In this document: positions 1-64,000 of the stretch, piece after piece
Position numbering within the stretch: position 1 is the first letter of the stretch
Layout: every line of letters begins with the position of its first letter
Source: Methylomonas sp. ZR1
GTDB taxonomy: Bacteria > Pseudomonadota > Gammaproteobacteria > Methylococcales > Methylomonadaceae
Assembly (NCBI RefSeq): GCF_013141865.1
Contig: NZ_RCST01000001.1
Coordinates: 4,402,001-4,466,000 of the forward strand
Length of the DNA stretch: 64,000 nucleotides
Direction: 5' to 3'
Translations under genes and position numbers: made by a program
The notes under the pieces: model-generated
Database searches by the model: none
What the model was told of the DNA's origin: nothing
The model's input: the letters and a program-made list of their open reading frames with translations, nothing else

Positions 1-588
1 TGCTCTGTGCCTTACCCATTTGCGCTGAGCATGGCGGGGATGGGCAAATGGCTGGGCGAGCCGATTTTAAGCAAAGACAACGTAGCGATGCTGAATCGCG
101 GCAATTGCGCAGATCCAGAACCCCTCACTCAGTTTTTGGGCCGAGCGCCCATCAACGTGAACGAGCAATGGTTCGAACAAGCGGCCTGCCCAGCCGAGCG
201 TTGGCATGCGGGTTTGTATTTTCTCAAGCCTTTATTGCGATACGTGATTGCCTTCGTCTGGTTATGGAGCGGCATCACCTCGCTGTTTTTCTACCCGCAT
301 CAACTGAGTTATCAGCTATTGGCAGCGCTTGGCATCACCGGCATGGGCGCGCCAATTGCCTTATACGGCTTGGCAGCCATGGATATGGGCTTGGGATTGG
401 CGACCTTGGCGCGGTTTAGGATCAACATGCTAATGCTTTGGCAGTTCTGGATCGTCCTCGGCTATAGCCTGACAGTGGCTGTTTGTTTACCGGAATTTGT
501 ATTCCACCCGTTCGGTCCGCTGTTGAAAAACCTGCCGTTTTTAATGTGCTTGTTGCTTGTCAGAATATTGGAAGGAGAGCCGTCATGA
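1..588 (+). CDS. SDR-type oxidoreductase with C-terminal DoxX-like membrane domain (5' partial)
   Basis: The reading frame is open to the left edge, so the N-terminal part is missing. The visible first ~65 residues resemble the tail of an NAD(P)-binding SDR/epimerase protein, and the remaining ~125 residues form about four hydrophobic segments of the DoxX-like type (from LLRYVIAFVWLWSG onward). The family assignment of the missing half is inferred from how such DoxX tails usually occur. The stop overlaps the next start (ATGATG), so it is translationally coupled to the DUF2269 gene. The substrate cannot be told. Confidence 0.6.
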   Translation, partial: CSVPYPFALSMAGMGKWLGEPILSKDNVAMLNRGNCADPEPLTQFLGRAPINVNEQWFEQAACPAERWHAGLYFLKPLLRYVIAFVWLWSGITSLFFYPHQLSYQLLAALGITGMGAPIALYGLAAMDMGLGLATLARFRINMLMLWQFWIVLGYSLTVAVCLPEFVFHPFGPLLKNLPFLMCLLLVRILEGEPS

Positions 589-1058
589 TGTATTTATCGT
601 TAAAATTGATCCATATCCTCAGCGCCATCGTATTGTTTGGCTTGGGTTCCGGTACGGTGTTTTACAAAGTGATGGCCGATAAAAGCGGCGATCACGCGGC
701 AATCGCCTCGACCAGCAAACATGTAGTGCTGGCCGATTGGTGGTTCACCACGCCGACTGTGATTATCCAGCCGTTAACCGGCGTGTTATTGGCCGATCAA
801 TTGTCGGCTTCGTTCGGCGACGGCTGGCTGTGGTGGACAGTGGTGCTGTATTTAATCACCGGACTGTGCTGGTTGCCGGTGGTAATTTTGCAGATCCGCA
901 TGCGCGACATTGCCGCCGAATCACTGGCTCAAGGCCGGACTTTGCCGTACCTGTATCACTATTATTCCAAGATTTGGCTATGGTTGGGCGTGCCGGCTTT
1001 CTTCGGCATGATAGGCGTCACCACCTTGATGGTGTTTCATAATTCACTCTGGAGCTGA
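585..1058 (+). CDS. DUF2269 family integral membrane protein
   Basis: A 157-residue protein with about four membrane helices and the DUF2269 pattern (early KLIHILSA, then FGLGSGT, then WWFTTPTVIIQPLTG). Start chosen at 585, which overlaps the upstream stop and follows a GGAAGGAGAG ribosome binding site; an ATG three bases later is equally possible. It lies between an SDR-DoxX gene and a DUF4166 gene with almost no spacing, which suggests one operon acting at the inner membrane. The family has no established function. Confidence 0.8.
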   Translation: MMYLSLKLIHILSAIVLFGLGSGTVFYKVMADKSGDHAAIASTSKHVVLADWWFTTPTVIIQPLTGVLLADQLSASFGDGWLWWTVVLYLITGLCWLPVVILQIRMRDIAAESLAQGRTLPYLYHYYSKIWLWLGVPAFFGMIGVTTLMVFHNSLWS

Positions 1059-1061
1059 GCC

Positions 1062-1643
1062 ATGTCTGTGTCATTAATGCAAAAAGTGTTGGGCGCCGAT
1101 TGGCAACAATTGCCTGAGGTTATTCAAAGACATTACCGAATTAGCAATGGCCAACAAAGCCGCCTGGTCGGAACGATGGAAATTGGCTATCCAATTTACC
1201 TGTTTCCGTTGATTTGGCTGATTCATTTGTTCGGCGGCTTGTTACTGTGGCGCGGGCAGGCGGCACAAGCCGAAGTGGACAAGACCGCCGACGGCGAACT
1301 ATTGCATTGGCATAGGACGATGACTTACGCCGATGGTAAAACTGATTGCTTTAGTTCCAGGATGAGTTATGCGGCTGACCACGAGTTGGTCGAACTCATA
1401 GGCTTTGGTTTTGGCTTGCGCTTGCACGTCAGCGTCGAAAACGGCGAATTGCTGTATCGCAGTAACGGCCATTTCTGGCAATGCGGGTCGCTACGCCTGA
1501 ATATTCCGGATTACTTATTGCTAGGTTCGGCCAGCATCAGCGAACGTGCTGTTTCAGAAGACGAGTTCTATCTGGATTTTTGCATCCGCCATCCCTGGTG
1601 GGGTGTGAGTTATTACTACCGGGGAAACTTTCGCTATGGCTGA
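1062..1643 (+). CDS. DUF4166 domain-containing protein
   Basis: A 193-residue protein matching DUF4166 throughout: N-terminal MQKVLGADWQQLPEVIQRHY, a hydrophobic stretch near residues 45-65, and a C-terminal WWGVSYYYRG motif. The gene starts three bases after the DUF2269 stop, so all three genes at the left edge probably form one transcript. DUF4166 often accompanies or is fused to SDR/saccharopine-dehydrogenase-like oxidoreductases, which fits the first gene here. Biochemical role unknown. Confidence 0.8.
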   Translation: MSVSLMQKVLGADWQQLPEVIQRHYRISNGQQSRLVGTMEIGYPIYLFPLIWLIHLFGGLLLWRGQAAQAEVDKTADGELLHWHRTMTYADGKTDCFSSRMSYAADHELVELIGFGFGLRLHVSVENGELLYRSNGHFWQCGSLRLNIPDYLLLGSASISERAVSEDEFYLDFCIRHPWWGVSYYYRGNFRYG

Positions 1644-2051
1644 TAGGGTTTATCAATGGGAAGGGCGGCTACAGAGCGGGATCCAAACGTGGCTCTTCCC
1701 AAGCATGCATGCCCGCTATACCGCTGTGTTCCGGTTTTCAAAACGACCCGGAATAATCGCGGATAAGTTCGAATATTGTGGGGTGAGCTCTTGCATGGCG
1801 GTGCAACCGGAGTGGGTTTGAGCCTGGTTAGTCCAGGCACCATCCGGTTGAGGGCGAACAGCTGCGACGTTTTGGCTGAAGAAACCCAGCATGGCTGGTT
1901 GGCGCGTCTTGACCAACTGTGTTTGCCAAGCTGGATGTCTAAAATATCGCCAGATTTGGCTGGAATTATTGCAGGATATGGCGTTGTCTGAAGTTCCGCG
2001 TGGCGATTAAGCTTTCTCTGTGGGCCTAGCAAAACTCTGGCGTGTAACATG
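1644..2051. other. Gene-free interval of about 400 bp
   Basis: Several overlapping short frames exist on both strands, but none has a ribosome binding site together with a recognisable protein pattern. They look like chance openings in moderately GC-rich sequence. It may be decayed coding sequence; I see no recognisable remnant. Confidence 0.5.
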
Positions 2052-2079
2052 TGTGGTTCCCGCTTGCGCGGGAACCACA
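2052..2079. repeat. REP-like palindrome / possible terminator hairpin
   Basis: Perfect inverted repeat: 12-base arms TGTGGTTCCCGC and GCGGGAACCACA around a TTGC loop, followed on the + strand by GATTTTT. It lies between the end of the gene-free interval and the 3' end of the reductase gene. A shorter palindrome with a related core (TCCCGCTTAAGCGGGA) occurs at 11555-11574, so this may be a dispersed REP-type element that also terminates transcription. Confidence 0.6.
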
Positions 2080-2085
2080 AGATTT

Positions 2086-3162
2086 TTAGCCCACTTCCGC
2101 TACCAAACTCGGGTAGTCGGTATAGCCAACTCTCGGATCCTGCCCCGCGGCCCCATAAAAGGTTTCAGCATGATAGGGGTTAAGGGCCACATTTAGTTGC
2201 AGACGCCGGACTAAATCGGGATTGGCGATATAATCCTTACCAAACGAAACGGCATCCGCTTCGCCGGCTGCAATGACTTGCTGAGCGGTTTCTCGATTAA
2301 AGCCTTCGTTGGCAATCAGCACGCCGCCAAAACGCTTTTTCAACGCCGGGCTGATACGATTTTCTCCGAGCGATTCTCGGGTAAAAATGAACGCAATGCC
2401 GCGTTTGCCCAATTGCTCGGCGAGATAGCCAAAGGTATTTAAGGGATCGGAATCACCCATCGAATGCGAGTCGCCTCTGGGCGCAAGATGCACGCCCACG
2501 CGACCCGGTCCCCATACCGAAATAGCCGCATCCGTCACTTCCAGCATCAGACGGGCGCGGTTTTCCACCGAACCGCCGTAAGCATCGGTTCTTTTATTGG
2601 TGCTGTCCTGCAAAAATTGGTCTAACAGATAGCCATTGGCGCCGTGAATCTCCACGCCGTCAAAACCGGCAAGTTTGGCGTTCTCCGCGCCTTTACGGTA
2701 AGTCTCGACAATCCCGGGGATTTCGCTGATGTCCAAGGCTCTAGGAGTCACGTAATCCCGAATCGGGCGGAGCAGGCTGACATGCCCCAAGGGCGCAATC
2801 GCACTGGGCGCGACGGGCAACTCGCCGTTTAGGTAGTCCGGATGCGATACTCGGCCGACGTGCCAGAGTTGCAGGAAAATTCGTCCGCCGGCGGCATGTA
2901 CTGCTTGGGTTACCTTGGTCCAGCCCGCCACTTGCTCATCCGACCAAATGCCGGGCGTGTTCGGATAGCCCACACCTTGCGCGGACACGCTGGTGGCTTC
3001 GCTTAAAATCAGCCCGGCATCCGCTCGCTGTGCGTAGTATTCGGCCATCAACTCGTTAGGCACCCGGCCGGCGCTGGCTCGGCAGCGTGTCAAAGGTGCC
3101 AGCACGATGCGGTTAGGTAAATTGATTTCCCCCACTTTGATGGGCTCAAACAGGTTGCTCAT
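2086..3162 (-). CDS. nemA: Old Yellow Enzyme family alkene reductase (NemA-like)
   Basis: A 358-residue FMN-dependent reductase of the OYE/N-ethylmaleimide reductase family, expected to reduce activated C=C bonds or nitro compounds with NAD(P)H in the cytoplasm. The sequence shows the FMN-binding start NRIVLAPLTRCRA, QLWHVGR, the catalytic HGAN pair (EIHGANGYLLDQFL), YGGSVENRARL, and C-terminal SFGKDYIANPDLVRRL. Length matches the family (about 360). Start at ATG 3162 follows GGAG. It is monocistronic and divergent from the small exported protein genes. The true substrate is unknown. Confidence 0.9.
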   Translation of the reverse strand: MSNLFEPIKVGEINLPNRIVLAPLTRCRASAGRVPNELMAEYYAQRADAGLILSEATSVSAQGVGYPNTPGIWSDEQVAGWTKVTQAVHAAGGRIFLQLWHVGRVSHPDYLNGELPVAPSAIAPLGHVSLLRPIRDYVTPRALDISEIPGIVETYRKGAENAKLAGFDGVEIHGANGYLLDQFLQDSTNKRTDAYGGSVENRARLMLEVTDAAISVWGPGRVGVHLAPRGDSHSMGDSDPLNTFGYLAEQLGKRGIAFIFTRESLGENRISPALKKRFGGVLIANEGFNRETAQQVIAAGEADAVSFGKDYIANPDLVRRLQLNVALNPYHAETFYGAAGQDPRVGYTDYPSLVAEVG

Positions 3163-3367
3163 ATCGTCTCCATGTTAAATGCAATTTTTAGCGGTTTTAC
3201 CTGACAACATACCATCCAGCCAGGTATTTTATGGAAATATGCAATCAGGCGGCACCGTTCATGCTGTGCGCGGAAAAGTCTTATTAAGAATTGTCGTCAG
3301 TTAAGAGATGTTTAAGCCTGCGGGTGAACAATGAGCCGCAACTGAAGATCCCGGATAAGGAGGATTT

Positions 3368-3649
3368 ATGTTCAGGCTTACCACACTATTGGCAACCATC
3401 TTGCTATTTTCGAGCGCAACATTTGCGCATGACGGCAACTGGGGCGGTAGACATCATCATAGTTACCAGCGCGAGCACTACGGGTATCACTATAACAATC
3501 CGTATCACCGCGCATACGTGCCGCCGCCCGCAGTCGGCTATTACCAGGCGCCGGCAGATTATTACGGGTTGCCGCCAGTGAGAGGGTTTGTCTATCAACA
3601 ACCCATCCCCGCACCGCGGTGTGATCGGAATATACGGCAAGGTTGGTAG
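3368..3649 (+). CDS. Small exported Tyr/His-rich protein with an APADYYGLPPVRGFVY box
   Basis: A 93-residue protein with a clear signal peptide (hydrophobic LLATILLFSSATFA, cleavage near AFA|H). The mature part is low-complexity, rich in His, Tyr and Pro. Its C-terminal box YQAPADYYGLPPVRGFVY recurs in the otherwise different exported protein at 12517-12906. The ribosome site GGAGGATTT-ATG is also shared with that gene. The next gene starts just after its stop, so the two are probably cotranscribed. Function unknown; envelope location inferred. Confidence 0.7.
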   Translation: MFRLTTLLATILLFSSATFAHDGNWGGRHHHSYQREHYGYHYNNPYHRAYVPPPAVGYYQAPADYYGLPPVRGFVYQQPIPAPRCDRNIRQGW

Positions 3650-3651
3650 TC

Positions 3652-3909
3652 GTGAACACGCGAATACGCCTCGCCCTGATGTTTTTGAGTCTGACGACGT
3701 TGAGCGGTTGTGTGGCTTACGCACCCTATGCGGAGTCTTATCCCGCGACATATACGCCGTATGGTTACGGTAGCTATAGTTACGGCTATTCGGCGCCTGT
3801 TGTGCCGGTCCCTGTGCCAATGTTTCGCGGTGGGTGGGGATACGGAGGCCATAGGGGCTATGGCGGGCATCACGGTCACGGACATTTTGGTCACCACGGG
3901 CATCATTAA
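3652..3909 (+). CDS. Small lipoprotein with Gly/His-rich tail
   Basis: An 85-residue protein with a type II signal sequence (LALMFLSLTTLSGC, lipobox LSGC), a Tyr/Pro/Ser-rich middle, and a tail of GHH/GHG repeats ending HFGHHGHH. The His-rich tail could bind metal ions, but this is only inference from composition. I chose the GTG at 3652, two bases after the upstream stop and 9 bases after AAGG; a TTG at 3643 is also in frame. It follows directly on another exported small protein. Confidence 0.6.
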   Translation: MNTRIRLALMFLSLTTLSGCVAYAPYAESYPATYTPYGYGSYSYGYSAPVVPVPVPMFRGGWGYGGHRGYGGHHGHGHFGHHGHH

Positions 3910-4113
3910 ACTGCGTTTCAGCCAGGTAGCGCGTGACATTATGTCGCATTCCAGGCATTAGGAAACACTGATACTATACTCGCCATTGCAGAGATGTTCA
4001 GCGCAATAACTTCCTCCCTTAATCCGGCCTCGTGTCGGAATTTTTTTGCCTAAAATACAGCCGTCTGATACCGGGCAAATAAAGACCAGTCATATTAAGG
4101 ACCAGCTTAATAG

Positions 4114-4332
4114 TCAGGACTTTATTTGTCTGAGCGGCTCGAGCAAAAGTTTTAGGCCGTTGTGATCCATTTCCTGCATCAATGCCAATAGTCTGCCTAA
4201 TTCACCGGCAGGAAATCCCTCGCGCGCGAACCAATTGAGGTAGTGGCCGGGCAAATCGGCGATAACGCGGCCCTTGTATTTGCCGTAAGGCATAGTAACG
4301 CTGACCAGTTTTGGTAAATCTTCGGGTTTCAT
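4114..4332 (-). CDS. DUF3820 family protein
   Basis: A 72-residue protein with the DUF3820 pattern: MPYGKYKGRVIADLPGHYLNWF, then FPAGELGRLL. The family is widespread in proteobacteria and sometimes labelled quorum-sensing-regulated virulence factor; its biochemical role is not settled. It lies 58 bases downstream of the NAD salvage operon on the same strand and might be read through from it, but nothing links it functionally. Confidence 0.8.
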   Translation of the reverse strand: MKPEDLPKLVSVTMPYGKYKGRVIADLPGHYLNWFAREGFPAGELGRLLALMQEMDHNGLKLLLEPLRQIKS

Positions 4333-4390
4333 GGATAAGTTTCCCTGGCTATTCCCTCTGCCCTGTTAAGCTTAAATAACGTGCATCGTC

Positions 4391-5422
4391 CTACTTAGTT
4401 TGAAATGACAGGAAGTTGCACAAGATAGCGAAATGGTCCTCAAACAGCGCTTCTTCCAGTGCCGGCAGCTGCGTGATCGGTATCCAGGCCACGCTTTCAA
4501 GATCGTCCGCTGCTTTTATCTCCGGCCAAGGTGTTGCCAAAGCAAAGTGATGCGCATGCGTGATGACGCGGCCACGGCACGATCTTCTGGGGTGGGAAAA
4601 CACTTTAACCTGTTGCAGGCAGTCTCGCAAAGCGGCATCCGGCAGGTTCAGGCTGGTTTCTTCCTTCAATTCGCGGATCGCGCCTTGCAGCAAGGATTCG
4701 CGTTTCTCCAGAAAGCCGCCCGGTATGGCCCACAGGCCTTTGCCGGGATAATGTTTGCGCTTGCCCAGCAACACATGATCGTTGACAGTGACTACCGCAT
4801 CGACGGTGGTGGCAATAACATCCCAGGGAATACCAGCATAGACTTGATTCTCTGCATGGATTTTGGCGTATTCCGCTTTTAATACCGCGTACTCGGGATT
4901 CTTTGCCCAATCGTTTAAAAAATCCCGTACCGGCACAGAAATCCGGCTGGCGATATTTGCCAACGCGGTCTCCGTGTTTTCTGCTGCAAACAGCTGGTGG
5001 CGCAGTGCCGTAGCATCAATATCCAGCTCGGACTCTATCGCCTCCATCGCCCAATCGGGAAAATTATCCAGATAATACGTGGACTCGTCTTTGTTAAAAC
5101 CCACCAGCGCAACCCGATCATGGTCGGAGATACATGCACCAACTTGCCGCCGGACATCGGCATTCCACAGCGTATCGTCGTAATAATCCCGCACCGGTAA
5201 AAATGTCAGGCGGGTTTGCTCGCTCTCCTGCAGCGTGGCGGCGATCATGGCCGCCCGCTCGGTCCATTTAAACGGATTGCGGATATTTCTGGACTGAAAG
5301 GACGAACCGACAATCACCAGCACCTCGTCAGCAATCTCCAAGGCTCTGCGGGTTAATTGCTCGTGTCCTTTGTGATAAATTTGGTAACGGCCAATCACAA
5401 TGGCTTTTTGATATTTAGTCAT
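4391..5422 (-). CDS. nadM: Bifunctional nicotinamide-nucleotide adenylyltransferase / Nudix hydrolase
   Basis: A 343-residue two-domain protein. Residues 1-180 are an archaeal-type NMN adenylyltransferase (GRYQIYHKGHEQL with the nucleotidyltransferase HxGH-type motif, then GSSFQSRNIRNPF). Residues 200-340 are a Nudix domain with an intact box at 235-258 (GGF...REL.EET), expected to hydrolyse ADP-ribose. The adenylyl step makes the dinucleotide used for NAD synthesis; the Nudix half would remove ADP-ribose, the effector of NrtR. It is the last core gene of the salvage operon, 10 bases after the nadE stop. Confidence 0.92.
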   Translation of the reverse strand: MTKYQKAIVIGRYQIYHKGHEQLTRRALEIADEVLVIVGSSFQSRNIRNPFKWTERAAMIAATLQESEQTRLTFLPVRDYYDDTLWNADVRRQVGACISDHDRVALVGFNKDESTYYLDNFPDWAMEAIESELDIDATALRHQLFAAENTETALANIASRISVPVRDFLNDWAKNPEYAVLKAEYAKIHAENQVYAGIPWDVIATTVDAVVTVNDHVLLGKRKHYPGKGLWAIPGGFLEKRESLLQGAIRELKEETSLNLPDAALRDCLQQVKVFSHPRRSCRGRVITHAHHFALATPWPEIKAADDLESVAWIPITQLPALEEALFEDHFAILCNFLSFQTK

Positions 5423-5432
5423 CGCTCTAGCC

Positions 5433-7130
5433 TTAATGTTTGGCCGCTATCGGCATTTGCCGGCCGGCGCCAAACGCTCTGGGCCGCACCCGAATGATGG
5501 GCGGCGCTTGCCGGCGTTTGTATTCATTGCGCGCTATCATGCCGACGATGCGTTGGTACACCGCTTCACCGGCAGTGGTGGCTCGAAAGCCAGCCACAAA
5601 CTCTTGGGCTTGTTGATATTCCCGATCAGCCAGCTGCTTGCCTTCGATCAACAGTTTCAAGATTTCATCCAACACCTCGTAAGGCGGCAAACTATCGGTA
5701 TCTTTCTGATCGGGCGCCAATTCGGCGGAAGGCGGTTTTGTTAAAATCGCCGCTGGAATAATCTCACGATTGGCGCGTTGGTTAATGTAAGCGGACAGGC
5801 GATACACCTCGGTTTTGTACAAGTCACCAATTAGGCCCAGGCCGCCGTTGGTGTCGCCGTACAGCGTGCAATAACCCACCGATATTTCGCTTTTGTTACC
5901 GGTGGTAAGAACCATCGCACCGGACTGATTGGAATATGCCATCAGGATGGTGCCGCGTAGACGAGCCTGCAAATTTTCCAAGCTCAAACCGCGTAATTCC
6001 TCGGAAAAACTGCTGTGAAATTGCTCGCCAAAATCATTCACCAGCGTCTTGATCGGATAGCTGTAAAGCGGTACGCCCAAGGCATCGCAGAGCAGTTGCG
6101 AGTCGCTCACCGAACCGCTGCTGGAAAATGCCGACGGCATCGTGATGGCGATGACATTTTCCGGTCCCAAGGCCTCGGCGGCAATCGCAATCGTCAACGC
6201 CGAATCAATACCGCCCGACGAACCCACCACCACTTTTTTGAAGCCGCAGCGCCGCACATAATCGCGTAAGCCCAGCAGGATATGTTGCAGAATGAATTCC
6301 TGATCATTATCAATTTGGGGCTGGGCCGATTGCGCAATGGTTTGAAATCCGCCTTCTGCAAAACGCAGCGTATCTATCACCGTTTGGAAAGCCGGCCATT
6401 CCCGCGCAATCTCACCATCGGCATTCACGGCAAAGGAAGCCCCGTCAAACACAATGCTGTCTTGTCCGCCGACTTGATTGACATACAGTATCGGTAAGCC
6501 ATGCCGGCGGGCGGCGCCGCAAATCACTTGTTGGCGTTGCGCGCGTTTGCCGATATTGGACGGGCTGGCATTGATGCTGACCACCAAGTCCGGGCGCATC
6601 CGGGCAAGTGCTTCGTAAGGATTAACCGGATAATCGTCGGCATTGTCGTTCCAACCGTCCTCGCAAATCATCAGCCCTACTTTATAACCCCCGACATCTA
6701 TACTCACCGCGCCCTGTTGACCCGGCTCGAAATGACGGCGCTCATCGAAAATATTGTAGGTGGGCAACAGTTGCTTGTGATATTCCGCAATAGTCTCGCC
6801 GTTACGGATGGCGATCAGCGCGTTATACAGCGGCTTACCGGGGCCGTTTGCTTTTATCGGCGTGCCGACAATCGCAACGAGGTCCGGAAACTGCGTTGAA
6901 AAAGCAGTCAGCTCTGCCAGCGCTTCGTAGGCTTTGCGAATAAAGGTCGATTCGTTTAACAGGTCGCCAGGGTAATACCCGCACAAGGACAACTCCGGGA
7001 ACACTAACAATTGCGCCTGCTGCGCGGCGGCTTGGCGATAAGCATCTTTGGCAATCGCCAAGTTGCCGGCAAAATCGCCGACCATGGGATTGATTTGGGC
7101 GATGGCGACGGTCAAGGGACGTGTAGACAT
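5433..7130 (-). CDS. nadE: Glutamine-dependent NAD+ synthetase
   Basis: A 565-residue enzyme that amidates nicotinate adenine dinucleotide to NAD+. An N-terminal nitrilase-type glutaminase domain (residues ~1-260: ELSLCGYYPGDLL with catalytic Glu, then LLPTYNIFDERRHF, then MICEDGW with catalytic Cys) precedes the ATP-dependent synthetase domain (VVGSSGGIDSALTIAIA P-loop, TTGNKSEISVGYCTLYGD). I chose ATG 7130, preceded by AGGAATTGTT, because the frame runs further upstream into the pncB 3' end without conserved sequence. It lies 19 bases after pncB. Confidence 0.95.
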   Translation of the reverse strand: MSTRPLTVAIAQINPMVGDFAGNLAIAKDAYRQAAAQQAQLLVFPELSLCGYYPGDLLNESTFIRKAYEALAELTAFSTQFPDLVAIVGTPIKANGPGKPLYNALIAIRNGETIAEYHKQLLPTYNIFDERRHFEPGQQGAVSIDVGGYKVGLMICEDGWNDNADDYPVNPYEALARMRPDLVVSINASPSNIGKRAQRQQVICGAARRHGLPILYVNQVGGQDSIVFDGASFAVNADGEIAREWPAFQTVIDTLRFAEGGFQTIAQSAQPQIDNDQEFILQHILLGLRDYVRRCGFKKVVVGSSGGIDSALTIAIAAEALGPENVIAITMPSAFSSSGSVSDSQLLCDALGVPLYSYPIKTLVNDFGEQFHSSFSEELRGLSLENLQARLRGTILMAYSNQSGAMVLTTGNKSEISVGYCTLYGDTNGGLGLIGDLYKTEVYRLSAYINQRANREIIPAAILTKPPSAELAPDQKDTDSLPPYEVLDEILKLLIEGKQLADREYQQAQEFVAGFRATTAGEAVYQRIVGMIARNEYKRRQAPPIIRVRPRAFGAGRQMPIAAKH

Positions 7131-7149
7131 AACAATTCCTATGCAGAAT

Positions 7150-8340
7150 TTAGGCGTAGTGATTAAAAATCTGTCGCAAATAGGCAATAAAGGTTTGGTC
7201 GTTGCATAAAGTTTTGCCGGGGGCATCGGACAATTTCGCCACCGGATCGCCGTTGCAGCGCACCAGCTTCATCACAATATTCAAAGGCTTGGGGCCGCCA
7301 AGATCGTTGGTTAAATTTGTGCCTATCCCAAAGCCCAACTGAATGCGGTCAGCAAAGTGCTGATAAAGACTGATTGCCTTGGGAATATCCAGTCCATCCG
7401 AGAACACCAAGCGTTTGCCGTGCGGATTGATGCGTAGTTTTTGATAATGGCCGATGGCTTTTTCGCCCCAAACCACCGGGTCGCCGGAGTCATGGCGCAG
7501 GCCGTCAAACAATTTGGCAAAATACAAATCAAAATCGCGCAGAAAGGCATCCATGCCAATGGTGTCGGTCAACGCCACACCCAAATCGCCGCGAAACTCC
7601 TGCGCCCAATCTTCCAAAGCCATGCGTTGAAACTCGCGCAGCCTTACCACGTGCGCTTGGTAAGATTGCAGATACTCGTGCGCCATCGTGCCGATCGGCG
7701 TTAAACCGAATTTTTTGGCCAGATACACATTGGATGTGCCTTTGAACAAGCTCGGCACTTCGGCTTGAAAGGTCCGCACCACTTCTTCTTGCCAGCTACC
7801 CCAGGCGCGCCGGCGCAAACCAAAATCGAAAATTTCAAAGGCATGGGTTTTTGCGGGTTGCTCGGCAAAGGCTTTAAGAGTGGCCAATTTTGCCTGCAAG
7901 CGGCGGCGGCCTTCCGCCAATAACGCCGCCTGGTCGAAGCGGCGAAAATACAGTTCCGAGACGATGTACAAACAAAATATCTCGAAATTCATCACATGCA
8001 CTTGCGGACCCTGGGCTTGAATTCTCAGGGTGTCGCCTTCGGCAAATGCCTTGATGTATTTGCTTCTAAACCGAAACAAGGACAGGAACTCGATGAAATC
8101 CGGCTTTAAGTACCGCAGCCCGGCTAAATAGGCCAGTTCGTCATCGGCAAATTGCAGGGAACACAGGTGATCCAGTTCTTGTTTGACATCATCCAGCAAG
8201 TCGGCCAGCGGATATTCCGGCGTGCTCCGGCAGATAAAATCGTATTCGGCGCTGGCTTCCGGCCGTTTATGCAGCATGGTTTGCCACATCGGAAATTTGT
8301 ACAAGTCGTTTTCAAGCAGGCTTTTGACGATGGGAGTCAT
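7150..8340 (-). CDS. pncB: Nicotinate phosphoribosyltransferase
   Basis: A 396-residue enzyme that converts nicotinate and PRPP to nicotinate mononucleotide. Typical PncB features are SLLENDLYKFPMWQ at the N-terminus, FDFGLRRRAWGSW, GTSNVYLAKKFGLTPIGTMAHEY with the active-site histidine region, and FDGLRHDSGDP. ATG 8340 has AAGGA six bases upstream; ATG 8346 directly abuts it and is less likely. Nine bases separate it from the upstream nicotinamidase-like gene. Together they make the nicotinamide to NaMN branch. Confidence 0.95.
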   Translation of the reverse strand: MTPIVKSLLENDLYKFPMWQTMLHKRPEASAEYDFICRSTPEYPLADLLDDVKQELDHLCSLQFADDELAYLAGLRYLKPDFIEFLSLFRFRSKYIKAFAEGDTLRIQAQGPQVHVMNFEIFCLYIVSELYFRRFDQAALLAEGRRRLQAKLATLKAFAEQPAKTHAFEIFDFGLRRRAWGSWQEEVVRTFQAEVPSLFKGTSNVYLAKKFGLTPIGTMAHEYLQSYQAHVVRLREFQRMALEDWAQEFRGDLGVALTDTIGMDAFLRDFDLYFAKLFDGLRHDSGDPVVWGEKAIGHYQKLRINPHGKRLVFSDGLDIPKAISLYQHFADRIQLGFGIGTNLTNDLGGPKPLNIVMKLVRCNGDPVAKLSDAPGKTLCNDQTFIAYLRQIFNHYA

Positions 8341-8349
8341 GTGCATTCC

Positions 8350-9198
8350 TTAGTATGGGTTATTTTCGGGGACCAGTTCCAAAGCCATTTCGGCGCTGGT
8401 TGCCAGACGAACGCCTTGTGCGCGCAGTTCGGTAAAAAATTGTTCGACCGCCGCTTCGAATCCACTGACAGGACTCATGCAGTCAGTCAGGATCACCAGC
8501 TTGCCTTTTAGCCCGGCGGCGCCGAACTGCAAAATGTCGTTAATCGTTTCTTTGACGCAATGGCTGCTGGCTTGGCCGGCGATTAACAAACGATCCGACT
8601 GAGCGAGCATTTCCAGTATGGCCCGATTCAACTGCGTTGCCGGATCGGCGGGATCAGGAATGACGGCTTTCAGTGCGGAAAAGCTTTCCGTCCAAATGTT
8701 TTCGCCTTTTTGCACCAGCGTAACGGGTTTGCAGGTTCGCGTTTCCCAATGGCTTAAGGCTTGCGCCAACTCGGGGTTAAGCTTGTGTCCCGGCGTCCCG
8801 ATTAAACAATGCGGCGGCCAAAGGATAAAAGGCCGCTGCATCTGCTCCAGTTGTTGCAGGTAGTTTAGAACATAATCGTTTTGCGCCGGTGACACCGGTG
8901 TGACGGCCAGGCGATAACGGCCTGCTAAAAAGTCAGCGGCGGTCACCCGGGAAAATGGGGGTGGGGCTACACCCTCTTCAGTTAGCCAAGAGCTGTTGTG
9001 TGCCAGATCGATCATGTGATGGGTGTCGAGCGTGGCGATAACGTTGGCAATGGCAAGTCCGGCCTGCTCAATCAGCTGCGCCAGTCTCAGGCAATCCTGA
9101 TAGGCGCCCGGCACGGGCAGGGCCGGAGCATAGCCTTCGGTCGCGTGATCGCAAAAGTCGTTTTGCGCATCAATGATCATTAATTGAATATTTGCCAT
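8350..9198 (-). CDS. Nicotinamidase-like cysteine hydrolase (isochorismatase fold)
   Basis: A 282-residue protein of the isochorismatase-like hydrolase superfamily. The catalytic triad is visible: Asp10 in MIIDAQNDF, Lys164 in VQKGENIWTESFSA, Cys214 in AGQASSHCVKE. The metal-site pattern LDTHH (58-61) followed by a further His matches nicotinamidases. It is longer than PncA of E. coli (213 residues). Being first in an operon with pncB, nadE and nadM, it most likely deamidates nicotinamide. It is transcribed away from nrtR across a palindromic operator. Confidence 0.85.
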   Translation of the reverse strand: MANIQLMIIDAQNDFCDHATEGYAPALPVPGAYQDCLRLAQLIEQAGLAIANVIATLDTHHMIDLAHNSSWLTEEGVAPPPFSRVTAADFLAGRYRLAVTPVSPAQNDYVLNYLQQLEQMQRPFILWPPHCLIGTPGHKLNPELAQALSHWETRTCKPVTLVQKGENIWTESFSALKAVIPDPADPATQLNRAILEMLAQSDRLLIAGQASSHCVKETINDILQFGAAGLKGKLVILTDCMSPVSGFEAAVEQFFTELRAQGVRLATSAEMALELVPENNPY

Positions 9199-9242
9199 GA
9201 GCTTTAACCTGCGACGATATTTGAGATGGGCTTAGCTTAACC

Positions 9243-9269
9243 CTGTTAGTTGCATAATGCAACTAACAG
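9243..9269. promoter_or_regulatory. 27-bp perfect palindrome, probable NrtR operator
   Basis: Two 13-base arms, CTGTTAGTTGCAT and ATGCAACTAACAG, around a single central A. It lies in the divergent region between nrtR and the NAD salvage operon, 45 bases upstream of the salvage start. NrtR is known to bind palindromes in front of NAD genes and to be released by ADP-ribose; assignment of this site rests on position and symmetry. A TATAAT at 9305-9310 may be the nrtR -10 box. Confidence 0.8.
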
Positions 9270-9355
9270 AAATTTATCGTGCGCTATTTTTATGCAGGTA
9301 TAGTTATAATTATTTACTAAGTAAGTTGCCTCCCATCGCCCAACTCAATATTGCT

Positions 9356-10024
9356 ATGCTCGAACCCATTATTTCAACTGTTGATATTGTCTTGCTGATC
9401 ATCCAAGAAGATCGCTTGTGCGTCACGCTGTCCAAACGCGACAAAGAACCTTACGCAAACCAGGAAGCCTTGCCCGGCGGGTATATTCACGCGCAAGACG
9501 ATAGGGATTGCCTGGACGCCGCGGTACGCATCCTGCAACAAAAAACCGGTTTGCTGCCGCCCTATTTAGAGCAACTGAAAACCTTTGCCGGCGCAGCGCG
9601 GGACCCGCGCGGCTGGTCAATCTCGGTGGCGTATTTTGCTTTGGTCGATGCCGATTTGATCCTGTCCGCAAATAATCCCGGCCTGACCGTTTGTGCAGTG
9701 GATGCCTTGCGGCGTTTACCGTTTGACCATAACGACATCATTGCCACGGCGGTGGAGCGGATTCGTAACAAGTCGCAGTATTCCTCCTTGCCTTGTTACT
9801 TGGCCGGTGAAACCTTTAGCCTGCCGAGATTGCAGAAAATTTACGAGGCTTGCTTAGGCGAAACGTTGAACAAAGTCAGTTTTCGACGAAAAATGGAGGA
9901 ACTGGGAGTGCTGGAAACAGTAGAAGGGCAAACCGAAGCCGCCGGTGCACACAGACCCGCGCAGCTTTATCGGTTGAAAAGCGAATTTAAAAATCAGTTA
10001 AAACTATTGGTGCGCGGATTATAG
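9356..10024 (+). CDS. nrtR: NrtR, Nudix-related transcriptional regulator of NAD metabolism
   Basis: A 222-residue regulator. The N-terminal half is a Nudix fold with a degenerate box (GGYIHAQDDRDCLDAAVRIL: the catalytic glutamates of REL.EE are lost), typical of NrtR, which senses ADP-ribose instead of cleaving it. The C-terminal part is a winged helix (FSLPRLQKIYEACLG, VSFRRKMEELGVLE). I chose ATG 9356 because an in-frame ATG at 9257 lies inside the palindromic operator and the 33 extra residues are not Nudix-like. It is divergent from the operon it should repress. Confidence 0.9.
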   Translation: MLEPIISTVDIVLLIIQEDRLCVTLSKRDKEPYANQEALPGGYIHAQDDRDCLDAAVRILQQKTGLLPPYLEQLKTFAGAARDPRGWSISVAYFALVDADLILSANNPGLTVCAVDALRRLPFDHNDIIATAVERIRNKSQYSSLPCYLAGETFSLPRLQKIYEACLGETLNKVSFRRKMEELGVLETVEGQTEAAGAHRPAQLYRLKSEFKNQLKLLVRGL

Positions 10025-10040
10025 CGCCCGATCTTGTAGC

Positions 10041-10661
10041 TTAGTGCCGACCTGTTTCGGCATCGCTTTTTTGCATTAAGCCATCCAGCGTCAAGCCGCA
10101 ACTCGGCGCAAACGCCTGCATAAAAAACACTACTTCCGGCTGTTGCAATTCATGAATATTCTGAGCCAACTGCGCGGCGGCCATTTCAAACTCGGTGTTG
10201 CCGGCTTTGAGTTCGGCCTGGCATTTTAGATAAGCGGAAATCTTGTCGGCTGCTTTGATGATGTGCTGATGAGTCTCAGGCAGGCTTTCGTGTTGAATAA
10301 ACGAGCGAAAATCCTCGCGCAATGCGTCCGGCAACAAGTTCAACAGCTCGGTTTCGGCCTGTTGTTCGATTTGCTTGTAAGCGCCGAGTATCGCCGGTGA
10401 GTGGTATTTGATCGGTGTCGGCAAATCGCCGGTAATCACTTCCGTCACATCATGATACAGCGCGGCGGTGGCAACCACATTGGCGTCGAGTTGGCCGTCA
10501 AAATAGCGATTTTTGATTAAGGCCAGCGTGTGGGCAATCACCGCCACTTCCCAGCTATGCTCCATGACATTTTCTTCATGGGCGTTGCGCTTCAAACCCC
10601 AGCGCTTGATCCAGCGCAAGCGCGATAGGTACGCATAGAAGCTGCTGCTAATGGCTGGCAT
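10041..10661 (-). CDS. yfbR: 5'-deoxynucleotidase, YfbR family
   Basis: A 206-residue HD-domain protein that should dephosphorylate deoxyribonucleoside 5'-monophosphates. It has the YfbR start (SSFYAYLSRLRWIKRWGLKRN), His35 in NVMEHSWEVA, the metal-binding His70-Asp71 in ALYHDVTEVITGDLPTP, and KAADKISAYLKC. Its start overlaps the upstream aspartic protease stop by one base (TAATG), so the two are translationally coupled, an unusual pairing. Confidence 0.92.
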   Translation of the reverse strand: MPAISSSFYAYLSRLRWIKRWGLKRNAHEENVMEHSWEVAVIAHTLALIKNRYFDGQLDANVVATAALYHDVTEVITGDLPTPIKYHSPAILGAYKQIEQQAETELLNLLPDALREDFRSFIQHESLPETHQHIIKAADKISAYLKCQAELKAGNTEFEMAAAQLAQNIHELQQPEVVFFMQAFAPSCGLTLDGLMQKSDAETGRH

Positions 10662-11446
10662 TAATGATCGCTATAGGTTGTGGTGCAGACTTTGCGTTCA
10701 TCGCAATGCACGGTTTTTTTGATGGTCGTGGGCTTTTTGGCAGATTGATTGGCGGCCAAGTTCTCCGGGCTGTCCACGTATTGGCTCGCCGGTCTGATGC
10801 CGGCTTGGTTATTGGCTAACAAAGTCAGCGTATTGCCGGTTTGCGTGATCTGGAAATATTTTAAAGTATTCATGCCAATCAACACTTCATCCAGGTGGTC
10901 GTTGATGTGCGCATCAAGATTTTTAATGACAGCACTACCCAGAACCAAGCTGGTGATTTGAGTCGCGCGATCCGCTACTTTGCCGCCGGCAGTATTGGAT
11001 TGCACCACGCCGCCGAAGGGCAAACCGGCTTGGATTGCCATACTGCTCGGAATCACGGTTTTGGTCGCTCCGGTGTCGATTAGAAAAGGCATAGGCACAT
11101 TATTGACTAACACCGTACCGCGAAAATGGCCTTGCGGGTCGGTTTTTAAAACCACGCCGCCGGCTTTGGGAGTAATCAGATTAGATTGCGGTTGGGCTTG
11201 CGGAGCCATAGCCACCGGAAGCGGTATCTCCGTCTGCCTTTTGGACTGTTGGAACCTCAAAAAGGCATCGGCGCCGTACCACAGGGCGGCAATGGTTAAG
11301 ACCGGAAACAAAAGATAGCGAATGCCGCTGTGACCGGATTTTCCGCGATCCCGCTGCGTCGTCCGATGAGCGACCACATCAGGGCCGGCAATATTAGACC
11401 CTGGTTGATATTTTTCCCGGTAGTAGTCGCGATCCTGTATGCCCAT
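10661..11446 (-). CDS. Membrane-anchored retropepsin-like aspartic protease
   Basis: A 261-residue protein with one membrane helix near residues 42-62 and a single-domain clan AA aspartic protease in the periplasmic part. The catalytic motif FLIDTGATKTVIP is at about 121-133, followed by ADRATQITSLVLGS and EVLIGMNTLKYF. As in other bacterial retropepsins it would act as a dimer. ATG 11446 is preceded by GGAACGGAAC; a TTG at 11461 is less likely. The C-terminal ~45 residues are Lys/Thr-rich and not conserved in the fold. Confidence 0.85.
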   Translation of the reverse strand: MGIQDRDYYREKYQPGSNIAGPDVVAHRTTQRDRGKSGHSGIRYLLFPVLTIAALWYGADAFLRFQQSKRQTEIPLPVAMAPQAQPQSNLITPKAGGVVLKTDPQGHFRGTVLVNNVPMPFLIDTGATKTVIPSSMAIQAGLPFGGVVQSNTAGGKVADRATQITSLVLGSAVIKNLDAHINDHLDEVLIGMNTLKYFQITQTGNTLTLLANNQAGIRPASQYVDSPENLAANQSAKKPTTIKKTVHCDERKVCTTTYSDH

Positions 11447-11554
11447 GTTCCGTTCCGACAATCTGCGTTCAGCGAAAAAACTCGTAGCATTCTCAGCTAG
11501 CGCCGATTATTACCTAAAACTTAGCATACCGGTGAGCGGGAGTGAGAAAACGGG

Positions 11555-11574
11555 GCTCCCGCTTAAGCGGGAGC
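11555..11574. repeat. 20-bp perfect palindrome, REP-like
   Basis: GCTCCCGCTTAAGCGGGAGC, a perfect dyad in a gap between the aspartic protease promoter side and the 3' end of the next gene. The core resembles the palindrome at 2052-2079. No T-run follows, so a REP-type repeat is more likely than a rho-independent terminator. Confidence 0.5.
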
Positions 11575-11640
11575 AACGATGTTTGAGGGCCGGGTTAATA
11601 AAACCGGGTTAACCGGGTCCAGTGCCGATCAATCCACCGC

Positions 11641-12096
11641 TTATGCGAAATACAACGCGCGCAGCTCACTTTGCGATGCAGCGCTCAACTCTTTGCCATC
11701 GCTTTTGCGGGTGACTGTGTACACGCCTTTACCGAGAACGATTTCCTCGCCATCACTGGCAAAGCCAACGACGTTATGATTGGCGTCGAAAGGAATACGA
11801 TGCAAACCGCCGTTGTGGCTGTTGAAGTCGGCGATAATACCCATATGCGGCGGGTTTTTTACCGAATCCCACCAAGGCAGTTTGCCGGCATCCTGCGCCC
11901 AAGTTTCACTTAAGGCTTCCGGCGGCAGGCAACGTTCGACCAGGCGCTGGCCGATCACAGCAAATTGCATGCGCGCTATTTTCTCGGGTTCGGTGCCGAC
12001 CATATCCCGCGTTTCCAGAATATCACCACTCAGATACGCATCGCTTGTTGAAACAACGCGGTTCCACGTGCCGTCAAGATTTTTGTGTTCAAACAT
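11641..12096 (-). CDS. Hypothetical protein, 151 residues
   Basis: I do not recognise the family. The protein starts MFEHKNLDGTWNRVVSTSDAYLSGDIL and has no signal peptide or membrane helix. A middle motif LPWWDSVKNPPHMGIIADFNSHNGG and a C-terminal GEEIVLGKGVYTV suggest a small beta-rich soluble domain. The chosen ATG 12096 has a strong AAGGGGAA ribosome site; an upstream in-frame ATG at 12174 has none. It is a single-gene unit. It could be a ligand-binding or enzyme domain, but nothing shows which. Confidence 0.65.
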   Translation of the reverse strand: MFEHKNLDGTWNRVVSTSDAYLSGDILETRDMVGTEPEKIARMQFAVIGQRLVERCLPPEALSETWAQDAGKLPWWDSVKNPPHMGIIADFNSHNGGLHRIPFDANHNVVGFASDGEEIVLGKGVYTVTRKSDGKELSAASQSELRALYFA

Positions 12097-12516
12097 TTTA
12101 TTCCCCTTAGTCGATTTGATTTGGACAGGCATTAACCGCCAAGCAAAATCATGACCAATTTCCGCCGGCGCCAAAATTCGGCAATAACTGTTTGTTTTTA
12201 AAACTTAAGGCCGCTTCGAGTAAGTCTTCCGGCAGGCTCAAGGCGAAGCATATGTTATTGATTCCGTTCGTGGTAAATTTGTCGGGCCGCCAGTGCAATC
12301 AATGTGTTAAGAGTTTCCTTGTAAATACAAACCCAGCCCTTTCATCGCTATCTCAAAGCTCGCAAAAAGCGCTATCTTCGGAAACGCTTGCCAGCTGTCC
12401 GACAATTTATCGAATTCCCGACAAAAACGCTCAGTATCGTAAGGTCAATCTGAGTGAAGAGATGTCGAAAGCCTGATGCCCCTTTTCATGCTAAAGATCA
12501 ATAATTCGTTTTGCGG
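12097..12516. other. Gene-free interval of about 420 bp
   Basis: It separates the hypothetical protein from the exported Gln/Arg-rich protein gene, both on the minus strand, so it holds the promoter of the former. A + strand frame of 94 codons inside has no convincing ribosome site and no recognisable pattern. Nothing else stands out. Confidence 0.4.
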
Positions 12517-12906
12517 CTACCAGCGTCCGCGTTGGTGATTCTCGAATCCCGGCATTTGCTGAGGTTGCGGTGGGTAGACGAAACCCCTTACTGGCGGTAA
12601 CCCATAATAGTCGGCAGGAGCCTGATAGCCGGTCGGAGGCTGAGGAACGTAGCCGCGATAGCCACCTCGATAGCCCTGAAAACCTTGATTGCCTTGATTT
12701 CTTTGATAGTTTTGAAAATCACGATCCTGGTCATCATAGTCATTGCTGTAATCGTCTCGGCGATTGTATTGCCGCTGTTCTGGTTGCTGCCGGTATTGTC
12801 GTTGCTGCGGTTGCTGACGTGGCGTGTAGACCCAGTCATCTTGATCGCCGAAGGCCGTGCCTGACAAAAGCCAGCCAAATACCAAAACTATCGCCTGCCT
12901 AACCAT
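12517..12906 (-). CDS. Exported Gln/Arg/Tyr-rich protein with an APADYYGLPPVRGFVY box
   Basis: A 129-residue protein with a signal peptide (IVLVFGWLLSGTAFG) and a disordered mature region: QQRQYRQQ-type repeats, an Asp/Tyr-rich stretch, and GNQGFQGYRGGYRGY. The C-terminal box YQAPADYYGLPPVRGFVY is nearly identical to that of the protein at 3368-3649, and both proteins end in a short Arg-X-X-Arg...Trp tail. The leader AGGAGGATTT-ATG is also the same in both. Function unknown; probably an envelope protein. Confidence 0.7.
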   Translation of the reverse strand: MVRQAIVLVFGWLLSGTAFGDQDDWVYTPRQQPQQRQYRQQPEQRQYNRRDDYSNDYDDQDRDFQNYQRNQGNQGFQGYRGGYRGYVPQPPTGYQAPADYYGLPPVRGFVYPPQPQQMPGFENHQRGRW

Positions 12907-13121
12907 AAATCCTCCTAAAGTTGGATTTTAGTGAATACTCGTCAGTTTACTAAAAGATGGCGTCGGACTCAGTCATTTAGGTGTTGAGCAATTGTGCGCT
13001 CAGACCGATAAATATCTAAAAATTAAATATACATATGCAATTTAATCATTAATAAGCTGAGTGATTGCGCTGGCATAATGAAGTCACTTATCGAATATTA
13101 TGAAGTTTAAGGTGATTGTCT

Positions 13122-13934
13122 ATGAATTTAATGTATACGGCATCCGGTTTTGCCGTGGGTATGTTGGTGGGTGTTACCGGGGTTGGCGGCGGTTCGTTGA
13201 TGACACCGCTTCTGGTGTTTTTGTTTGGCTTTAAACCCGCCGTCGCGGTAGGCACGGATTTACTGTATGCGTCGATTACGAAAACCGCAGGGGTGTTTGT
13301 TCATCACGGTAAGCACGGTTCGGTAGATTGGAAAATCGTCGGCTGGTTGGCGTTGGGTAGCTTGCCTTTTGCAGGTGTAACACTTTATGTGTTGAAAAAT
13401 CTGATGGAGGTTGGCAAGGAAGTGACCGGTGCAATTACCTTTACCTTGGGTGTGGCTTTGTTGCTGACCGCTCTGGCCTTGCTGGTTCGCAGTATTCTGT
13501 TACGCAAAGCGTCCAAGAGTGCGGAGATTGATGACGAACACAGCAACCAGGGAAATAGCGGCCGATTTTCACCACGTTGGGAAAAAGTTGCCACGGTTTT
13601 TACTGGTGCTGTGCTGGGGGTGTTGGTGACATTGTCGTCGGTTGGTGCCGGAGCTTTGGGAACCGTTGCTTTGCTATTTCTTTATCCAAGAATGACGACC
13701 TTGAAAATTGTCGGTACCGATTTGGCGCACGCGATTCCTTTGACCGCCGTGGCCGGTTTGGGACATTTGAGCCTGGGGAATTTCGATCTGGATTTACTGA
13801 TCAGCTTGCTGCTGGGGTCGGTGCCGGGTATTTGGGTCGGCAGTCATCTAAGTGCGAAGATTCCCGAATATTTTTTGCGTCCGGTGTTAGCGACTTTACT
13901 GCTGGTGATAGGCTTAAAATTCGTATTGCAATAA
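13122..13934 (+). CDS. TauE/SafE family sulfite or organoanion exporter
   Basis: A 270-residue permease with about eight hydrophobic helices and the duplicated TauE/SafE signature: VGVTGVGGGSLMTPLLV near the N-terminus and LVTLSSVGAGALGTVALLFLYP in the second half. A polar loop near residues 125-150 links the two halves. It probably exports sulfite, sulfoacetate or a similar anion; the substrate is not predictable. ATG 13122 follows AAGGTG. A strong bidirectional terminator follows. Confidence 0.88.
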   Translation: MNLMYTASGFAVGMLVGVTGVGGGSLMTPLLVFLFGFKPAVAVGTDLLYASITKTAGVFVHHGKHGSVDWKIVGWLALGSLPFAGVTLYVLKNLMEVGKEVTGAITFTLGVALLLTALALLVRSILLRKASKSAEIDDEHSNQGNSGRFSPRWEKVATVFTGAVLGVLVTLSSVGAGALGTVALLFLYPRMTTLKIVGTDLAHAIPLTAVAGLGHLSLGNFDLDLLISLLLGSVPGIWVGSHLSAKIPEYFLRPVLATLLLVIGLKFVLQ

Positions 13935-13955
13935 GCCCAATCTGGTTTTCTGAAT

Positions 13956-13996
13956 AAAAAAGCCGTGCTCGTCTTTGCGACGAGCACGGCTTTTTT
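13956..13996. terminator. Bidirectional rho-independent terminator
   Basis: Stem AGCCGTGCTCGTC / GACGAGCACGGCT (13961-13973 with 13979-13991) around TTTGC, flanked by A5 on the left and T-run on the right. It serves both the TauE gene (+) and typA (-), which converge here. Confidence 0.95.
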
Positions 13997-14003
13997 TGTT
14001 TGC

Positions 14004-15812
14004 CTATTTCGGTGCGCGTTTGCGTTCGTTTTCAGTCAATAAGATTTTACGTAGACGAATTGATTTAGGTGTCACTTCGACCAACTCGTCATCACTGATA
14101 AATTCCAAAGCTTGTTCCAGCGTCATTTTTTGAATTTTGGCGCAGGTCAAGCTGTCGTCAGAGCCCGCCGCGCGGATGTTGGTTAAAGGTTTGGGCTTGG
14201 TCGGGTTAACCACTAAATCGTTACCGCGAGAATGGATACCGACCAATTGACCTTCGTAGATTTCATCGCCATTAACCACCAGCAACTCACCGCGAGCTTG
14301 CAGCGGATACAGCGAATAATCGACCGCTTTACCTTTAGCCATGGAGATCAATACGCCACGCACACGATTGCCGACCGCGCCTTCTTTCACAGGGCCATAA
14401 TGGTCGAATACGTGATAGAACAGGCCCGATCCGGAGGTTGCGGTCAGGAATTCCGTTTGAAAGCCCAACAAACCGCGGGAAGGCACGACATATTCCAGAC
14501 GGATGCGGCCTTTACCGTCCGGCACCATGTCTTTCAGGTCGCCTTTACGGTCACCCAATTTTTCCATGATGGTGCCTTGGTGCTGCTCTTCCACTTCAAT
14601 CGTGACATTTTCAAACGGTTCTTGTTTGATGCCGTCGATTTCCTTGATGATCACTTGCGGGCGCGAAACGCCCAGCTCGAACCCTTCGCGACGCATATTT
14701 TCGATCAATACCGACAAGTGCAACTCGCCACGACCGGACACTTTAAATTTATCCGGATCGTCGGTGGTTTCAACACGCAGGGCCACGTTGTGCTGCAGCT
14801 CTTTTTGTAAGCGGTCGTAAATTTGGCGAGTGGTAATGAATTTGCCTTCTCTACCGGCAAACGGCGAATTGTTGACCTGAAAGGTCATGCTCACGGTCGG
14901 TTCGTCGACCGATAGCGGCGGCAAGGCAACTACATTGTTAGGGTCGCACAAGGTTTCCGAGATTTTCAGATTCTCGATACCGCAGAAGGCAATGATGTCG
15001 CCCGCTTGCGCGGTTTCCACTTCGACGCGCTCCAAGCCATGGAAACCATACAGTTTCAGCATGCGGCCACTACGGGTTTTGCCTTCGTTATCGATAATGG
15101 TCAATGGCATGTTGCGCGAGACTTTGCCTTGCTTGATACGACCGATGCCGATTACGCCGACGTAGGAGTTGTAATCCAGACTGATGACTTGCATTTGGAA
15201 CGGTGCGTCCACATCAACCGGCGGCGGCGCTACTTTATCGACAATAGTTTGGAACAGCGGTGTCATATCGCCGCCGGATACGTCGGCTTCCAGGCCGGCG
15301 AAACCATTTAACGCGGAGGCATAAACAATTGGGAAATCCAATTGTTCATCGGTGGCGCCGAGGTTATCGAACAAGTCGAAAGTTTGGTCGACGACCCAAT
15401 CAGGGCGCGCGCCGGGACGGTCTACTTTATTGATCACCACAATCGGTTTTAAACCCAAGGCAAAGGCTTTTTTGGTAACAAAGCGGGTTTGCGGCATCGG
15501 GCCGTCGACCGCGTCAACTAACAATAAAACTGAATCCACCATCGATAAAACCCGTTCAACTTCGCCGCCGAAGTCGGCGTGTCCTGGGGTGTCGACGATG
15601 TTGATGTGATAGCCGTTCCAGTCGATCGCGGTGTTTTTCGCCAGAATGGTAATGCCGCGTTCTTTTTCCAGCGCGTTGGAGTCCATCACCCGTTCGTCGA
15701 CTTTGGTGTGCGCGTCGAAGGTGCCGGATTGCTGTAAAAGTTGGTCAACCAGGGTGGTTTTGCCGTGGTCGACGTGGGCGATGATCGCGATGTTTCTGAG
15801 TTTTTCTATCAC
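14004..15812 (-). CDS. typA: Ribosome-associated GTPase TypA/BipA
   Basis: A 602-residue translational GTPase that acts on the 50S subunit and in stress and cold adaptation. G motifs are intact: [15 protein letters not shown] (P-loop), [41 protein letters not shown]. The BipA-specific C-terminus ([21 protein letters not shown], then [19 protein letters not shown]) is present. Start is a GTG ([10 protein letters not shown]), matching the family N-terminus. It is a single-gene unit that ends at the shared terminator. Confidence 0.97.
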
Positions 15813-15919
15813 AATAATTTACTAGATGATTTTTAAGGAACAGATAGGCCGAACGGACAAGCCGCCCAGCGGGATTTAGTTTTGGTTCGCGCGCGGGCGC
15901 GGACCGGTTGGCTGAGGGA

Positions 15920-16312
15920 TTAACTTTGTTGCCAAGGCAAGCCGTGAAAACGCCAGCCACCGGTATTGCCGCGGTGTTTGTTTTCATCCAGCGGGCCTTC
16001 GAAGCCTTCTAGAATGTTGATCAGATGCTGATAACCTGCCGCTTCCAGGGCTTTGGCGGCGTCTACAGAGCGTTGTCCGCTGCGGCATAAGAGCAGTATC
16101 GGCGCGGCTTTATCTGGGGCGTACTGTTGTACTTGCTCCACAAAACCCGTATTTAACTGCATGCCGGGAAATTCTTTCCAGGCCACATGAATGGCTTGCG
16201 GCGGGTGGCCGACAAAGCTGTGCTCAATGGCTGTCCTGACATCGATCAGTACCGCTGCCGGATTGCTTTGTAATACCGCCCAGGATTGTTTGGGGTCGAG
16301 ATTTTCTATCAT
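15920..16312 (-). CDS. Single-domain rhodanese-like protein
   Basis: A 130-residue rhodanese fold: LIDVRTAIEHSFVGH, an active-site loop CRSGQRS at 76-82 with catalytic Cys76, and EGFEGPLDENKHRG. Cytoplasmic, no signal peptide. Probably a persulfide carrier or sulfurtransferase; the acceptor is unknown. It lies 12 bases from the methyltransferase gene upstream, suggesting one operon with LysR and methyltransferase genes. Confidence 0.88.
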   Translation of the reverse strand: MIENLDPKQSWAVLQSNPAAVLIDVRTAIEHSFVGHPPQAIHVAWKEFPGMQLNTGFVEQVQQYAPDKAAPILLLCRSGQRSVDAAKALEAAGYQHLINILEGFEGPLDENKHRGNTGGWRFHGLPWQQS

Positions 16313-16324
16313 TAATTTACCGCT

Positions 16325-16894
16325 TTATTTTTGCCCAATAAAACAGGCTTCGTTTCTATTGCCGAATCGCGCATCACCGAGTTTTGCGTATTCTTGGTAA
16401 AAAACCACGCTTAAGGGGCTGAATAGCCGCAATAATTCGTTGTTTGCCAGTAAATACTCGGGATTGCTGGGGCCTTGTTGGTCAAGTTTGTTGCGGGTAA
16501 ATGTTTGATAAAACAGCAGGCCGCCCGGTTTCAAGGCCGCCATTATCGCATTACACAGGGTTCGGTCAAGAAAACGACAGATGACAATCACATCGTAAGT
16601 CTGCTGCACCAGCGTTTCTGCACTGATATGGCATTGCCGAGTGGCGATTGGCAAGCCTTTTTCGGCAGCTTGTTGTTGCAATATTTGTAAAGCGACCGAG
16701 GAAATATCCCAGGCATCCACATCAAGGCCGGATTCGGCGAGGAGGACGGCGTTGCCGCCCAGGCCGCAGGCCAAATCCAGCGCTTTGCCTTGCTTGGGTA
16801 GCAAATATCGATGCTGCACCAACACCTCGGCTGGCGCAGGTGAGGCGGCAGAATCTCGATAAATGGCGTCCCACTTACTTTGTAGATCGGTCAT
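16325..16894 (-). CDS. Class I SAM-dependent methyltransferase
   Basis: A 189-residue methyltransferase with motif I ALDLACGLGGNAVLLAESG and the acidic DAWDISSVALQIL strand, then LKPGGLLFYQTF. It resembles the TehB/thiopurine-type small methyltransferases. ATG 16894 overlaps the stop of the upstream LysR gene (ATGA). The longer frame upstream is an out-of-family extension within the LysR gene. Substrate unknown; the operon with rhodanese hints at a sulfur, selenium or tellurium compound, but this is inference. Confidence 0.85.
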   Translation of the reverse strand: MTDLQSKWDAIYRDSAASPAPAEVLVQHRYLLPKQGKALDLACGLGGNAVLLAESGLDVDAWDISSVALQILQQQAAEKGLPIATRQCHISAETLVQQTYDVIVICRFLDRTLCNAIMAALKPGGLLFYQTFTRNKLDQQGPSNPEYLLANNELLRLFSPLSVVFYQEYAKLGDARFGNRNEACFIGQK

Positions 16895-17793
16895 GGGTTC
16901 ATGCCGATCCGATGCGGTAGCCAGGCTTGAATAAACTCCAGAAACGAACGGACTTTGGCGGACAAATATTTGCGGTGTGGGTAAACCGCATAAATCTCCA
17001 ACGGCGCGATGCCGTATTGCTCCATGACCACTTGTAAACGGCCTTGTTCGATGTCGCGACCGACGATGTAGCGCGGCAACATGATCAGGCCTAAGCCATT
17101 CACCGCAGCGTTGCGGATCGGATCGGCCATGTTGGCTTGCATCCTGCCCGTGACGGTAACGGTGCGTTCCCCCAGAATGCCCTTGAATCGCCACTTGTTA
17201 CGGGGTGGAATCGCCCAGTTAATCAGGCAGCTGTGGTCTTCCAGGTCTTCAGGGTCTTGTGGAGTGCCATGTGCTTTAAGATATTCCGGGGACGCGCAAA
17301 CGACCAGTGACGAGCTGGCCAGCTTTCGGGCCACCAGGCTGGTATCGTTCAACTGTCCCAGATAAATCGCTAAGTCCACGCCCTCATCGATCAAATCGAC
17401 CTGCCCACCTTTCAACACCATCTCCACAGACAGGTCGGGGTAGTTTTTTAGGTATTCGGTCAAGCCCGGCGAAATATGGCTGGCGCCAATGACCGGCGGT
17501 GCGAGAATTTTTAGGGTGCCGCGAGGTTCCGTTTGCAAGTGCGTGATTGCCGATTCCATCTCGGCCACATCGAGTAAAACCTGCTGACAACGCTCGAGGT
17601 ATGCCTCGCCGGCTTCGGTTAAACTTAAGCTGCGGGTCGTACGGTTGAACAGTCGCGTATTCAGCTCGCTTTCCAATTGCATGATATGTTTGGTCGCCAT
17701 GGCCCTGGAAATGTCGAGATCCTTGGCGGCCCCGGCAAAGCTGCCTGCTTTGGCGACGCGGACAAAGACATTCATGCTGGTTAGTTTGTCCAT
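16891..17793 (-). CDS. LysR family transcriptional regulator
   Basis: A 300-residue LysR-type regulator. The N-terminal winged helix (MNVFVRVAKAGSFAGAAKDLDISRAMATKHIMQLE) is followed by the substrate-binding domain. ATG 17793 follows AGGAGA. Its stop overlaps the methyltransferase start, so it is cotranscribed with the methyltransferase and rhodanese genes, and a 16-bp palindrome lies just upstream in the promoter region. The inducer is not known. Confidence 0.92.
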   Translation of the reverse strand: MDKLTSMNVFVRVAKAGSFAGAAKDLDISRAMATKHIMQLESELNTRLFNRTTRSLSLTEAGEAYLERCQQVLLDVAEMESAITHLQTEPRGTLKILAPPVIGASHISPGLTEYLKNYPDLSVEMVLKGGQVDLIDEGVDLAIYLGQLNDTSLVARKLASSSLVVCASPEYLKAHGTPQDPEDLEDHSCLINWAIPPRNKWRFKGILGERTVTVTGRMQANMADPIRNAAVNGLGLIMLPRYIVGRDIEQGRLQVVMEQYGIAPLEIYAVYPHRKYLSAKVRSFLEFIQAWLPHRIGMNP

Positions 17794-17850
17794 GGTATCT
17801 CCTGGAAAGTAAAAAATTCACCAAAAAGCGTTGACATTTTTATTGTTTCT

Positions 17851-17866
17851 AAATTGTATACAATTT
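17851..17866. promoter_or_regulatory. 16-bp palindrome upstream of the LysR gene, possible operator
   Basis: AAATTGTATACAATTT is a perfect dyad 58 bases upstream of the LysR start, in the divergent region before the small membrane protein gene. LysR proteins commonly bind imperfect dyads near their own promoter. A TTGACA at 17831-17836 lies next to it. Confidence 0.45.
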
Positions 17867-17883
17867 ATTTAGTAAAAGCCTAA

Positions 17884-17911
17884 TTGTAAACTTTTTTCTA
17901 TCCTGTATAGT
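17884..17911 (+). promoter_or_regulatory. Candidate sigma-70 promoter for the small membrane protein
   Basis: TTGTAA (17884-17889), a 16-base spacer and TATAGT (17906-17911), placed 24 bases before the ATG at 17936. With the terminators after the gene it delimits a transcript of about 300 bases. Confidence 0.5.
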
Positions 17912-17935
17912 GCGCTGCAACTGAAGAGCAAGCAC

Positions 17936-18136
17936 ATGAAGTCTTGTCAAGCGCAAGATTTAAAAATAGAGAATTTGAGCACAATGAACGACTTTAAAAA
18001 AGACATCTTAATAGGCGCTCTTTTTATTGTCGGTGTTTGGAGCTTTATTTCCGGCTTGTTCGTCATCTCTACTATGCTGTTCGCTGTCACCTCCATATTT
18101 AGCAATATGTCGACTAAGGCGCTGCTGAATAGCTGA
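17936..18136 (+). CDS. Small single- or double-helix membrane protein
   Basis: A protein of 66 residues (50 if it starts at ATG 17984). The part after MNDFKKD is one long hydrophobic run, ILIGALFIVGVWSFISGLFVISTMLF, then a short polar tail. It has its own candidate promoter and is followed by two terminators in tandem, so it appears to be an independent unit. I do not recognise the family; the transcript could also act as a small RNA. The ATG at 17936 has GAAGAG seven bases upstream. Confidence 0.45.
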   Translation: MKSCQAQDLKIENLSTMNDFKKDILIGALFIVGVWSFISGLFVISTMLFAVTSIFSNMSTKALLNS

Positions 18137-18175
18137 TCCAAGAATTTGTAACTACCTCCTGGTGTTGTAATAACG

Positions 18176-18212
18176 AGCGGAACCTCCTTCTAAGCACTCC
18201 GCTGGTTTTTTT
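18176..18212 (+). terminator. Terminator-like hairpin (first of two)
   Basis: Stem AGCGGA / TCCGCT (18176-18181 with 18198-18203), then GG and T7. The stem is short and the loop long, so it is weaker than the one that follows. Confidence 0.5.
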
Positions 18213-18248
18213 GCCTTCCTCTGCGCAAGCATAGGGAGGCTTTTTTTT
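18213..18248 (+). terminator. Strong rho-independent terminator (second of two)
   Basis: Stem GCCTTCCTCTGC with GCATAGGGAGGC (one mismatch, one G-T pair) around GCAA, followed by T8. It ends the short transcription unit before hisE. Confidence 0.85.
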
Positions 18249-18319
18249 GCCGATAGATTTTTTTGGGCTGCCTCGGCAACGTGCTATGATTTTGCAATTT
18301 TCAATCCAAACAAAAGCTA

Positions 18320-18640
18320 ATGAGCGAAGTTTTACAGCAATTGGCCGAGGTTCTTGAGCAGCGCAAGTTGCAAACCGCCGATCAGTCCTACGTAGCCAGT
18401 TTATACGCCAAGGGCTTGGATCATATTTTGAAAAAAATCGGCGAAGAGGCTACCGAGACGGTGATTGCCGCCAAAGATGGCGATAAGGATAAAATTGTGT
18501 ATGAAACTGCCGATCTTTGGTTTCATTGCATGGTGATGTTGGCGCATCAGGAACTCGGCCCGGAACATGTGATCAGTGAGTTGCAAAGGCGCTTCGGATT
18601 GTCCGGTTTACAGGAAAAAGCGCAGCGCGATATTTCCTGA
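18320..18640 (+). CDS. hisE: Phosphoribosyl-ATP pyrophosphatase
   Basis: A 106-residue HisE enzyme, second step of histidine biosynthesis (PR-ATP to PR-AMP plus pyrophosphate). The MazG-like pattern is complete: [30 protein letters not shown], then [18 protein letters not shown] with the metal-binding Glu/Asp residues. It precedes tatABC with a 23-base gap, an arrangement seen in many proteobacteria where hisE/hisI lie next to tat genes. Confidence 0.95.
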
Positions 18641-18663
18641 TAGTAAAAATTAAGGAGTGAACA

Positions 18664-18879
18664 ATGGGTTTAAGCATCCCTCATTTATTAGTGGTTTTGG
18701 TTATCGTGATCTTGGTGTTTGGCACCAAGCGCCTGAAAAATATCGGCGCCGATCTTGGCGAAGCGATTAAGGGCTTTCGTTCTGCCGTTAAGGAAGGCAG
18801 TGAAGATAAGGCGATTGCAAGCAAGGAAGAGGAGCCTTTGGAAGGCGAAGTCACTAATAAAGAAAAAGACCGAGCTTAG
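18664..18879 (+). CDS. tatA: Sec-independent translocase subunit TatA
   Basis: A 71-residue TatA: short periplasmic start, one membrane helix ([15 protein letters not shown]), the hinge [22 protein letters not shown] amphipathic helix, and an acidic Lys/Glu-rich tail. It polymerises to form the Tat translocation pore for folded proteins. ATG 18664 follows AAGGAG. First of tatABC. Confidence 0.95.
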
Positions 18880-18887
18880 TCTGCGAT

Positions 18888-19211
18888 ATGTTCGACGTCG
18901 GTTTTTCAGAATTGTTGATGGTGGGTTTGGTGGCACTATTGGTGCTGGGCCCGGAAAAATTGCCGAAAGCGGCCCGCTTGGCTGGGTTTTGGGTGGGAAA
19001 AGCCCGTACTGTGTTGGCCACTGCTAAGGCGGAAATTAAACAGGAATTGCACGCTGAGGAAATGCGCCAGTTAATCCAGCAGCAGTCCATAGCCGGCGAA
19101 TTGCAGAAAGTGGTGCAGGATACTCAGTCAGCTCTCGACGATATTAACTTCAATGCTCAGGCAGCGACAGAAATCAATCAGGACGATGACAAGCCAAGCG
19201 CCGCTGGATAA
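18888..19211 (+). CDS. tatB: Sec-independent translocase subunit TatB
   Basis: A 107-residue TatB: MFDVGFSELLMVGLVALLVLGPEKLP, with the conserved Glu in the helix and the GPEKLP hinge, then a long amphipathic helix (AEIKQELHAEEMRQLIQQQ). It forms the substrate receptor with TatC. Eight bases follow tatA, and its end overlaps the start of tatC by 26 bases. Confidence 0.95.
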   Translation: MFDVGFSELLMVGLVALLVLGPEKLPKAARLAGFWVGKARTVLATAKAEIKQELHAEEMRQLIQQQSIAGELQKVVQDTQSALDDINFNAQAATEINQDDDKPSAAG

Positions 19212-19941
19212 CGAGCAGTCATTTTTTAGCCATTTAGTCGAGCTGCGCGACCGCCTGTTAAAGGTCGTGTTATGCGTGCTGCTGGTATTTGTTGGTACCG
19301 CAAGCTACGCCAACGAGATTTACGCCTATCTGGCCGAGCCGCTGTTAGTGCACATGCCGAAAAACAGTACGATGATTGCCATCGATGTGGCCTCGCCGTT
19401 TTTCACGCCGTTCAAGCTTGCGTTTGTGGTGGCGGTGTTCGTTTCCATTCCTTTCATTCTTTACCAGTTCTGGGGTTTTGTGGCGCCCGGCTTATATCGC
19501 CATGAAAAACTGATGGTGGCGCCACTGTTATTGGCTAGTACGCTGTTGTTTTACAGTGGTGCGGCCTTCGCCTATTTTTTGGTATTTCCTCTGGTATTCG
19601 GCTATCTCACGTCGGCGGCGCCGGCCGGCGTGGCGGTGATGACAGATATAGCCACTTATCTGGATTTTGTATTGGCAATGTTTTTTGCCTTCGGCTTATC
19701 GTTCGAAATTCCGATTTTCACTATTGTATTGGTCTGGACCGGCATCATCACCCCGGAAACGCTGTCTGAAAAAAGGCCGTATGTCATCGTTGGGGTGTTT
19801 GTCATCGCGATGTTTTTGACGCCGCCCGACGCTTTGTCGCAAACTCTGTTAGCGGTGCCGATGTGGTTGTTGTTTGAATCCGGATTGCTGTTTTCACGAT
19901 TGTTCGTCAAAAAAGAGTCGGCGGCTGAGGATCGTGAATAG
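19186..19941 (+). CDS. tatC: Sec-independent translocase subunit TatC
   Basis: A 251-residue TatC with six membrane helices: FFSHLVELRDRLLKV (signal-binding N-terminus with conserved Glu), SPFFTPFKLAFV, QFWGFVAPGLYRHEK, FGLSFEIPIFTIVLV and FLTPPDALSQTLLAVPMWLLFE. The usual length is about 250. Start chosen at ATG 19186 inside the tatB 3' end; an earlier start at 19153 would add unrelated residues. It recognises twin-arginine signal peptides. Confidence 0.95.
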   Translation: MTSQAPLDNEQSFFSHLVELRDRLLKVVLCVLLVFVGTASYANEIYAYLAEPLLVHMPKNSTMIAIDVASPFFTPFKLAFVVAVFVSIPFILYQFWGFVAPGLYRHEKLMVAPLLLASTLLFYSGAAFAYFLVFPLVFGYLTSAAPAGVAVMTDIATYLDFVLAMFFAFGLSFEIPIFTIVLVWTGIITPETLSEKRPYVIVGVFVIAMFLTPPDALSQTLLAVPMWLLFESGLLFSRLFVKKESAAEDRE

Positions 19942-20617
19942 TATTGCTCAGCGATTCACCACGGTACGCAAGCAGCTCCGCCAGGCCGAAATCGATGCGC
20001 AGCGTTCACCGGGGAGTGTGCAGTTATTGGCGGTCAGCAAGACCAAGCCCGCCGCCGATATTGCTGCAGCCTACCGTTTCGGTCAGCGCCATTTTGGCGA
20101 AAATTATTTACAGGAAGCGCTGAAAAAACAGCAGGAATTGGCGGCATTCAATATTAGCTGGCATTTCATCGGGCCGATTCAATCCAATAAAACCAAGCCT
20201 ATTGCCCAGCACTTTGCCTGGGTGCACAGTGTTGATCGCCTAAAAATAGCCGAACGCCTCAGCGAGCAGCGTCCGGACTATTTGCCGCCTTTGAATATCT
20301 GCTTGCAGGTCAATATCAGCGATGAAGCGAGCAAATCCGGCATTGAATTGGCGGATTTGCCGGTGCTGATCGAACAAGTCGGTAAGCTGCCCAATTTGCG
20401 TTTACGCGGCGTGATGGCGATTCCGGAGCCGCAACAGGATTATCAGGCGCAATGCCTGCCGTATCGGCGGCTCTATCAGGCAGTGCGGCAACTTGATCGT
20501 CACGATCTCGATACTTTTTCGTTTGGCATGAGTGGCGATTTACAGGCGGCGGTTGCCGAAGGCTCAACGCTGGTGCGGATCGGCACGGCGCTGTTCGGCG
20601 AGCGTCCTAGCCAATAA
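19934..20617 (+). CDS. yggS: Pyridoxal phosphate homeostasis protein YggS
   Basis: A 227-residue PLP-binding protein with the alanine racemase-like barrel. Lys36 in LLAVSKTKP is the PLP lysine; FGENYLQEALKK, WHFIGPIQSNKTK, VNISDEASKSGI and SFGMSGDLQAAVAEGSTLVRIGTALFG are all family hallmarks. It starts at GTG 19934, overlapping tatC by eight bases, after GAGG. It is probably cotranscribed with the tat genes. Confidence 0.93.
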   Translation: MNSIAQRFTTVRKQLRQAEIDAQRSPGSVQLLAVSKTKPAADIAAAYRFGQRHFGENYLQEALKKQQELAAFNISWHFIGPIQSNKTKPIAQHFAWVHSVDRLKIAERLSEQRPDYLPPLNICLQVNISDEASKSGIELADLPVLIEQVGKLPNLRLRGVMAIPEPQQDYQAQCLPYRRLYQAVRQLDRHDLDTFSFGMSGDLQAAVAEGSTLVRIGTALFGERPSQ

Positions 20618-20674
20618 TTTGTTTTTCATGGATAATGCAGGGTATTTTCCGATAAATCCCCATTTTTCAACGCG

Positions 20675-22432
20675 ATGAAACAAAAGCTGGAATCCCTGTT
20701 ACAACAAGCCGTTACAGCCCTTAAAAATCAAGGTATTCTCGAAAACGATTTTATTGCGCAAATCAATTTGGAGCGCACCCGCGATGTGCAACACGGCGAT
20801 TTCGCCACCAATCTGGCGATGTTGCTGGCCAAGCCGGCCAAACTTAATCCTAGACAGCTGGCCGAAAAAATCGTCGCGGCGCTGCCGAGCGATGCGCTGA
20901 TCACCAAGGTTGATATCGCCGGCCCCGGATTTATCAATTTCTTCATCAATCCCGATAGCCAATTTCAGGTCGTCAAACAGATACTCGATACTGGGTCGGA
21001 ATACGGTTTGAGCAAGATCGGCGTTGGCAAGCGAGTGCAAGTCGAATTCGTTTCCGCTAATCCCACCGGGCCTTTACATGTCGGCCACGGCCGCGGCGCA
21101 GCTTATGGTTCTGCGGTGGCGGATTTGCTGGCGGCAGCCGGTTTTGAAGTCGAACGCGAATACTATGTGAACGATGCCGGCCGGCAGATGGATATTCTCG
21201 CCACCAGCGTCTGGTTGCGTTATCTGGAAGCCTGTGGCGAAGTTCTGCCTTTCCCTAGCAATGGCTATCGCGGCGAGTATGTCCGAGATATTTCCGCGAA
21301 GTTGCATAAGAAAGCCGGCGACGCTTACCGCAGAGCTGCCGCGCTAGTGATGGCGGATTTGCCCGCCGACGAACCGCAAGGCGGCGATAAGGAAAAACAC
21401 ATTGATGCGTTGATCGACCGTGCCAAAGCCTTGCTCGGCGACGCTTATAAAGAGGTATTTCAAGCCGGTCTGGACGAAATTCTGGACGACATCAAAGACG
21501 ACTTGGCTGAATTCGGCGTGAGTTATCAACAGTGGTTTTCCGAGCGTTCGCTGATGGACGATCATTCCGTTGAGCAGGCTTTGCAGCGTCTGGATGCGGT
21601 CGGCTATCTTTACCAGCAGGAAGGCGCCACTTGGTTTGCTTCCAGCCGTTTGGGCGACGAAAAAGATAGAGTCGTGGTGCGAGATAACGGCCAGACCACC
21701 TATTTTGCTTCTGATATTGCCTATCACATGCACAAATTGGATCGGGGCTTCGATCAGATTGTTAACATCTGGGGCGCTGATCACCACGGCTATATTCCGC
21801 GCGTAAAAGCGGCGATGCAAGCCTTGGGCGCCGACGAATCCAAACTGAAAGTATTGCTGGTGCAATTTGCGATCTTGTATCGCGGCGACGAAAAAGTACA
21901 AATGTCGACCCGCTCCGGCGAATTTGTCACCCTAAGACAACTGCGCAGCGAAGTGGGTAGAGATGCGTGCCGCTTCTTTTATGTGATGCGTAAATCCGAA
22001 CAACATATGGATTTCGACTTGAAATTGGCTACTTCCAGAAGTAACGAAAATCCGGTTTATTATGTGCAGTATGCGCATGCCAGGGTGTGCAGCGTGTTGC
22101 GCCAGCTCGACGAAAAAGGCCGGCAACGCAATCCGCAGTTAGGTATGGAGCATCTGAATCTGTTGACCGAAGAGCAGGAAGCCGCGTTACTGACTACACT
22201 TTCCAAGTACCCGGAAACTTTGGAACGTGCTGCTGTGAATTACGAACCTCATCAATTGATTCATTACTTGCGTGAACTGGCCAATCAGTTCCACAGTTAT
22301 TACAACGCACATCAGTTCCTGGTAGACGACGACAAGCTTTGCAACGCGCGCATTAATTTGATTTGCGCCGTCAAGCAGGTATTGGTCAACGCCCTATCCC
22401 TATTGAAAATCAATGCACCTGAAGCGATGTAA
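20675..22432 (+). CDS. argS: Arginyl-tRNA synthetase
   Basis: A 585-residue class I synthetase charging tRNA-Arg. It has the N-terminal Add1 domain, the HIGH-type motif [18 protein letters not shown], the RS-specific [30 protein letters not shown] in place of a canonical KMSKS, and a C-terminal DALR domain with [11 protein letters not shown] at the end. Length is usual. The stop overlaps the start of the SPOR gene (TAATG). Confidence 0.97.
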
Positions 22433-23073
22433 TGGCCAGAGACTATAAGCACCGCGTTCAAAGTCCCAGTTACGCTAACAGTCGCAGAAAGCCGAAAAAG
22501 TCCTCGGTCGCACCTTGGCGCTGGTTGCTGGTCATCGCGCTGATTGTAGCTTTTGGGGTGTTTTTGAACATGATCCGCAAAATGGTACCTGAGTTGGTGG
22601 CGGGCAAGTCGGAGGCTGATATCCCGCAAGTAGTGGAGAAGTTAAAGCAAGAGTTACCGGTCAAACCGCAAACTCAAGCGGTCGTTGAGCCGGAAAAACC
22701 GGCGGAGCCGCCGCAACCAGCGGAGCCGGAAGAACCGCGTTACGATTTTTATACCATACTGCCACAAGCGGAAGTAGTGGTGCCCGACTACGAAATCAAA
22801 ACCCGGGTGCGCGAGCAGCTAGTTGGTAAAACCAAGGCGGCCAAATACATTATGCAGGCAGGTTCCTTCCGGGAGGCAGCGGAGGCTGATCGCCATAAGG
22901 CCAAGCTGGCATCGCTCGGCATAGAGTCCCGGGTCGAAAAGGCTAAAGTCGGCAATGTTATCTGGCATCGGGTTAAGGTCGGTCCCTACGATAATCCCGC
23001 CAGCGTTTCCACGATTAAGGAATTGCTGCAGAAAAACGGCATCGGTGTGATTGTTACCGAAAGCGGTCAATAA
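22432..23073 (+). CDS. SPOR domain protein (FtsN-like)
   Basis: A 213-residue bitopic membrane protein: short cytoplasmic Arg/Lys-rich start (SRRKPKKSS), one helix (WRWLLVIALIVAFGVFLNMI), a Pro/Glu-rich periplasmic linker, and a C-terminal SPOR domain (KYIMQAGSFREAAEADRHKAKLASLG ... VKVGPYDNPASVSTIKELL). SPOR domains bind denuded glycan strands at the septum. The argS-ftsN adjacency with one-base overlap is a common proteobacterial arrangement, so it is probably the FtsN-type division protein. Confidence 0.85.
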   Translation: MARDYKHRVQSPSYANSRRKPKKSSVAPWRWLLVIALIVAFGVFLNMIRKMVPELVAGKSEADIPQVVEKLKQELPVKPQTQAVVEPEKPAEPPQPAEPEEPRYDFYTILPQAEVVVPDYEIKTRVREQLVGKTKAAKYIMQAGSFREAAEADRHKAKLASLGIESRVEKAKVGNVIWHRVKVGPYDNPASVSTIKELLQKNGIGVIVTESGQ

Positions 23074-23218
23074 GCGTTCAAAAAAATCCAGGGATTTGCC
23101 TGGCATTGTTCAAGCAATTCTCCAGCGCAATGCTGTGTATACTGCGGTAGTAAATTAGATTGACTGGCTTGCTGTTTTAAGCTCTGATAACTTCAACAAT
23201 TACGAGAGGAGAGGTCTT

Positions 23219-23779
23219 ATGGTTAACAAAAAGACGATGGCGCTGATGGCTTTGGCGCTGATCATGCTGAGCGGTTGTAGCCGGGGTTTTCGGGCTAGCG
23301 AAGTCAAAGATGACGATTTGGTCGAGGTAAGCTACGAGGCTGTCGATCAGCTCCTTCTCGATTTGCGCGAGCCTTTGCCCAGAGGTAGTCTGGTGGTTAT
23401 CAATTCGCTGGTTAATCTCGGAGAACTGGAGCAAACACTGGCGTTTGGCCGAATTGTCTCCGATCAAATTTCCTCGGCCTTTCATCGTTCCGGTTACCGG
23501 GTGATGGGTATGGAACTGCCTACCGAAATTTTTGCTAAAAACGAAGCCGGTATCCTGCAACTGCCTGATAAAACCAAGGAAGCTTTAAATAACGTCGGGG
23601 CTAAAGCGGTCGTTGTAGGATCGTTTGCTCCTGGCTACAACAATGTCTATGTGTCGCTAAGAGTTGTGGACATCGCCAGTCAGAACGTGATTTCTTCCAC
23701 CGACTATTCCGTGTCGATGGGGCCGGATGCCAAAGTTTTGGTTAAAAAGCCGCCAGCACCCGCGCCAGCTAAGCCATAG
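23219..23779 (+). CDS. FlgO-domain outer-membrane lipoprotein
   Basis: A 186-residue lipoprotein: signal MALMALALIMLSGC with lipobox Cys20, followed by a FlgO-type domain (AVDQLLLDLREPLPRGSLVVINSLVNLGELEQTLAFGRIVSDQISSAF, then KAVVVGSFAPGYNNVYVSLRVVD). The tail is Lys/Pro/Ala-rich. FlgO is known from Vibrio flagella, but many such proteins lie outside flagellar loci, as here. Start at ATG 23219 after GAGAGGAGAGG. Role otherwise unknown. Confidence 0.8.
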   Translation: MVNKKTMALMALALIMLSGCSRGFRASEVKDDDLVEVSYEAVDQLLLDLREPLPRGSLVVINSLVNLGELEQTLAFGRIVSDQISSAFHRSGYRVMGMELPTEIFAKNEAGILQLPDKTKEALNNVGAKAVVVGSFAPGYNNVYVSLRVVDIASQNVISSTDYSVSMGPDAKVLVKKPPAPAPAKP

Positions 23780-23792
23780 CACTCAGATATTA

Positions 23793-23818
23793 AGCGGATT
23801 GCCTTTAGGCAATCCGCT
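23793..23818. terminator. Perfect hairpin between convergent genes
   Basis: AGCGGATTGCC / GGCAATCCGCT around TTTA, an 11-bp perfect stem between the FlgO gene (+) and the asparaginase gene (-). No T-run follows, so it may be a transcript-end protector or a weak bidirectional terminator. Confidence 0.5.
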
Positions 23819-23864
23819 CCTCGCTATAGTTTAGCCATCAGGCTCGACGCACTAAAGTCCCCCT

Positions 23865-24887
23865 CTAATTACCCAGTTGCTCGTGGGCCAAGTTCTGTGC
23901 CAAATACCCAGAAATTGCCTGCGGCGTATCGAAATTGCCGTAAGCCAATAACAATTTAGCGTAAGCCGCTTCCAACGACGTATTCCAGATCATTTCCGCG
24001 CCCACATCCAGTAGCTCGCGAGTCGAGGCGTATGCGCTTTCCGAATATAGCGCCGGTGCCAGATAAATTTTGATGCCTTGCCCGGTGCAGCGTTTGACGA
24101 ATTCCACCAAGCTGTATTGCTCTCCTGCTGCGGCAGAGGCGCAAGCCGTCCCGGAGTGGTAGAGGTCGTGCAGTACTGCATCGACCTTATCGAGACTGTA
24201 AGCAGCGTAATCCAGGCCTGGGTAAGGTCTGATCAGTAAAATGCGTTTGGAAAAGTCGGGTTTAAGCGTAATCGGCGAGCGCACGCTGGGCGCCAAATTT
24301 TGCAGAGAGTAGAAGCATCCGTTCTCGAAGCGCATCCAGGCCTGCGACTGCACGCTGATAAAATTGCTACTTAAGGGCAGGCAGGACGATAGTCGACTGC
24401 CGAGATGAATCAGCGTCGTTTGGCCTGGATTGCGGTAAGGCACAAACACGCCGGCCAGACCAATTTGGCGGATAAATTCCACCGCACATAGAAAGTTCGC
24501 CACGCCGTTGGCTTGCGGGTTGTTCAGCGGCAAATCGCTGGAAACCAGCAGCAGCGGAATCGACAATCCATTGAAATACAGGCTTAGTGCGGCAGCACTA
24601 AAGGCCAGGCTGTCGGTACCGTGGGTGACGATGATGCCGGCGAATTGGCTTAAGTCCTCGGCTTCAATCGCAGTGATGATCTGGGGCCAGTGGCTGGGAT
24701 GCAGGTTTTCGCTGAGAATCTGCAAGGGCTGCAAGGTTTTGAAGCTTACCGAATCCGGCTTGGCGTCGTGTTCCGCAAAGCGTTGCAATAACTTAAAACC
24801 GGCGCTGCCGTCGGTATTGATGGTGTCGCCGCTGAGCTGCGAACCGATGGTGCCGCCGGTAAATACCAGCAGGATGTTTTTCTTCAT
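23865..24887 (-). CDS. L-asparaginase family amidohydrolase
   Basis: A 340-residue asparaginase/glutaminase-fold enzyme. The first catalytic threonine motif VFTGGTIGS is at residues 8-16 and the second, VTHGTDSLAFSAAALSLYF, near 90. Spacing matches asparaginases of the cytosolic type. The substrate could be Asn or another amide. Single-gene unit, divergent from folA. Confidence 0.85.
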   Translation of the reverse strand: MKKNILLVFTGGTIGSQLSGDTINTDGSAGFKLLQRFAEHDAKPDSVSFKTLQPLQILSENLHPSHWPQIITAIEAEDLSQFAGIIVTHGTDSLAFSAAALSLYFNGLSIPLLLVSSDLPLNNPQANGVANFLCAVEFIRQIGLAGVFVPYRNPGQTTLIHLGSRLSSCLPLSSNFISVQSQAWMRFENGCFYSLQNLAPSVRSPITLKPDFSKRILLIRPYPGLDYAAYSLDKVDAVLHDLYHSGTACASAAAGEQYSLVEFVKRCTGQGIKIYLAPALYSESAYASTRELLDVGAEMIWNTSLEAAYAKLLLAYGNFDTPQAISGYLAQNLAHEQLGN

Positions 24888-24943
24888 AAACGATGGTTTC
24901 TAGTATGATGTTTTGCTCACAAAGCCCATCTTAAACACTCCGC

Positions 24944-25489
24944 ATGAAAATATCACTGATCGTGGCGATGGCCAGTAATCGCGCCATTGGCCTGAACGGC
25001 CAAATGCCTTGGCATCTCTCGGCCGACTTGAAACGCTTCAAACAAATCACCATGGGCGCGCCGATATTGATGGGGCGTAAGACGTTTGAGGCCATCGGTC
25101 GGCCCTTGCCGGGACGGGAGAATATCATTATCAGCCGCGATCCGAGTTATCAACAACCCGGTTGCCGAGTGTTTGGCGACATCGATAGCGTGTTGCAATG
25201 CTATGCCGATCACCCGGAGCTATTCGTGATTGGCGGCGCCACCTTATATGAAGCCATGCTGGCGTATGCCGATTATTTGTATCTGACCGAAATCCACAAA
25301 ACCTTCGAGGGTGACACTTTTTTCCCGGAGATTGATGCCAGGCAATGGCGGGAGCTTGCCAGAGAGGATGTTGAAAATGATCAAGCCGTTGATTTCAGTT
25401 ACAGTTTTTTAAAGTTGGAAAACGTCCGGGCTGGCCTTAGTGGCGTGCTGGATTTGCGCGGCCGCTCAGGATTAGGCGCGTTGTCATAA
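24944..25489 (+). CDS. folA: Dihydrofolate reductase
   Basis: A 181-residue DHFR: SLIVAMASNRAIGLNGQMPWHLSADLKRFKQ (catalytic acidic residue in the HLSAD strand), MGRKTFEAIGRPLPGRENIIISR, FVIGGATLYEAML. It reduces dihydrofolate with NADPH. The C-terminus carries about 20 residues (from NVRAGLSGVL on) beyond the usual ~160, which may be a natural extension. Its last codons overlap the first Pho half-site of the next promoter. Confidence 0.95.
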   Translation: MKISLIVAMASNRAIGLNGQMPWHLSADLKRFKQITMGAPILMGRKTFEAIGRPLPGRENIIISRDPSYQQPGCRVFGDIDSVLQCYADHPELFVIGGATLYEAMLAYADYLYLTEIHKTFEGDTFFPEIDARQWRELAREDVENDQAVDFSYSFLKLENVRAGLSGVLDLRGRSGLGALS

Positions 25490-25520
25490 AACTGTCACAT
25501 TTGCTTCATACTATTGTCAC
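25481..25520 (+). promoter_or_regulatory. Pho box array upstream of pstS
   Basis: Four 7-base half-sites on an 11-base period: TTGTCAT (25481), CTGTCAC (25492), GCTTCAT (25503) and TTGTCAC (25514), each separated by four AT-rich bases. This is the known PhoB recognition pattern (CTGTCAT repeats). A CAATAT -10 candidate lies ten bases after the last site, 34 bases before the pstS start. The first site lies within the end of folA. Confidence 0.9.
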
Positions 25521-25569
25521 GCTAGGTTGGCAATATGAATCTTAAGTTTTAAACATTTCGAGAAAATAT

Positions 25570-26559
25570 ATGAAAAATACATTCAAGCTGAAATCGCTGG
25601 TTTTAGGATTTGGTTTTGCATCGGCCGCTTTAGTCGGCGGCGAAGCTGTGGCGGCTCCCGCGACTTTGGACCCCGCTTTGCCCGAATACGCGGCAGCTAG
25701 CGGCGTGTCCGGCAATATCTCCAGCGTTGGCTCGGATACTTTAGCTAACTTGATGACCTTGTGGGCCGAAGAATTCGGCAAGATTTACCCCAACGTCAAC
25801 ATTCAGATTCAAGCAGCCGGTTCTTCAACCGCGCCGCCAGCTTTGACCGAAGGTACCGCTAACCTGGGTCCGATGAGTCGGAAAATGAAAGACAATGAAA
25901 TCGACGATTTCGAAAGCAAATACGGATACAAACCCACTGCGATTCCGGTTGCTATCGATGCGCTGGCGGTTTTCGTCAACAAGGACAATCCGGTTAAAGG
26001 CTTGAGCCTTCCGCAAGTGGATGCGATTTTGTCTTCAACCCGTAAATGCGGTTATGCCACTGACATCACCACTTGGGGTCAAGCTGGCCTGACGGGCGGC
26101 TGGGCAAACAAACCTATTCAGCTGTATGGCCGTAACTCAGTGTCCGGTACTTACGGTTTCTTCAAAGACGAAGCACTGTGCAAAGGTGATTTCAAAAGTA
26201 ACGTCAACGAACAGCCCGGTTCCGCGTCGGTCGTGCAATCGGTTACGACGTCGGCAAACGGCATCGGTTATTCCGGTATCGGTTATTCCACCTCGGGCGT
26301 AAAAGCCGTGCCTTTGGCATTGAAGGATGGCCAGCCGTTTGTTGAGGCCACTCCGGAAAATGCCACATCCGGCGCGTACCCGCTGTCTCGTTTCTTGTAC
26401 GTTTACGTCAACAAAAAACCTAATGAGCCGCTGGCCCCCATGGAAAAAGAGTTCATCAAAATGGTGTTGTCTAAAACCGGCCAACAAGTCGTGATCAAGG
26501 ACGGCTACATTCCGCTGCCAGCCAAGGCAGTCGAAAAAGCTCTAACTCTGATTCAGTAA
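25570..26559 (+). CDS. pstS: Phosphate ABC transporter, periplasmic binding protein
   Basis: A 329-residue PstS with a signal peptide ([21 protein letters not shown]). Phosphate-loop features are present: [42 protein letters not shown] and [14 protein letters not shown], then [17 protein letters not shown]. It is of the longer PstS type. The gene is headed by a Pho box array and followed by a hairpin, which would let it be made in excess over the permease genes. Confidence 0.95.
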
Positions 26560-26682
26560 TTACATCAGCCAAGGATGCCTGATAAAGGGACAATTCTGCA
26601 TGGATGCAGCAAGGGATTGGCTAATACCAACAATGTCATTGCCCCTCTCGCCAAGTAATGGTGGATGATCTTGTATACTATC

Positions 26683-26716
26683 AAGCCGATAATTCTGTAG
26701 TTTTATCGGCTTTTTT
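26683..26716 (+). terminator. Partial terminator between pstS and pstC
   Basis: Stem AAGCCGATAA / TTATCGGCTT around a ten-base loop, followed by TTTT. It lies 124 bases after pstS and 60 before pstC, so it probably lowers read-through into the permease genes. Confidence 0.8.
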
Positions 26717-26775
26717 GTCTCTGAAGGCGTTGCGATTGTTCGGCGCCGCTTTTTGTTAACTCACGATACCTAGTT

Positions 26776-29055
26776 ATGACTGAAGTCCATTCCACTCAAG
26801 CGAAAGCCACGCTGTTTCAGACGGCGACCAGTGAGCGCTATCAGCGTTGGCGGCTAGTAAAGGACAAAATGGTGGCTCGTGGCGTCGTAGCCGGCGGGTT
26901 GAGTATTATCCTGGCGGTGGTGTTAATCTTTTTCTATCTGCTGTATGTGGTTTTCCCTATACTGATGCCCTCCCACGCGGAAGTGGTCGGCCGTTACGAC
27001 GTGCCCGAGCAGGTGCTGGGCAATACCGTTTTCCTGTCGATGGAAGAACAGAACGAAGTGGCAGTGCGGTTTACCGACACCGGCAAAGCGATATTTTTTA
27101 GCGTTGCCACGGGTCAACTGATTCGCGTGGATACCCTACCTATCCCCGAGCAAGTACAAATCACCAGTTACGCGCACGGCGGTGTCGATAAAGGGGTAAT
27201 CGCCTTTGGTTTATCCGATGGCCGTGCCGTGGTCGTCAAGCATGATTACAAATTGTCTTATCCCGGCGGCAAGCGGGTCATTACCCCGGCTATTCAATAT
27301 CCGCTGGGTGTCGAACCGCTGGTGGTAGATAAGCAGGGCCAGGCGCTAACCAAGCTGGCGGTGAAGTTAGGCGATAAAAACAGTACTTTGCTGGCTAAAA
27401 CTGCTGATAACCGCATGGTGCTGAGCAGTCTCAGTAAGAAAGAATCGCTGTTCGACGACGAAGGCACGTGGGAAGCCACCGATTCACTGGTTGAGCTGGC
27501 CGCGGATGACGTGGATTTCATCCTGTTGGATAAAGAGTTGCGCAACCTCTACCTGGCCAGCCGCGCAGGGGATTTGACTGTCGTTGATATTCTCGACAAG
27601 AGCAAACCCGAGATCAAACATAAATTGAATGTGCTAAACCAAGGCGTGCAAATCAGCAGCATGGAGTTTTTGAACGGCGATATTTCTCTGCTGATCGGCG
27701 ATACTAGCGGCGTGATGGCTCAGTGGTCCATGGTCCGCGACCAGCAAAACCATTTCAGTATCGAGAAGCTACGGGCGTTTAAAGTATCCGACGCGCCGAT
27801 TATTACCATCAATCCGGAACAACGCCGCAAAGGTATGCTGGCGGCTGACGCCAACGGCGAGATCGGCATTTACAGTTCCACCGCCGAGCGGGAATTGATC
27901 AAGGAAAAAATCGCTGGCGGAAAACCTGTTGCCGTCACCTTATCGCCGCGCGCCAATGCCATGTTACTGCAAACCGAAGACGGCAAAATCAATCACTGGA
28001 CTATCGAAAACGAACATCCGGAAGTATCGTGGCGTTCGTTATGGAACAAAGTCTGGTACGAAAGCTATCCAAAACCGGATTACATTTGGCAATCCTCGGC
28101 GGCCAGCAACGATTTCGAGCCGAAAATGAGCTTGACGCCGCTGGTGTTCGGCACCTTAAAAGCTTCGTTCTACGCGATGCTGATGGGCGTGCCGTTGGCC
28201 TTATTTGGAGCGATTTATACCGGCTATTTCATGGCGCCCAGCGTGCGGCAGTACGTAAAGCCGGGCGTGGAAATCATGGGTGCCTTGCCGACTGTGATTT
28301 TGGGCTTTTTAGCCGGCTTGTGGCTGGCGCCTTTCGTGGAAGCCAATCTCACCGGGATTTTTGCATTATTGATGGTTGTGCCGCTGTCCGTGATGATTTT
28401 TGCCTATTTCTGGCAATTCGTACCGGAACAAACCCGCCACAAAATCCCCGACGGCTGGGATGCGGTAGTGCTGATCCCTGTGGTGATATTCGGCGCCTGG
28501 CTGGCTTTTCAGTTAAGTCCGACTATCGAAGCCTTGTGTTTTAAAGGCGATCTGCGCACCTGGATGCGCGAGGAATTTGGTATCGGTTACGACCAGCGCA
28601 ACACCTTGGTTGTTGGTTTGGCCATGGGTTTTGCGGTCATTCCGATGATTTTTTCCATCGCCGAAGACGCGATTTTCAGTGTGCCCAAGCATTTGACTAC
28701 CGGCTCTTTGGCGCTGGGTGCCACGCCTTGGCAAACCATGACCAAGGTGGTGTTGCTGACTGCCAGCCCCGGTATTTTCTCAGCGATCATGATCGGTTTC
28801 GGCCGCGCGGTTGGGGAGACGATGATCGTGTTGATGGCCACCGGTAATACCGCTGTTATGGATTTGAGTATTTTCCAGGGTCTGCGCACACTGTCGGCTA
28901 ACATCGCGGTGGAAATGCCGGAATCGGAAGTCAACAGCACCCACTATCGGGTGTTGTTCCTGGCGGCCTTGGTATTGTTCATGTTTACTTTTGTAGTCAA
29001 CACGCTGGCTGAAGTCATTCGGCAGAATCTAAGACAAAAATACAGCTCATTATGA
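26776..29055 (+). CDS. pstC: Phosphate ABC transporter permease PstC with large periplasmic insert
   Basis: A 759-residue permease. The first membrane helix (residues ~35-57) is followed by some 400 residues with WD40/propeller-like strand repeats (for example ITINPEQRRKGMLAADANGEIGIYSS), then the usual PstC core with six helices (LVFGTLKASFYAMLMGVPLALFGAIYTGYF) and the EAA-type loop ALGATPWQTMTKVVL. The insert occurs in PstC of several gammaproteobacteria. The stop overlaps pstA (ATGA). Confidence 0.93.
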   Translation: MTEVHSTQAKATLFQTATSERYQRWRLVKDKMVARGVVAGGLSIILAVVLIFFYLLYVVFPILMPSHAEVVGRYDVPEQVLGNTVFLSMEEQNEVAVRFTDTGKAIFFSVATGQLIRVDTLPIPEQVQITSYAHGGVDKGVIAFGLSDGRAVVVKHDYKLSYPGGKRVITPAIQYPLGVEPLVVDKQGQALTKLAVKLGDKNSTLLAKTADNRMVLSSLSKKESLFDDEGTWEATDSLVELAADDVDFILLDKELRNLYLASRAGDLTVVDILDKSKPEIKHKLNVLNQGVQISSMEFLNGDISLLIGDTSGVMAQWSMVRDQQNHFSIEKLRAFKVSDAPIITINPEQRRKGMLAADANGEIGIYSSTAERELIKEKIAGGKPVAVTLSPRANAMLLQTEDGKINHWTIENEHPEVSWRSLWNKVWYESYPKPDYIWQSSAASNDFEPKMSLTPLVFGTLKASFYAMLMGVPLALFGAIYTGYFMAPSVRQYVKPGVEIMGALPTVILGFLAGLWLAPFVEANLTGIFALLMVVPLSVMIFAYFWQFVPEQTRHKIPDGWDAVVLIPVVIFGAWLAFQLSPTIEALCFKGDLRTWMREEFGIGYDQRNTLVVGLAMGFAVIPMIFSIAEDAIFSVPKHLTTGSLALGATPWQTMTKVVLLTASPGIFSAIMIGFGRAVGETMIVLMATGNTAVMDLSIFQGLRTLSANIAVEMPESEVNSTHYRVLFLAALVLFMFTFVVNTLAEVIRQNLRQKYSSL

Positions 29056-30707
29056 TTAAAGCATGGTTTAAGAGCGGTTCGCCCTGGATATGGATGACCG
29101 CCGGCGCGGTCAGTTTGAATCTGATATTGGTGGTGGGCTTGCTGCTGCTGATTGCGGTCCGGGGCTTGGGGCATTTTTGGCCGGCCGACATTATCGAATA
29201 TCGCTATCAAGATCGCGATGGCCCGGAGAGTTCCATTATCGGTGAAGCAGTAGCTACCTCCTTATTACCGGCCGCGCAAGCCAGGGCTGCCGGCCATGAG
29301 TTGTTGGATAACGGCGAATACCTGGTGCAGCATCTGGTAAAAACCGGTAACCGCGATATTCTCGGTAGCGATTTTCGCTGGATTCAGCAGCAATATATTC
29401 ACAGCCAATCCACGCCGGATGATTTGATCATGGTCGAACGCCGCGAGTGGGGTAATTTCTACGGCCGCTTGCTGGCGGTTAAGGAAGACGGCGCGGTGAT
29501 TGCCCAAGGCGAGCAAGCCTGGCAGGTGGCGCAACAGAAACTGGCGACAGTGTTGGAGCAGCACGACGAAATCGATAGCTTACAAGACCACGAAGTTGGG
29601 GCGATCAACTATGAATTGGAGCGCTTGCGCTTGAAGCAACGCGCGCTGGAACTGAAAAATGCCTGGAACGATGCGGCCAAGCAGGAGTTTGCCGCGCAAA
29701 AGCAGACATACGAAAAACAATACCAAGCCATCCAGCAACAAATCGGCAAGTTGAGCAAGGAAAGCAAACGCTACAGCCTGGTGGTGGCGGAAGCCGGACA
29801 AAAAGAAATTAGCCTGCCCTTGAATCGGGTGGTGAAAATGACCCGCCCCAACACGATGAGCGTGCTGGACAAATGTATCGAATATGTCGGTAATTTCGCC
29901 ACGTTTGTCAGCGACGAACCGCGTGAAGCCAATACCGAGGGCGGTATCTTTCCGGCTATTTTCGGTACCGTGTTGATGGTGATGCTGATGGCCGTAGTGG
30001 TGACGCCGTTTGGAGTGATCGCGGCGGTTTATCTACGGGAATATGCCAAGCAGGGCTTTATCACCCGAGTGATCCGCATTGCCGTGAATAATCTGGCCGG
30101 CGTGCCGTCCATCGTTTACGGCGTGTTTGGTTTGGGCTTTTTCGTGTATATCATCGGCGGCAACATCGACCGCCTGTTTTTCCCGGAAGCGGCCCCGGCA
30201 CCGGTGTTCGGTACGCCGGGCTTGCTGTGGGCCTCATTGACGCTGGCTTTGATGACCTTGCCGGTTGTGATTGTTGCTACCGAGGAAGGTTTGTCGCGGA
30301 TTCCCAAATCGATACGTGAAGGCAGTTTAGCGCTAGGCGCGACTAAAGCCGAAACGCTGTGGCGCACGGTATTGCCGATGGCTAGTCCGGCGATCATGAC
30401 CGGCTTGATTCTAGCGGTGGCGCGCGCCGCCGGTGAAGTGGCGCCCTTGATGCTGGTTGGTGTGGTGAAATTGGCGCCGACCTTGCCTTTGGACGGCAAC
30501 TTTCCTTATCTGCATCTGGACAGAAAGTTTATGCATTTGGGATTTCATATTTACGACGTCGGCTTCCAGAGCCCGAATGTCGAAGCGGCCAGACCTTTGG
30601 TTTACGCGACGTCGCTGTTACTGGTGATGGTTATTATCGGTCTGAATATGTTCGCTATCTCGATACGTAACAATTTGCGGGAAAAATACCGCGCCCTGGA
30701 AAATTAA
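29052..30707 (+). CDS. pstA: Phosphate ABC transporter permease PstA with coiled-coil insert
   Basis: A 551-residue permease. After an N-terminal helix comes a ~230-residue soluble region with long helices (ELERLRLKQRALELKNAWNDA, then KQTYEKQYQAIQQQIGKLSKESK), predicted coiled coil, resembling the DUF3333-type N-domain of large PstA proteins. The membrane core follows (AIFGTVLMVMLMAVVVTPFGVIAAVYLREYAK) with the loop ALGATKAETLWRTVLPMASP. Starts inside the last codon of pstC. Confidence 0.93.
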   Translation: MIKAWFKSGSPWIWMTAGAVSLNLILVVGLLLLIAVRGLGHFWPADIIEYRYQDRDGPESSIIGEAVATSLLPAAQARAAGHELLDNGEYLVQHLVKTGNRDILGSDFRWIQQQYIHSQSTPDDLIMVERREWGNFYGRLLAVKEDGAVIAQGEQAWQVAQQKLATVLEQHDEIDSLQDHEVGAINYELERLRLKQRALELKNAWNDAAKQEFAAQKQTYEKQYQAIQQQIGKLSKESKRYSLVVAEAGQKEISLPLNRVVKMTRPNTMSVLDKCIEYVGNFATFVSDEPREANTEGGIFPAIFGTVLMVMLMAVVVTPFGVIAAVYLREYAKQGFITRVIRIAVNNLAGVPSIVYGVFGLGFFVYIIGGNIDRLFFPEAAPAPVFGTPGLLWASLTLALMTLPVVIVATEEGLSRIPKSIREGSLALGATKAETLWRTVLPMASPAIMTGLILAVARAAGEVAPLMLVGVVKLAPTLPLDGNFPYLHLDRKFMHLGFHIYDVGFQSPNVEAARPLVYATSLLLVMVIIGLNMFAISIRNNLREKYRALEN

Positions 30708-30743
30708 ATTCGCATATCCATCCGGAAGACTGGACCCTATATC

Positions 30744-31577
30744 ATGACAACAGCCCAAAAGAATACCCACGCCATTGACATTAGCGCGTTGAAAAGGGAA
30801 GACAGAAAGAGCGTTGAGCAATTGGAAACCTGCATCAAAGTTGAAAATCTGGATTTGTTTTACGGCCAGAAGCAGGCCTTGCATGGCGTGAACATGGAAA
30901 TGCCGCGTAAGAAAGTGACGGCCTATATTGGTCCCAGCGGCTGCGGTAAATCCACCTTATTACGCTGCATCAACCGGATGAACGATTTGGTCGACGGCGT
31001 CAGCATCAAAGGCAAGATTCTGCTGGATGGCGAGGATATTTACGATAAATCGGTAAACGTCGCGGCTTTGCGCCGGCGCGTGGGCATGGTGTTTCAAAAA
31101 CCCAATCCGTTTCCGAAGACCATTTACGAAAATGTGGCGTACGGGCTGCGGATTCAGGGGATTAATGACCGGCGCATCCTTGATGAAGTTGTGGAAAAGT
31201 CCCTACGTGGCGCCGCGTTATGGGACGAGATGAAAGACCGCTTGAACGATAATGCCTTGGGCATGTCGGGGGGGCAGCAACAGCGGCTGGTCATCGCCCG
31301 CGCCATTGCTATCGAGCCGGAAGTGATTCTGCTGGACGAACCTGCCTCGGCGCTGGACCCGATCTCGACGCTAAAAATTGAAGAATTGATTAACGAATTG
31401 AAAGAAAAATATACGATAGTGATCGTTACCCACAATATGCAACAGGCGGCGCGGGTATCCGATTTCACCGCTTTTATGTACATGGGCGAATTAATCGAAT
31501 TTGGTGAAACCAGCGAGTTGTTTACCAATCCGGCAAAAAAACAAACTGAAGATTACATTACCGGCAGGTACGGCTAG
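30744..31577 (+). CDS. pstB: Phosphate ABC transporter ATP-binding protein
   Basis: A 277-residue ATPase: Walker [12 protein letters not shown], PstB-specific [27 protein letters not shown], signature [14 protein letters not shown], Walker [14 protein letters not shown]. The first ~30 residues are an extra N-terminal stretch without known role. It energises phosphate uptake by PstC/PstA and sits between pstA and phoU. Confidence 0.97.
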
Positions 31578-31587
31578 GAGGTAAACA

Positions 31588-32307
31588 ATGGATAACAGCA
31601 AAATCAAATCGCACATTTCCCGCCAATTCAACGAGGAGATGGAAGATATTCGCAACAAGGTGCTGACCATGGGCGGTCTGGTGGAACAGCAAGTCGATCT
31701 GGCGACCAAGGCTTTCATGGGTAACGACATGGAAAATGCCGAAAAAGTGGTGCTGCAGGATCAGTATGTCAACGAGATGGAAAAAGACATCGACCACGAA
31801 TGCACTGAAATCATGGCCAAGCGTCAGCCGGCGGCTTTTGATTTACGCATGTTGATCGCCACCATCAAAATCATCACCGACCTGGAGCGGATTGGCGACG
31901 AAGCGGCGCGTATCGCCAAAATGACCATGCGTCTGGAAGGCGCCGATTATTATCAAGACAAGTACTACGAAATCGAACATCTGCTGAACTTGGTCAAGGA
32001 CATGCTGAACGGCGCGCTGGATGCCTATGCCAGAAACGATGTCGAAGAGGTGATTGCGATCACCGAGCAGGACGCCAAGGTTGACCGGGAATACACCAGT
32101 ATCACCCGGCAGTTGATCACACAGATGATGGAAAACCCGCGTAACATCACCCGAGCTCTGGATATGTTATGGGCTGCGCGCGCGCTGGAACGGATAGGCG
32201 ACCACTCCTGCAATGTCTGCGAGCAGGTAATATACATGGTGAAAGGCAAGGATGTGCGTCATCTTAGCCGTGAAGAATTGGAGCGTACTGTTAATTCGGC
32301 TCGCTAG
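31588..32307 (+). CDS. phoU: Phosphate signalling protein PhoU
   Basis: A 239-residue two-domain all-helical protein. Both PhoU repeats carry the metal-binding ExxxD-type pattern (ITDLERIGDEAARIAKMTMRL and AARALERIGDHSCNVCEQVIYMV). It links Pst transport to PhoR/PhoB signalling. The ribosome site AGGAGGTAAACA precedes ATG 31588. No phoBR genes occur in the window. Confidence 0.97.
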   Translation: MDNSKIKSHISRQFNEEMEDIRNKVLTMGGLVEQQVDLATKAFMGNDMENAEKVVLQDQYVNEMEKDIDHECTEIMAKRQPAAFDLRMLIATIKIITDLERIGDEAARIAKMTMRLEGADYYQDKYYEIEHLLNLVKDMLNGALDAYARNDVEEVIAITEQDAKVDREYTSITRQLITQMMENPRNITRALDMLWAARALERIGDHSCNVCEQVIYMVKGKDVRHLSREELERTVNSAR

Positions 32308-32326
32308 CGATAAGGTCAATTTGATT

Positions 32327-32353
32327 CAGGGTAACGGTTAATCCTTTACCCTG
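32327..32353 (+). terminator. Hairpin after phoU, possible operon end
   Basis: CAGGGTAA / TTACCCTG, eight base pairs with an 11-base loop, 20 bases after the phoU stop. The downstream sequence is only mildly T-rich, so a true terminator is uncertain. Confidence 0.35.
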
Positions 32354-32494
32354 CTTTACTGGTTTGGATGCTTGGGGGTGCCGCCCACCAGTTTCAAAAT
32401 CATTCGACGGCGCCGATGCAGATCCTTGCGCAGTGGCGAGTTCAGTAACTCATCAAGCCATGTTCAAAATTGCCCGGAAAATTGCTGCCGGCAA

Positions 32495-33064
32495 CTACTC
32501 AATCAGTCGCGAACTGCGCAATAGCTTGGAACTAATCGTCAAACCTGTTCGCGTTACATTTTTCAGTTGTATGACCGGTTGAACACGGAGGCCGTCGTTA
32601 GCCAGTCGGATCATGCCGCCCCGGTGTTCGAAATCGGTAATATCGCTGACCGTCAACACCGGAAACGGCCTGACAAACTCCAGGGTCGCCGCGAGAATTC
32701 TTTCCTGCTGTGCCGGAATATAAATCACCTGGCATTCGTGCAATTGTTCGGGTATTGGGTCGATAACCATCTGCATCGGTAGATCGTTTACCCGCTCACC
32801 TTCGATCAGCTTGGCCAGTACGCCAGTGACCGGCGAATTGGCGTAACTGCAAAACAAAAATTCCTTGTGGGTGGTCGGCCAAGTAACGAAATAGGCAAAG
32901 TTATATAAGTACGCCGCTTTAAGTTCCGTCTCGTTAAAGCGCGGTTCACCCGCTGTGCCCGATGATTGCAGCGGCGGTAAACAGGCCAACAGCAGCATTA
33001 ACAGGCACCGCCGCGCAACGACGCCGCTGCTTGTCAAAACGCTGTGTAGGCTTGGACGCCGCAT
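32495..33064 (-). CDS. YfiR family periplasmic protein
   Basis: A 189-residue secreted protein (signal around CLLMLLLACLPPLQSSGTAGE) with the YfiR/DUF4154 pattern: ELKAAYLYNFAYFVTWP, then LHECQVIYIP, PVLTVSDITDFEHRGGMIRLAN. YfiR of Pseudomonas represses the diguanylate cyclase YfiN in the periplasm. Here the gene starts directly after the TonB receptor stop (TAGATG), and no cyclase gene is nearby. The partner is therefore unknown. Confidence 0.88.
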   Translation of the reverse strand: MRRPSLHSVLTSSGVVARRCLLMLLLACLPPLQSSGTAGEPRFNETELKAAYLYNFAYFVTWPTTHKEFLFCSYANSPVTGVLAKLIEGERVNDLPMQMVIDPIPEQLHECQVIYIPAQQERILAATLEFVRPFPVLTVSDITDFEHRGGMIRLANDGLRVQPVIQLKNVTRTGLTISSKLLRSSRLIE

Positions 33065-35053
33065 CTAGTAGCGTACCGTGGCTTTAAGGTAATAATTGCG
33101 TTCGAATTCGCTACTGATCACCGCGTTATCTATATTTGGGCTGAATTCCAGGTGCCGGTTGTCCAGCAAATTCTGCGCGCCGACAGCCAATTCAAAATGC
33201 AGATTCGGCTGCCAGCCCAGGCGCAGATCCAGCCGATGATAGGCCGGCACCTGATTGATTAGGTGGTCGGTGTAATACCAATGCGCATCAAATTCCAATT
33301 GATACGGCAGATTGAAGTAGGAACTGAGGTTGAAACGGTTGCGGGCGCTATTGCCTTCAGCAACTGTTGCTGCGCTATCCAGGCTGCCGTCGCGCTGGTG
33401 CAAGGCAATTGCAAACAGACTGTAACTACCTTGCACGCGCCAGCGTTCGGACATCCGCCAATTCAATGCGGTTTCCCAGCCGTAGGCTTCACCTTTTGCC
33501 TTGTTGGCAATCAGAAACGGGATAGTGATGTTATCGCCGTTTACCAGCGGTGTTTGCGGTTCTGTGGTGCTTAGTCGGCCGTAATCGCTATAAAACAGCG
33601 TTGTATCCAGGTTAAAGATGTCGTTGGGGAAAAAGCGGTAGCCCAATTCGTAAGTGATTGCGCTCTCCGAGTCGAAATTATCGTCGCCCAAGACGTTGGC
33701 TGTGGTTCCGGGGCCTACGTTGAATAAGACATTGACGTCGTGGTCGGCCCTGGCCGGTACGCGAACTGCTCTGGACACCGCGCCCCACAGGCTGTGTTGT
33801 TGATTGGGCACCCACAACAGCCGAGCGGAAGGCTGGATCTCAAAACCGGTAAAATCGTTATGCTCGACTTTACTGCCGTATATCAAACGCAGTTCGTCTG
33901 CCAGAAATCGCCATTCGTCCTGAGCAAAGACGTTGAACAAGTGCACATCGCGTTCGGACGGATCGAAGTGAAGTAGCACCTGTTTTTGCTGAAGTTGATC
34001 GCTATTGAAGCGATAACCTGCTCCCCATGTTACGTGATGAGCGTGCCAATTGAAATCATGCTGTAAATCCAGGTCGAAAGTGCTGCGCCGATAATCCAGT
34101 CGGCTTTGGTTGCGGACGGCATGATCGAAATAACTGCGGATTTGTAGGCGGCTATCGTTTTCCAGGGTTTGTTGCCAACGTAACAGCAGGTTACCGCCAT
34201 ATTTTTTGGTGCTGTCGGGGCTAATGGGCGATGCCGGGTCGAGGCTATTCAGCGATTGCTGCATGTCGCCATTGAAATAATCGCCCTGCACGATCAGGTT
34301 TTTGCGGGCGTCCGGGGTCCAATCGCTGCGAAAACCCGCGCGGCCCATATCCAGGCTGTCGTTGGCTTTTTCGCCGTTACCGAAATGAAAATCCTCGCGA
34401 TGATTGTATTTGCCGTAGACGCGATAATTAAAATCCGGACTGAGTTGGCCGCCATAACGAAAGGTGCCGAATCCGGGTTCTTCCTTGCTGGTGCCGCCTG
34501 ACAGCAATACGCCTTGTGATTCCTGGGCGGAACGAGTAACGATGTTGATGACGCCATTGACGGCGTTGGAGCCCCACAGCGTTGCGCCGGGGCCGCGAAT
34601 CACCTCGATGCGGTCGATGTCTTCCAGCGGGTAGTCTTGCTCGTTCCAGTAAACGCCGGAGTTCAGTGGGTCGTAAACGGTGCGGCCGTCCATCATCACC
34701 AACAGCTTGTTGGCATTTATCCCGTTAAAGCCGCGGCTACTGATCGCCCATTGATTGCCATCCACCCGCGCGACTTCCAGGCCGGGCACTTTGCGCAGCA
34801 GTTCCGGAATGGACTGCATCCCGGAACGCCTGATTTCTTCGTGGCTGATGACGAATACCGCCGATGGGGTTTCGCTGATAGGTTGTTGATTTTTCGAGGC
34901 GATGGAAACGGTGGTCGCACTCAGCTCTTGGAGAGATAAGGCCTTTAAATGGGATAGGGTGTCGTCCGCCCCGGCTGGGGCGGCTGCTTGCAGTGCAATA
35001 CAGATAAGCGTCAAGCGCTGAGTGTTGCCCGTCAATTTTAACTTGTTTGCCAT
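33065..35053 (-). CDS. TonB-dependent outer-membrane receptor
   Basis: A 662-residue receptor: signal peptide, plug domain (SETPSAVFVISHEEIRRSGMQSIPELLRKVPGLEVARVDGNQWAISSRG with GATLWGSNAVNGVINIVTR), then a beta-barrel ending in ..YYLKATVRY with an aromatic C-terminus. The ligand is unknown. It forms a two-gene unit with YfiR. Such pairings often come with a sensory GGDEF or histidine kinase gene, absent here. Confidence 0.92.
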   Translation of the reverse strand: MANKLKLTGNTQRLTLICIALQAAAPAGADDTLSHLKALSLQELSATTVSIASKNQQPISETPSAVFVISHEEIRRSGMQSIPELLRKVPGLEVARVDGNQWAISSRGFNGINANKLLVMMDGRTVYDPLNSGVYWNEQDYPLEDIDRIEVIRGPGATLWGSNAVNGVINIVTRSAQESQGVLLSGGTSKEEPGFGTFRYGGQLSPDFNYRVYGKYNHREDFHFGNGEKANDSLDMGRAGFRSDWTPDARKNLIVQGDYFNGDMQQSLNSLDPASPISPDSTKKYGGNLLLRWQQTLENDSRLQIRSYFDHAVRNQSRLDYRRSTFDLDLQHDFNWHAHHVTWGAGYRFNSDQLQQKQVLLHFDPSERDVHLFNVFAQDEWRFLADELRLIYGSKVEHNDFTGFEIQPSARLLWVPNQQHSLWGAVSRAVRVPARADHDVNVLFNVGPGTTANVLGDDNFDSESAITYELGYRFFPNDIFNLDTTLFYSDYGRLSTTEPQTPLVNGDNITIPFLIANKAKGEAYGWETALNWRMSERWRVQGSYSLFAIALHQRDGSLDSAATVAEGNSARNRFNLSSYFNLPYQLEFDAHWYYTDHLINQVPAYHRLDLRLGWQPNLHFELAVGAQNLLDNRHLEFSPNIDNAVISSEFERNYYLKATVRY

Positions 35054-35152
35054 AACTTCCGTCTATTACGCCCGATTAAGCACGCGCGCATTGTAGACGC
35101 CGGCGATTGAATAGTAAAAACAGCCCCAATTAACGGCGCTGCGACGAAGGGT

Positions 35153-35770
35153 TTATTTGATGGCGCGGATCAGTTTGATCATGTCGCTGCTGGCGGGATC
35201 GACGAATATTTTTTGGAACGGGCAAGCTTGCACGCTTTTTAACGTCTGTCGGTTAATATTGGCGCCAAAAGCATTCAAAATCAGCGGGTTGAACAAATTC
35301 ATCATCATCGCCAAAGCTTTGTTGGAACTTAAAACGTGTTCCAACAGCAGCACTTGACCGCCGGGTTTGCAAACGCGATAGAGCTCTTTCAGGCCTTTTC
35401 TGGGTTTCGGTACCGAACAAAACACAAAACTGGCGATGACCGTGTCAAAACTGTTATCGGCATAATCCAGCGCTTGCACGTCCATCAAAGCCAGATCAAC
35501 CGCAATCTGTTTACGCTGTTGTTTGCGGCGGGCCATTTCCAGCATGTTCGGGCTGAAATCGATAGCGGTAATTCGGGCGTCATCAGGATAGAACGGGAAG
35601 TTTTTCCCCGTTCCTACCCCAACTTCCAAAATGTGGGCGCCGCTAGCTTGCGACCAGAGCTTTTTACGTAAACGGCGGAACAGCAAGCCTTCCAGAAAGC
35701 CTTCCAGGCCATCGAAATAAGGCGCAAGCCTATCGTAGCGCTGTCTGACTTTTGTGCTGTCCGCCGTCAT
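35153..35770 (-). CDS. Class I SAM-dependent methyltransferase
   Basis: A 205-residue methyltransferase with motif I ILEVGVGTGKNFPFYP, ITAIDFSPNMLEMARRK, SFDTVIASFVFCSVP, and LYRVCKPGGQVLLLEHV. It resembles the UbiE/phospholipid N-methyltransferase group; an exact substrate is not readable. It begins seven bases after the stop of the Tim44-like gene, so they share a transcript. Confidence 0.85.
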   Translation of the reverse strand: MTADSTKVRQRYDRLAPYFDGLEGFLEGLLFRRLRKKLWSQASGAHILEVGVGTGKNFPFYPDDARITAIDFSPNMLEMARRKQQRKQIAVDLALMDVQALDYADNSFDTVIASFVFCSVPKPRKGLKELYRVCKPGGQVLLLEHVLSSNKALAMMMNLFNPLILNAFGANINRQTLKSVQACPFQKIFVDPASSDMIKLIRAIK

Positions 35771-35776
35771 GCCGGA

Positions 35777-36748
35777 TTATTCTGCAAATTGCTGAATGCC
35801 GTCCAGGAACCAGCGGGTTTGATTGCTGTTGATGGGTTTGACGAAATGCCATACTTCTTTAATGGCTTCTGCCTTGCCACCGTCTTCGCTGATCAGCGCG
35901 TCGAACAAGACCACCGCTTCGAGTTCGGTGCCGGCTTCGCGGACATCAATTAATTCGGCGCTCAGTTTGAGTACATCGGTTTTATTAATATCATTCGATG
36001 CACGTAGTTGCTCTTGAATTTCGACAAATACCTTGTCGGTAGTTAAGCCGCGGATTTCCGCCAAGTCGCGTCTATCCCAAGCTGCTTGCAGGTAGCGGTA
36101 GGCACTTTCAGCACCGCTTAAAAAGGCGCGCTGATCGAATCCCGCCGGCAGCTTGTTTGCATCGAAACTGGCCGCTTGTTGATAGTCATTGTTGCTTGAT
36201 CCTGCTGTTCTGCCTTTTTTGAACAGCACATCGGTATCGAAACCCGAGCCGCCGGCTGCCGGTTGCTGGTTCTCGCGATAATAATTTTGCGATTCCGCTG
36301 GTTGCGAGTGCGCGGGCCCATAACCGGCCGGCGCGGCGGGTTGCTGACGTGATCTGGCCGCAAACAAGCGATACAGCAGATAAGCGACGCCGGCAAACAG
36401 CAGCATGTCCATCAGATTGATGTTTTCGAATGCGCCGCCGAAGAACAATGAGCCCAATAATCCGCCTAAAGCCAAGCCGCCCAGCATGCCCATCAGGCCG
36501 CCGCGACCAGCCCAGTTTTGTCTGGCTGTTTGATTTTGTGCAGCCGCTTGTTGCTGGCTGGCCGAACGGGTCGGCTGGCTGCTGGCTCCACTGGGAGAGG
36601 TAGAACGTTGAAACGGTGTGCTGTAGCTCGGCTTGCTACCGAAAGACTTGCCGCCGCCCATGCGTTTAGCCTGCGCTTCCTGGACACTGCCTAGCAGTAA
36701 GGCCAGCGCAATGAATAATGTTGCCAAGGTACCGATCTTTCTGTTCAT
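35777..36748 (-). CDS. Tim44-like domain membrane protein
   Basis: A 323-residue protein: signal peptide, a Ser/Pro/Gln-rich stretch (FQRSTSPSGASSQPTRSAS), glycine-rich helices (GLMGMLGGLALGGLLGSLFF, then LLFAGVAYLLYRLFAA), a second Pro/Gln-rich linker, and a C-terminal Tim44-like domain (AESAYRYLQAAWDRRDLAEIRGLTTDKVFVEIQEQ ... VWHFVKPINSNQTRWFLDGIQQ). Bacterial members sit in the envelope and have no agreed function. Confidence 0.85.
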   Translation of the reverse strand: MNRKIGTLATLFIALALLLGSVQEAQAKRMGGGKSFGSKPSYSTPFQRSTSPSGASSQPTRSASQQQAAAQNQTARQNWAGRGGLMGMLGGLALGGLLGSLFFGGAFENINLMDMLLFAGVAYLLYRLFAARSRQQPAAPAGYGPAHSQPAESQNYYRENQQPAAGGSGFDTDVLFKKGRTAGSSNNDYQQAASFDANKLPAGFDQRAFLSGAESAYRYLQAAWDRRDLAEIRGLTTDKVFVEIQEQLRASNDINKTDVLKLSAELIDVREAGTELEAVVLFDALISEDGGKAEAIKEVWHFVKPINSNQTRWFLDGIQQFAE

Positions 36749-36888
36749 AGGTGTTTGCCTAAAGTGAATAAATGTATGCCGATATTCGGGGTAAAATCGC
36801 GTAATTCAAGTAGAATAGCCTTTCGCATGGTCCTATACAACCGCCGTCTACTGATTAACGACACCCCACAGACATTCTGAAAACATAA

Positions 36889-37284
36889 ATGGTTGCATAT
36901 TTGCGTCAATTTCTAGTTATGTTTTTGCTGCTTTTGCAAGTGGCAGCGCCGCTGGTGCATGCCCATATCGGTAGAGATGCCATGCAGGGCGGCCTGCATT
37001 TGCACGAATTCGAAGTGCTGCATATCGATCATGATGGCGACCCCGCCTTGATGGCTGTCGAGCACGACCTGCAAACCCAAAATAGCATTGTCAATCTGGG
37101 CTCTGCGATTAAACAGCAGCAATGGCTGGACAGGCTGGCGCCGGTTTTCTACCTGCTGGTCAGCGTGGTTGCCGATTTGGCGGTTACGCGGCAAATCCAA
37201 GCCGTTAAGTTTTCTCCGCACATACCGCTGTTCGCGCCCGACCCCGTACTTAGTCACAATCCATCCCGCGCGCCGCCGCTCTGA
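36889..37284 (+). CDS. His-rich exported protein heading the metal-efflux operon
   Basis: A 131-residue protein with signal peptide (FLLLLQVAAPLVHA) and a His/Asp-rich segment right after it (HAHIGRDAMQGGLHLHEFEVLHIDHDGD), then a single hydrophobic helix (APVFYLLVSVVADLAV). The cluster of His and acidic residues would suit a periplasmic metal ligand, consistent with its position 128 bases ahead of CusCBA-type genes. I do not recognise a named family; the metal role is inferred. Confidence 0.6.
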   Translation: MVAYLRQFLVMFLLLLQVAAPLVHAHIGRDAMQGGLHLHEFEVLHIDHDGDPALMAVEHDLQTQNSIVNLGSAIKQQQWLDRLAPVFYLLVSVVADLAVTRQIQAVKFSPHIPLFAPDPVLSHNPSRAPPL

Positions 37285-37411
37285 AAGGGGCTGGCTTCGC
37301 TGTCGCAGCAGGCTTGGTCAACACCTGGCAGCCCCTCGTCCCAAAAATTGGCCAACAGCCCGTTAGGCGTTTGGCTGCTAGTTCTATTCAATTACTGCTT
37401 TGGAGTGCTCC

Positions 37412-38722
37412 ATGAATGGATACCGTTATCTAAAATGCGGTTTACCTGTATTACTGCTGGTTACGGCGCCTTGCCTGGCCGAAATGAATCCTGTCGGAGA
37501 GAGTTTGGCGGCGACTCGCGGCGAAATGTTTTCGGAGAATTTGATTGTCGAACACATGGATCCTATCGAAACCGATCCGTCGCTAAGTTTGTCGCAATTA
37601 GTCGAAATAACCGTGGAAAAATATCCGGATCGCCTGGTCGGCGAAGCCTTGGCCCAGGAAGCCAATGCCTTAGCCGAACGCAGTGACGCTTGGGTGGCCG
37701 GCTCTACGGCTGTTGGATTGAATTACATGGATGACCGAATTGCCGACGACCTGGGTTCGCGCGAAGCCTCTGCTCAAGTCGAAATCACTACCTGGAAATG
37801 GGGGCAACGCGATGCCGGTCAGGCGGTAGCGGAACGGGCCGGCGTCGCCGCGCAAAAGCAGTCGGCGGCGGTTAAGCTGGAAGTCACGCGCTTGATCAGA
37901 GACGCTTTGTGGAATATGGAAATCGCCAATATCGGTTTGCAACAAGCGCAAAATGCCTTGTCGATTTCCGAGCAATTGATGAAGAAAGTCGAGCGCCGGG
38001 TGGAATTGGGCGATTTGCCACGTGCGGATTTGTTGCTGGCCAAGGGTGAATATCTGCAAAACCGGGGGTTGGTCACCCAAGCCGAAGCGGAAGTGATGCA
38101 TAGCCGTAAAGCCTATGCCAGCTTGACTACCTTGTCGCGGGTGCCGGGCAATTATCAGGAAAAACTAAGCGATATTACCTCGGTGAGCGGCAACCATCCG
38201 ATGCTGGAAGCTATCAACGCCATTATTGACCGGAAACAGGCGGAAATTGAATGGACCAAAACCACTGATCCCATCAATCAACCGAAGCTCAGTGTAGGTG
38301 CGAAAAGCCAGCGGGATGGCCGCAGCGGGCAAGACATTGAGAGTGTCGGTGTCGGTGTGGTGATGCTATTCGGCGGCGAGGCCTATAACGCGCCGGAAAT
38401 CGCCAAAGTTAATCTGGAACTGAACAATGCCAAAGCCCAACGCGAGCATCTTTACCGGCAATTGGAGAAAAATCTGCACGAAGCCGAGCATGCTCTGGAA
38501 GTAACGCGAGCCGAGCTGGCAATCGCCAACGAGCTGAAACAAATCGCCGAAACCCATCTAAAAATGACCGAAATCAGCTTCTCGGCCGGCGAAATTAACC
38601 TGTTAGACCTCTTAAAAATCCAGGCCCGTAGTCTGGAAGCGATTCGCAACGCCAAATTGCAGGAGGTTAAATTACAGCGCAACATCGCTTTCTACAATCA
38701 AGCGGTAGGCATACAGCCATGA
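37412..38722 (+). CDS. TolC-family outer-membrane efflux protein (CusC/CzcC type)
   Basis: A 436-residue outer-membrane factor. It has an N-terminal signal, then repeated long helices of the TolC tunnel (VGEALAQEANALAERS, and QARSLEAIRNAKLQEVKLQ at the end). It would form the outer channel for the RND pump encoded downstream. ATG 37412 follows GGAG; a TTG at 37400 is also in frame. The stop overlaps the start of the adaptor gene (ATGA). Confidence 0.85.
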   Translation: MNGYRYLKCGLPVLLLVTAPCLAEMNPVGESLAATRGEMFSENLIVEHMDPIETDPSLSLSQLVEITVEKYPDRLVGEALAQEANALAERSDAWVAGSTAVGLNYMDDRIADDLGSREASAQVEITTWKWGQRDAGQAVAERAGVAAQKQSAAVKLEVTRLIRDALWNMEIANIGLQQAQNALSISEQLMKKVERRVELGDLPRADLLLAKGEYLQNRGLVTQAEAEVMHSRKAYASLTTLSRVPGNYQEKLSDITSVSGNHPMLEAINAIIDRKQAEIEWTKTTDPINQPKLSVGAKSQRDGRSGQDIESVGVGVVMLFGGEAYNAPEIAKVNLELNNAKAQREHLYRQLEKNLHEAEHALEVTRAELAIANELKQIAETHLKMTEISFSAGEINLLDLLKIQARSLEAIRNAKLQEVKLQRNIAFYNQAVGIQP

Positions 38723-39810
38723 GGCGGTTAATCTTCGGCCTGTTTTTGACACAGGCCTTAAGCGCGTTTGCTCAAGATACCCAGATCAAAATTACCCAGC
38801 AGCAGATCGACAATTTGGATATAAAAGTCGCGCCGCTTACCGCTAGCCAGCAGATTCCGTTGTTTTACGCGCCGGGCAAAGTGGTGGTGCCGGCTGATCG
38901 GGAAGTGTTGATCAGTAGCAGCCAGCCCGGTCTGGTTACCCAATTGCCGGTCAATATCGGCGACAAGATCCATAAAGGCCAGCTATTGGCGCAGTTGAAC
39001 AGCCCGGAACTCGTCGGATTACAACAAGCATTTTTAACCGCTGTCGGCGAACTGAATTTATCCGGCCAAGAGCGCAACCGCGATCAAAAATTATTGCAGG
39101 AAGGTGTAATTGCGCAGCGGCGCTGGCAGGAAACCCAAATGCTGCACAGCAGCAAATCGGCCAAGGCCGACGAGGCCCGGCAGTTGTTATTGTTGGCCGG
39201 CATGTCGGCCGCCGAGATTAAAAGTTTGGGGCAAAGCCATAAGCTGGACAACCGTTTGACTATTCGCGCACCCATCGATGGGGTGGTATTGGAGCGTGTG
39301 GCCAATTTGGGCGCCCGCTTGGATGTGCAGGCACCGCTGTATCGGATTGCCGATTTGTCTGAACTGTGGCTGGAAATCAATATTCCGCAGGAGCGCTTGA
39401 GCGGCATCAGGTTAGGCGATTCGGTGCGGCTGAAAGGCAGCGAGACCACTGCCAAAATTAGTCTGCTGGGCCAAAGCGTCAACCGCGACAATCAGACGGT
39501 ATTGGCCAGGGCGGTGATTGACGGCAAAGCCGAGGGCTTGCGCGTGGGACAGAACGTCAATGTGCAGATCATGCAAAATAGCGCAGAGACCGGCTTCGTC
39601 GTACCCAATACCGCCATTGCGCAGAACGAAGGGCACGCCTATGTGTTTGTGCGCAATCAAGACGGTTTTGTGGTGACCGAAGTGACTATTACCGGTAAAC
39701 AAGAATCCAATTCCTTGATTAGCGGACCGTTGTCCGGCAACGAGCAAATCGCCATAAAAGGCGCGGTGGCCTTGAAAGCCAATTGGTTAGGTTTGGGAGG
39801 CGACGAGTAA
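38719..39810 (+). CDS. RND efflux periplasmic adaptor (CusB/CzcB type)
   Basis: A 363-residue membrane-fusion protein with signal peptide (LIFGLFLTQALSAFAQ), lipoyl/barrel-sandwich halves (LISSSQPGLVTQLPVNIGDKIHKGQLLAQLNSPEL, then RAPIDGVVLERVANLGARLDVQAPLYRI), a helical hairpin, and beta-barrel plus membrane-proximal regions (LEINIPQERLSGIRLGDSVRLKG). It bridges the pump and outer channel. It overlaps the gene before and the gene after by a few bases. Confidence 0.9.
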   Translation: MRRLIFGLFLTQALSAFAQDTQIKITQQQIDNLDIKVAPLTASQQIPLFYAPGKVVVPADREVLISSSQPGLVTQLPVNIGDKIHKGQLLAQLNSPELVGLQQAFLTAVGELNLSGQERNRDQKLLQEGVIAQRRWQETQMLHSSKSAKADEARQLLLLAGMSAAEIKSLGQSHKLDNRLTIRAPIDGVVLERVANLGARLDVQAPLYRIADLSELWLEINIPQERLSGIRLGDSVRLKGSETTAKISLLGQSVNRDNQTVLARAVIDGKAEGLRVGQNVNVQIMQNSAETGFVVPNTAIAQNEGHAYVFVRNQDGFVVTEVTITGKQESNSLISGPLSGNEQIAIKGAVALKANWLGLGGDE

Positions 39811-42800
39811 TGGCGGGGTTAATTCGCTTTGCGTTGACCCAGCGGCTACTGATTTTACTCGGCGTATTGTTGCTGGTGGGCGGCGGCTATTATGCCGTTA
39901 AACACATTCCTATCGATGCCTTTCCCGAGGTATCGCCGACGCAGGTCAAGATCATCGTCAAGGCCAACGGCATGACGCCGGAAGAAGTGGAAGCCAGAAT
40001 TACCGCGCCGATTGAAGTTGAGTTACTGGGCATTCCGCATCAAACCATGCTGCGCTCGCTGGCTAAATATGCCATTACCGATATTACGCTGGACTTTGAA
40101 GAAGGCACCGATATTTATTGGGCCAGGCAACAAGTCGCGGAACGGTTGAACGCTTTGTGGAGTAGTTTGCCGGAGGGTGTGCAGGGCGGTATCGCGCCGA
40201 TGACCACGCCGCTGGGGGAGATGTTCATGTTCGCCATCGAGGGTGGCGATTTAACGCTGATGCAACGGCGAGAATTACTGGATTGGACCATCCGCCCTGC
40301 TCTGCGTACCGTCAGCGGCGTGGCGGATGTGAATGCGCTGGGCGGACTGGTGCGCAGCTTTGAAGTGGTGCCCGACAATATCCGCATGGCGTCTCGCAAT
40401 ATCGATACAGAGCAATTAAAAGCGGCTTTGCAAAATAATAACCGCAACGACGGTGCCGGTCGGTTGAGCGAAGGCGAGGAAGCGTTGATTGTGCGCGCCG
40501 AAGGCCGGATCAAGAACGAGCAGGATGTGAAAGCCATTGTAGTGGCGCAGCACGAGGGCCTGCCGACGCGAGTGGACGATATAGCCGAGGTCAGAATCGG
40601 CGCGTTGACACGTTATGGCGCGGTCAGCAAGGACGGTGACGGCGAAGCCGTGACAGCGGTTGTGCTCAGTTTGCGCGGCGCCAATGCTCGGCAAACTATC
40701 GAGCAACTGGAAAGTAAGATGGCGGAATTGCAACCAAGCTTGCCGGAAGGCGTGCGCCTGAATGTGTTCTACAACCGGGGGGTGTTGGTGGGCAAGGCGG
40801 TGAACACCGTTTCCAAAGCCCTGCTGGAAGCCATTGTTTTGGTAGTGGTGCTGCTGATTCTGTTTTTAGGCGATTTGCGCGCGGCTTTGACCGTCGCATT
40901 GGCTTTGCCGTTGGCGGCGCTGGTGACCTTCATCCTGATGCACGCTTTCGGTATGTCCGCCAACTTGATGAGTCTGGGCGGTCTGGCTATCGCTATCGGG
41001 ATGTTGGTGGATGGTGCGGTGGTGGTCGTGGAAAACGTGATTACGCAACTGGCCGATCATCAAAAGGCCGAGAGGTTACCGCGGCTGCATCTAATTTATC
41101 GCGCTACCCGCGAAGTAGCGGTGCCGGTGACGTCGGGCATCTTGATCATTGTCATCGTGTTCTTACCGCTGCTGACCTTGCAAGGGCTGGAAGGCAAGTT
41201 GTTCGGGCCGGTGGCGATGACTATCGTGTTTGCATTAACGGGCTCCTTGATTTTGTCATTGACGGTGATTCCGGTACTGGCATCGCTGTTGCTGAAACAG
41301 GTGTCGCATGAGGAGCCTTGGTTGCCGCGCAAACTGTTGCAGTGGTATCAGCCTATTCTGGCCTGGTGTCTGGCTAATAGCACAAAAGTTTTTATCGGCG
41401 CCGGTGCGATGTTGGCGGCAAGCGTATTGGTGTTTACCCAGATCGGCAGCACTTTTATGCCGACGATGGACGAAGGTGACATCATCGTGCAGTTGGAAAA
41501 ATTGCCGTCGATTACCTTGCTGGATTCGGTGGCCTTGGACGGCCGTGTGCAGAAAAACATCCTCGAGCATATCCCGGAAGTGCAGACCGTGGTGTCCAGG
41601 GTGGGTACCGACGAATTGGGCCTGGACCCGATGAGCTTGAACGATACCGACACGTTTTTGATCCTGAAGCCTAAAGCGGAATGGCGGATGGAAACCAAGG
41701 AAGCGCTGATCGAGGAGATTCGCAAGATTATGGACCACACCCCGGGCATAGCCTTTGGTTTTACTCAGCCCATCGAGATGCGGGTTTCGGAGATGTTGAC
41801 GGGAACGCGCGGTGACGTGGCGATCAAATTATTCGGCGCTGAGCTGGATACTTTAAATCATAAAGCCGAGCAAATCGAAGCGGTGCTGAAGACCATCCCC
41901 GGTGCCAGTGATGTGTTTACCCGTAAAAATGAAGGCATGCAGTTTCTGCAGTTGAGCATTGATCGAGAAGCGGTCGGCCGGTTCGGGTTGGATAGTAATA
42001 GCATCGAAGATATGTTGCGCGCGCAGATTGAAGGCGTGCAACTGGGTATTGTCCAAGAGGGGGTGAAACGTACGCCTCTGCTGCTGCGCGGCGACAGTAA
42101 CACCGCCAACTTCGAGAATTTACAAATCAGTTTGCCGAATGGCGAGCATGTGCCGATTACCGCAGTGGCGAAAATTCAAGCGGTGGAAGGCGTGGTGTCT
42201 ATAGACCGGGAAAAAGGCCAGCGTTTCGTGGTGATCCGCTGTAATGTTGAGGGCCGCGATTTGGTTGGTTTTGTTGACGAGGCGCGCAAGGCGGTGGCCG
42301 AGCGTGTTCAATTACCCAGCGGTTTTCATGTGGCGTTCGGCGGTCAGTTTGAAAATCAACAACGCGCTTCCGCGCGTCTTTCTCTAGTGATTCCATTATC
42401 TTTAGGTTTGATATTTTTGTTGCTGTTTTCCACCTTCGGCTCGGTGCGGCAGGCGGTGCTGGTGCTGTCCAATATCCCGCTGGCCATGATAGGTGGGGTG
42501 TTCGCGCTGTGGTTGTCCGGTGAATATCTGTCGGTGCCGGCTTCGGTGGGTTTCATCGCCCTGCTCGGCATTGCGGTATTGAATGGGGTGGTGATGGTCA
42601 GCTATTTTAATCAGCTGTGCGCAACCGGTATGGAATTGTCACGGGTGGTGATTATCGGTTCCGGGCGGCGGTTGCGGCCGGTACTGATGACGGCCAGCAT
42701 CGCCGCCTTCGGCTTGATTCCGTTATTGTTTGCGTCGGGCCCCGGCTCGGAAATTCAACGGCCATTGGCTATTGTGGTTACCGGCGGTCTATTGTCATCA

Positions 42801-42869
42801 ACCTTGTTAACACTGATTTTGCTGCCGATACTTTACCAACTGTTTGGCCGCCACCCGGAGCGTTGCTGA
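39810..42869 (+). CDS. Heavy-metal efflux RND pump (CusA/CzcA family)
   Basis: A 1019-residue inner-membrane proton-driven pump of the HME-RND family, with 12 helices and two large periplasmic loops (VSPTQVKIIVKANGMTPEEVEARITAPIE near the start; EMRVSEMLTGTRGDVAIKLFG). The helix-4 segment reads AIAIGMLVDGAVVVVEN, with the family DGA...EN core but lacking the DFG seen in the Czc type, so the metal cannot be assigned. ATG 39810 overlaps the adaptor stop (TAATG) after GGGAGG; the stop overlaps the DUF3240 gene. Confidence 0.93.
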   Translation: MAGLIRFALTQRLLILLGVLLLVGGGYYAVKHIPIDAFPEVSPTQVKIIVKANGMTPEEVEARITAPIEVELLGIPHQTMLRSLAKYAITDITLDFEEGTDIYWARQQVAERLNALWSSLPEGVQGGIAPMTTPLGEMFMFAIEGGDLTLMQRRELLDWTIRPALRTVSGVADVNALGGLVRSFEVVPDNIRMASRNIDTEQLKAALQNNNRNDGAGRLSEGEEALIVRAEGRIKNEQDVKAIVVAQHEGLPTRVDDIAEVRIGALTRYGAVSKDGDGEAVTAVVLSLRGANARQTIEQLESKMAELQPSLPEGVRLNVFYNRGVLVGKAVNTVSKALLEAIVLVVVLLILFLGDLRAALTVALALPLAALVTFILMHAFGMSANLMSLGGLAIAIGMLVDGAVVVVENVITQLADHQKAERLPRLHLIYRATREVAVPVTSGILIIVIVFLPLLTLQGLEGKLFGPVAMTIVFALTGSLILSLTVIPVLASLLLKQVSHEEPWLPRKLLQWYQPILAWCLANSTKVFIGAGAMLAASVLVFTQIGSTFMPTMDEGDIIVQLEKLPSITLLDSVALDGRVQKNILEHIPEVQTVVSRVGTDELGLDPMSLNDTDTFLILKPKAEWRMETKEALIEEIRKIMDHTPGIAFGFTQPIEMRVSEMLTGTRGDVAIKLFGAELDTLNHKAEQIEAVLKTIPGASDVFTRKNEGMQFLQLSIDREAVGRFGLDSNSIEDMLRAQIEGVQLGIVQEGVKRTPLLLRGDSNTANFENLQISLPNGEHVPITAVAKIQAVEGVVSIDREKGQRFVVIRCNVEGRDLVGFVDEARKAVAERVQLPSGFHVAFGGQFENQQRASARLSLVIPLSLGLIFLLLFSTFGSVRQAVLVLSNIPLAMIGGVFALWLSGEYLSVPASVGFIALLGIAVLNGVVMVSYFNQLCATGMELSRVVIIGSGRRLRPVLMTASIAAFGLIPLLFASGPGSEIQRPLAIVVTGGLLSSTLLTLILLPILYQLFGRHPERC

Positions 42870-43174
42870 TGAGTCACGAAGCGTTTTTATTAACTGTCAA
42901 TGCGCCTCCCAGCTTGGAGGAGGCACTGGTCGATTGTTTGCTGTCATTGGAATGGTCGCAGGGTTTCACCAGTTTTCCGGCCAATGTTCACGATCACAAT
43001 CAGCAGGGTTTGTCGCTGGCAGAGCAGGTTGCCGGACATCAACGCAAAATTCGTTTTCAAATGTATGTCGAAAGACAAAACATTTCTGCATTATTGACTA
43101 AGCTAAAGGCGGATTTTACCGGTTCCGGCCTGCATTATTGGCTGGTACCGGCTATCGAACAAGGCATCATCTAA
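42869..43174 (+). CDS. DUF3240 family protein
   Basis: A 101-residue protein of the DUF3240 family, small cytoplasmic proteins often encoded after CzcA/CusA pumps. Features are VNAPPSLEEALVDCLLSLEWSQGFTSFPA, then QVAGHQRKIRFQMYVE and FTGSGLHYWLVPAIEQGII. It has the PII/ferredoxin-like look of a small regulator. Start overlaps the pump stop (TGATG). A homologous domain appears at the C-terminus of the next gene. Confidence 0.9.
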   Translation: MSHEAFLLTVNAPPSLEEALVDCLLSLEWSQGFTSFPANVHDHNQQGLSLAEQVAGHQRKIRFQMYVERQNISALLTKLKADFTGSGLHYWLVPAIEQGII

Positions 43175-43272
43175 GCATAAAGCATGCAGAAAGCGACTGG
43201 GGATGCTACAGTTCGGACGAACAGCGGTTAAACATTTTTGAATGAGCTATTTTCCTTGCCACACATAGCCCT

Positions 43273-43986
43273 ATGAATATCTTTTTGCGTCGCATTCCTG
43301 CTAATACCAGGCATACTGAAATTTCCGAATTTGTGGCCCCTGCTTTGAAACGCGGCTTGTTCAGAAAATCCGGCCGTATAGTCGATGTGCAGATTCTGGC
43401 CTTACAGGATACCCGCATAGGCACTATCGAATATCACGGTGTGGTAACGCTGGATTCTGAGCTTTCCGTGCAAAGAGTTGTTAAAGGTTTAAAAAATCGG
43501 CGGTTTAACGGCAGAATGGTGGTGGTTAGGCCTTATTACCACCGTAGTTGGTACAACGACCCTCGCCAAAATCAGACGCCTGTGTCTGCGGATATTATCG
43601 AAAAGCGCAAGTGTGATCGCAGGCGCGGTAAGTATCTGCAAGTGATCAAAAATGCGTCTGATCGTTTTAACAGTGAAGATGATTTTTTTCGAACCGTGCA
43701 TCATCAACAGTTCTCCATTTCATTTATCGTGCCGCCTGTCATGGAGGGGCCGATGATGGAGTGCCTGACCAGTTTTGAGGAAGAGCTGCTTCATAGCGAT
43801 ACCGGTGAGCATAAGATCACCAAATTTCTCACCGAAGCCGACGATGCCGATCAGCAAACAGCGCGCTTTCAGATTTACGCCGAGAAAATGGCTATTTCCG
43901 CCTTGCTGGAAAAATTGAAGTCCGAATTTGCCGGATCCGGTATCCATTACTGGATCATGCCGGTGGTCGAGAAAGGCGAAATTTAG
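43273..43986 (+). CDS. RRM-like domain fused to a DUF3240 domain
   Basis: A 237-residue two-part protein. Residues 1-88 follow the beta-alpha-beta-beta-alpha-beta order of an RRM fold (NIFLRRIPANT; HTEISEFVAPALKRG; GRIVDVQILAL; EYHGVVTLD; VQRVVKGLKNRRFNGR; MVVVRPYY). A basic linker (EKRKCDRRRGKY) follows. Residues ~147-237 align with the DUF3240 protein just upstream: FVPPVMEGPMMECL... like VNAPPSLEEALVDCL, and FAGSGIHYWIMPVVEKGEI like FTGSGLHYWLVPAIEQGII. RNA binding is inferred only from the fold pattern. The combination is unusual. Confidence 0.75.
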   Translation: MNIFLRRIPANTRHTEISEFVAPALKRGLFRKSGRIVDVQILALQDTRIGTIEYHGVVTLDSELSVQRVVKGLKNRRFNGRMVVVRPYYHRSWYNDPRQNQTPVSADIIEKRKCDRRRGKYLQVIKNASDRFNSEDDFFRTVHHQQFSISFIVPPVMEGPMMECLTSFEEELLHSDTGEHKITKFLTEADDADQQTARFQIYAEKMAISALLEKLKSEFAGSGIHYWIMPVVEKGEI

Positions 43987-44432
43987 CGCTTAATAATGCA
44001 AGCAAGCGCTAGGATGGTCGAGTATGGTGTAAGTATTAAGCGAATGGTCTGAAGCCATGCCTGTAATTGCTGCGAATTGTCTAATAACCGACCACGTTAC
44101 CGCTATCATTGATACCGGTAGCGCTGACCTAAACTCTAGTAGAGGCCAGCCCTGTTGACGCGATGCTCGCAATGGCAAAGGCAGCGCCTAAGCGGCGCTT
44201 TTTTTGTATTTGGAATTCATGAATATCTACCTTTTTTAGGAAGAACTGAAAAGAGATTTTCAATTTTCTTTGGGTGATATAGTTAAGTTTTTTAAGGCAA
44301 TTCCACTTTTTCAGATTATCCGTGCCGTACCGGTATATTTGCGTACAGCAACGACGAGGACGCAGTTAAGCTTTGGGGGCGCCCAACCCGTAACCTTAAC
44401 GCGCAAAACCAAAGCCGTTCCGCCGAACGAGA
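43987..44432. other. Gene-free interval of about 445 bp with one terminator
   Basis: It lies between convergent genes: the RRM-DUF3240 gene (+) and the alpha-2-macroglobulin gene (-). A terminator at 44183-44205 is nearly 200 bases past the RRM gene stop, so the transcript would have a long 3' tail or there is a short RNA unit here. Short frames inside show no ribosome site or recognisable protein. Confidence 0.4.
44183..44205 (+). terminator. Rho-independent terminator
   Basis: Stem AGCGCC / GGCGCT around TAAGC followed by a seven-T run. It probably ends the efflux/RRM transcript; a small RNA ending here is an alternative. Confidence 0.8.
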
Positions 44433-47400
44433 CTACTGAACACTCACCCTCCCCGCCAAACTATTCCCTTGCACCGCCTCGTTATACATATCAAACCCGC
44501 TAGCAGGGGGGATCGACGCACTACCGGCTCTGGCGACGCGCCAAACCTGATACAAGGTCAATTCGCCGCCGGCTTGCAGTTTGGCGACGCGGACGATGCG
44601 GTCCGGGTAGCGTTGGGTTTCCTTGATACTGGCCCAATAGCTGTCATCTTTGGGCTGGATTTTGGCGTCGGCTAAATAGGTTTCATCGTTTTCCTGGCCT
44701 TCCGCCAAGCTGGGGATACCGTCTTCGATGACCACAAATTCGCTACCAGGCGCTGGCCGACCGGCATCGGCGCTGCGTTTGACGCGCACTTCGCTGACCA
44801 CCACATCGCCGGGTTTCAAGGCCTGGCTCATGTCGATAAACTCGCTGCCTTTGGCGGTGATGCGGCGGAAGTTGCGCTGCACCTCCAGACCGGCGGCGCG
44901 GGCGGCGACGGCTGGATAGGGCACTTCAACAGCGACAGTGGCGCTGGCGACCTCGTCCGCATTCAGCTCGGCGAGCCGGATTTCGCTGAGATCGGGCGTG
45001 TCGCCAAAGCGGTTGAAGTTGCCCAGATAGCCGCCGGGTATGCGCTGCAAGGCACCCAAGGCAAAACCGTCTTTACTGCTGACCGAAATACTGCGGGCGC
45101 TCTGTTTGGCCGCTGCAGCCGCTTCCTTAGACAACAATTCGCGGCTGTTGAAAATCACCTGCGCGGTGTCGTAAGTGGATTGCCAATAGTCGTTTTGCTG
45201 GGTTTGCAGCAGTAGGCGTTTCAGCTTGGCTTCCAGTGCCGGCGGCAAGGCCTGCACATCGTTTAACGTACCTAAGCCAGACGCCACCAGACTGGGCAGC
45301 CCAAAACCAAAACCCAAGCTGTTATACAACTCGCCGCGCTGCTGCTGATAACTGGCCGGCTCAATGGCATCCAACGCAATTTGTAAGCGTTTGACCAAGT
45401 CGTTTTTCAGCTGCGGCCGGTCTTTGAACTGTTGATTAAAACTGTGCCAGTTTTGATTTTCGTAGGCCTTGACCGTACGCAACGCAGCGACCAAGTCGCC
45501 GGCCCCAGCGTGCGCATTAGACAGGACTTTTTCGACAAAATCGGCTTGCTGTTGCCAAGGCGCGTTGTAGGCATAACCCACCGTCGCGAAACCGCTCAAC
45601 ACAAACCCATCCAGTAGGGTATTGCCTTCGCCGTGCAGATTCAGCCATTCCATGCCTTTGTAGTAGGCGTTATTCACCCCCTCCAGTTGCAGTTCGTTGG
45701 CATATTTCAAGGCTTGTAATGCGATCAAAGTCACCGGCACGGTGGCTTCGCTGTCGCTGGACCACAAGGCAAAACCGCCGTCGGATTTTTGATTTTGAAT
45801 CAATTTGCGCACACCCAATGCCGCATTCTGTTTGGCACGTTGCAAAGTCTTTTCCAGCGGTCCCAATTGCTCGGGTTTCAGACCGGCGCGCTCGATCAAA
45901 TCCAGCAATACCAGGTTCGGCACGGTGCTGTGCGCCAGCTGCTCGGTGCAGCCGTAAGGATATTGCACCAGCATGGCCGCCGCTTGCAGCGCGGCCCCCA
46001 GCAGGCCGGAATTGACTCGCACCGTTACTTGCCGTGGCTGAGATTGCGCCGGTAAATCGACTCGCAGCAGATTGTCCTGTTGCACGCTGCTAAACACCTG
46101 CGGCAGCGCGGCGGCTTTTAAGGGAATCTCAAATTCCTCGGCACCACCTACCCGCACCCCAGCTGGCGCAGTCAATGCCACCTTCAATGCCGGCGCACCT
46201 TGCCGGTCGTTGGCGCTCAAGCGCAACGGCCATAGTTGCTCGGCTTTGGCCGCCAGTTCAGCTTGCGGTTCTGGTTCGCCGCTTTGCAAAGGCAGGGTGT
46301 CCGGCAGGCTGATGCTGCCGGCAAGTTTCACCGGCTGGGCCAAGTGATTGGTCAGTTTCACCGCTACGTCCACTTCGTCGCCCTGCCGCAAAAATTGTGG
46401 CCCAACCATGTCCACTGCCACATCGGTGACGCTGCGGAATTGGCCGGTGGTTTCGCCGATACGGCCATCCTTGTCGCTGGCGACCGCTGTCACCAGCCAT
46501 TCGGTGACGTTGGCCGGCATATCGACGTCGATAGTGGCATTGCCTTTGGCGTCGGTAACCACATGCGGAAACCAGCCGGCCGTGTCGCGCATGGCTTTTT
46601 TCGCCAACTTGCTTTGGCTTTTCAAGGCGCTGAGCGAGAAATTGGGTTTACGCAGCAAGTCGGCGTAACCGTAGCCTTGCAGATCGTCGGAATAGAAAGT
46701 CGCTAAATTGCTGCGTTGCAGCGGATAGAAAAAATCGAAAATGCCGGGACGGAATTCGGCTTGCACAGCGTACACGGCGCGGTCGACGATGGACACGGCG
46801 ATTTCGGTGTTCGCTGCCGGGCTGCCATCGGCGCGTTTGACTTGCAGTTTGATTTTGGTGGGTTTTAGCGGCTCGGTTTCGGCTTTTTCCGGCTCAATGG
46901 CAATCTGCAGACGCTTTTCCCACGGCACGATTCTAAAACCCAGCGTCTGTTCCTTGTATTTGCCGCCGGCCACCGGCACCGTCACGGTGTGGTAAAAGCC
47001 GGTGCCGTATTCGGGTTTGGCGGTCACTTCAAACCAGCGGCTGCGACCTTGAGCCTGAGCGCTGCGGCTATCGAACAAACGCGCGCCGGCCACGGTTTCC
47101 CAAATCGCGCCGCTCTCGTTATTGCCCCAGGCCTTGGGTAATAAGGCAAACACCTTGGCTTGCTCGCCAGGGCTGAGGATGGTGGTGGGTGTGTACAGTT
47201 CCAATTCCGGATTATCAGCCACCGCTTCGCCGCCGCTGCCGGCCACGATTAAGGTGCTGGGTTGAGAACTGGCCGGATGGTTCAAGTTACGGCCATCCAG
47301 GCTTTCCAAGCGAGCCACGGCGGTGAGCCGGCCGAATTCCTTCAGAGCCGGGATGGTGAGTTTTTGCTGACCGCGCTCGTCGGTAGCAAAATCCAGTTTC

Positions 47401-49981
47401 ACCAGGCTGCGCTTGCCGCTGCCGGGCTGCTCCAACATCACATCGACCACCCCGCCGGCTTTAGCAGCCGGTTTGCCGTCGGCATAGCTGGATTGCAACA
47501 GCAATTGCAAATCTTGATCGCCAACCGCCGCCACGGTTTTGTTAAAACGCACGGCCGGTTGCGCCTCGGACAAGGTGGCGTAAATGCTGTCGGTCAAAAT
47601 CGCATTGCCACCCGCCGCGTCCTGAGCGCGCACCATCAGGGAATAAATCCATTCCTGATCCGGCGTTTCTTTGTCTGAGGCCGGCACGGTAAATTCAAAA
47701 CTGCCGTCGCCGCTTTCGTCCAGCTTGGCGGCGGTTTCCCAAGGGTTGCTGGCATCGACCGCCTGGCGTTCTTCGATGGAGCTGTACAAGCGTTGCGGCT
47801 GAGTTAATGGCGCGGCGGATTTAACCTGGCCGAAATAGTCGTTGCCGGCGGCTAAGCCCGCGCCGGCTTCCGTGACAAATTGCGGGGCTTCAAATTTTTT
47901 CCGGTACAGAAACACTTCGAATTTGACGTTCTGCGGCACGCCGCCGCTGTAGCGTTTGGCGCGGAATTTTAGTTTAAACGGTTGACCTGCTTGCACCACC
48001 GGACTCCGATCCAGCCATTCCAGATAAAACGTCGGTTTAATGTAATCGCGCACCCGAAATTCGCCGCCGTAGGCTTTGTGATCTATCTCGGCCAGTAAGC
48101 GATACAAGCCTGGCGTCTGGCTGGGATCGAGATCGAAACTGCCGGAAAACGAGCCAAAATCGGTAAGCTGAGTTTGGCCTTGCAAACCGGTGGCGTTGCC
48201 GTCGGCGCGAATCAACGACACATCGGTTTGCTTGGATTGAAAAGCCGGAATCCGCAACTGGCCGTCCTGCAAATTGCGGACGATGCCTTTGTAGAAAAAA
48301 GTCTCGCCCGGTTTGAATATCGGCCGGTCGGTCATCACGAATACCGCGTCGTCCTTGGCTTGCGTCGGCAAGAAGTCGGTGGCGGTCAGCGCGGTGCGCG
48401 CCGCTTCGCCGGGTTTGGCGGCTGGCGCGTCTACCCTCACCAGCAATTTGCCGTCCAGCACGCCGTCGGGATTATTAAAGCTCAGTTCGCCGGCGGCATT
48501 GGTGCTGGCCGGCAAGGTTTGCCAATGGCCACGGCCATCGCGATAACTGACTTTGGCTCCAGCCAGCGGTTGCAAATCGCGGTTCATCGCCCGCACCAGC
48601 AACTGCTCGCTGGATTGCTTGACCTGCACCGCCAGGCTGCTGACCTGAATCAAGCACTGCGCTTCGTTCTTGCCTTGCACCGCTTGTAGCAAATAAATGC
48701 CGTCCGGCAACGGATCAAGCGCAATTTGCCGAACTTTATAACGATGCTCGCTCCAGGTGTCTTCGTTAAACCACCAACCCAAATCATGGGTTTGCTGACC
48801 GTTGCGCAGTAGATCCAGATAGCTTTCCTTCACCACCGTAAAACCCTTCGGCGGCGCCACCAATACCTGCTGCGGCACAGACACCAGCGGTTTTTCGGTC
48901 ACGGTCAGCACCGAGCCGCTGAAATTGGTTCCCTTTAAGGATTTACGAAACTCGACATCCAGCATCCTGCGCAACAACTTGAACGGCGATTGCGCATTGT
49001 TCAGGCCCTTCGCGAAATAATGGCCGGGATTCAGCTCGCTGACCGGCTGTTCGTAACTACGGCTGACGTTGAACTGGCCGTCCAGGAAGGTTTCCAGGTT
49101 GTTGGCTTTCAGCACTCGGATCAGCATGGGCTGGTCGGTGAGGGTGTAATCCAGGCGGATATTGGGGGCTTCGGTGTTGGAGAAGCTGCGTTCGGCGGTT
49201 AAATAGAATGGGCTGCCGGCCAAGGCACATGTTGGACTCAGCAATGAAGCTAGCAGAAGTAGATAGCTAACAATCACAGCAAATAGATTTGGTGTCGCTA
49301 CCGCGACGGGTGTTTTAACGTCGGTTCTCGGACCGACAGCCGAGATACTTTCTTTTGCATCGCCAAAAGAAAGTATCCAAAGAAAAGGCCACCCGGACGC
49401 CGCTTTTTTCCTGCGCGCCGAAGGCTTGGAACGGGGTTTTCCGAAGGGGCTTCCCAGCCCCTGCGTAAAACGCGATGCATCCCTGCATCGCCCCTGCCGG
49501 GCTGATCCGTTCCAAGCCTCCGGTGCTCGGCGCGGCATATGGGACAAAAACCTCTCCATGAAAGAAGATTGAATGGAATTGGTGCGACCTTTCGATAAGT
49601 CAAAAGCGTAGCTTGGGTTAGCGGAGCGTAACGTAACAAAATTACAATAGCTGTAAAAACGGGTGGGGTTCACCCCGTATGCCGCGCCGAGCACCGGAGC
49701 TTTTGGTGGGAATAGCCCGAAGGGGCGATGCAGGGATGCATCGAGTTGCCGAAGGGGCAGGAAGCCCCTTTCGGGAACCCCCGCCAAAAGTGAGGAGCGC
49801 AGGGGATAAGCGGCATTCGGGTGGCTTTTCTTTTGGGTACTTTTCTTTGGCCAAACAAAGAAAAGTACCTCGGCTGTCGGTCCGAAAACCGACATTAAAA
49901 CACCCGTCGCGTTAGCGACACCTCTCCCAAACAACTCAAAAACACGCCAAACCCAACTACACAACAAGATCAAAAACCCAC

Positions 49982-49985
<4 letters not shown>
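44433..49985 (-). CDS. Alpha-2-macroglobulin family protein (YfaS-like) with a repeat in its leader
   Basis: An open frame of 1850 codons. From about residue 233 (LFAVIVSYLLLLASLLSPTCALA, a signal peptide with ALA|G cleavage) it is a normal bacterial alpha-2-macroglobulin: MG domains, then VQYPYGCTEQLAHS with an intact CxEQ thioester (45939-45950) and the alpha-helical thioester domain. It would trap proteases in the periplasm. ATG 49985 overlaps the upstream stop (ATGA) and follows AAGGTGGGAA, but residues ~21-232 are encoded by the inverted repeat at 49291-49923. A GTG at 49277 would give a 1614-residue protein with a clean signal peptide. Either start is possible. Confidence 0.85.
49291..49539 (+). 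repeat. Structured repeat unit, copy L of an inverted pair
   Basis: About 249 bp, inverted relative to copy R. It opens with GGTGTCGCTACCGCGACGGG. It contains a 14-bp perfect stem (GATACTTTCTTTTG 49344-49357 with 49364-49377), an enclosing 13-bp stem (AGGCTTGGAACGG 49422-49434 with CCGTTCCAAGCCT 49507-49519), and an inner hairpin GCGATGCA-TCCC-TGCATCGC (49472-49491). Reads inside the leader of the alpha-2-macroglobulin frame. It carries no gene of its own that I can recognise. Confidence 0.85.
49678..49923 (-). repeat. Structured repeat unit, copy R of an inverted pair
   Basis: About 246 bp, the inverted partner of copy L, ending in GCGACACC. Its stems sit at matching places: GGTACTTTTCTTTG (49836-49849) with 49856-49869, and CTTTTGGTGGG (49700-49710) with CCCGCCAAAAG (49790-49800), plus a CGATGCA-GGGA-TGCATCG core. 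The stem sequences differ from copy L but remain paired. The 138 bp between the copies (49540-49677) contain an AT-richer stretch with a TTGGGTTAGCGGAGCGTAAC motif. Confidence 0.85.
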
Positions 49986-53310
<3,325 letters not shown>

Positions 53311-55476
53311 TCACTCGACGCTGCCCTGCAAACGGGTAATCCAAGCGTCTTTCGCATTCGGGTCAACATGAAACGCCAGCGCCACCGGTTTGTGAAGCAG
53401 GCCGTCCTCGCCGGACGCATTGGGGTTGAGCTGGCGTTTCTCGATAAAATCGATCAAGCGCCGCAGATGGTAAACCAGTAATACCCGATTGCTTTCGCTG
53501 CCTTTGTAGATTAAATAGCCGACGTTGTCTTCACTCAAGTCCGGGTTCCGGGCGATCAGCGCGGTCAATCGGGTTTCGCAATCGCCGGCCAGGCTTTTCA
53601 ACACCGAATCCGGATGCCGGCGGATAAACTCAAGTAGATGCCCGACCAAGTGGCCGGCCAACTGTTGCTGTTGCAATTGCTCCAGCTCGGCATCGCTAAG
53701 CAAAACACTTTCCGCCACCAAATAATGCTTATCCCGCTCACCGTCGTTGGCAAACAGCGAAATTTTCGCCAGCGCTGTGTCTTCAAGGGCATTTAGAAAT
53801 TCTTGCGGCGAACGGATGTGTTTGTCGATGGTGACTACCCAGGGTAAAGCCCGCCCCGTCGCTTCAAAGCGCGATTTGACGCTGCCGATCACGCCGGAGC
53901 GCGACAACTCCAGCTCGCGCCCGACTGGCTTAACTAAAAAGGCATCGACCGCGGCAATCTGAGTGCGAAAGCCGGCAGCTTGAAATTGTTTAATTGCAGT
54001 TGAATAGCGCGGCGAATAGGGAATACCTGTGCCGTCGTAGAGGATATTGATCCGCAGCTCGCGGGCCTGTTGCGCTACCAGGTCGCGCAGGCGGTTGGCG
54101 AACGGTTCGACGTACACGTAGTCGTCGCTATGATGATTGGCGGCGGTCAGCAAACGGTACAGATCGCTGAGCTTTCTGAATTCGTCCAGGGAAGCGATCA
54201 CGAAATTGTCGCCACACTGCGCCGTGGCAATTTCTTCGACTGCGGTTTTGCCGGCACCGGCGCCGCCCATGCTCATCAGAAAATGCGGTTGGTCCACCGG
54301 AGTTTTGCCCGCAAAAATCGCGTCTCGGGCGGCGATTAAAATGCGGCTAATCTTGGCTAAACGCTCGTAGGCAATTTCCACGGTACGGCGCAAGCGCACT
54401 TCGTGACGGGCGGCGACCAGCATTTTTTGTTTTAGGGCTTCGTTGTCCGCCAATAAAAACAGATTGGCTTGCTCGCCGGCGCACTGCTTCAACAAATCCA
54501 TCAATTCGGCCTGGCTGGGGGAGCGCAAGCCGGTGAGCATATTCACGTCCAGGCAAAACAGCGGCGCAACGCCGTCTTCACGAATCGGGATCGCATCGAT
54601 CTCGAATTTGCCGGGGGCGCGCAAATCTTCAGTACCCGGCAGATAGCCGATGATGTGTTCGGACACGCTTAACGGATTATCGGCAAAATGCTGGCCGGCA
54701 ATGAGTTGTTCAGCGGTAATGCTGTTCAAGGGCACCAGGCCGCCGGTCACGGTGATCAAGCATTCCACACCGTCGCCGGTGGTATGCGACAGAAACGGTA
54801 TCCCCAGCAAAAAGCGTTTGTTCTCCGGCCATTTGCCGTAGCGGTTGGCTTGGTTGTGCAGGCTTTTAATCCGCCTGGGATCGAGGGCGTGCGTAAAGGC
54901 GCGGCTCAGCGCCCGGTGTTGACTATTATGATCGTGCAGCACCAAAGCGTCTTCGGCAGCTAGGCGGCGAAAATCGATGCCTTGTTCGTAGACGGCCTTG
55001 AAGGCCGGCAGGTTACCCAGCGCGGTAATGAAAAAATCCAGCGTCATCCGATTGCCGTAGCCATACGGCCGAATGATCCGCAAGGAATGATAAAAGTTGG
55101 CCAGTCGCTCGGCGATGTCCTCGCTGTGGATCACAAAGCCGTTGTTATCGAAAATCGCCGTATCGCTATTGCTGTCGCCATCCAGCACCAAGCGCTCGAT
55201 GGCGACGCGAAACTGTTTGCGCTTATCGGCATCCGGCATCGTGCCGGGCCGGTGCATGACCGTGGGCTGCTCCTTCCAATCGCTGAACATTTCGCGATGA
55301 ATGCGCGAGTACAAGCCGGTCATATAAGTGACGCGCTTGGTCTGGTCGTGCGAGACGGTGATTTCCAGCTCTTGCAACAAGGTCGACAACAGTCCGGCGC
55401 CTTGGGCAATAGCCAGCGCGGTGCGTAGGCGTTTTAGCGGCCTGTAACCCGGAAGATTCCGGCTGGGGTTTTGCAT
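53311..55476 (-). CDS. Large protein with degenerate Fic-like segment and zeta-toxin kinase domain
   Basis: A 721-residue cytoplasmic protein. Near residues 115-160 a helix-loop-helix reads FYHSLRIIRPYGYGNRMTL, close to the Fic motif HPFxxGNGR but with the catalytic His replaced by Arg. From about 390 it has a zeta-toxin-type kinase fold: Walker A GGAGAGKT (404-411), ASLDEFRKL with the zeta catalytic-type Asp431, and ILYDGTG (478-484). Zeta toxins phosphorylate UDP-sugars; this substrate is unknown. No antitoxin-sized gene is adjacent. GAGGGTGG precedes the ATG. Single gene between two operons. Confidence 0.7.
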   Translation of the reverse strand: MQNPSRNLPGYRPLKRLRTALAIAQGAGLLSTLLQELEITVSHDQTKRVTYMTGLYSRIHREMFSDWKEQPTVMHRPGTMPDADKRKQFRVAIERLVLDGDSNSDTAIFDNNGFVIHSEDIAERLANFYHSLRIIRPYGYGNRMTLDFFITALGNLPAFKAVYEQGIDFRRLAAEDALVLHDHNSQHRALSRAFTHALDPRRIKSLHNQANRYGKWPENKRFLLGIPFLSHTTGDGVECLITVTGGLVPLNSITAEQLIAGQHFADNPLSVSEHIIGYLPGTEDLRAPGKFEIDAIPIREDGVAPLFCLDVNMLTGLRSPSQAELMDLLKQCAGEQANLFLLADNEALKQKMLVAARHEVRLRRTVEIAYERLAKISRILIAARDAIFAGKTPVDQPHFLMSMGGAGAGKTAVEEIATAQCGDNFVIASLDEFRKLSDLYRLLTAANHHSDDYVYVEPFANRLRDLVAQQARELRINILYDGTGIPYSPRYSTAIKQFQAAGFRTQIAAVDAFLVKPVGRELELSRSGVIGSVKSRFEATGRALPWVVTIDKHIRSPQEFLNALEDTALAKISLFANDGERDKHYLVAESVLLSDAELEQLQQQQLAGHLVGHLLEFIRRHPDSVLKSLAGDCETRLTALIARNPDLSEDNVGYLIYKGSESNRVLLVYHLRRLIDFIEKRQLNPNASGEDGLLHKPVALAFHVDPNAKDAWITRLQGSVE

Positions 55477-55780
55477 AATCCACCCTCTTATTTTTTATAG
55501 TTATTATTTTCTGGGGCTGATCTTAACCGGTTATTGGCGGAGAAGGAATATTGGCTGAATGTCTTGCAACGGAAAACTACTATTATTGGCGGTTGAGTAA
55601 GTCGGTATGGCATTCCGGCTTGTGAGGACGCTAGTGGGGAGCCAGAGCGCACAGATTCCGCTTGCCTGGAGCGATGTTAGCAGGCTTGAGCGGGATTCTT
55701 TAAAGCCCCCTTGGCGCCTGTCTAGCGAGTACTTTTCAGGTACAATAAACTCATTTTTTATCTATCAAGTGGCTCCCGAC
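55477..55780. other. Promoter interval between the zeta-domain gene and glyQ
   Basis: About 300 bp with divergent flanking genes. It holds GAGGGTGG, the ribosome site of the zeta-domain gene, at the left, and a TACAAT box at 55741-55746 that could be a glyQ -10 element. A frame extending the glyQ start to 55607 has no conserved sequence. No operator symmetry is obvious. Confidence 0.4.
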
Positions 55781-56686
55781 GTGTCGATTAGCAAAAACGA
55801 TGTCTCTACTTTTCAGGGCTTGATTCTGACCTTGCAGGAATACTGGTCGAATCAAGGTTGTGTGTTGTTGCAGCCTTTGGATCAGGAAGTCGGTGCCGGC
55901 ACTTTCCACCCCGCCACGTTCTTGCGCGCCATTGGTCCAGAGCCTTGGAACAGCGCTTACGTACAACCTTCGCGGCGCCCGACCGACGGCCGTTTCGGGG
56001 AAAATCCCAACCGCTTGCAGCATTATTACCAATTTCAGGTAATCATGAAGCCGTCGCCGGACAATATTCAGGAGTTGTACCTGGGATCATTGCGGCATCT
56101 GGGCCTGGATTTGCTGGAACACGACATCCGTTTTGTGGAAGACAACTGGGAGTCGCCAACGCTGGGTGCCTGGGGATTGGGCTGGGAAGTGTGGTTGAAC
56201 GGCATGGAAGTCACCCAGTTTACCTATTTCCAACAAGTCGGCGGCCTGGAATGTCGGCCGGTAAGCGGTGAAATTACTTACGGCCTGGAGCGGATTGCGA
56301 TGTATCTACAAGGCGTGGAAAGCGTTTACGATTTGGTCTGGACCCGCGGTCCGCAAGGCGTTGTGACCTATGGCGACGTGTTCCATCAAAACGAAGTAGA
56401 AATGTCCGAATTCAACTTCGATCACGCTAATGTCGATTTCCTGTTCCAGTGCTTCGACACCTACGAGCGCGAATGCCTGATGCTGCTGGAGAAAAACCTG
56501 CCGCTGCCGGCTTACGAAATGGTCTTGAAAGCCTCCCACTCCTTTAATCTACTCGATGCCCGCCACGCCATTTCGGTCACCGAGCGGCAACGCTACATCT
56601 TACGGGTACGCAACATGGCCAAATCGGTCGCCGAAGCCTATTACGCGCGGCGCGAAAGCTTGGGCTTTCCGATGTGCGGCAATTAA
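55781..56686 (+). CDS. glyQ: Glycyl-tRNA synthetase alpha subunit
   Basis: A 301-residue alpha subunit of the bacterial alpha2-beta2 glycyl-tRNA synthetase: [68 protein letters not shown], and [24 protein letters not shown], all nearly identical to the family. GTG 55781 gives the normal N-terminus; a GTG at 55769 would add four residues. Unusually, glyS does not follow directly: two other genes lie between. Confidence 0.95.
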
Positions 56687-56698
56687 GCGGAACTTAGC

Positions 56699-57769
56699 GT
56701 GAGCGTATTTTTCAATTCAGTAAGAATTCGTAATTTCAAGTCACTGAAAGACGTGACATTGCCGGATTGTAAGCGAATTAATGTACTGATTGGAAAACCT
56801 AATGTCGGTAAATCGAATATATTGGAGGCGATTGGGTTATTTTCACTGCCTTATGTCAAGTACAACAAAGGTAAGAAGCTCACTCAATTCGTTAAGTTGG
56901 AAAATATTGAGGAAATGTTTTTTGATGCAAGCATTCATACAGACATACAAATAGATGTTGATGATGGCAGCTACTGTATTGCTAAATATAACCAAGAAAC
57001 CAATCTTACTGAAATTGAAATTAATTTAGAAAACCAAAAAGTCACTTATGAGCTTTATGGAAACCTTCCTTCTGTTGAAATGCCGACCTCTGAAGGACAC
57101 ACACTCAATATAGATAATAAGCTAAGCATTTTTCATCCATATAAAAAACGTGATTATCCTTCGCCTAAAGTAAGATGTTTTAAATTTCCGCATTCTTTTT
57201 CAACAAAGGAACAAGATCCTTTAATCAAAATTGCTGGGTTAATACCGCCCCATGGCATTAACTTGTTTGACATGGCACAAAAAGATCCGCTCAAACAAGA
57301 ACTGTCCAAGCTATTCCAAGAGTATCGTTTAAAACTTCTTTTCGATAAAACCAGTCACACATTAAGAATCGTTAAAGAACTGGATGACAATTCGCTTGTA
57401 TCTCTACCATTCAATTCAATGGCCGACACATTACAGCGTATTGTCTTTTTCAAAGCCGCGATCGCCTCGAACACCGATTCGATTCTGTTATTCGAAGAAC
57501 CTGAAGCGCATTGTTTTCCGCCTTATATTACCCATATCACTCAGGAAGTGATTGCCGCGCAAACCAACCAGTTCTTTATCGCCACTCATAGTCCTTATGT
57601 GCTGAATGCGTTTTTGGAGCAAAGTCGCGAGGAATTAGCCATATTTATTGTCGATTATCGTGATGGCCAAACCGTTATAAACCGTTTAACCGATACCGAA
57701 TTAAACGAAGTCTACGATTATGGTATTGACGTATTTTTTAACTACGAGCGATTCACGCAACATGGATAA
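56699..57769 (+). CDS. AAA/SMC-type ATPase of a two-gene accessory module
   Basis: A 356-residue ATPase of the OLD/AAA_21 (RecF/SMC-like) type. Walker A is GKPNVGKS (32-39) in the strand after IRNFKSLKDV, Walker B is LLFEEPEAH (263-271), and the H-loop is ATHSP (295-299). The middle region (100-230) is divergent. It starts at GTG, 12 bases after glyQ, and overlaps the next gene by eight bases. DNA here is visibly richer in A+T than the flanking gly genes, which points to acquisition. Likely a defence-type ATPase; unproven. Confidence 0.8.
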   Translation: MSVFFNSVRIRNFKSLKDVTLPDCKRINVLIGKPNVGKSNILEAIGLFSLPYVKYNKGKKLTQFVKLENIEEMFFDASIHTDIQIDVDDGSYCIAKYNQETNLTEIEINLENQKVTYELYGNLPSVEMPTSEGHTLNIDNKLSIFHPYKKRDYPSPKVRCFKFPHSFSTKEQDPLIKIAGLIPPHGINLFDMAQKDPLKQELSKLFQEYRLKLLFDKTSHTLRIVKELDDNSLVSLPFNSMADTLQRIVFFKAAIASNTDSILLFEEPEAHCFPPYITHITQEVIAAQTNQFFIATHSPYVLNAFLEQSREELAIFIVDYRDGQTVINRLTDTELNEVYDYGIDVFFNYERFTQHG

Positions 57770-58280
57770 TCATATTTTGCCTGAGTGTTTTATCGACACT
57801 ATGTTGACCGAAGCTTTGGTGCAAGACATTTTCAAATCCAATCATCAATATGGTTGCAGCACAGTAACCAAAGTCATGCGCGAACGTTTTGCCGACAGTT
57901 TTGCGGTAGGCGTGTTAGATGATGACAAAAAACAAACACCTTATTTAAATGAATTGAACTTAATTTCAGATAAGTCCGGTTTAAAACTGTACAAGCATCC
58001 AGATAAACACCATTATCTGATTTTGCATCCGCCGATTGAGCAATGGCTATTAGATGAAGCGAACACAGCCAATATCGACTTGAGTAACTACCAATTACCC
58101 GGCGAGCGTAGCGCCTTGCAAAAACAAACCAAAACGACTACCAGCAAACACGATCCACGCTTTAAAAGATTATTCCGCGACCTAAAAAGTCGCGAAAGCT
58201 TTAGCCGTTTGTCGAATTGGCTAAGTTATTTAAAACGGCATCCTTACGATGCCTGTATCGAACATTTACAACATTTATAA
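57762..58280 (+). CDS. TOPRIM-like partner protein of the ATPase
   Basis: A 172-residue protein. I do not recognise a named family. An early Glu (HILPECFIDTMLTEALV, Glu8) and a later acidic cluster (AVGVLDDDKK, Asp53-55) have the order and spacing of a TOPRIM-like metal site. The rest contains a YNHQ-like NHQYGCSTVTKVMRERF segment and a Lys/Arg-rich helical end. It starts inside the ATPase stop region (ATGGATAA) and so is translationally coupled. The role, perhaps nuclease or effector, is inferred. Confidence 0.65.
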   Translation: MDNHILPECFIDTMLTEALVQDIFKSNHQYGCSTVTKVMRERFADSFAVGVLDDDKKQTPYLNELNLISDKSGLKLYKHPDKHHYLILHPPIEQWLLDEANTANIDLSNYQLPGERSALQKQTKTTTSKHDPRFKRLFRDLKSRESFSRLSNWLSYLKRHPYDACIEHLQHL

Positions 58281-58303
58281 ACCTTGCAATATAGGCAAAC
58301 GCT

Positions 58304-60373
58304 GTGACTATGACACAAAATTTACTGTTCGAACTGGGCTGCGAGGAATTGCCGCCGAAGTCTTTGAAAAAACTCAGCCAGGCCTTGCTGGACAACATTT
58401 CGGCCGGCTTGCAAGAAGCCGGCTTGAGCTACGACCAAACCCGCGCTTATGCCACGCCGCGCCGCTTGGCGGTATTGATAGACGATCTGCAAACCTTTCA
58501 GGCTGATAAAGTCTTGGAAAAGCGCGGACCGGCCATTCAGGCGGCTTATGGTCCCGACGGTTCACCGAGCAAGGCCGCACTGGGTTTTGCGGCCAGTTGC
58601 GGTGTCGGCTTTGATCAACTTGAAAAATTGGAAACCGACAAAGGTTCTTGGTTGATTTTCAAACAAGCGGTAAAAGGCCAAGCCACTGCCGAGTTGATCC
58701 CCGACATTATCCGCAAAAGTCTGGCCAATTTACCGATTGCCAAACGGATGCGCTGGGGAAGTTTCGATGCCGAATTTGCCCGGCCGGTACATTGGGCGGT
58801 TTTGCTGTTGGGTTCTGAAATTCTGATTACCGATATTCTCGGCCGCACGACCGGTCGCGTCACCCGTGGTCACCGCTTTCATTCACCACTGGATTTGAGC
58901 ATCGGCAGTCCGCACGAATATCTGGATATTCTCAAACAACACGGCAAGGTGCTGGCCGACTTCGAAGAACGCATGACCATCATCCGCGATGCTGCCAATC
59001 AGGCGGCCAGCAATGTTGGCGGCATTGCCCATATCGAAGACGATTTGCTGGAAGAAGTGGCGGCATTAAACGAGTGGCCGGTGCCGGTCGTGGGTAATTT
59101 TGACGCGCGTTTTCTGGAATTGCCGCAAGAAGTGCTGATCACCACCATGCAGGCCAACCAGAAATATTTTCCGGTTAAAAATGCTGCAGGCCGATTGTTG
59201 CCGCATTTCATTACTTTCGCTAATATCGAAAGCTCCAACCCCGATTCCATCCGGCAAGGCAATGAGCGCGTGGTGTTGCCACGCTTGGTCGACGCGGAGT
59301 TTTTCTGGAAACAAGATAGAAAACAATCGCTGGCCGATCGGGTCGAGAGCCTGAAAAGCATCGTTTTCCAAAAAGACTTGGGTACCTTGTTCGATAAAAC
59401 CGAGCGCGTAGCCAAGCTTGCGGCTTTGGTTGCCGAAAAATTGGGCGCCGACGTGGAGCTTGCCAGGCGAGCCGCACTGTTGGCCAAAACCGATTTGATG
59501 ACCAATATGGTCGGCGAATTCGCCAATCTGCAAGGCACGATGGGCCGCTATTACGCCGCTGCGGACGGCGAACATGCCGACGTGGCTTTAGCCTTGGAAG
59601 AACATTATTATCCCAAGCAGTCTGGCGGTGCGACCCCGAGTGGTCAAATCGGGCAGGCGTTGGCGCTGGCGGAAAAAATCGACACCCTGGCCGGTATTTT
59701 CAGCGCAGGCTTGATTCCAACCGGCGACAAAGACCCATACGCCTTGCGTCGAGCCACGCTGGGCATTTTGCGGGTGCTGATCGAAAACGGTATTGCATTG
59801 GATGTCGTCGAACTGCTGGATGCTGCGCTGGATCAGTTCAGTCACGACTTTAATAAAGCCGAAATCCGGCAAAAAGTGATAGGTTTTCTGTTTGACCGTC
59901 TAAAAGGCTATTGTCTGGATCAAGGCTATACCAGCCACGAGTTCGAAGCGGTATTGGCGGTTAATCCGACTAGTCCGTTGGATTTCATGCTGCGTATTCG
60001 CGCTGTGCAAGGTTTTAGAGCCTTGCCGGAAGCAGAAAGTCTGGCGGCTGCAAACAAACGCATTATCAACATCCTGAAAAAATCGGATCAAGCGCCTAAG
60101 GAGATCATTGGCACTTTGGTTGAGATCGCCGAGAAAAACTTGTTGGCTGTCGCTGAGCAATCGGAAACCGATATTTTGCCGTTGTTGGCCGAACAGAATT
60201 ACCCGCTGGCCTTGAGCCGGCTGGCGCAGTTACGCGATAGCGTCGATGCGTTTTTCGATAACGTGATGGTCAATACCGACGACGAAGTTTTACGCAACAG
60301 TCGTTTGGCATTGCTGGCCAAATTGTCCAATCAATTCCTGAAAATCGCCGATATTTCCAAACTGCAATCGTGA
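58304..60373 (+). CDS. glyS: Glycyl-tRNA synthetase beta subunit
   Basis: A 689-residue beta subunit: NLLFELGCEELPPKSLKKLSQALLDNI, the FKQAVKGQ...KRMRWGSFDAEFARPVHWAV core, HRFHSP, and a C-terminal anticodon-binding domain. It works with GlyQ to charge tRNA-Gly. The GTG at 58304 lies eight bases after AGG; an ATG at 58310 is also possible. It overlaps gmhB by four bases (GTGA). Confidence 0.95.
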   Translation: MTMTQNLLFELGCEELPPKSLKKLSQALLDNISAGLQEAGLSYDQTRAYATPRRLAVLIDDLQTFQADKVLEKRGPAIQAAYGPDGSPSKAALGFAASCGVGFDQLEKLETDKGSWLIFKQAVKGQATAELIPDIIRKSLANLPIAKRMRWGSFDAEFARPVHWAVLLLGSEILITDILGRTTGRVTRGHRFHSPLDLSIGSPHEYLDILKQHGKVLADFEERMTIIRDAANQAASNVGGIAHIEDDLLEEVAALNEWPVPVVGNFDARFLELPQEVLITTMQANQKYFPVKNAAGRLLPHFITFANIESSNPDSIRQGNERVVLPRLVDAEFFWKQDRKQSLADRVESLKSIVFQKDLGTLFDKTERVAKLAALVAEKLGADVELARRAALLAKTDLMTNMVGEFANLQGTMGRYYAAADGEHADVALALEEHYYPKQSGGATPSGQIGQALALAEKIDTLAGIFSAGLIPTGDKDPYALRRATLGILRVLIENGIALDVVELLDAALDQFSHDFNKAEIRQKVIGFLFDRLKGYCLDQGYTSHEFEAVLAVNPTSPLDFMLRIRAVQGFRALPEAESLAAANKRIINILKKSDQAPKEIIGTLVEIAEKNLLAVAEQSETDILPLLAEQNYPLALSRLAQLRDSVDAFFDNVMVNTDDEVLRNSRLALLAKLSNQFLKIADISKLQS

Positions 60374-60912
60374 CCGAGCGTTACGTTATTCTCGATCGCG
60401 ACGGCACCATCAATGTCGATTCCGACGACTTTATCAAATCACCGGAAGAATGGCTGCCGCTGGCCGGCAGCCTGGAAGCCATTGCGCTGTTAAATCGGCA
60501 TGGCTACAAAGTCGTGGTGATCACCAATCAGTCCGGGATTGCCAGGGGCTTATTCGATTTGGCAACGCTGGCGGCGATACATGCCAAAATGCTGCAATTG
60601 GCGTCCCTGGCCGACGGACACATAGAAGCCATTTATTTTTGCCCTCACGGCCCAAACGACACTTGTGACTGCCGCAAACCTCTGGACGGTCTGTTTCGGC
60701 GTTTTGCCGCCGATACGCAAGCCAATTTGAGCCGGACTTATGCGATTGGCGATTCCTTGCGCGATATTCGGGCCGCCGAATCGGCCGGTGCCAAACCGAT
60801 TCTGGTCAAAACCGGCAAAGGCAAAAAAACCGCTATTAATAATCCACAACTTAACGTTCCTATTTTCGATAATCTTTATGACGCAGCCACGCACATCGTT
60901 TCGACAAGCTGA
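60370..60912 (+). CDS. gmhB: D-glycero-D-manno-heptose 1,7-bisphosphate 7-phosphatase
   Basis: A 180-residue HAD phosphatase of LPS heptose synthesis. It has ILDRDGTINVDSDDFI with the nucleophile Asp9 and Asp11, VVITNQSGIARG, the zinc-binding CPHGPNDTCDCRKP loop, and YAIGDSLRDIRAAESAGAKPILVKTGKG. GTG 60370 overlaps the glyS stop. The glyS-gmhB-plsC order is common in gammaproteobacteria. Confidence 0.95.
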   Translation: MTERYVILDRDGTINVDSDDFIKSPEEWLPLAGSLEAIALLNRHGYKVVVITNQSGIARGLFDLATLAAIHAKMLQLASLADGHIEAIYFCPHGPNDTCDCRKPLDGLFRRFAADTQANLSRTYAIGDSLRDIRAAESAGAKPILVKTGKGKKTAINNPQLNVPIFDNLYDAATHIVSTS

Positions 60913-61642
60913 TTTCAGAGTCTATTTGGGCTCGACATTGTTATTCATCTACATCGTGTTTTCGACGCTGATTGTTGGTGTAGCCATCTTGGGCGGTTAT
61001 TTCCTGCCGTTTCCGATGCGCTATAAAATTGCCGATATTTGGATCGATTGCCTGCTGTTCATGTTGAAGCTGTGTTGCGGTTTAAGTTATGAGGTGGACG
61101 GGCTGGAGAACATTCCGCGCGATCAAGCGGCGATTATTCTCAGCAAACATCAGTCGGCCTGGGAAACCGTGGCTTTAAGACAGTTTATCTCGCCGCAAAC
61201 CGCGGTTTTGAAAAAATCGTTGCTGCAAATCCCGTTTGGCGGTTGGGCGCTGGCGACATTAAAACCCATCGCGATAGACCGGCAAAATCAGAAAGAAGCA
61301 CTAAAGATGTTGATCGATCAGGGCATCCAGCGTTTGCAGGAAGGCTTGTTCGTGGTGGTGTTTCCGGAGGGAACCCGAGTGGCGCCGGGAGCGCATAAAA
61401 AATTTAATGCGGGCGGTGCAATGCTGGCGCAAAAATCCGGTTTTCCGGTGATTCCGCTGGCGCACAATGCAGGAGAATATTGGCCGCGTAACAGTTTTTT
61501 GAAATATCCGGGCGTGATTAAGGTCAAAATTGGGCCGGTTATCAGTAGCATTGATAAAAAATCGAAGGATATTAACGCAGAGGCCGAAGCCTGGATTAAT
61601 AAAGCGATGTTGCAAATCGATGCAGAACGAATAGCAGGGTAA
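60878..61642 (+). CDS. plsC: 1-acyl-sn-glycerol-3-phosphate acyltransferase
   Basis: A 254-residue inner-membrane acyltransferase that makes phosphatidic acid. One N-terminal helix (TLLFIYIVFSTLIVGVAILGGYFL) precedes the catalytic block. Motif I is HQSAWE at 91-96, with Glu in place of the more common Asp, and motif III is FPEGTR (162-167). ATG 60878 overlaps the gmhB end by 35 bases; an earlier in-frame start would lie inside gmhB without conserved residues. It ends before a bidirectional terminator. Confidence 0.92.
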   Translation: MTQPRTSFRQADFRVYLGSTLLFIYIVFSTLIVGVAILGGYFLPFPMRYKIADIWIDCLLFMLKLCCGLSYEVDGLENIPRDQAAIILSKHQSAWETVALRQFISPQTAVLKKSLLQIPFGGWALATLKPIAIDRQNQKEALKMLIDQGIQRLQEGLFVVVFPEGTRVAPGAHKKFNAGGAMLAQKSGFPVIPLAHNAGEYWPRNSFLKYPGVIKVKIGPVISSIDKKSKDINAEAEAWINKAMLQIDAERIAG

Positions 61643-61672
61643 TTCGAATTAGGGAGCTAAAATTTAAGCTGC

Positions 61673-61703
61673 AAAAAAAAGGCCCGCATTCGCGGGCCTT
61701 TTT
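61673..61703. terminator. Bidirectional rho-independent terminator
   Basis: GGCCCGC / GCGGGCC around ATTC, flanked by A8 on the left and a T-run on the right. It ends the gly-gmhB-plsC transcript and, on the other strand, the mini-lipoprotein gene. Confidence 0.95.
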
Positions 61704-61718
61704 CTTCAAGCTTAAAGA

Positions 61719-61838
61719 TTAAAGCGCTACAGAAGTAGAGCTAGAAACTTTTTGCTTTGATGCATCTGGATCGTCCATGCAACCGCTCAGGCCAGCAATC
61801 ATCAGGGTCATAGCTAAAAGAGATAATACTTTTTTCAT
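61719..61838 (-). CDS. Mini-lipoprotein, 39 residues (twin 1)
   Basis: MKKVLSLLAMTLMIAGLSGC is a full lipoprotein signal with lipobox LSGC; the mature peptide begins CMDDPD and is only about 20 residues, Ser/Lys/Asp-rich. Its start lies after GGAGGATGTT, shared with the neighbour at 62029-62166. The Asp at +2 and +3 after Cys would favour inner-membrane retention by the Lol rule. A longer frame starting at 61940 lacks a ribosome site. Function unknown. Confidence 0.75.
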   Translation of the reverse strand: MKKVLSLLAMTLMIAGLSGCMDDPDASKQKVSSSTSVAL

Positions 61839-62028
61839 AACATCCTCCAAATAAAAGTTTTTTATATTTTTGCGTGTGCTGAATCTAAACAAAAAATTAA
61901 GCACAGCGAGATTTAAACATGCCGAACCAGTTTGGCGCAAACTAAATCTGTTTGGAGGAAAAGAAATCGGGATATAAGGCCCACAGGGTGGGCCTTACTC
62001 AGGAAGGAATATCCTGCCAGGGCTAGGA

Positions 62029-62166
62029 TTATTTAACCCCTGAACCTTGTTGGTTAGGTGAGCCATAGCCTTTTGGTTTTGGGTTGCCTTGGTCTGGGTC
62101 GTCCATGCAACCGCTCAAGCTTACAATCATCATTACCATAGCCAAGACAGAAAATACTTTTTTCAT
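62029..62166 (-). CDS. Mini-lipoprotein, 45 residues (twin 2)
   Basis: MKKVFSVLAMVMMIVSLSGC followed by CMDDPD repeats the first twin exactly around the lipobox, while the tail (QGNPKPKGYGSPNQQGSGVK) is entirely different. The leader GGAGGATGTTATGAAAAAAG is also the same. It is a tandem duplicate on the same strand, about 190 bases upstream of twin 1. Function unknown. Confidence 0.75.
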   Translation of the reverse strand: MKKVFSVLAMVMMIVSLSGCMDDPDQGNPKPKGYGSPNQQGSGVK

Positions 62167-62266
62167 AACATCCTCCGATTTAAAGGTTTTTATTTTTGTG
62201 TGTACTCAAATTCAAGCACGCAAAATTTATAGCATGACAAAACCGAGTATGCAATACCCTAGATGT

Positions 62267-64000
62267 TTACAAAATATCGATGTCTTTCGGCAAGTTGATC
62301 TTTATGTCCTTTCCAGTCCATTGTGCGGAGCCTATTGCTTGCCATTCTCCGGTCAAGTTGCTGTTCCTGAGGTCTTTTTCCCACACAAACGGTGCTCGAA
62401 TTCTCTTCATTTTGACGATAAATTGCGTGCTATCGAGCTCTAAACCACTCTTTTTTCCCCAGAACGCCGTGACTTTCATGATGAATTTTTTCAAGCGGAG
62501 CTCGTCGATATTTGGGGTTACCGCAATGTTGGCCCACATGGAATGCACCCGCCCCCAATTCGGCGCCAACAGGCGGCCTTGGCGATTAACAAACGGTAAC
62601 CATTGCTCTTCGCCGTTGGCATCCAAATAGGTAATAGCCAGTAAACGGTCATAGCCTTCGAAATGGTCGTGAAGATACAGCGCGTGGGGGGTGATGCCCA
62701 AAAACGTGTGAGACATCATCAAAACCGCGTTGCTCATATCCGCCAGCATGCTGGTTATCGGCGACTGGCGGGTATCGACATGCAGGCGGTACAGCAAACC
62801 ATAGTGAAAACTGCAGTTGAACTGAAACAAGATCAACACCAGCAACACTTTGCTGATTTTGTGTACGCGACTTCTAGCCACTAAGGCATGCTCCGCTTCG
62901 AAAATTCGCTCATACAAACTCGGCGGCAGGTTTTCAGCTGATGCCGGCAGACAGCTCACATCGCACGCCAATCGCGTGCGCGAATCGGCAATCGCCCGAT
63001 AGCGCCCGCATATCCATTGATAAAGCAGCGGCAGTTTCATGGCCCAACCTATCATCGCGGTGTAGCGCATCGAGATTAAAATTTGCGCGTAAGTATCAAC
63101 GCCGGCATAAACCCGCCCATCACCATCCACCGCGTACAAATCGGTCAGCAATTGCTTTTCGCCCAATTCGGCTAGAGCTGGATAATCGATTGCAAACACT
63201 TGTGCGGGCTTGAAATCAACACCGCGCAAAACGTCGAAATGATTCAGTGTCAAAACCGTACGATTGCACAATGGGCATTGTTGGTCGTAAAACACCGTCA
63301 ATAGTGGTTGTTTGATCCGTAGAAGTGCCCCGATTTTTCTATACCAGGCAAATGGCATCACCAATGCATAGAAAATCAGCATTCCCATTCCGAACGGGTA
63401 AATATTGAAGGACAGGGTAATGCCCAAATGCAAGGAAATCCCGATCAGAAAGTACAGCCATCTGAACTGGCGGCGATGAAAAAACAACAGGAAAGTAAAC
63501 TGGAATGCGATGATGGTGTAGCCGATGATTTTTTGCAAAATCTCGATATTCAGCAGCCAGGACAAATCCAGCGCGGACATGTAATACGGAATCGAAGACG
63601 GCAACCAAGCACCCAAGCCGTTGCGCCAATGCTCGGCAAACATCTTGTGTATCGCCGAATCGAAATACAAAAAGCCCAGACAAATCGCGACCGGTAGATA
63701 ATAAGTCAGTGCAGACACTTCCGGAGCCTGGTATTGAGAATAATGCGTGAAGGGGCGCAGCAATTTTTTCCTAAGGCCATCAATAGAAAAGGCTTGGTCC
63801 ATAGGCATGAAGATCAGAAAGAAATTGGCGCCAATCATGAACAAATCGAAGCCGCCGTCGAAATCGCGCTGCATAGGCGTGAAATTAACGAATAGCAGCC
63901 AAAAAACGTAGTTAGCAACACTGGCCACCTGGCAGCGGTAACCGATGGCTAGACAAAACGCCACCGCGGCCCATAGCCAAAGGAAGAACGGAATCATCGG
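62267..64000 (-). CDS. HTTM membrane domain fused to a DCC (DUF393) thiol-redox-like domain (5' partial)
   Basis: At least 577 codons are visible; the frame is open through the right edge, so the N-terminus is missing. The first ~230 residues form six or more helices of the HTTM (vitamin K-dependent carboxylase-like membrane) type (for example TYYLPVAICLGFLYFDSAIHKMF). Then a DCC domain begins with VFYDQQCPLCNRTVLTLNH, containing the CxxC pair of this family. A C-terminal region has another helix and soluble strands. Substrate unknown. Confidence 0.8.
   Translation of the reverse strand, partial: PMIPFFLWLWAAVAFCLAIGYRCQVASVANYVFWLLFVNFTPMQRDFDGGFDLFMIGANFFLIFMPMDQAFSIDGLRKKLLRPFTHYSQYQAPEVSALTYYLPVAICLGFLYFDSAIHKMFAEHWRNGLGAWLPSSIPYYMSALDLSWLLNIEILQKIIGYTIIAFQFTFLLFFHRRQFRWLYFLIGISLHLGITLSFNIYPFGMGMLIFYALVMPFAWYRKIGALLRIKQPLLTVFYDQQCPLCNRTVLTLNHFDVLRGVDFKPAQVFAIDYPALAELGEKQLLTDLYAVDGDGRVYAGVDTYAQILISMRYTAMIGWAMKLPLLYQWICGRYRAIADSRTRLACDVSCLPASAENLPPSLYERIFEAEHALVARSRVHKISKVLLVLILFQFNCSFHYGLLYRLHVDTRQSPITSMLADMSNAVLMMSHTFLGITPHALYLHDHFEGYDRLLAITYLDANGEEQWLPFVNRQGRLLAPNWGRVHSMWANIAVTPNIDELRLKKFIMKVTAFWGKKSGLELDSTQFIVKMKRIRAPFVWEKDLRNSNLTGEWQAIGSAQWTGKDIKINLPKDIDIL

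Follow-up and report, generated by a model that had tools for sequence, protein, structure and literature searches.

An ATPase gene and a small TOPRIM-like partner gene between glyQ and glyS of Methylomonas sp. ZR1: a putative antiviral module at a candidate defence hotspot

In Methylomonas sp. ZR1, the genes for the two subunits of glycyl-tRNA synthetase are separated by a new gene pair, P1 and P2, encoding an ABC-type ATPase and a small protein with a TOPRIM-like arrangement of acidic residues (Table 1). The explanation that best accommodates the evidence, with a rough probability of 0.6, is that P1-P2 constitutes a two-gene antiviral module of the ATPase-sensor/TOPRIM-effector class, housed at a glyQ-glyS hotspot. 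In this family of methane-eating bacteria, the glyQ-glyS gap has been used repeatedly by small pairs of ATPase and nuclease-like genes that resemble antiviral defence. Cargo at this hotspot, inside the essential operon of a two-subunit enzyme, would be expressed alongside the host translation machinery, and the site predicts where further systems may be sought.

Table 1. Features of the occupied glyQ-glyS interval in the window, the whole stretch of 64,000 nucleotides that was analysed (position 1 is its first letter).
Feature	Position	Strand	Description or basis
glyQ	55781..56686	+	alpha subunit of glycyl-tRNA synthetase, upstream flank; start codon inferred by comparison with relatives
P1	56699..57769	+	ABC-type (AAA_15/AAA_21) ATPase, 356 aa; GTG start at 56699, stop ends 57769
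P1 Walker A GKPNVGKS, residues 32-39	56792..56815	+	located in ORF translation
P1 hypervariable middle, residues 63-190 (core 78-178)	56885..57268	+	proposed exchangeable sensor segment
P1 Walker B region ILLFEEPE, residues 262-269	57482..57505	+	ORF translation and alignment
P2	57762..58280	+	172-aa TOPRIM-like putative effector; ATG at 57762, stop ends 58280
P2 E8, first acidic position of a TOPRIM-like layout; invariant	57783..57785	+	alignment
P2 D53-D54-D55, DxD motif; D53 and D55 invariant	57918..57926	+	alignment
P2 IEQW, residues 92-95	58035..58046	+	paired by hhalign with IESW (type-B partner) and FExW (RloB)
glyS	58310..60373	+	glycyl-tRNA synthetase beta, downstream flank; ATG at 58310, alternative GTG start 58304

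The first-pass annotation had described two reading frames between glyQ and glyS, the first with a GTG start, Walker motifs and an ATHSP motif, and all of these were recovered at the same positions. P1 begins 12 nt past the glyQ stop (56686), the start of P2 overlaps the end of P1 by 8 nt, and the glyS ATG lies 29 nt past the end of P2; the 3' end of glyQ encodes GFPMCGN followed by a stop, the type found at occupied sites. Relatives carry the same arrangement at this position, so the placement of the pair is not a matter of chance. P1 matches the Pfam families AAA_15 (2.1e-16) and AAA_21 (1.4e-14); residues G32, P34, N35, G37, K38 and S39 of its Walker A motif are at least 97% conserved in the P1 alignment, and LLFEEPEAH and ATHSP occupy residues 263-271 and 295-299. 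Matches to the PADLOC models AbiLi (2.2e-21), PDC-M38A (6.9e-21), AriA (5e-19) and GajA (2.7e-18) suggest that P1 belongs with the defence ATPases. Furthermore, NCBIfam returned the retron Eco8 effector (4e-15, under that model's cut-off) and a PDB sequence search returned the Eco8 OLD nuclease chain (1e-6, residues 5-49), while an AlphaFold2 model of P1 built from 6 rows was of low confidence (pLDDT 48.8).

The TOPRIM signature combines an invariant first-strand glutamate with a DxD motif. The acidic layout first noticed in P2 (Glu8, Asp53-55) is borne out by an alignment of 34 rows, spanning methanotrophs, Bacteroidota and one archaeal provirus, in which E8, D12, V35, G50, D53, D55, L112 and L157 are invariant; E8 would be the first-strand glutamate, the AlphaFold2 model of P2 (6 rows, pLDDT 61.8) being of low confidence. 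P2 is a putative metal-dependent TOPRIM-type nuclease, with both fold and activity predicted. None of the libraries Pfam, NCBIfam, PADLOC and PHROGs contains a significant match to it, in line with the earlier remark that the small partner fits no named family, and no Pfam or PADLOC family is reached even at E <= 5. A PDB fold search with the low-confidence model yielded nothing at E <= 0.001.

The interval between glyQ and glyS was surveyed in a 201-genome sample of the family, with 150 glyS and 150 glyQ genes among the matches listed and 128 genomes represented in both; in 5 of these the genes lie on different contigs or strands, and 123 intervals were measured. Among the matches listed, 33 of the 123 are occupied and 90 are gaps of at most 200 bp. 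At least one ATPase/TOPRIM-type pair is present in 31 of the 33 occupied intervals among those same matches, and the pairs fall into three types, sometimes in tandem: type A (P1-P2), type B and type C. The type-B partner is found in 16 of the 201 family genomes, in every case (16/16) before glyS or before a type-A pair that itself precedes glyS. Type-B ATPase matches the PADLOC model HEC-01A (9.4e-27), and of two type-B partners scanned one (L132) matches HEC-01B (2.7e-7) and the other (L126) is without a match; the ATPases of types A and B align only around Walker A (blastp E 0.043), and the comparison of type-B ATPases covered 9 rows, omitting L139 (X residues), L132 and L142. The PARIS-like type-C pair occupies the slot in two sister genomes, its ATPase matching AriAB/AriA (1.5e-32) and its partner AriAB (6.1e-6). 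The slot also holds a UPF0149/SEC-C gene with a PDC-S12 match (1.3e-33) and a gene for a 602-aa coiled-coil protein. Two short intervals (G199, G167) look like scars, a fragmentary type-B partner is present in G138, and interrupted copies are seen for P1 (L086, L087) and type B (L131, L142), some of which may be assembly errors.

In E. coli, the glyQ-glyS junction carries no large insert: a 1.3-kb query was covered to at least 80% in one place in 5,375 of 5,375 matched genomes (of 5,426), a survey in which an insert below about 1.15 kb could be joined over and in which the best 30 of the 5,375 rows were all in one piece. Insertion as a general property of the junction is rejected on the basis of this survey. 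With varied defence-type cargo in some genomes of the family and an empty junction in others, glyQ-glyS qualifies as a putative defence hotspot, the defence nature of its cargo being read from library matches, among which HEC-01 and PDC-S12 are themselves PADLOC candidates. In this view, pairs are taken up at the junction, pile up in tandem, decay and disappear, probably through recombination within its conserved flanks.

Profile comparison links P2 to its slot-mates. Aligned by hhalign, the P2 profile matches the type-B partner at E 0.0024, with none of 200 column shuffles as good, and at E 0.00045 once the provirus row is added (0 of 100 shuffles); this alignment covers 43 columns that leave E8 outside, at an hhalign probability of 12% (33% with the provirus row). 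The type-B partner in turn matches RloB (PF13707), a TOPRIM-type protein, at E 0.00071 (0/200 shuffles as good). Compared directly, P2 and RloB gave no significant match without the provirus row (29/200 shuffles as good) and a marginal one with it (1/100). The RloB profile was built from 9 of 12 extracted ORFs, the other three being wrong overlapping frames, and loci L174-L178 are not in it; RloB is absent from the families matched by eight members of A1, as it is from the Pfam results for P2. A PDB sequence search gave nothing meaningful for either P2 or the type-B partner. These profiles suggest an indirect connection, from P2 to the type-B partner and through it to RloB-type TOPRIM proteins.

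Several known systems resemble the pair in part. AbiLi, of the AbiL system (AbiLi and AbiLii), is the best PADLOC model of P1 (residues 5-345), a likeness at the level of homology, with many ATPase families matching; P2, however, matches nothing in PADLOC, which presumably includes AbiLii models, and hence provides no AbiLii-type partner. HEC-01, an Hma-embedded candidate, likewise places a small TOPRIM-like partner behind an ATPase of about 365 aa, and it is resembled by type B, to whose partner P2 is tied by profile, although P2 itself lacks the HEC-01B match. With RloB, hhalign pairs the DxD and [IF]ExW motifs of P2 at marginal significance, but P2 finds no Pfam match at E <= 5. In Gabija, a GajB helicase stands beside the fused ATPase-TOPRIM protein. 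P1 falls in the ATPase superfamily of OLD, Gabija and retron-Eco8, whereas the ATPase and TOPRIM parts that OLD, Gabija and retron-Eco8 proteins are described as fusing in a single polypeptide (PMC10568477) are here two separate ORFs, with glyQ and glyS as neighbours. OLD-type ATPases can also serve non-defence roles, as the account of Cran1 indicates (PMC12796447). PARIS (AriA and AriB) shares with P1-P2 an ABC ATPase, a separate TOPRIM-type partner and adjacent genes, together with the AriA match of P1; yet AriA ranks third for P1, behind AbiLi and PDC-M38A, and the 172-aa P2 has no PADLOC match, in contrast to the type-C partner (302 aa in L135). Membership in PARIS or AbiL is rejected, as P2 fails as an AriB-family or AbiLii partner (0 PADLOC families). 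The proposal of a defence-type ATPase/TOPRIM pair is supported by its layout and by slot-mates that PADLOC recognises as candidates (HEC-01-like, PARIS-like, PDC-S12).

The best reading, by analogy, is that P1-P2 may work like PARIS without being a member. In PARIS, according to the description in PMC12409363, hexameric AriA holds AriB, phage proteins are the trigger and tRNA is cleaved. In the proposed scheme, P1 would act as an ABC-type ATPase scaffold, made from the same transcript as glyQS, that keeps P2 inactive. Recognition of a phage product by the variable middle of P1, and ATP binding or hydrolysis, would free or activate P2, which as a metal-dependent TOPRIM-type nuclease (E8, D53, D55) would cut nucleic acid and stop the infection. 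PARIS would suggest host tRNA as the target, and OLD enzymes would suggest DNA. Sensing, complex formation, co-transcription and the antiviral role are all predictions of this scheme.

The putative sensor was located by comparing P1 sequences in 30 rows, omitting two interrupted copies (L086, L087), a divergent one (L027) and a copy of the window (L068). Mean pairwise identity is 0.17 in the core middle (78-178) vs 0.77 and 0.67 in the two ends; the window and G014 alleles, for example, have a common chassis but an identity of 0.19 across the core middle. After L069 and L071, second copies of L023 and L024, were dropped (28 rows), one row of the 28 had the same nearest neighbour by the middle as by the C-terminal part, and the N- and C-terminal parts agreed in 6 of 28; since these two parts are not fully concordant, the discordance of the middle may partly reflect noise or general recombination. 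A middle that varies independently of its flanks is as expected for the proposed exchanged sensor segment. The natural P1 alignment points to a short likely sensor segment, and the question of detection thereby becomes testable by segment exchange. More tentatively, and at somewhat less than even odds, type A may represent a so far undescribed family of immune receptors, each a fixed ATPase chassis carrying an exchangeable cassette (P1 ~63-190) that moves between strains and genera, with the ends and P2 kept together, in a slot of an essential operon that selects ATPase/TOPRIM-type pairs.

An alternative is that the pair is an addiction or toxin-antitoxin system, with P2 as toxin and P1 as antitoxin-like ATPase, retained because its loss kills or through the essential operon, and with antiviral action secondary or absent. 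The overlap of the two genes would suit such a system, as would the absence of promoter room in the 12 nt after glyQ, where promoter-like sites occur at chance level, and PARIS itself has been described as toxin-antitoxin-like (PMC11455837). The short interval in 90 of the 123 measured genomes, among the matches listed, argues against it, the scar-like intervals, the G138 fragment and the interrupted copies suggest that loss is tolerated, and addiction does not predict the variable, flank-independent ATPase middle. This alternative is accordingly considered unlikely.

The distribution of the type-A pair bears on a second alternative, a housekeeping or regulatory role in which the pairs stay in glyQS because what they sense or repair is connected with GlyRS or tRNA-Gly. 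As an accessory pair, some of whose copies are broken or lost, type A turns up in 28 of the 201 family genomes sampled (9/29 genera), and in all 28 it is followed by glyS or by a 5' fragment of that gene. This constancy, the 16 of 16 type-B copies at glyS and the use of one slot by different ATPase/TOPRIM-type pairs are what such a role would produce. It is hard to reconcile with the patchy presence of the pair, with the UPF0149/SEC-C and coiled-coil genes in the same slot, and with relatives away from glyQS: Bacteroidota copies (L025, L026) are flanked by ORFs that, judged by eye, resemble phoH and purC, and the archaeal Geoglobus provirus GahPV1 carries the pair, its partner found only via P1. 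A housekeeping role is very unlikely. A functional slot, with effectors acting on glycine tRNA or pairs sensing the loss of glycyl-tRNA synthesis, would be a bolder extension of the receptor-family reading and is likewise very improbable.

Composition and position had also been taken to suggest transfer. The module has a GC of 0.381, against 0.539 in glyQ and 0.524 in glyS, the lowest of 1,249 equal-length windows in the 64 kb, and in its own genus it occurs, at that low GC, in 3 of 25 genomes and not in all close relatives. All 25 other carriers compared have an AT-rich module (P2 plus 1,000 bases upstream counted as module and 1.4 kb downstream as its flank; the window, L092 and L093 are omitted from the 28 carriers, and the L086 flank is mostly not glyS), and low GC is therefore a trait of the module; low GC and accessory character stand, but with the same slot used in several genera they do not show recent transfer. 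That the pair is a foreign AT-rich element newly acquired in this strain, for which its GC and its scarcity in the genus might speak, is highly improbable, and recent strain-specific acquisition is rejected on the identical slot across genera and the AT-richness of all 25 other carriers compared; the three same-genus P2 sequences cluster on a single branch in the tree of P2 (25 of 28 copies, omitting L086 and, for short glyS, L092 and L093) and the surroundings hold no integrase (ORFs of 54000-61500, by eye), no tRNA in the 64-kb window and no direct repeat of at least 14 nt flanking the module.

Searches beyond the family gave few relatives. No relative was found, at the sensitivity used, with the P2 alignment in viral contigs or with P2 in plasmids, nor any match to P2 in phages at E 1e-5; the P1 alignment and the provirus ATPase gave no result in viral contigs. 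The type-B partner was found neither in plasmids nor in 340 class genomes, a sample without a known carrier genome. Among 369 class genomes, the P2 profile recovered the window's own genome and two weak matches (E 0.0024 and 0.0098), taken as chance. A search for DUF3226 gave 2 of 143 genomes. In plasmids, P1 had one partial match, a 158-aa ATPase ORF of Parabacteroides whose annotated neighbours include none that is P2-like.

P1 and P2, a 356-aa ABC-type ATPase and its putative TOPRIM-like partner, are classed here as a new variant within the ATPase/TOPRIM group, and the hotspot formed by the glyQ-glyS junction, between the genes for the two glycyl-tRNA synthetase subunits, as the more surprising part of the finding. 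Among the papers listed from the literature outside preprints, none ties glyQ or glyS to phage defence, and none of those listed for core genes and TOPRIM concerns an aminoacyl-tRNA synthetase; an earlier description may exist. The AT-richness noted for this module in the first-pass annotation is borne out by its GC content (0.381 vs. 0.539 and 0.524 in the flanks), the lowest among 1,249 windows of the same length. No direct repeats of 14 nt or longer were found flanking the module, and ARAGORN detected no tRNA genes in the window. Because only 12 nt separate P1 from glyQ, and promoter- and terminator-like sites occur at chance frequency, P1 and P2 would most simply be transcribed with the glyQS mRNA. 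Upstream of glyQ, the minus strand encodes a 721-aa protein (53311-55476) in which a P-loop, GAGKTAVEE, can be discerned by eye along with a stretch that resembles zeta toxin.

Genes of the window locus and cargo of the glyQ-glyS slot in related genomes
Feature	Position or carrier	Orientation or place	Remarks
glyQ stop	56686	upstream flank of pair	
P1	56699-57769	co-directional with glyQ and glyS	356 aa, GTG start
P2	57762-58280	co-directional with P1	172 aa; 8-nt overlap with P1
glyS start	ATG 58310 or GTG 58304	downstream flank of pair	
Type B	G169, G053, G108, G102, G075, G158, G133, G216		'MLKRLYVHNYK' ATPase and ~180-aa partner with LCED, DxD and RNIESWF
Type B in tandem	G150, G126, G159, G220, G129	5' of type A	
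Type C	G125, G054		ATPase and 263-302-aa partner with VEG, DSD and HEWEN
602-aa coiled-coil gene	L134:252-2060 (G166)	sole slot cargo	no PADLOC match at E ≤ 0.1; in Pfam, weak SNARE-like only
UPF0149/SEC-C gene	G089	slot cargo	
Bro-N domain gene	L024:4172-4945 (Methylovulum; G179/L024)	between glyQ and type-A pair	no PADLOC match at E ≤ 0.1

Within the genus, the pair occurs in 3 of 25 genomes (G000, the window's own, G007 and G014), always between glyQ and glyS. In the remaining genomes glyQ adjoins glyS in 21, the exception being G020 (L060), where other genes, and neither glyS nor the pair, lie within 1.5 kb 3' of glyQ; this glyQ bears an occupied-type tail (FPMCGN*) despite the absent pair. 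The same gene order is found in Methylobacter (L022, with both glyQ and glyS matched) and in two Methylovulum metagenome-assembled genomes (L023, L024), the second of which encodes proteins identical to those of L138 (G179). Among 201 genomes of the family, P2 is present in 28, spanning 9 of 29 genera, and glyS sequence follows the pair in 28 of 28. It does so directly in 26, including G114, with a glyS fragment matching residues 3-48; in G065 and G110 a UPF0149/SEC-C gene intervenes. In all but G096, G110 and G114 (25 of 28), the contig that bears the pair also has glyQ on the 5' side, with extra cargo between the two in some. The G114 pair (L086) looks as if it had been relocated out of glyQS, because it sits behind a hisD-like ORF (our own reading of the frame) with the 5' fragment of glyS still attached. 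In G114 and two other genomes of its genus, g17, glyQ is not adjacent to glyS: the two genes are far apart and on opposite strands in G048, on different contigs in G114, and another gene lies 5' of the pair in G096 (L088). In G110, an ORF resembling, by eye, a PD-(D/E)xK-type nuclease lies directly 5' of the type-A ATPase (L092:1-312). Across 369 genomes of the class, P2 was matched in one, the window's own, with no credible match beyond it; the type-B partner was matched in none of 340, a sample that held no known type-B carrier.

Coordinates of glyQ and glyS in the family sample gave 123 measurable intervals, of which 90 are no longer than 200 bp (median 31) and 33 span 749-3,511 bp. Twenty-one of these occupied intervals hold the type-A pair (P1-P2) and 12 do not, and at least one ATPase/TOPRIM-type pair is present in 31 of the 33. 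The cargo was read in the 12 intervals without type A and at six longer type-A sites (G220 lies outside the 123). In PADLOC, the type-B ATPase matches HEC-01A (9.4e-27), its partner HEC-01B in L132 (2.7e-7) and nothing in L126; both type-C proteins match AriAB (ATPase 1.5e-32, partner 6.1e-6), and the SEC-C gene matches PDC-S12 (1.3e-33). HECs are Hma-embedded candidates, several of demonstrated activity, HEC-06 being named among them, and PDCs are unvalidated (PMC12988326). Searched with a type-B partner profile, 16 of the 201 family genomes have a single match each, and in all 16 it lies 5' of glyS, either directly or with a type-A pair in between; in G138 the match is a remnant, and in G199 it consists of the protein's last 28 residues, within the 142-bp interval. 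No glyQ was seen 5' of the type-B partner in G184 and G138. The glyS match of G184 (L159) is split in two by ~345 extra bases, and the gene may be interrupted.

At 37 of the 38 occupied sites examined (G129 was left out), glyQ ends in GFPMC and a short tail in every case, independently of the cargo. Fifteen of 18 empty sites from other genera lack that C, and empty-site glyQ genes mostly end in QGA* or a variant, with codons that include a ribosome-binding sequence for glyS resembling AGGGAG. At three empty sites (G041, G057, G062), C and QGA occur together. Among the 22 genomes of the same genus without the pair, 20 show the ..RQGA-type end and two (G019, G020) the C-type end. The short intervals of G199 and G167 are putative scars of lost modules, since in both glyQ retains a tail of the occupied type (FPMCQGS*), and in G199 some of the B partner persists as well. 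The homologous glyQ and glyS flanks would provide the simplest mechanism of exchange. Each of the 5,375 E. coli genomes that gave a match has the glyQ-glyS junction at a single place. In a P2 tree of 25 rows, the three same-genus copies share one branch (support 100), copies from g23, g30 and g32 fall in both of two deep lineages, and genus labels change nine times against a minimum of seven, which the glyS tree reaches. This branching and these label changes suggest a module history of long residence with some exchange, and not rampant transfer. The occurrence of interrupted or partial modules (L086, L087, L131, L142, G138, G199), some of which may be assembly errors, fits an accessory function.

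P1 matches AAA_15 (2.1e-16) and AAA_21 (1.4e-14) in Pfam; its top NCBIfam match is the retron Eco8 effector (4e-15), at 55.5 bits, far below the family cut-off of 250. In PADLOC, 121 families were matched, headed by AbiLi (2.2e-21), PDC-M38A (6.9e-21), AriA (5e-19) and GajA (2.7e-18). From this pattern of matches, P1 can be placed among the defence-associated ABC ATPases, assignable to no single named system. Across 28 distinct P1 proteins, mean pairwise identity is 0.77 in the N part (1-62) and 0.67 in the C part (191-356), and 0.17 in the core of the middle (78-178); eight of the ten pairs closest in the C part have middle identities of 0.20 or less. The window and G014 proteins illustrate this pattern (N 0.87, middle 0.19, C 0.93), as does their DNA, with 47-53% identity in the middle of P1 (67% at its 3' edge), 80-96% in glyQ, P2 and the remainder of P1, and 64-82% in glyS. 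The closest middle to that of the window belongs to another genus (G119, 0.56), and the C parts of the same two proteins are only 0.65 identical. Of 28 rows, one has the same nearest neighbour by middle and by C part. Nor do the flanks agree fully with each other: N and C share a nearest neighbour in 6 of 28 rows, as do N and middle. Spearman correlations of identity are 0.36 (N-C), 0.19 (middle-C) and 0.28 (middle-N), and P2 identity correlates with that of both P1 ends (C 0.54, N 0.37), not with that of the middle (-0.03). A comparable low-identity stretch is present in type-B ATPases (~61-150, n = 9). We read the P1 middle as a putative diversifying and exchangeable recognition segment; in a weaker form of this idea, the middle would diverge fast and be exchanged occasionally.

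Neither Pfam, PADLOC nor PHROGs returned a family for P2 at E ≤ 5; the sole NCBIfam match, HpnK (0.066), was treated as due to chance. Columns invariant in 31 relatives include E8, D12, N27, D53, D55 and H84, and E8, D12, V35, G50, D53, D55, L112 and L157 remain so in 34 rows with an archaeal provirus homologue. A Glu together with DxD is the acidic signature of TOPRIM proteins; the E8/D53/D55 layout originally proposed for P2 is invariant at all three positions. The HMM-HMM comparison called for at that stage linked P2 to the type-B partner (hhalign E 0.0024, probability 12%, 43 columns, equalled by 0 of 200 column-shuffled controls), pairing DxD with DxD and IExW with IESW, with E8 outside the aligned columns; with the provirus row added, E fell to 0.00045 (33%, 0 of 100 shuffles). 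The type-B partner in turn aligns across 106 columns with a set of nine RloB (PF13707) proteins (E 0.00071, 0 of 200 shuffles). The direct comparison of P2 with RloB fared less well, being equalled by 29 of 200 shuffles; once the provirus row was included, 1 of 100 shuffles did as well. AlphaFold2 models of P1 and P2 were both of poor quality. P2 is therefore a probable TOPRIM protein, if indirectly so, through the acidic signature and profile links that run via type B to RloB. An RloB (PF13707) protein is encoded elsewhere in the genome of the window, at a great distance from the glyQS locus (L173, G000:C1:3544732-3545235).

By mechanism, the closest model for P1-P2 is PARIS, in which a hexameric ATPase retains a TOPRIM tRNase and lets it go when triggered by a phage protein (PMC12409363; PMC11455837). 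Membership in PARIS, AbiL or OLD/Gabija was ruled out by a misfit of either the partner protein or the arrangement of the genes. Outside the family, two Bacteroidota loci (L025, L026) carry the pair tightly packed between two ORFs that by eye resemble phoH and purC, and in a Bacteroidales metagenome-assembled genome (L027) a P2 relative that matched no PADLOC model lies behind an ATPase matching PDC-M29A (1.6e-57). Both genes are also present, as gp15 and gp16, in the Geoglobus ahangari provirus GahPV1, reported in a paper whose main text does not contain the words ATPase, defence or defense (PMC10919331). The gp15 product is 33.8% identical to P1 at 98% coverage (E 2e-49), and gp16 is a P2 homologue by hhalign (probability 98.3, E 1.2e-14). 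In this archaeal pleolipovirus provirus, the pair (L202:2465-3906) has an annotated winged-helix regulator on either side.
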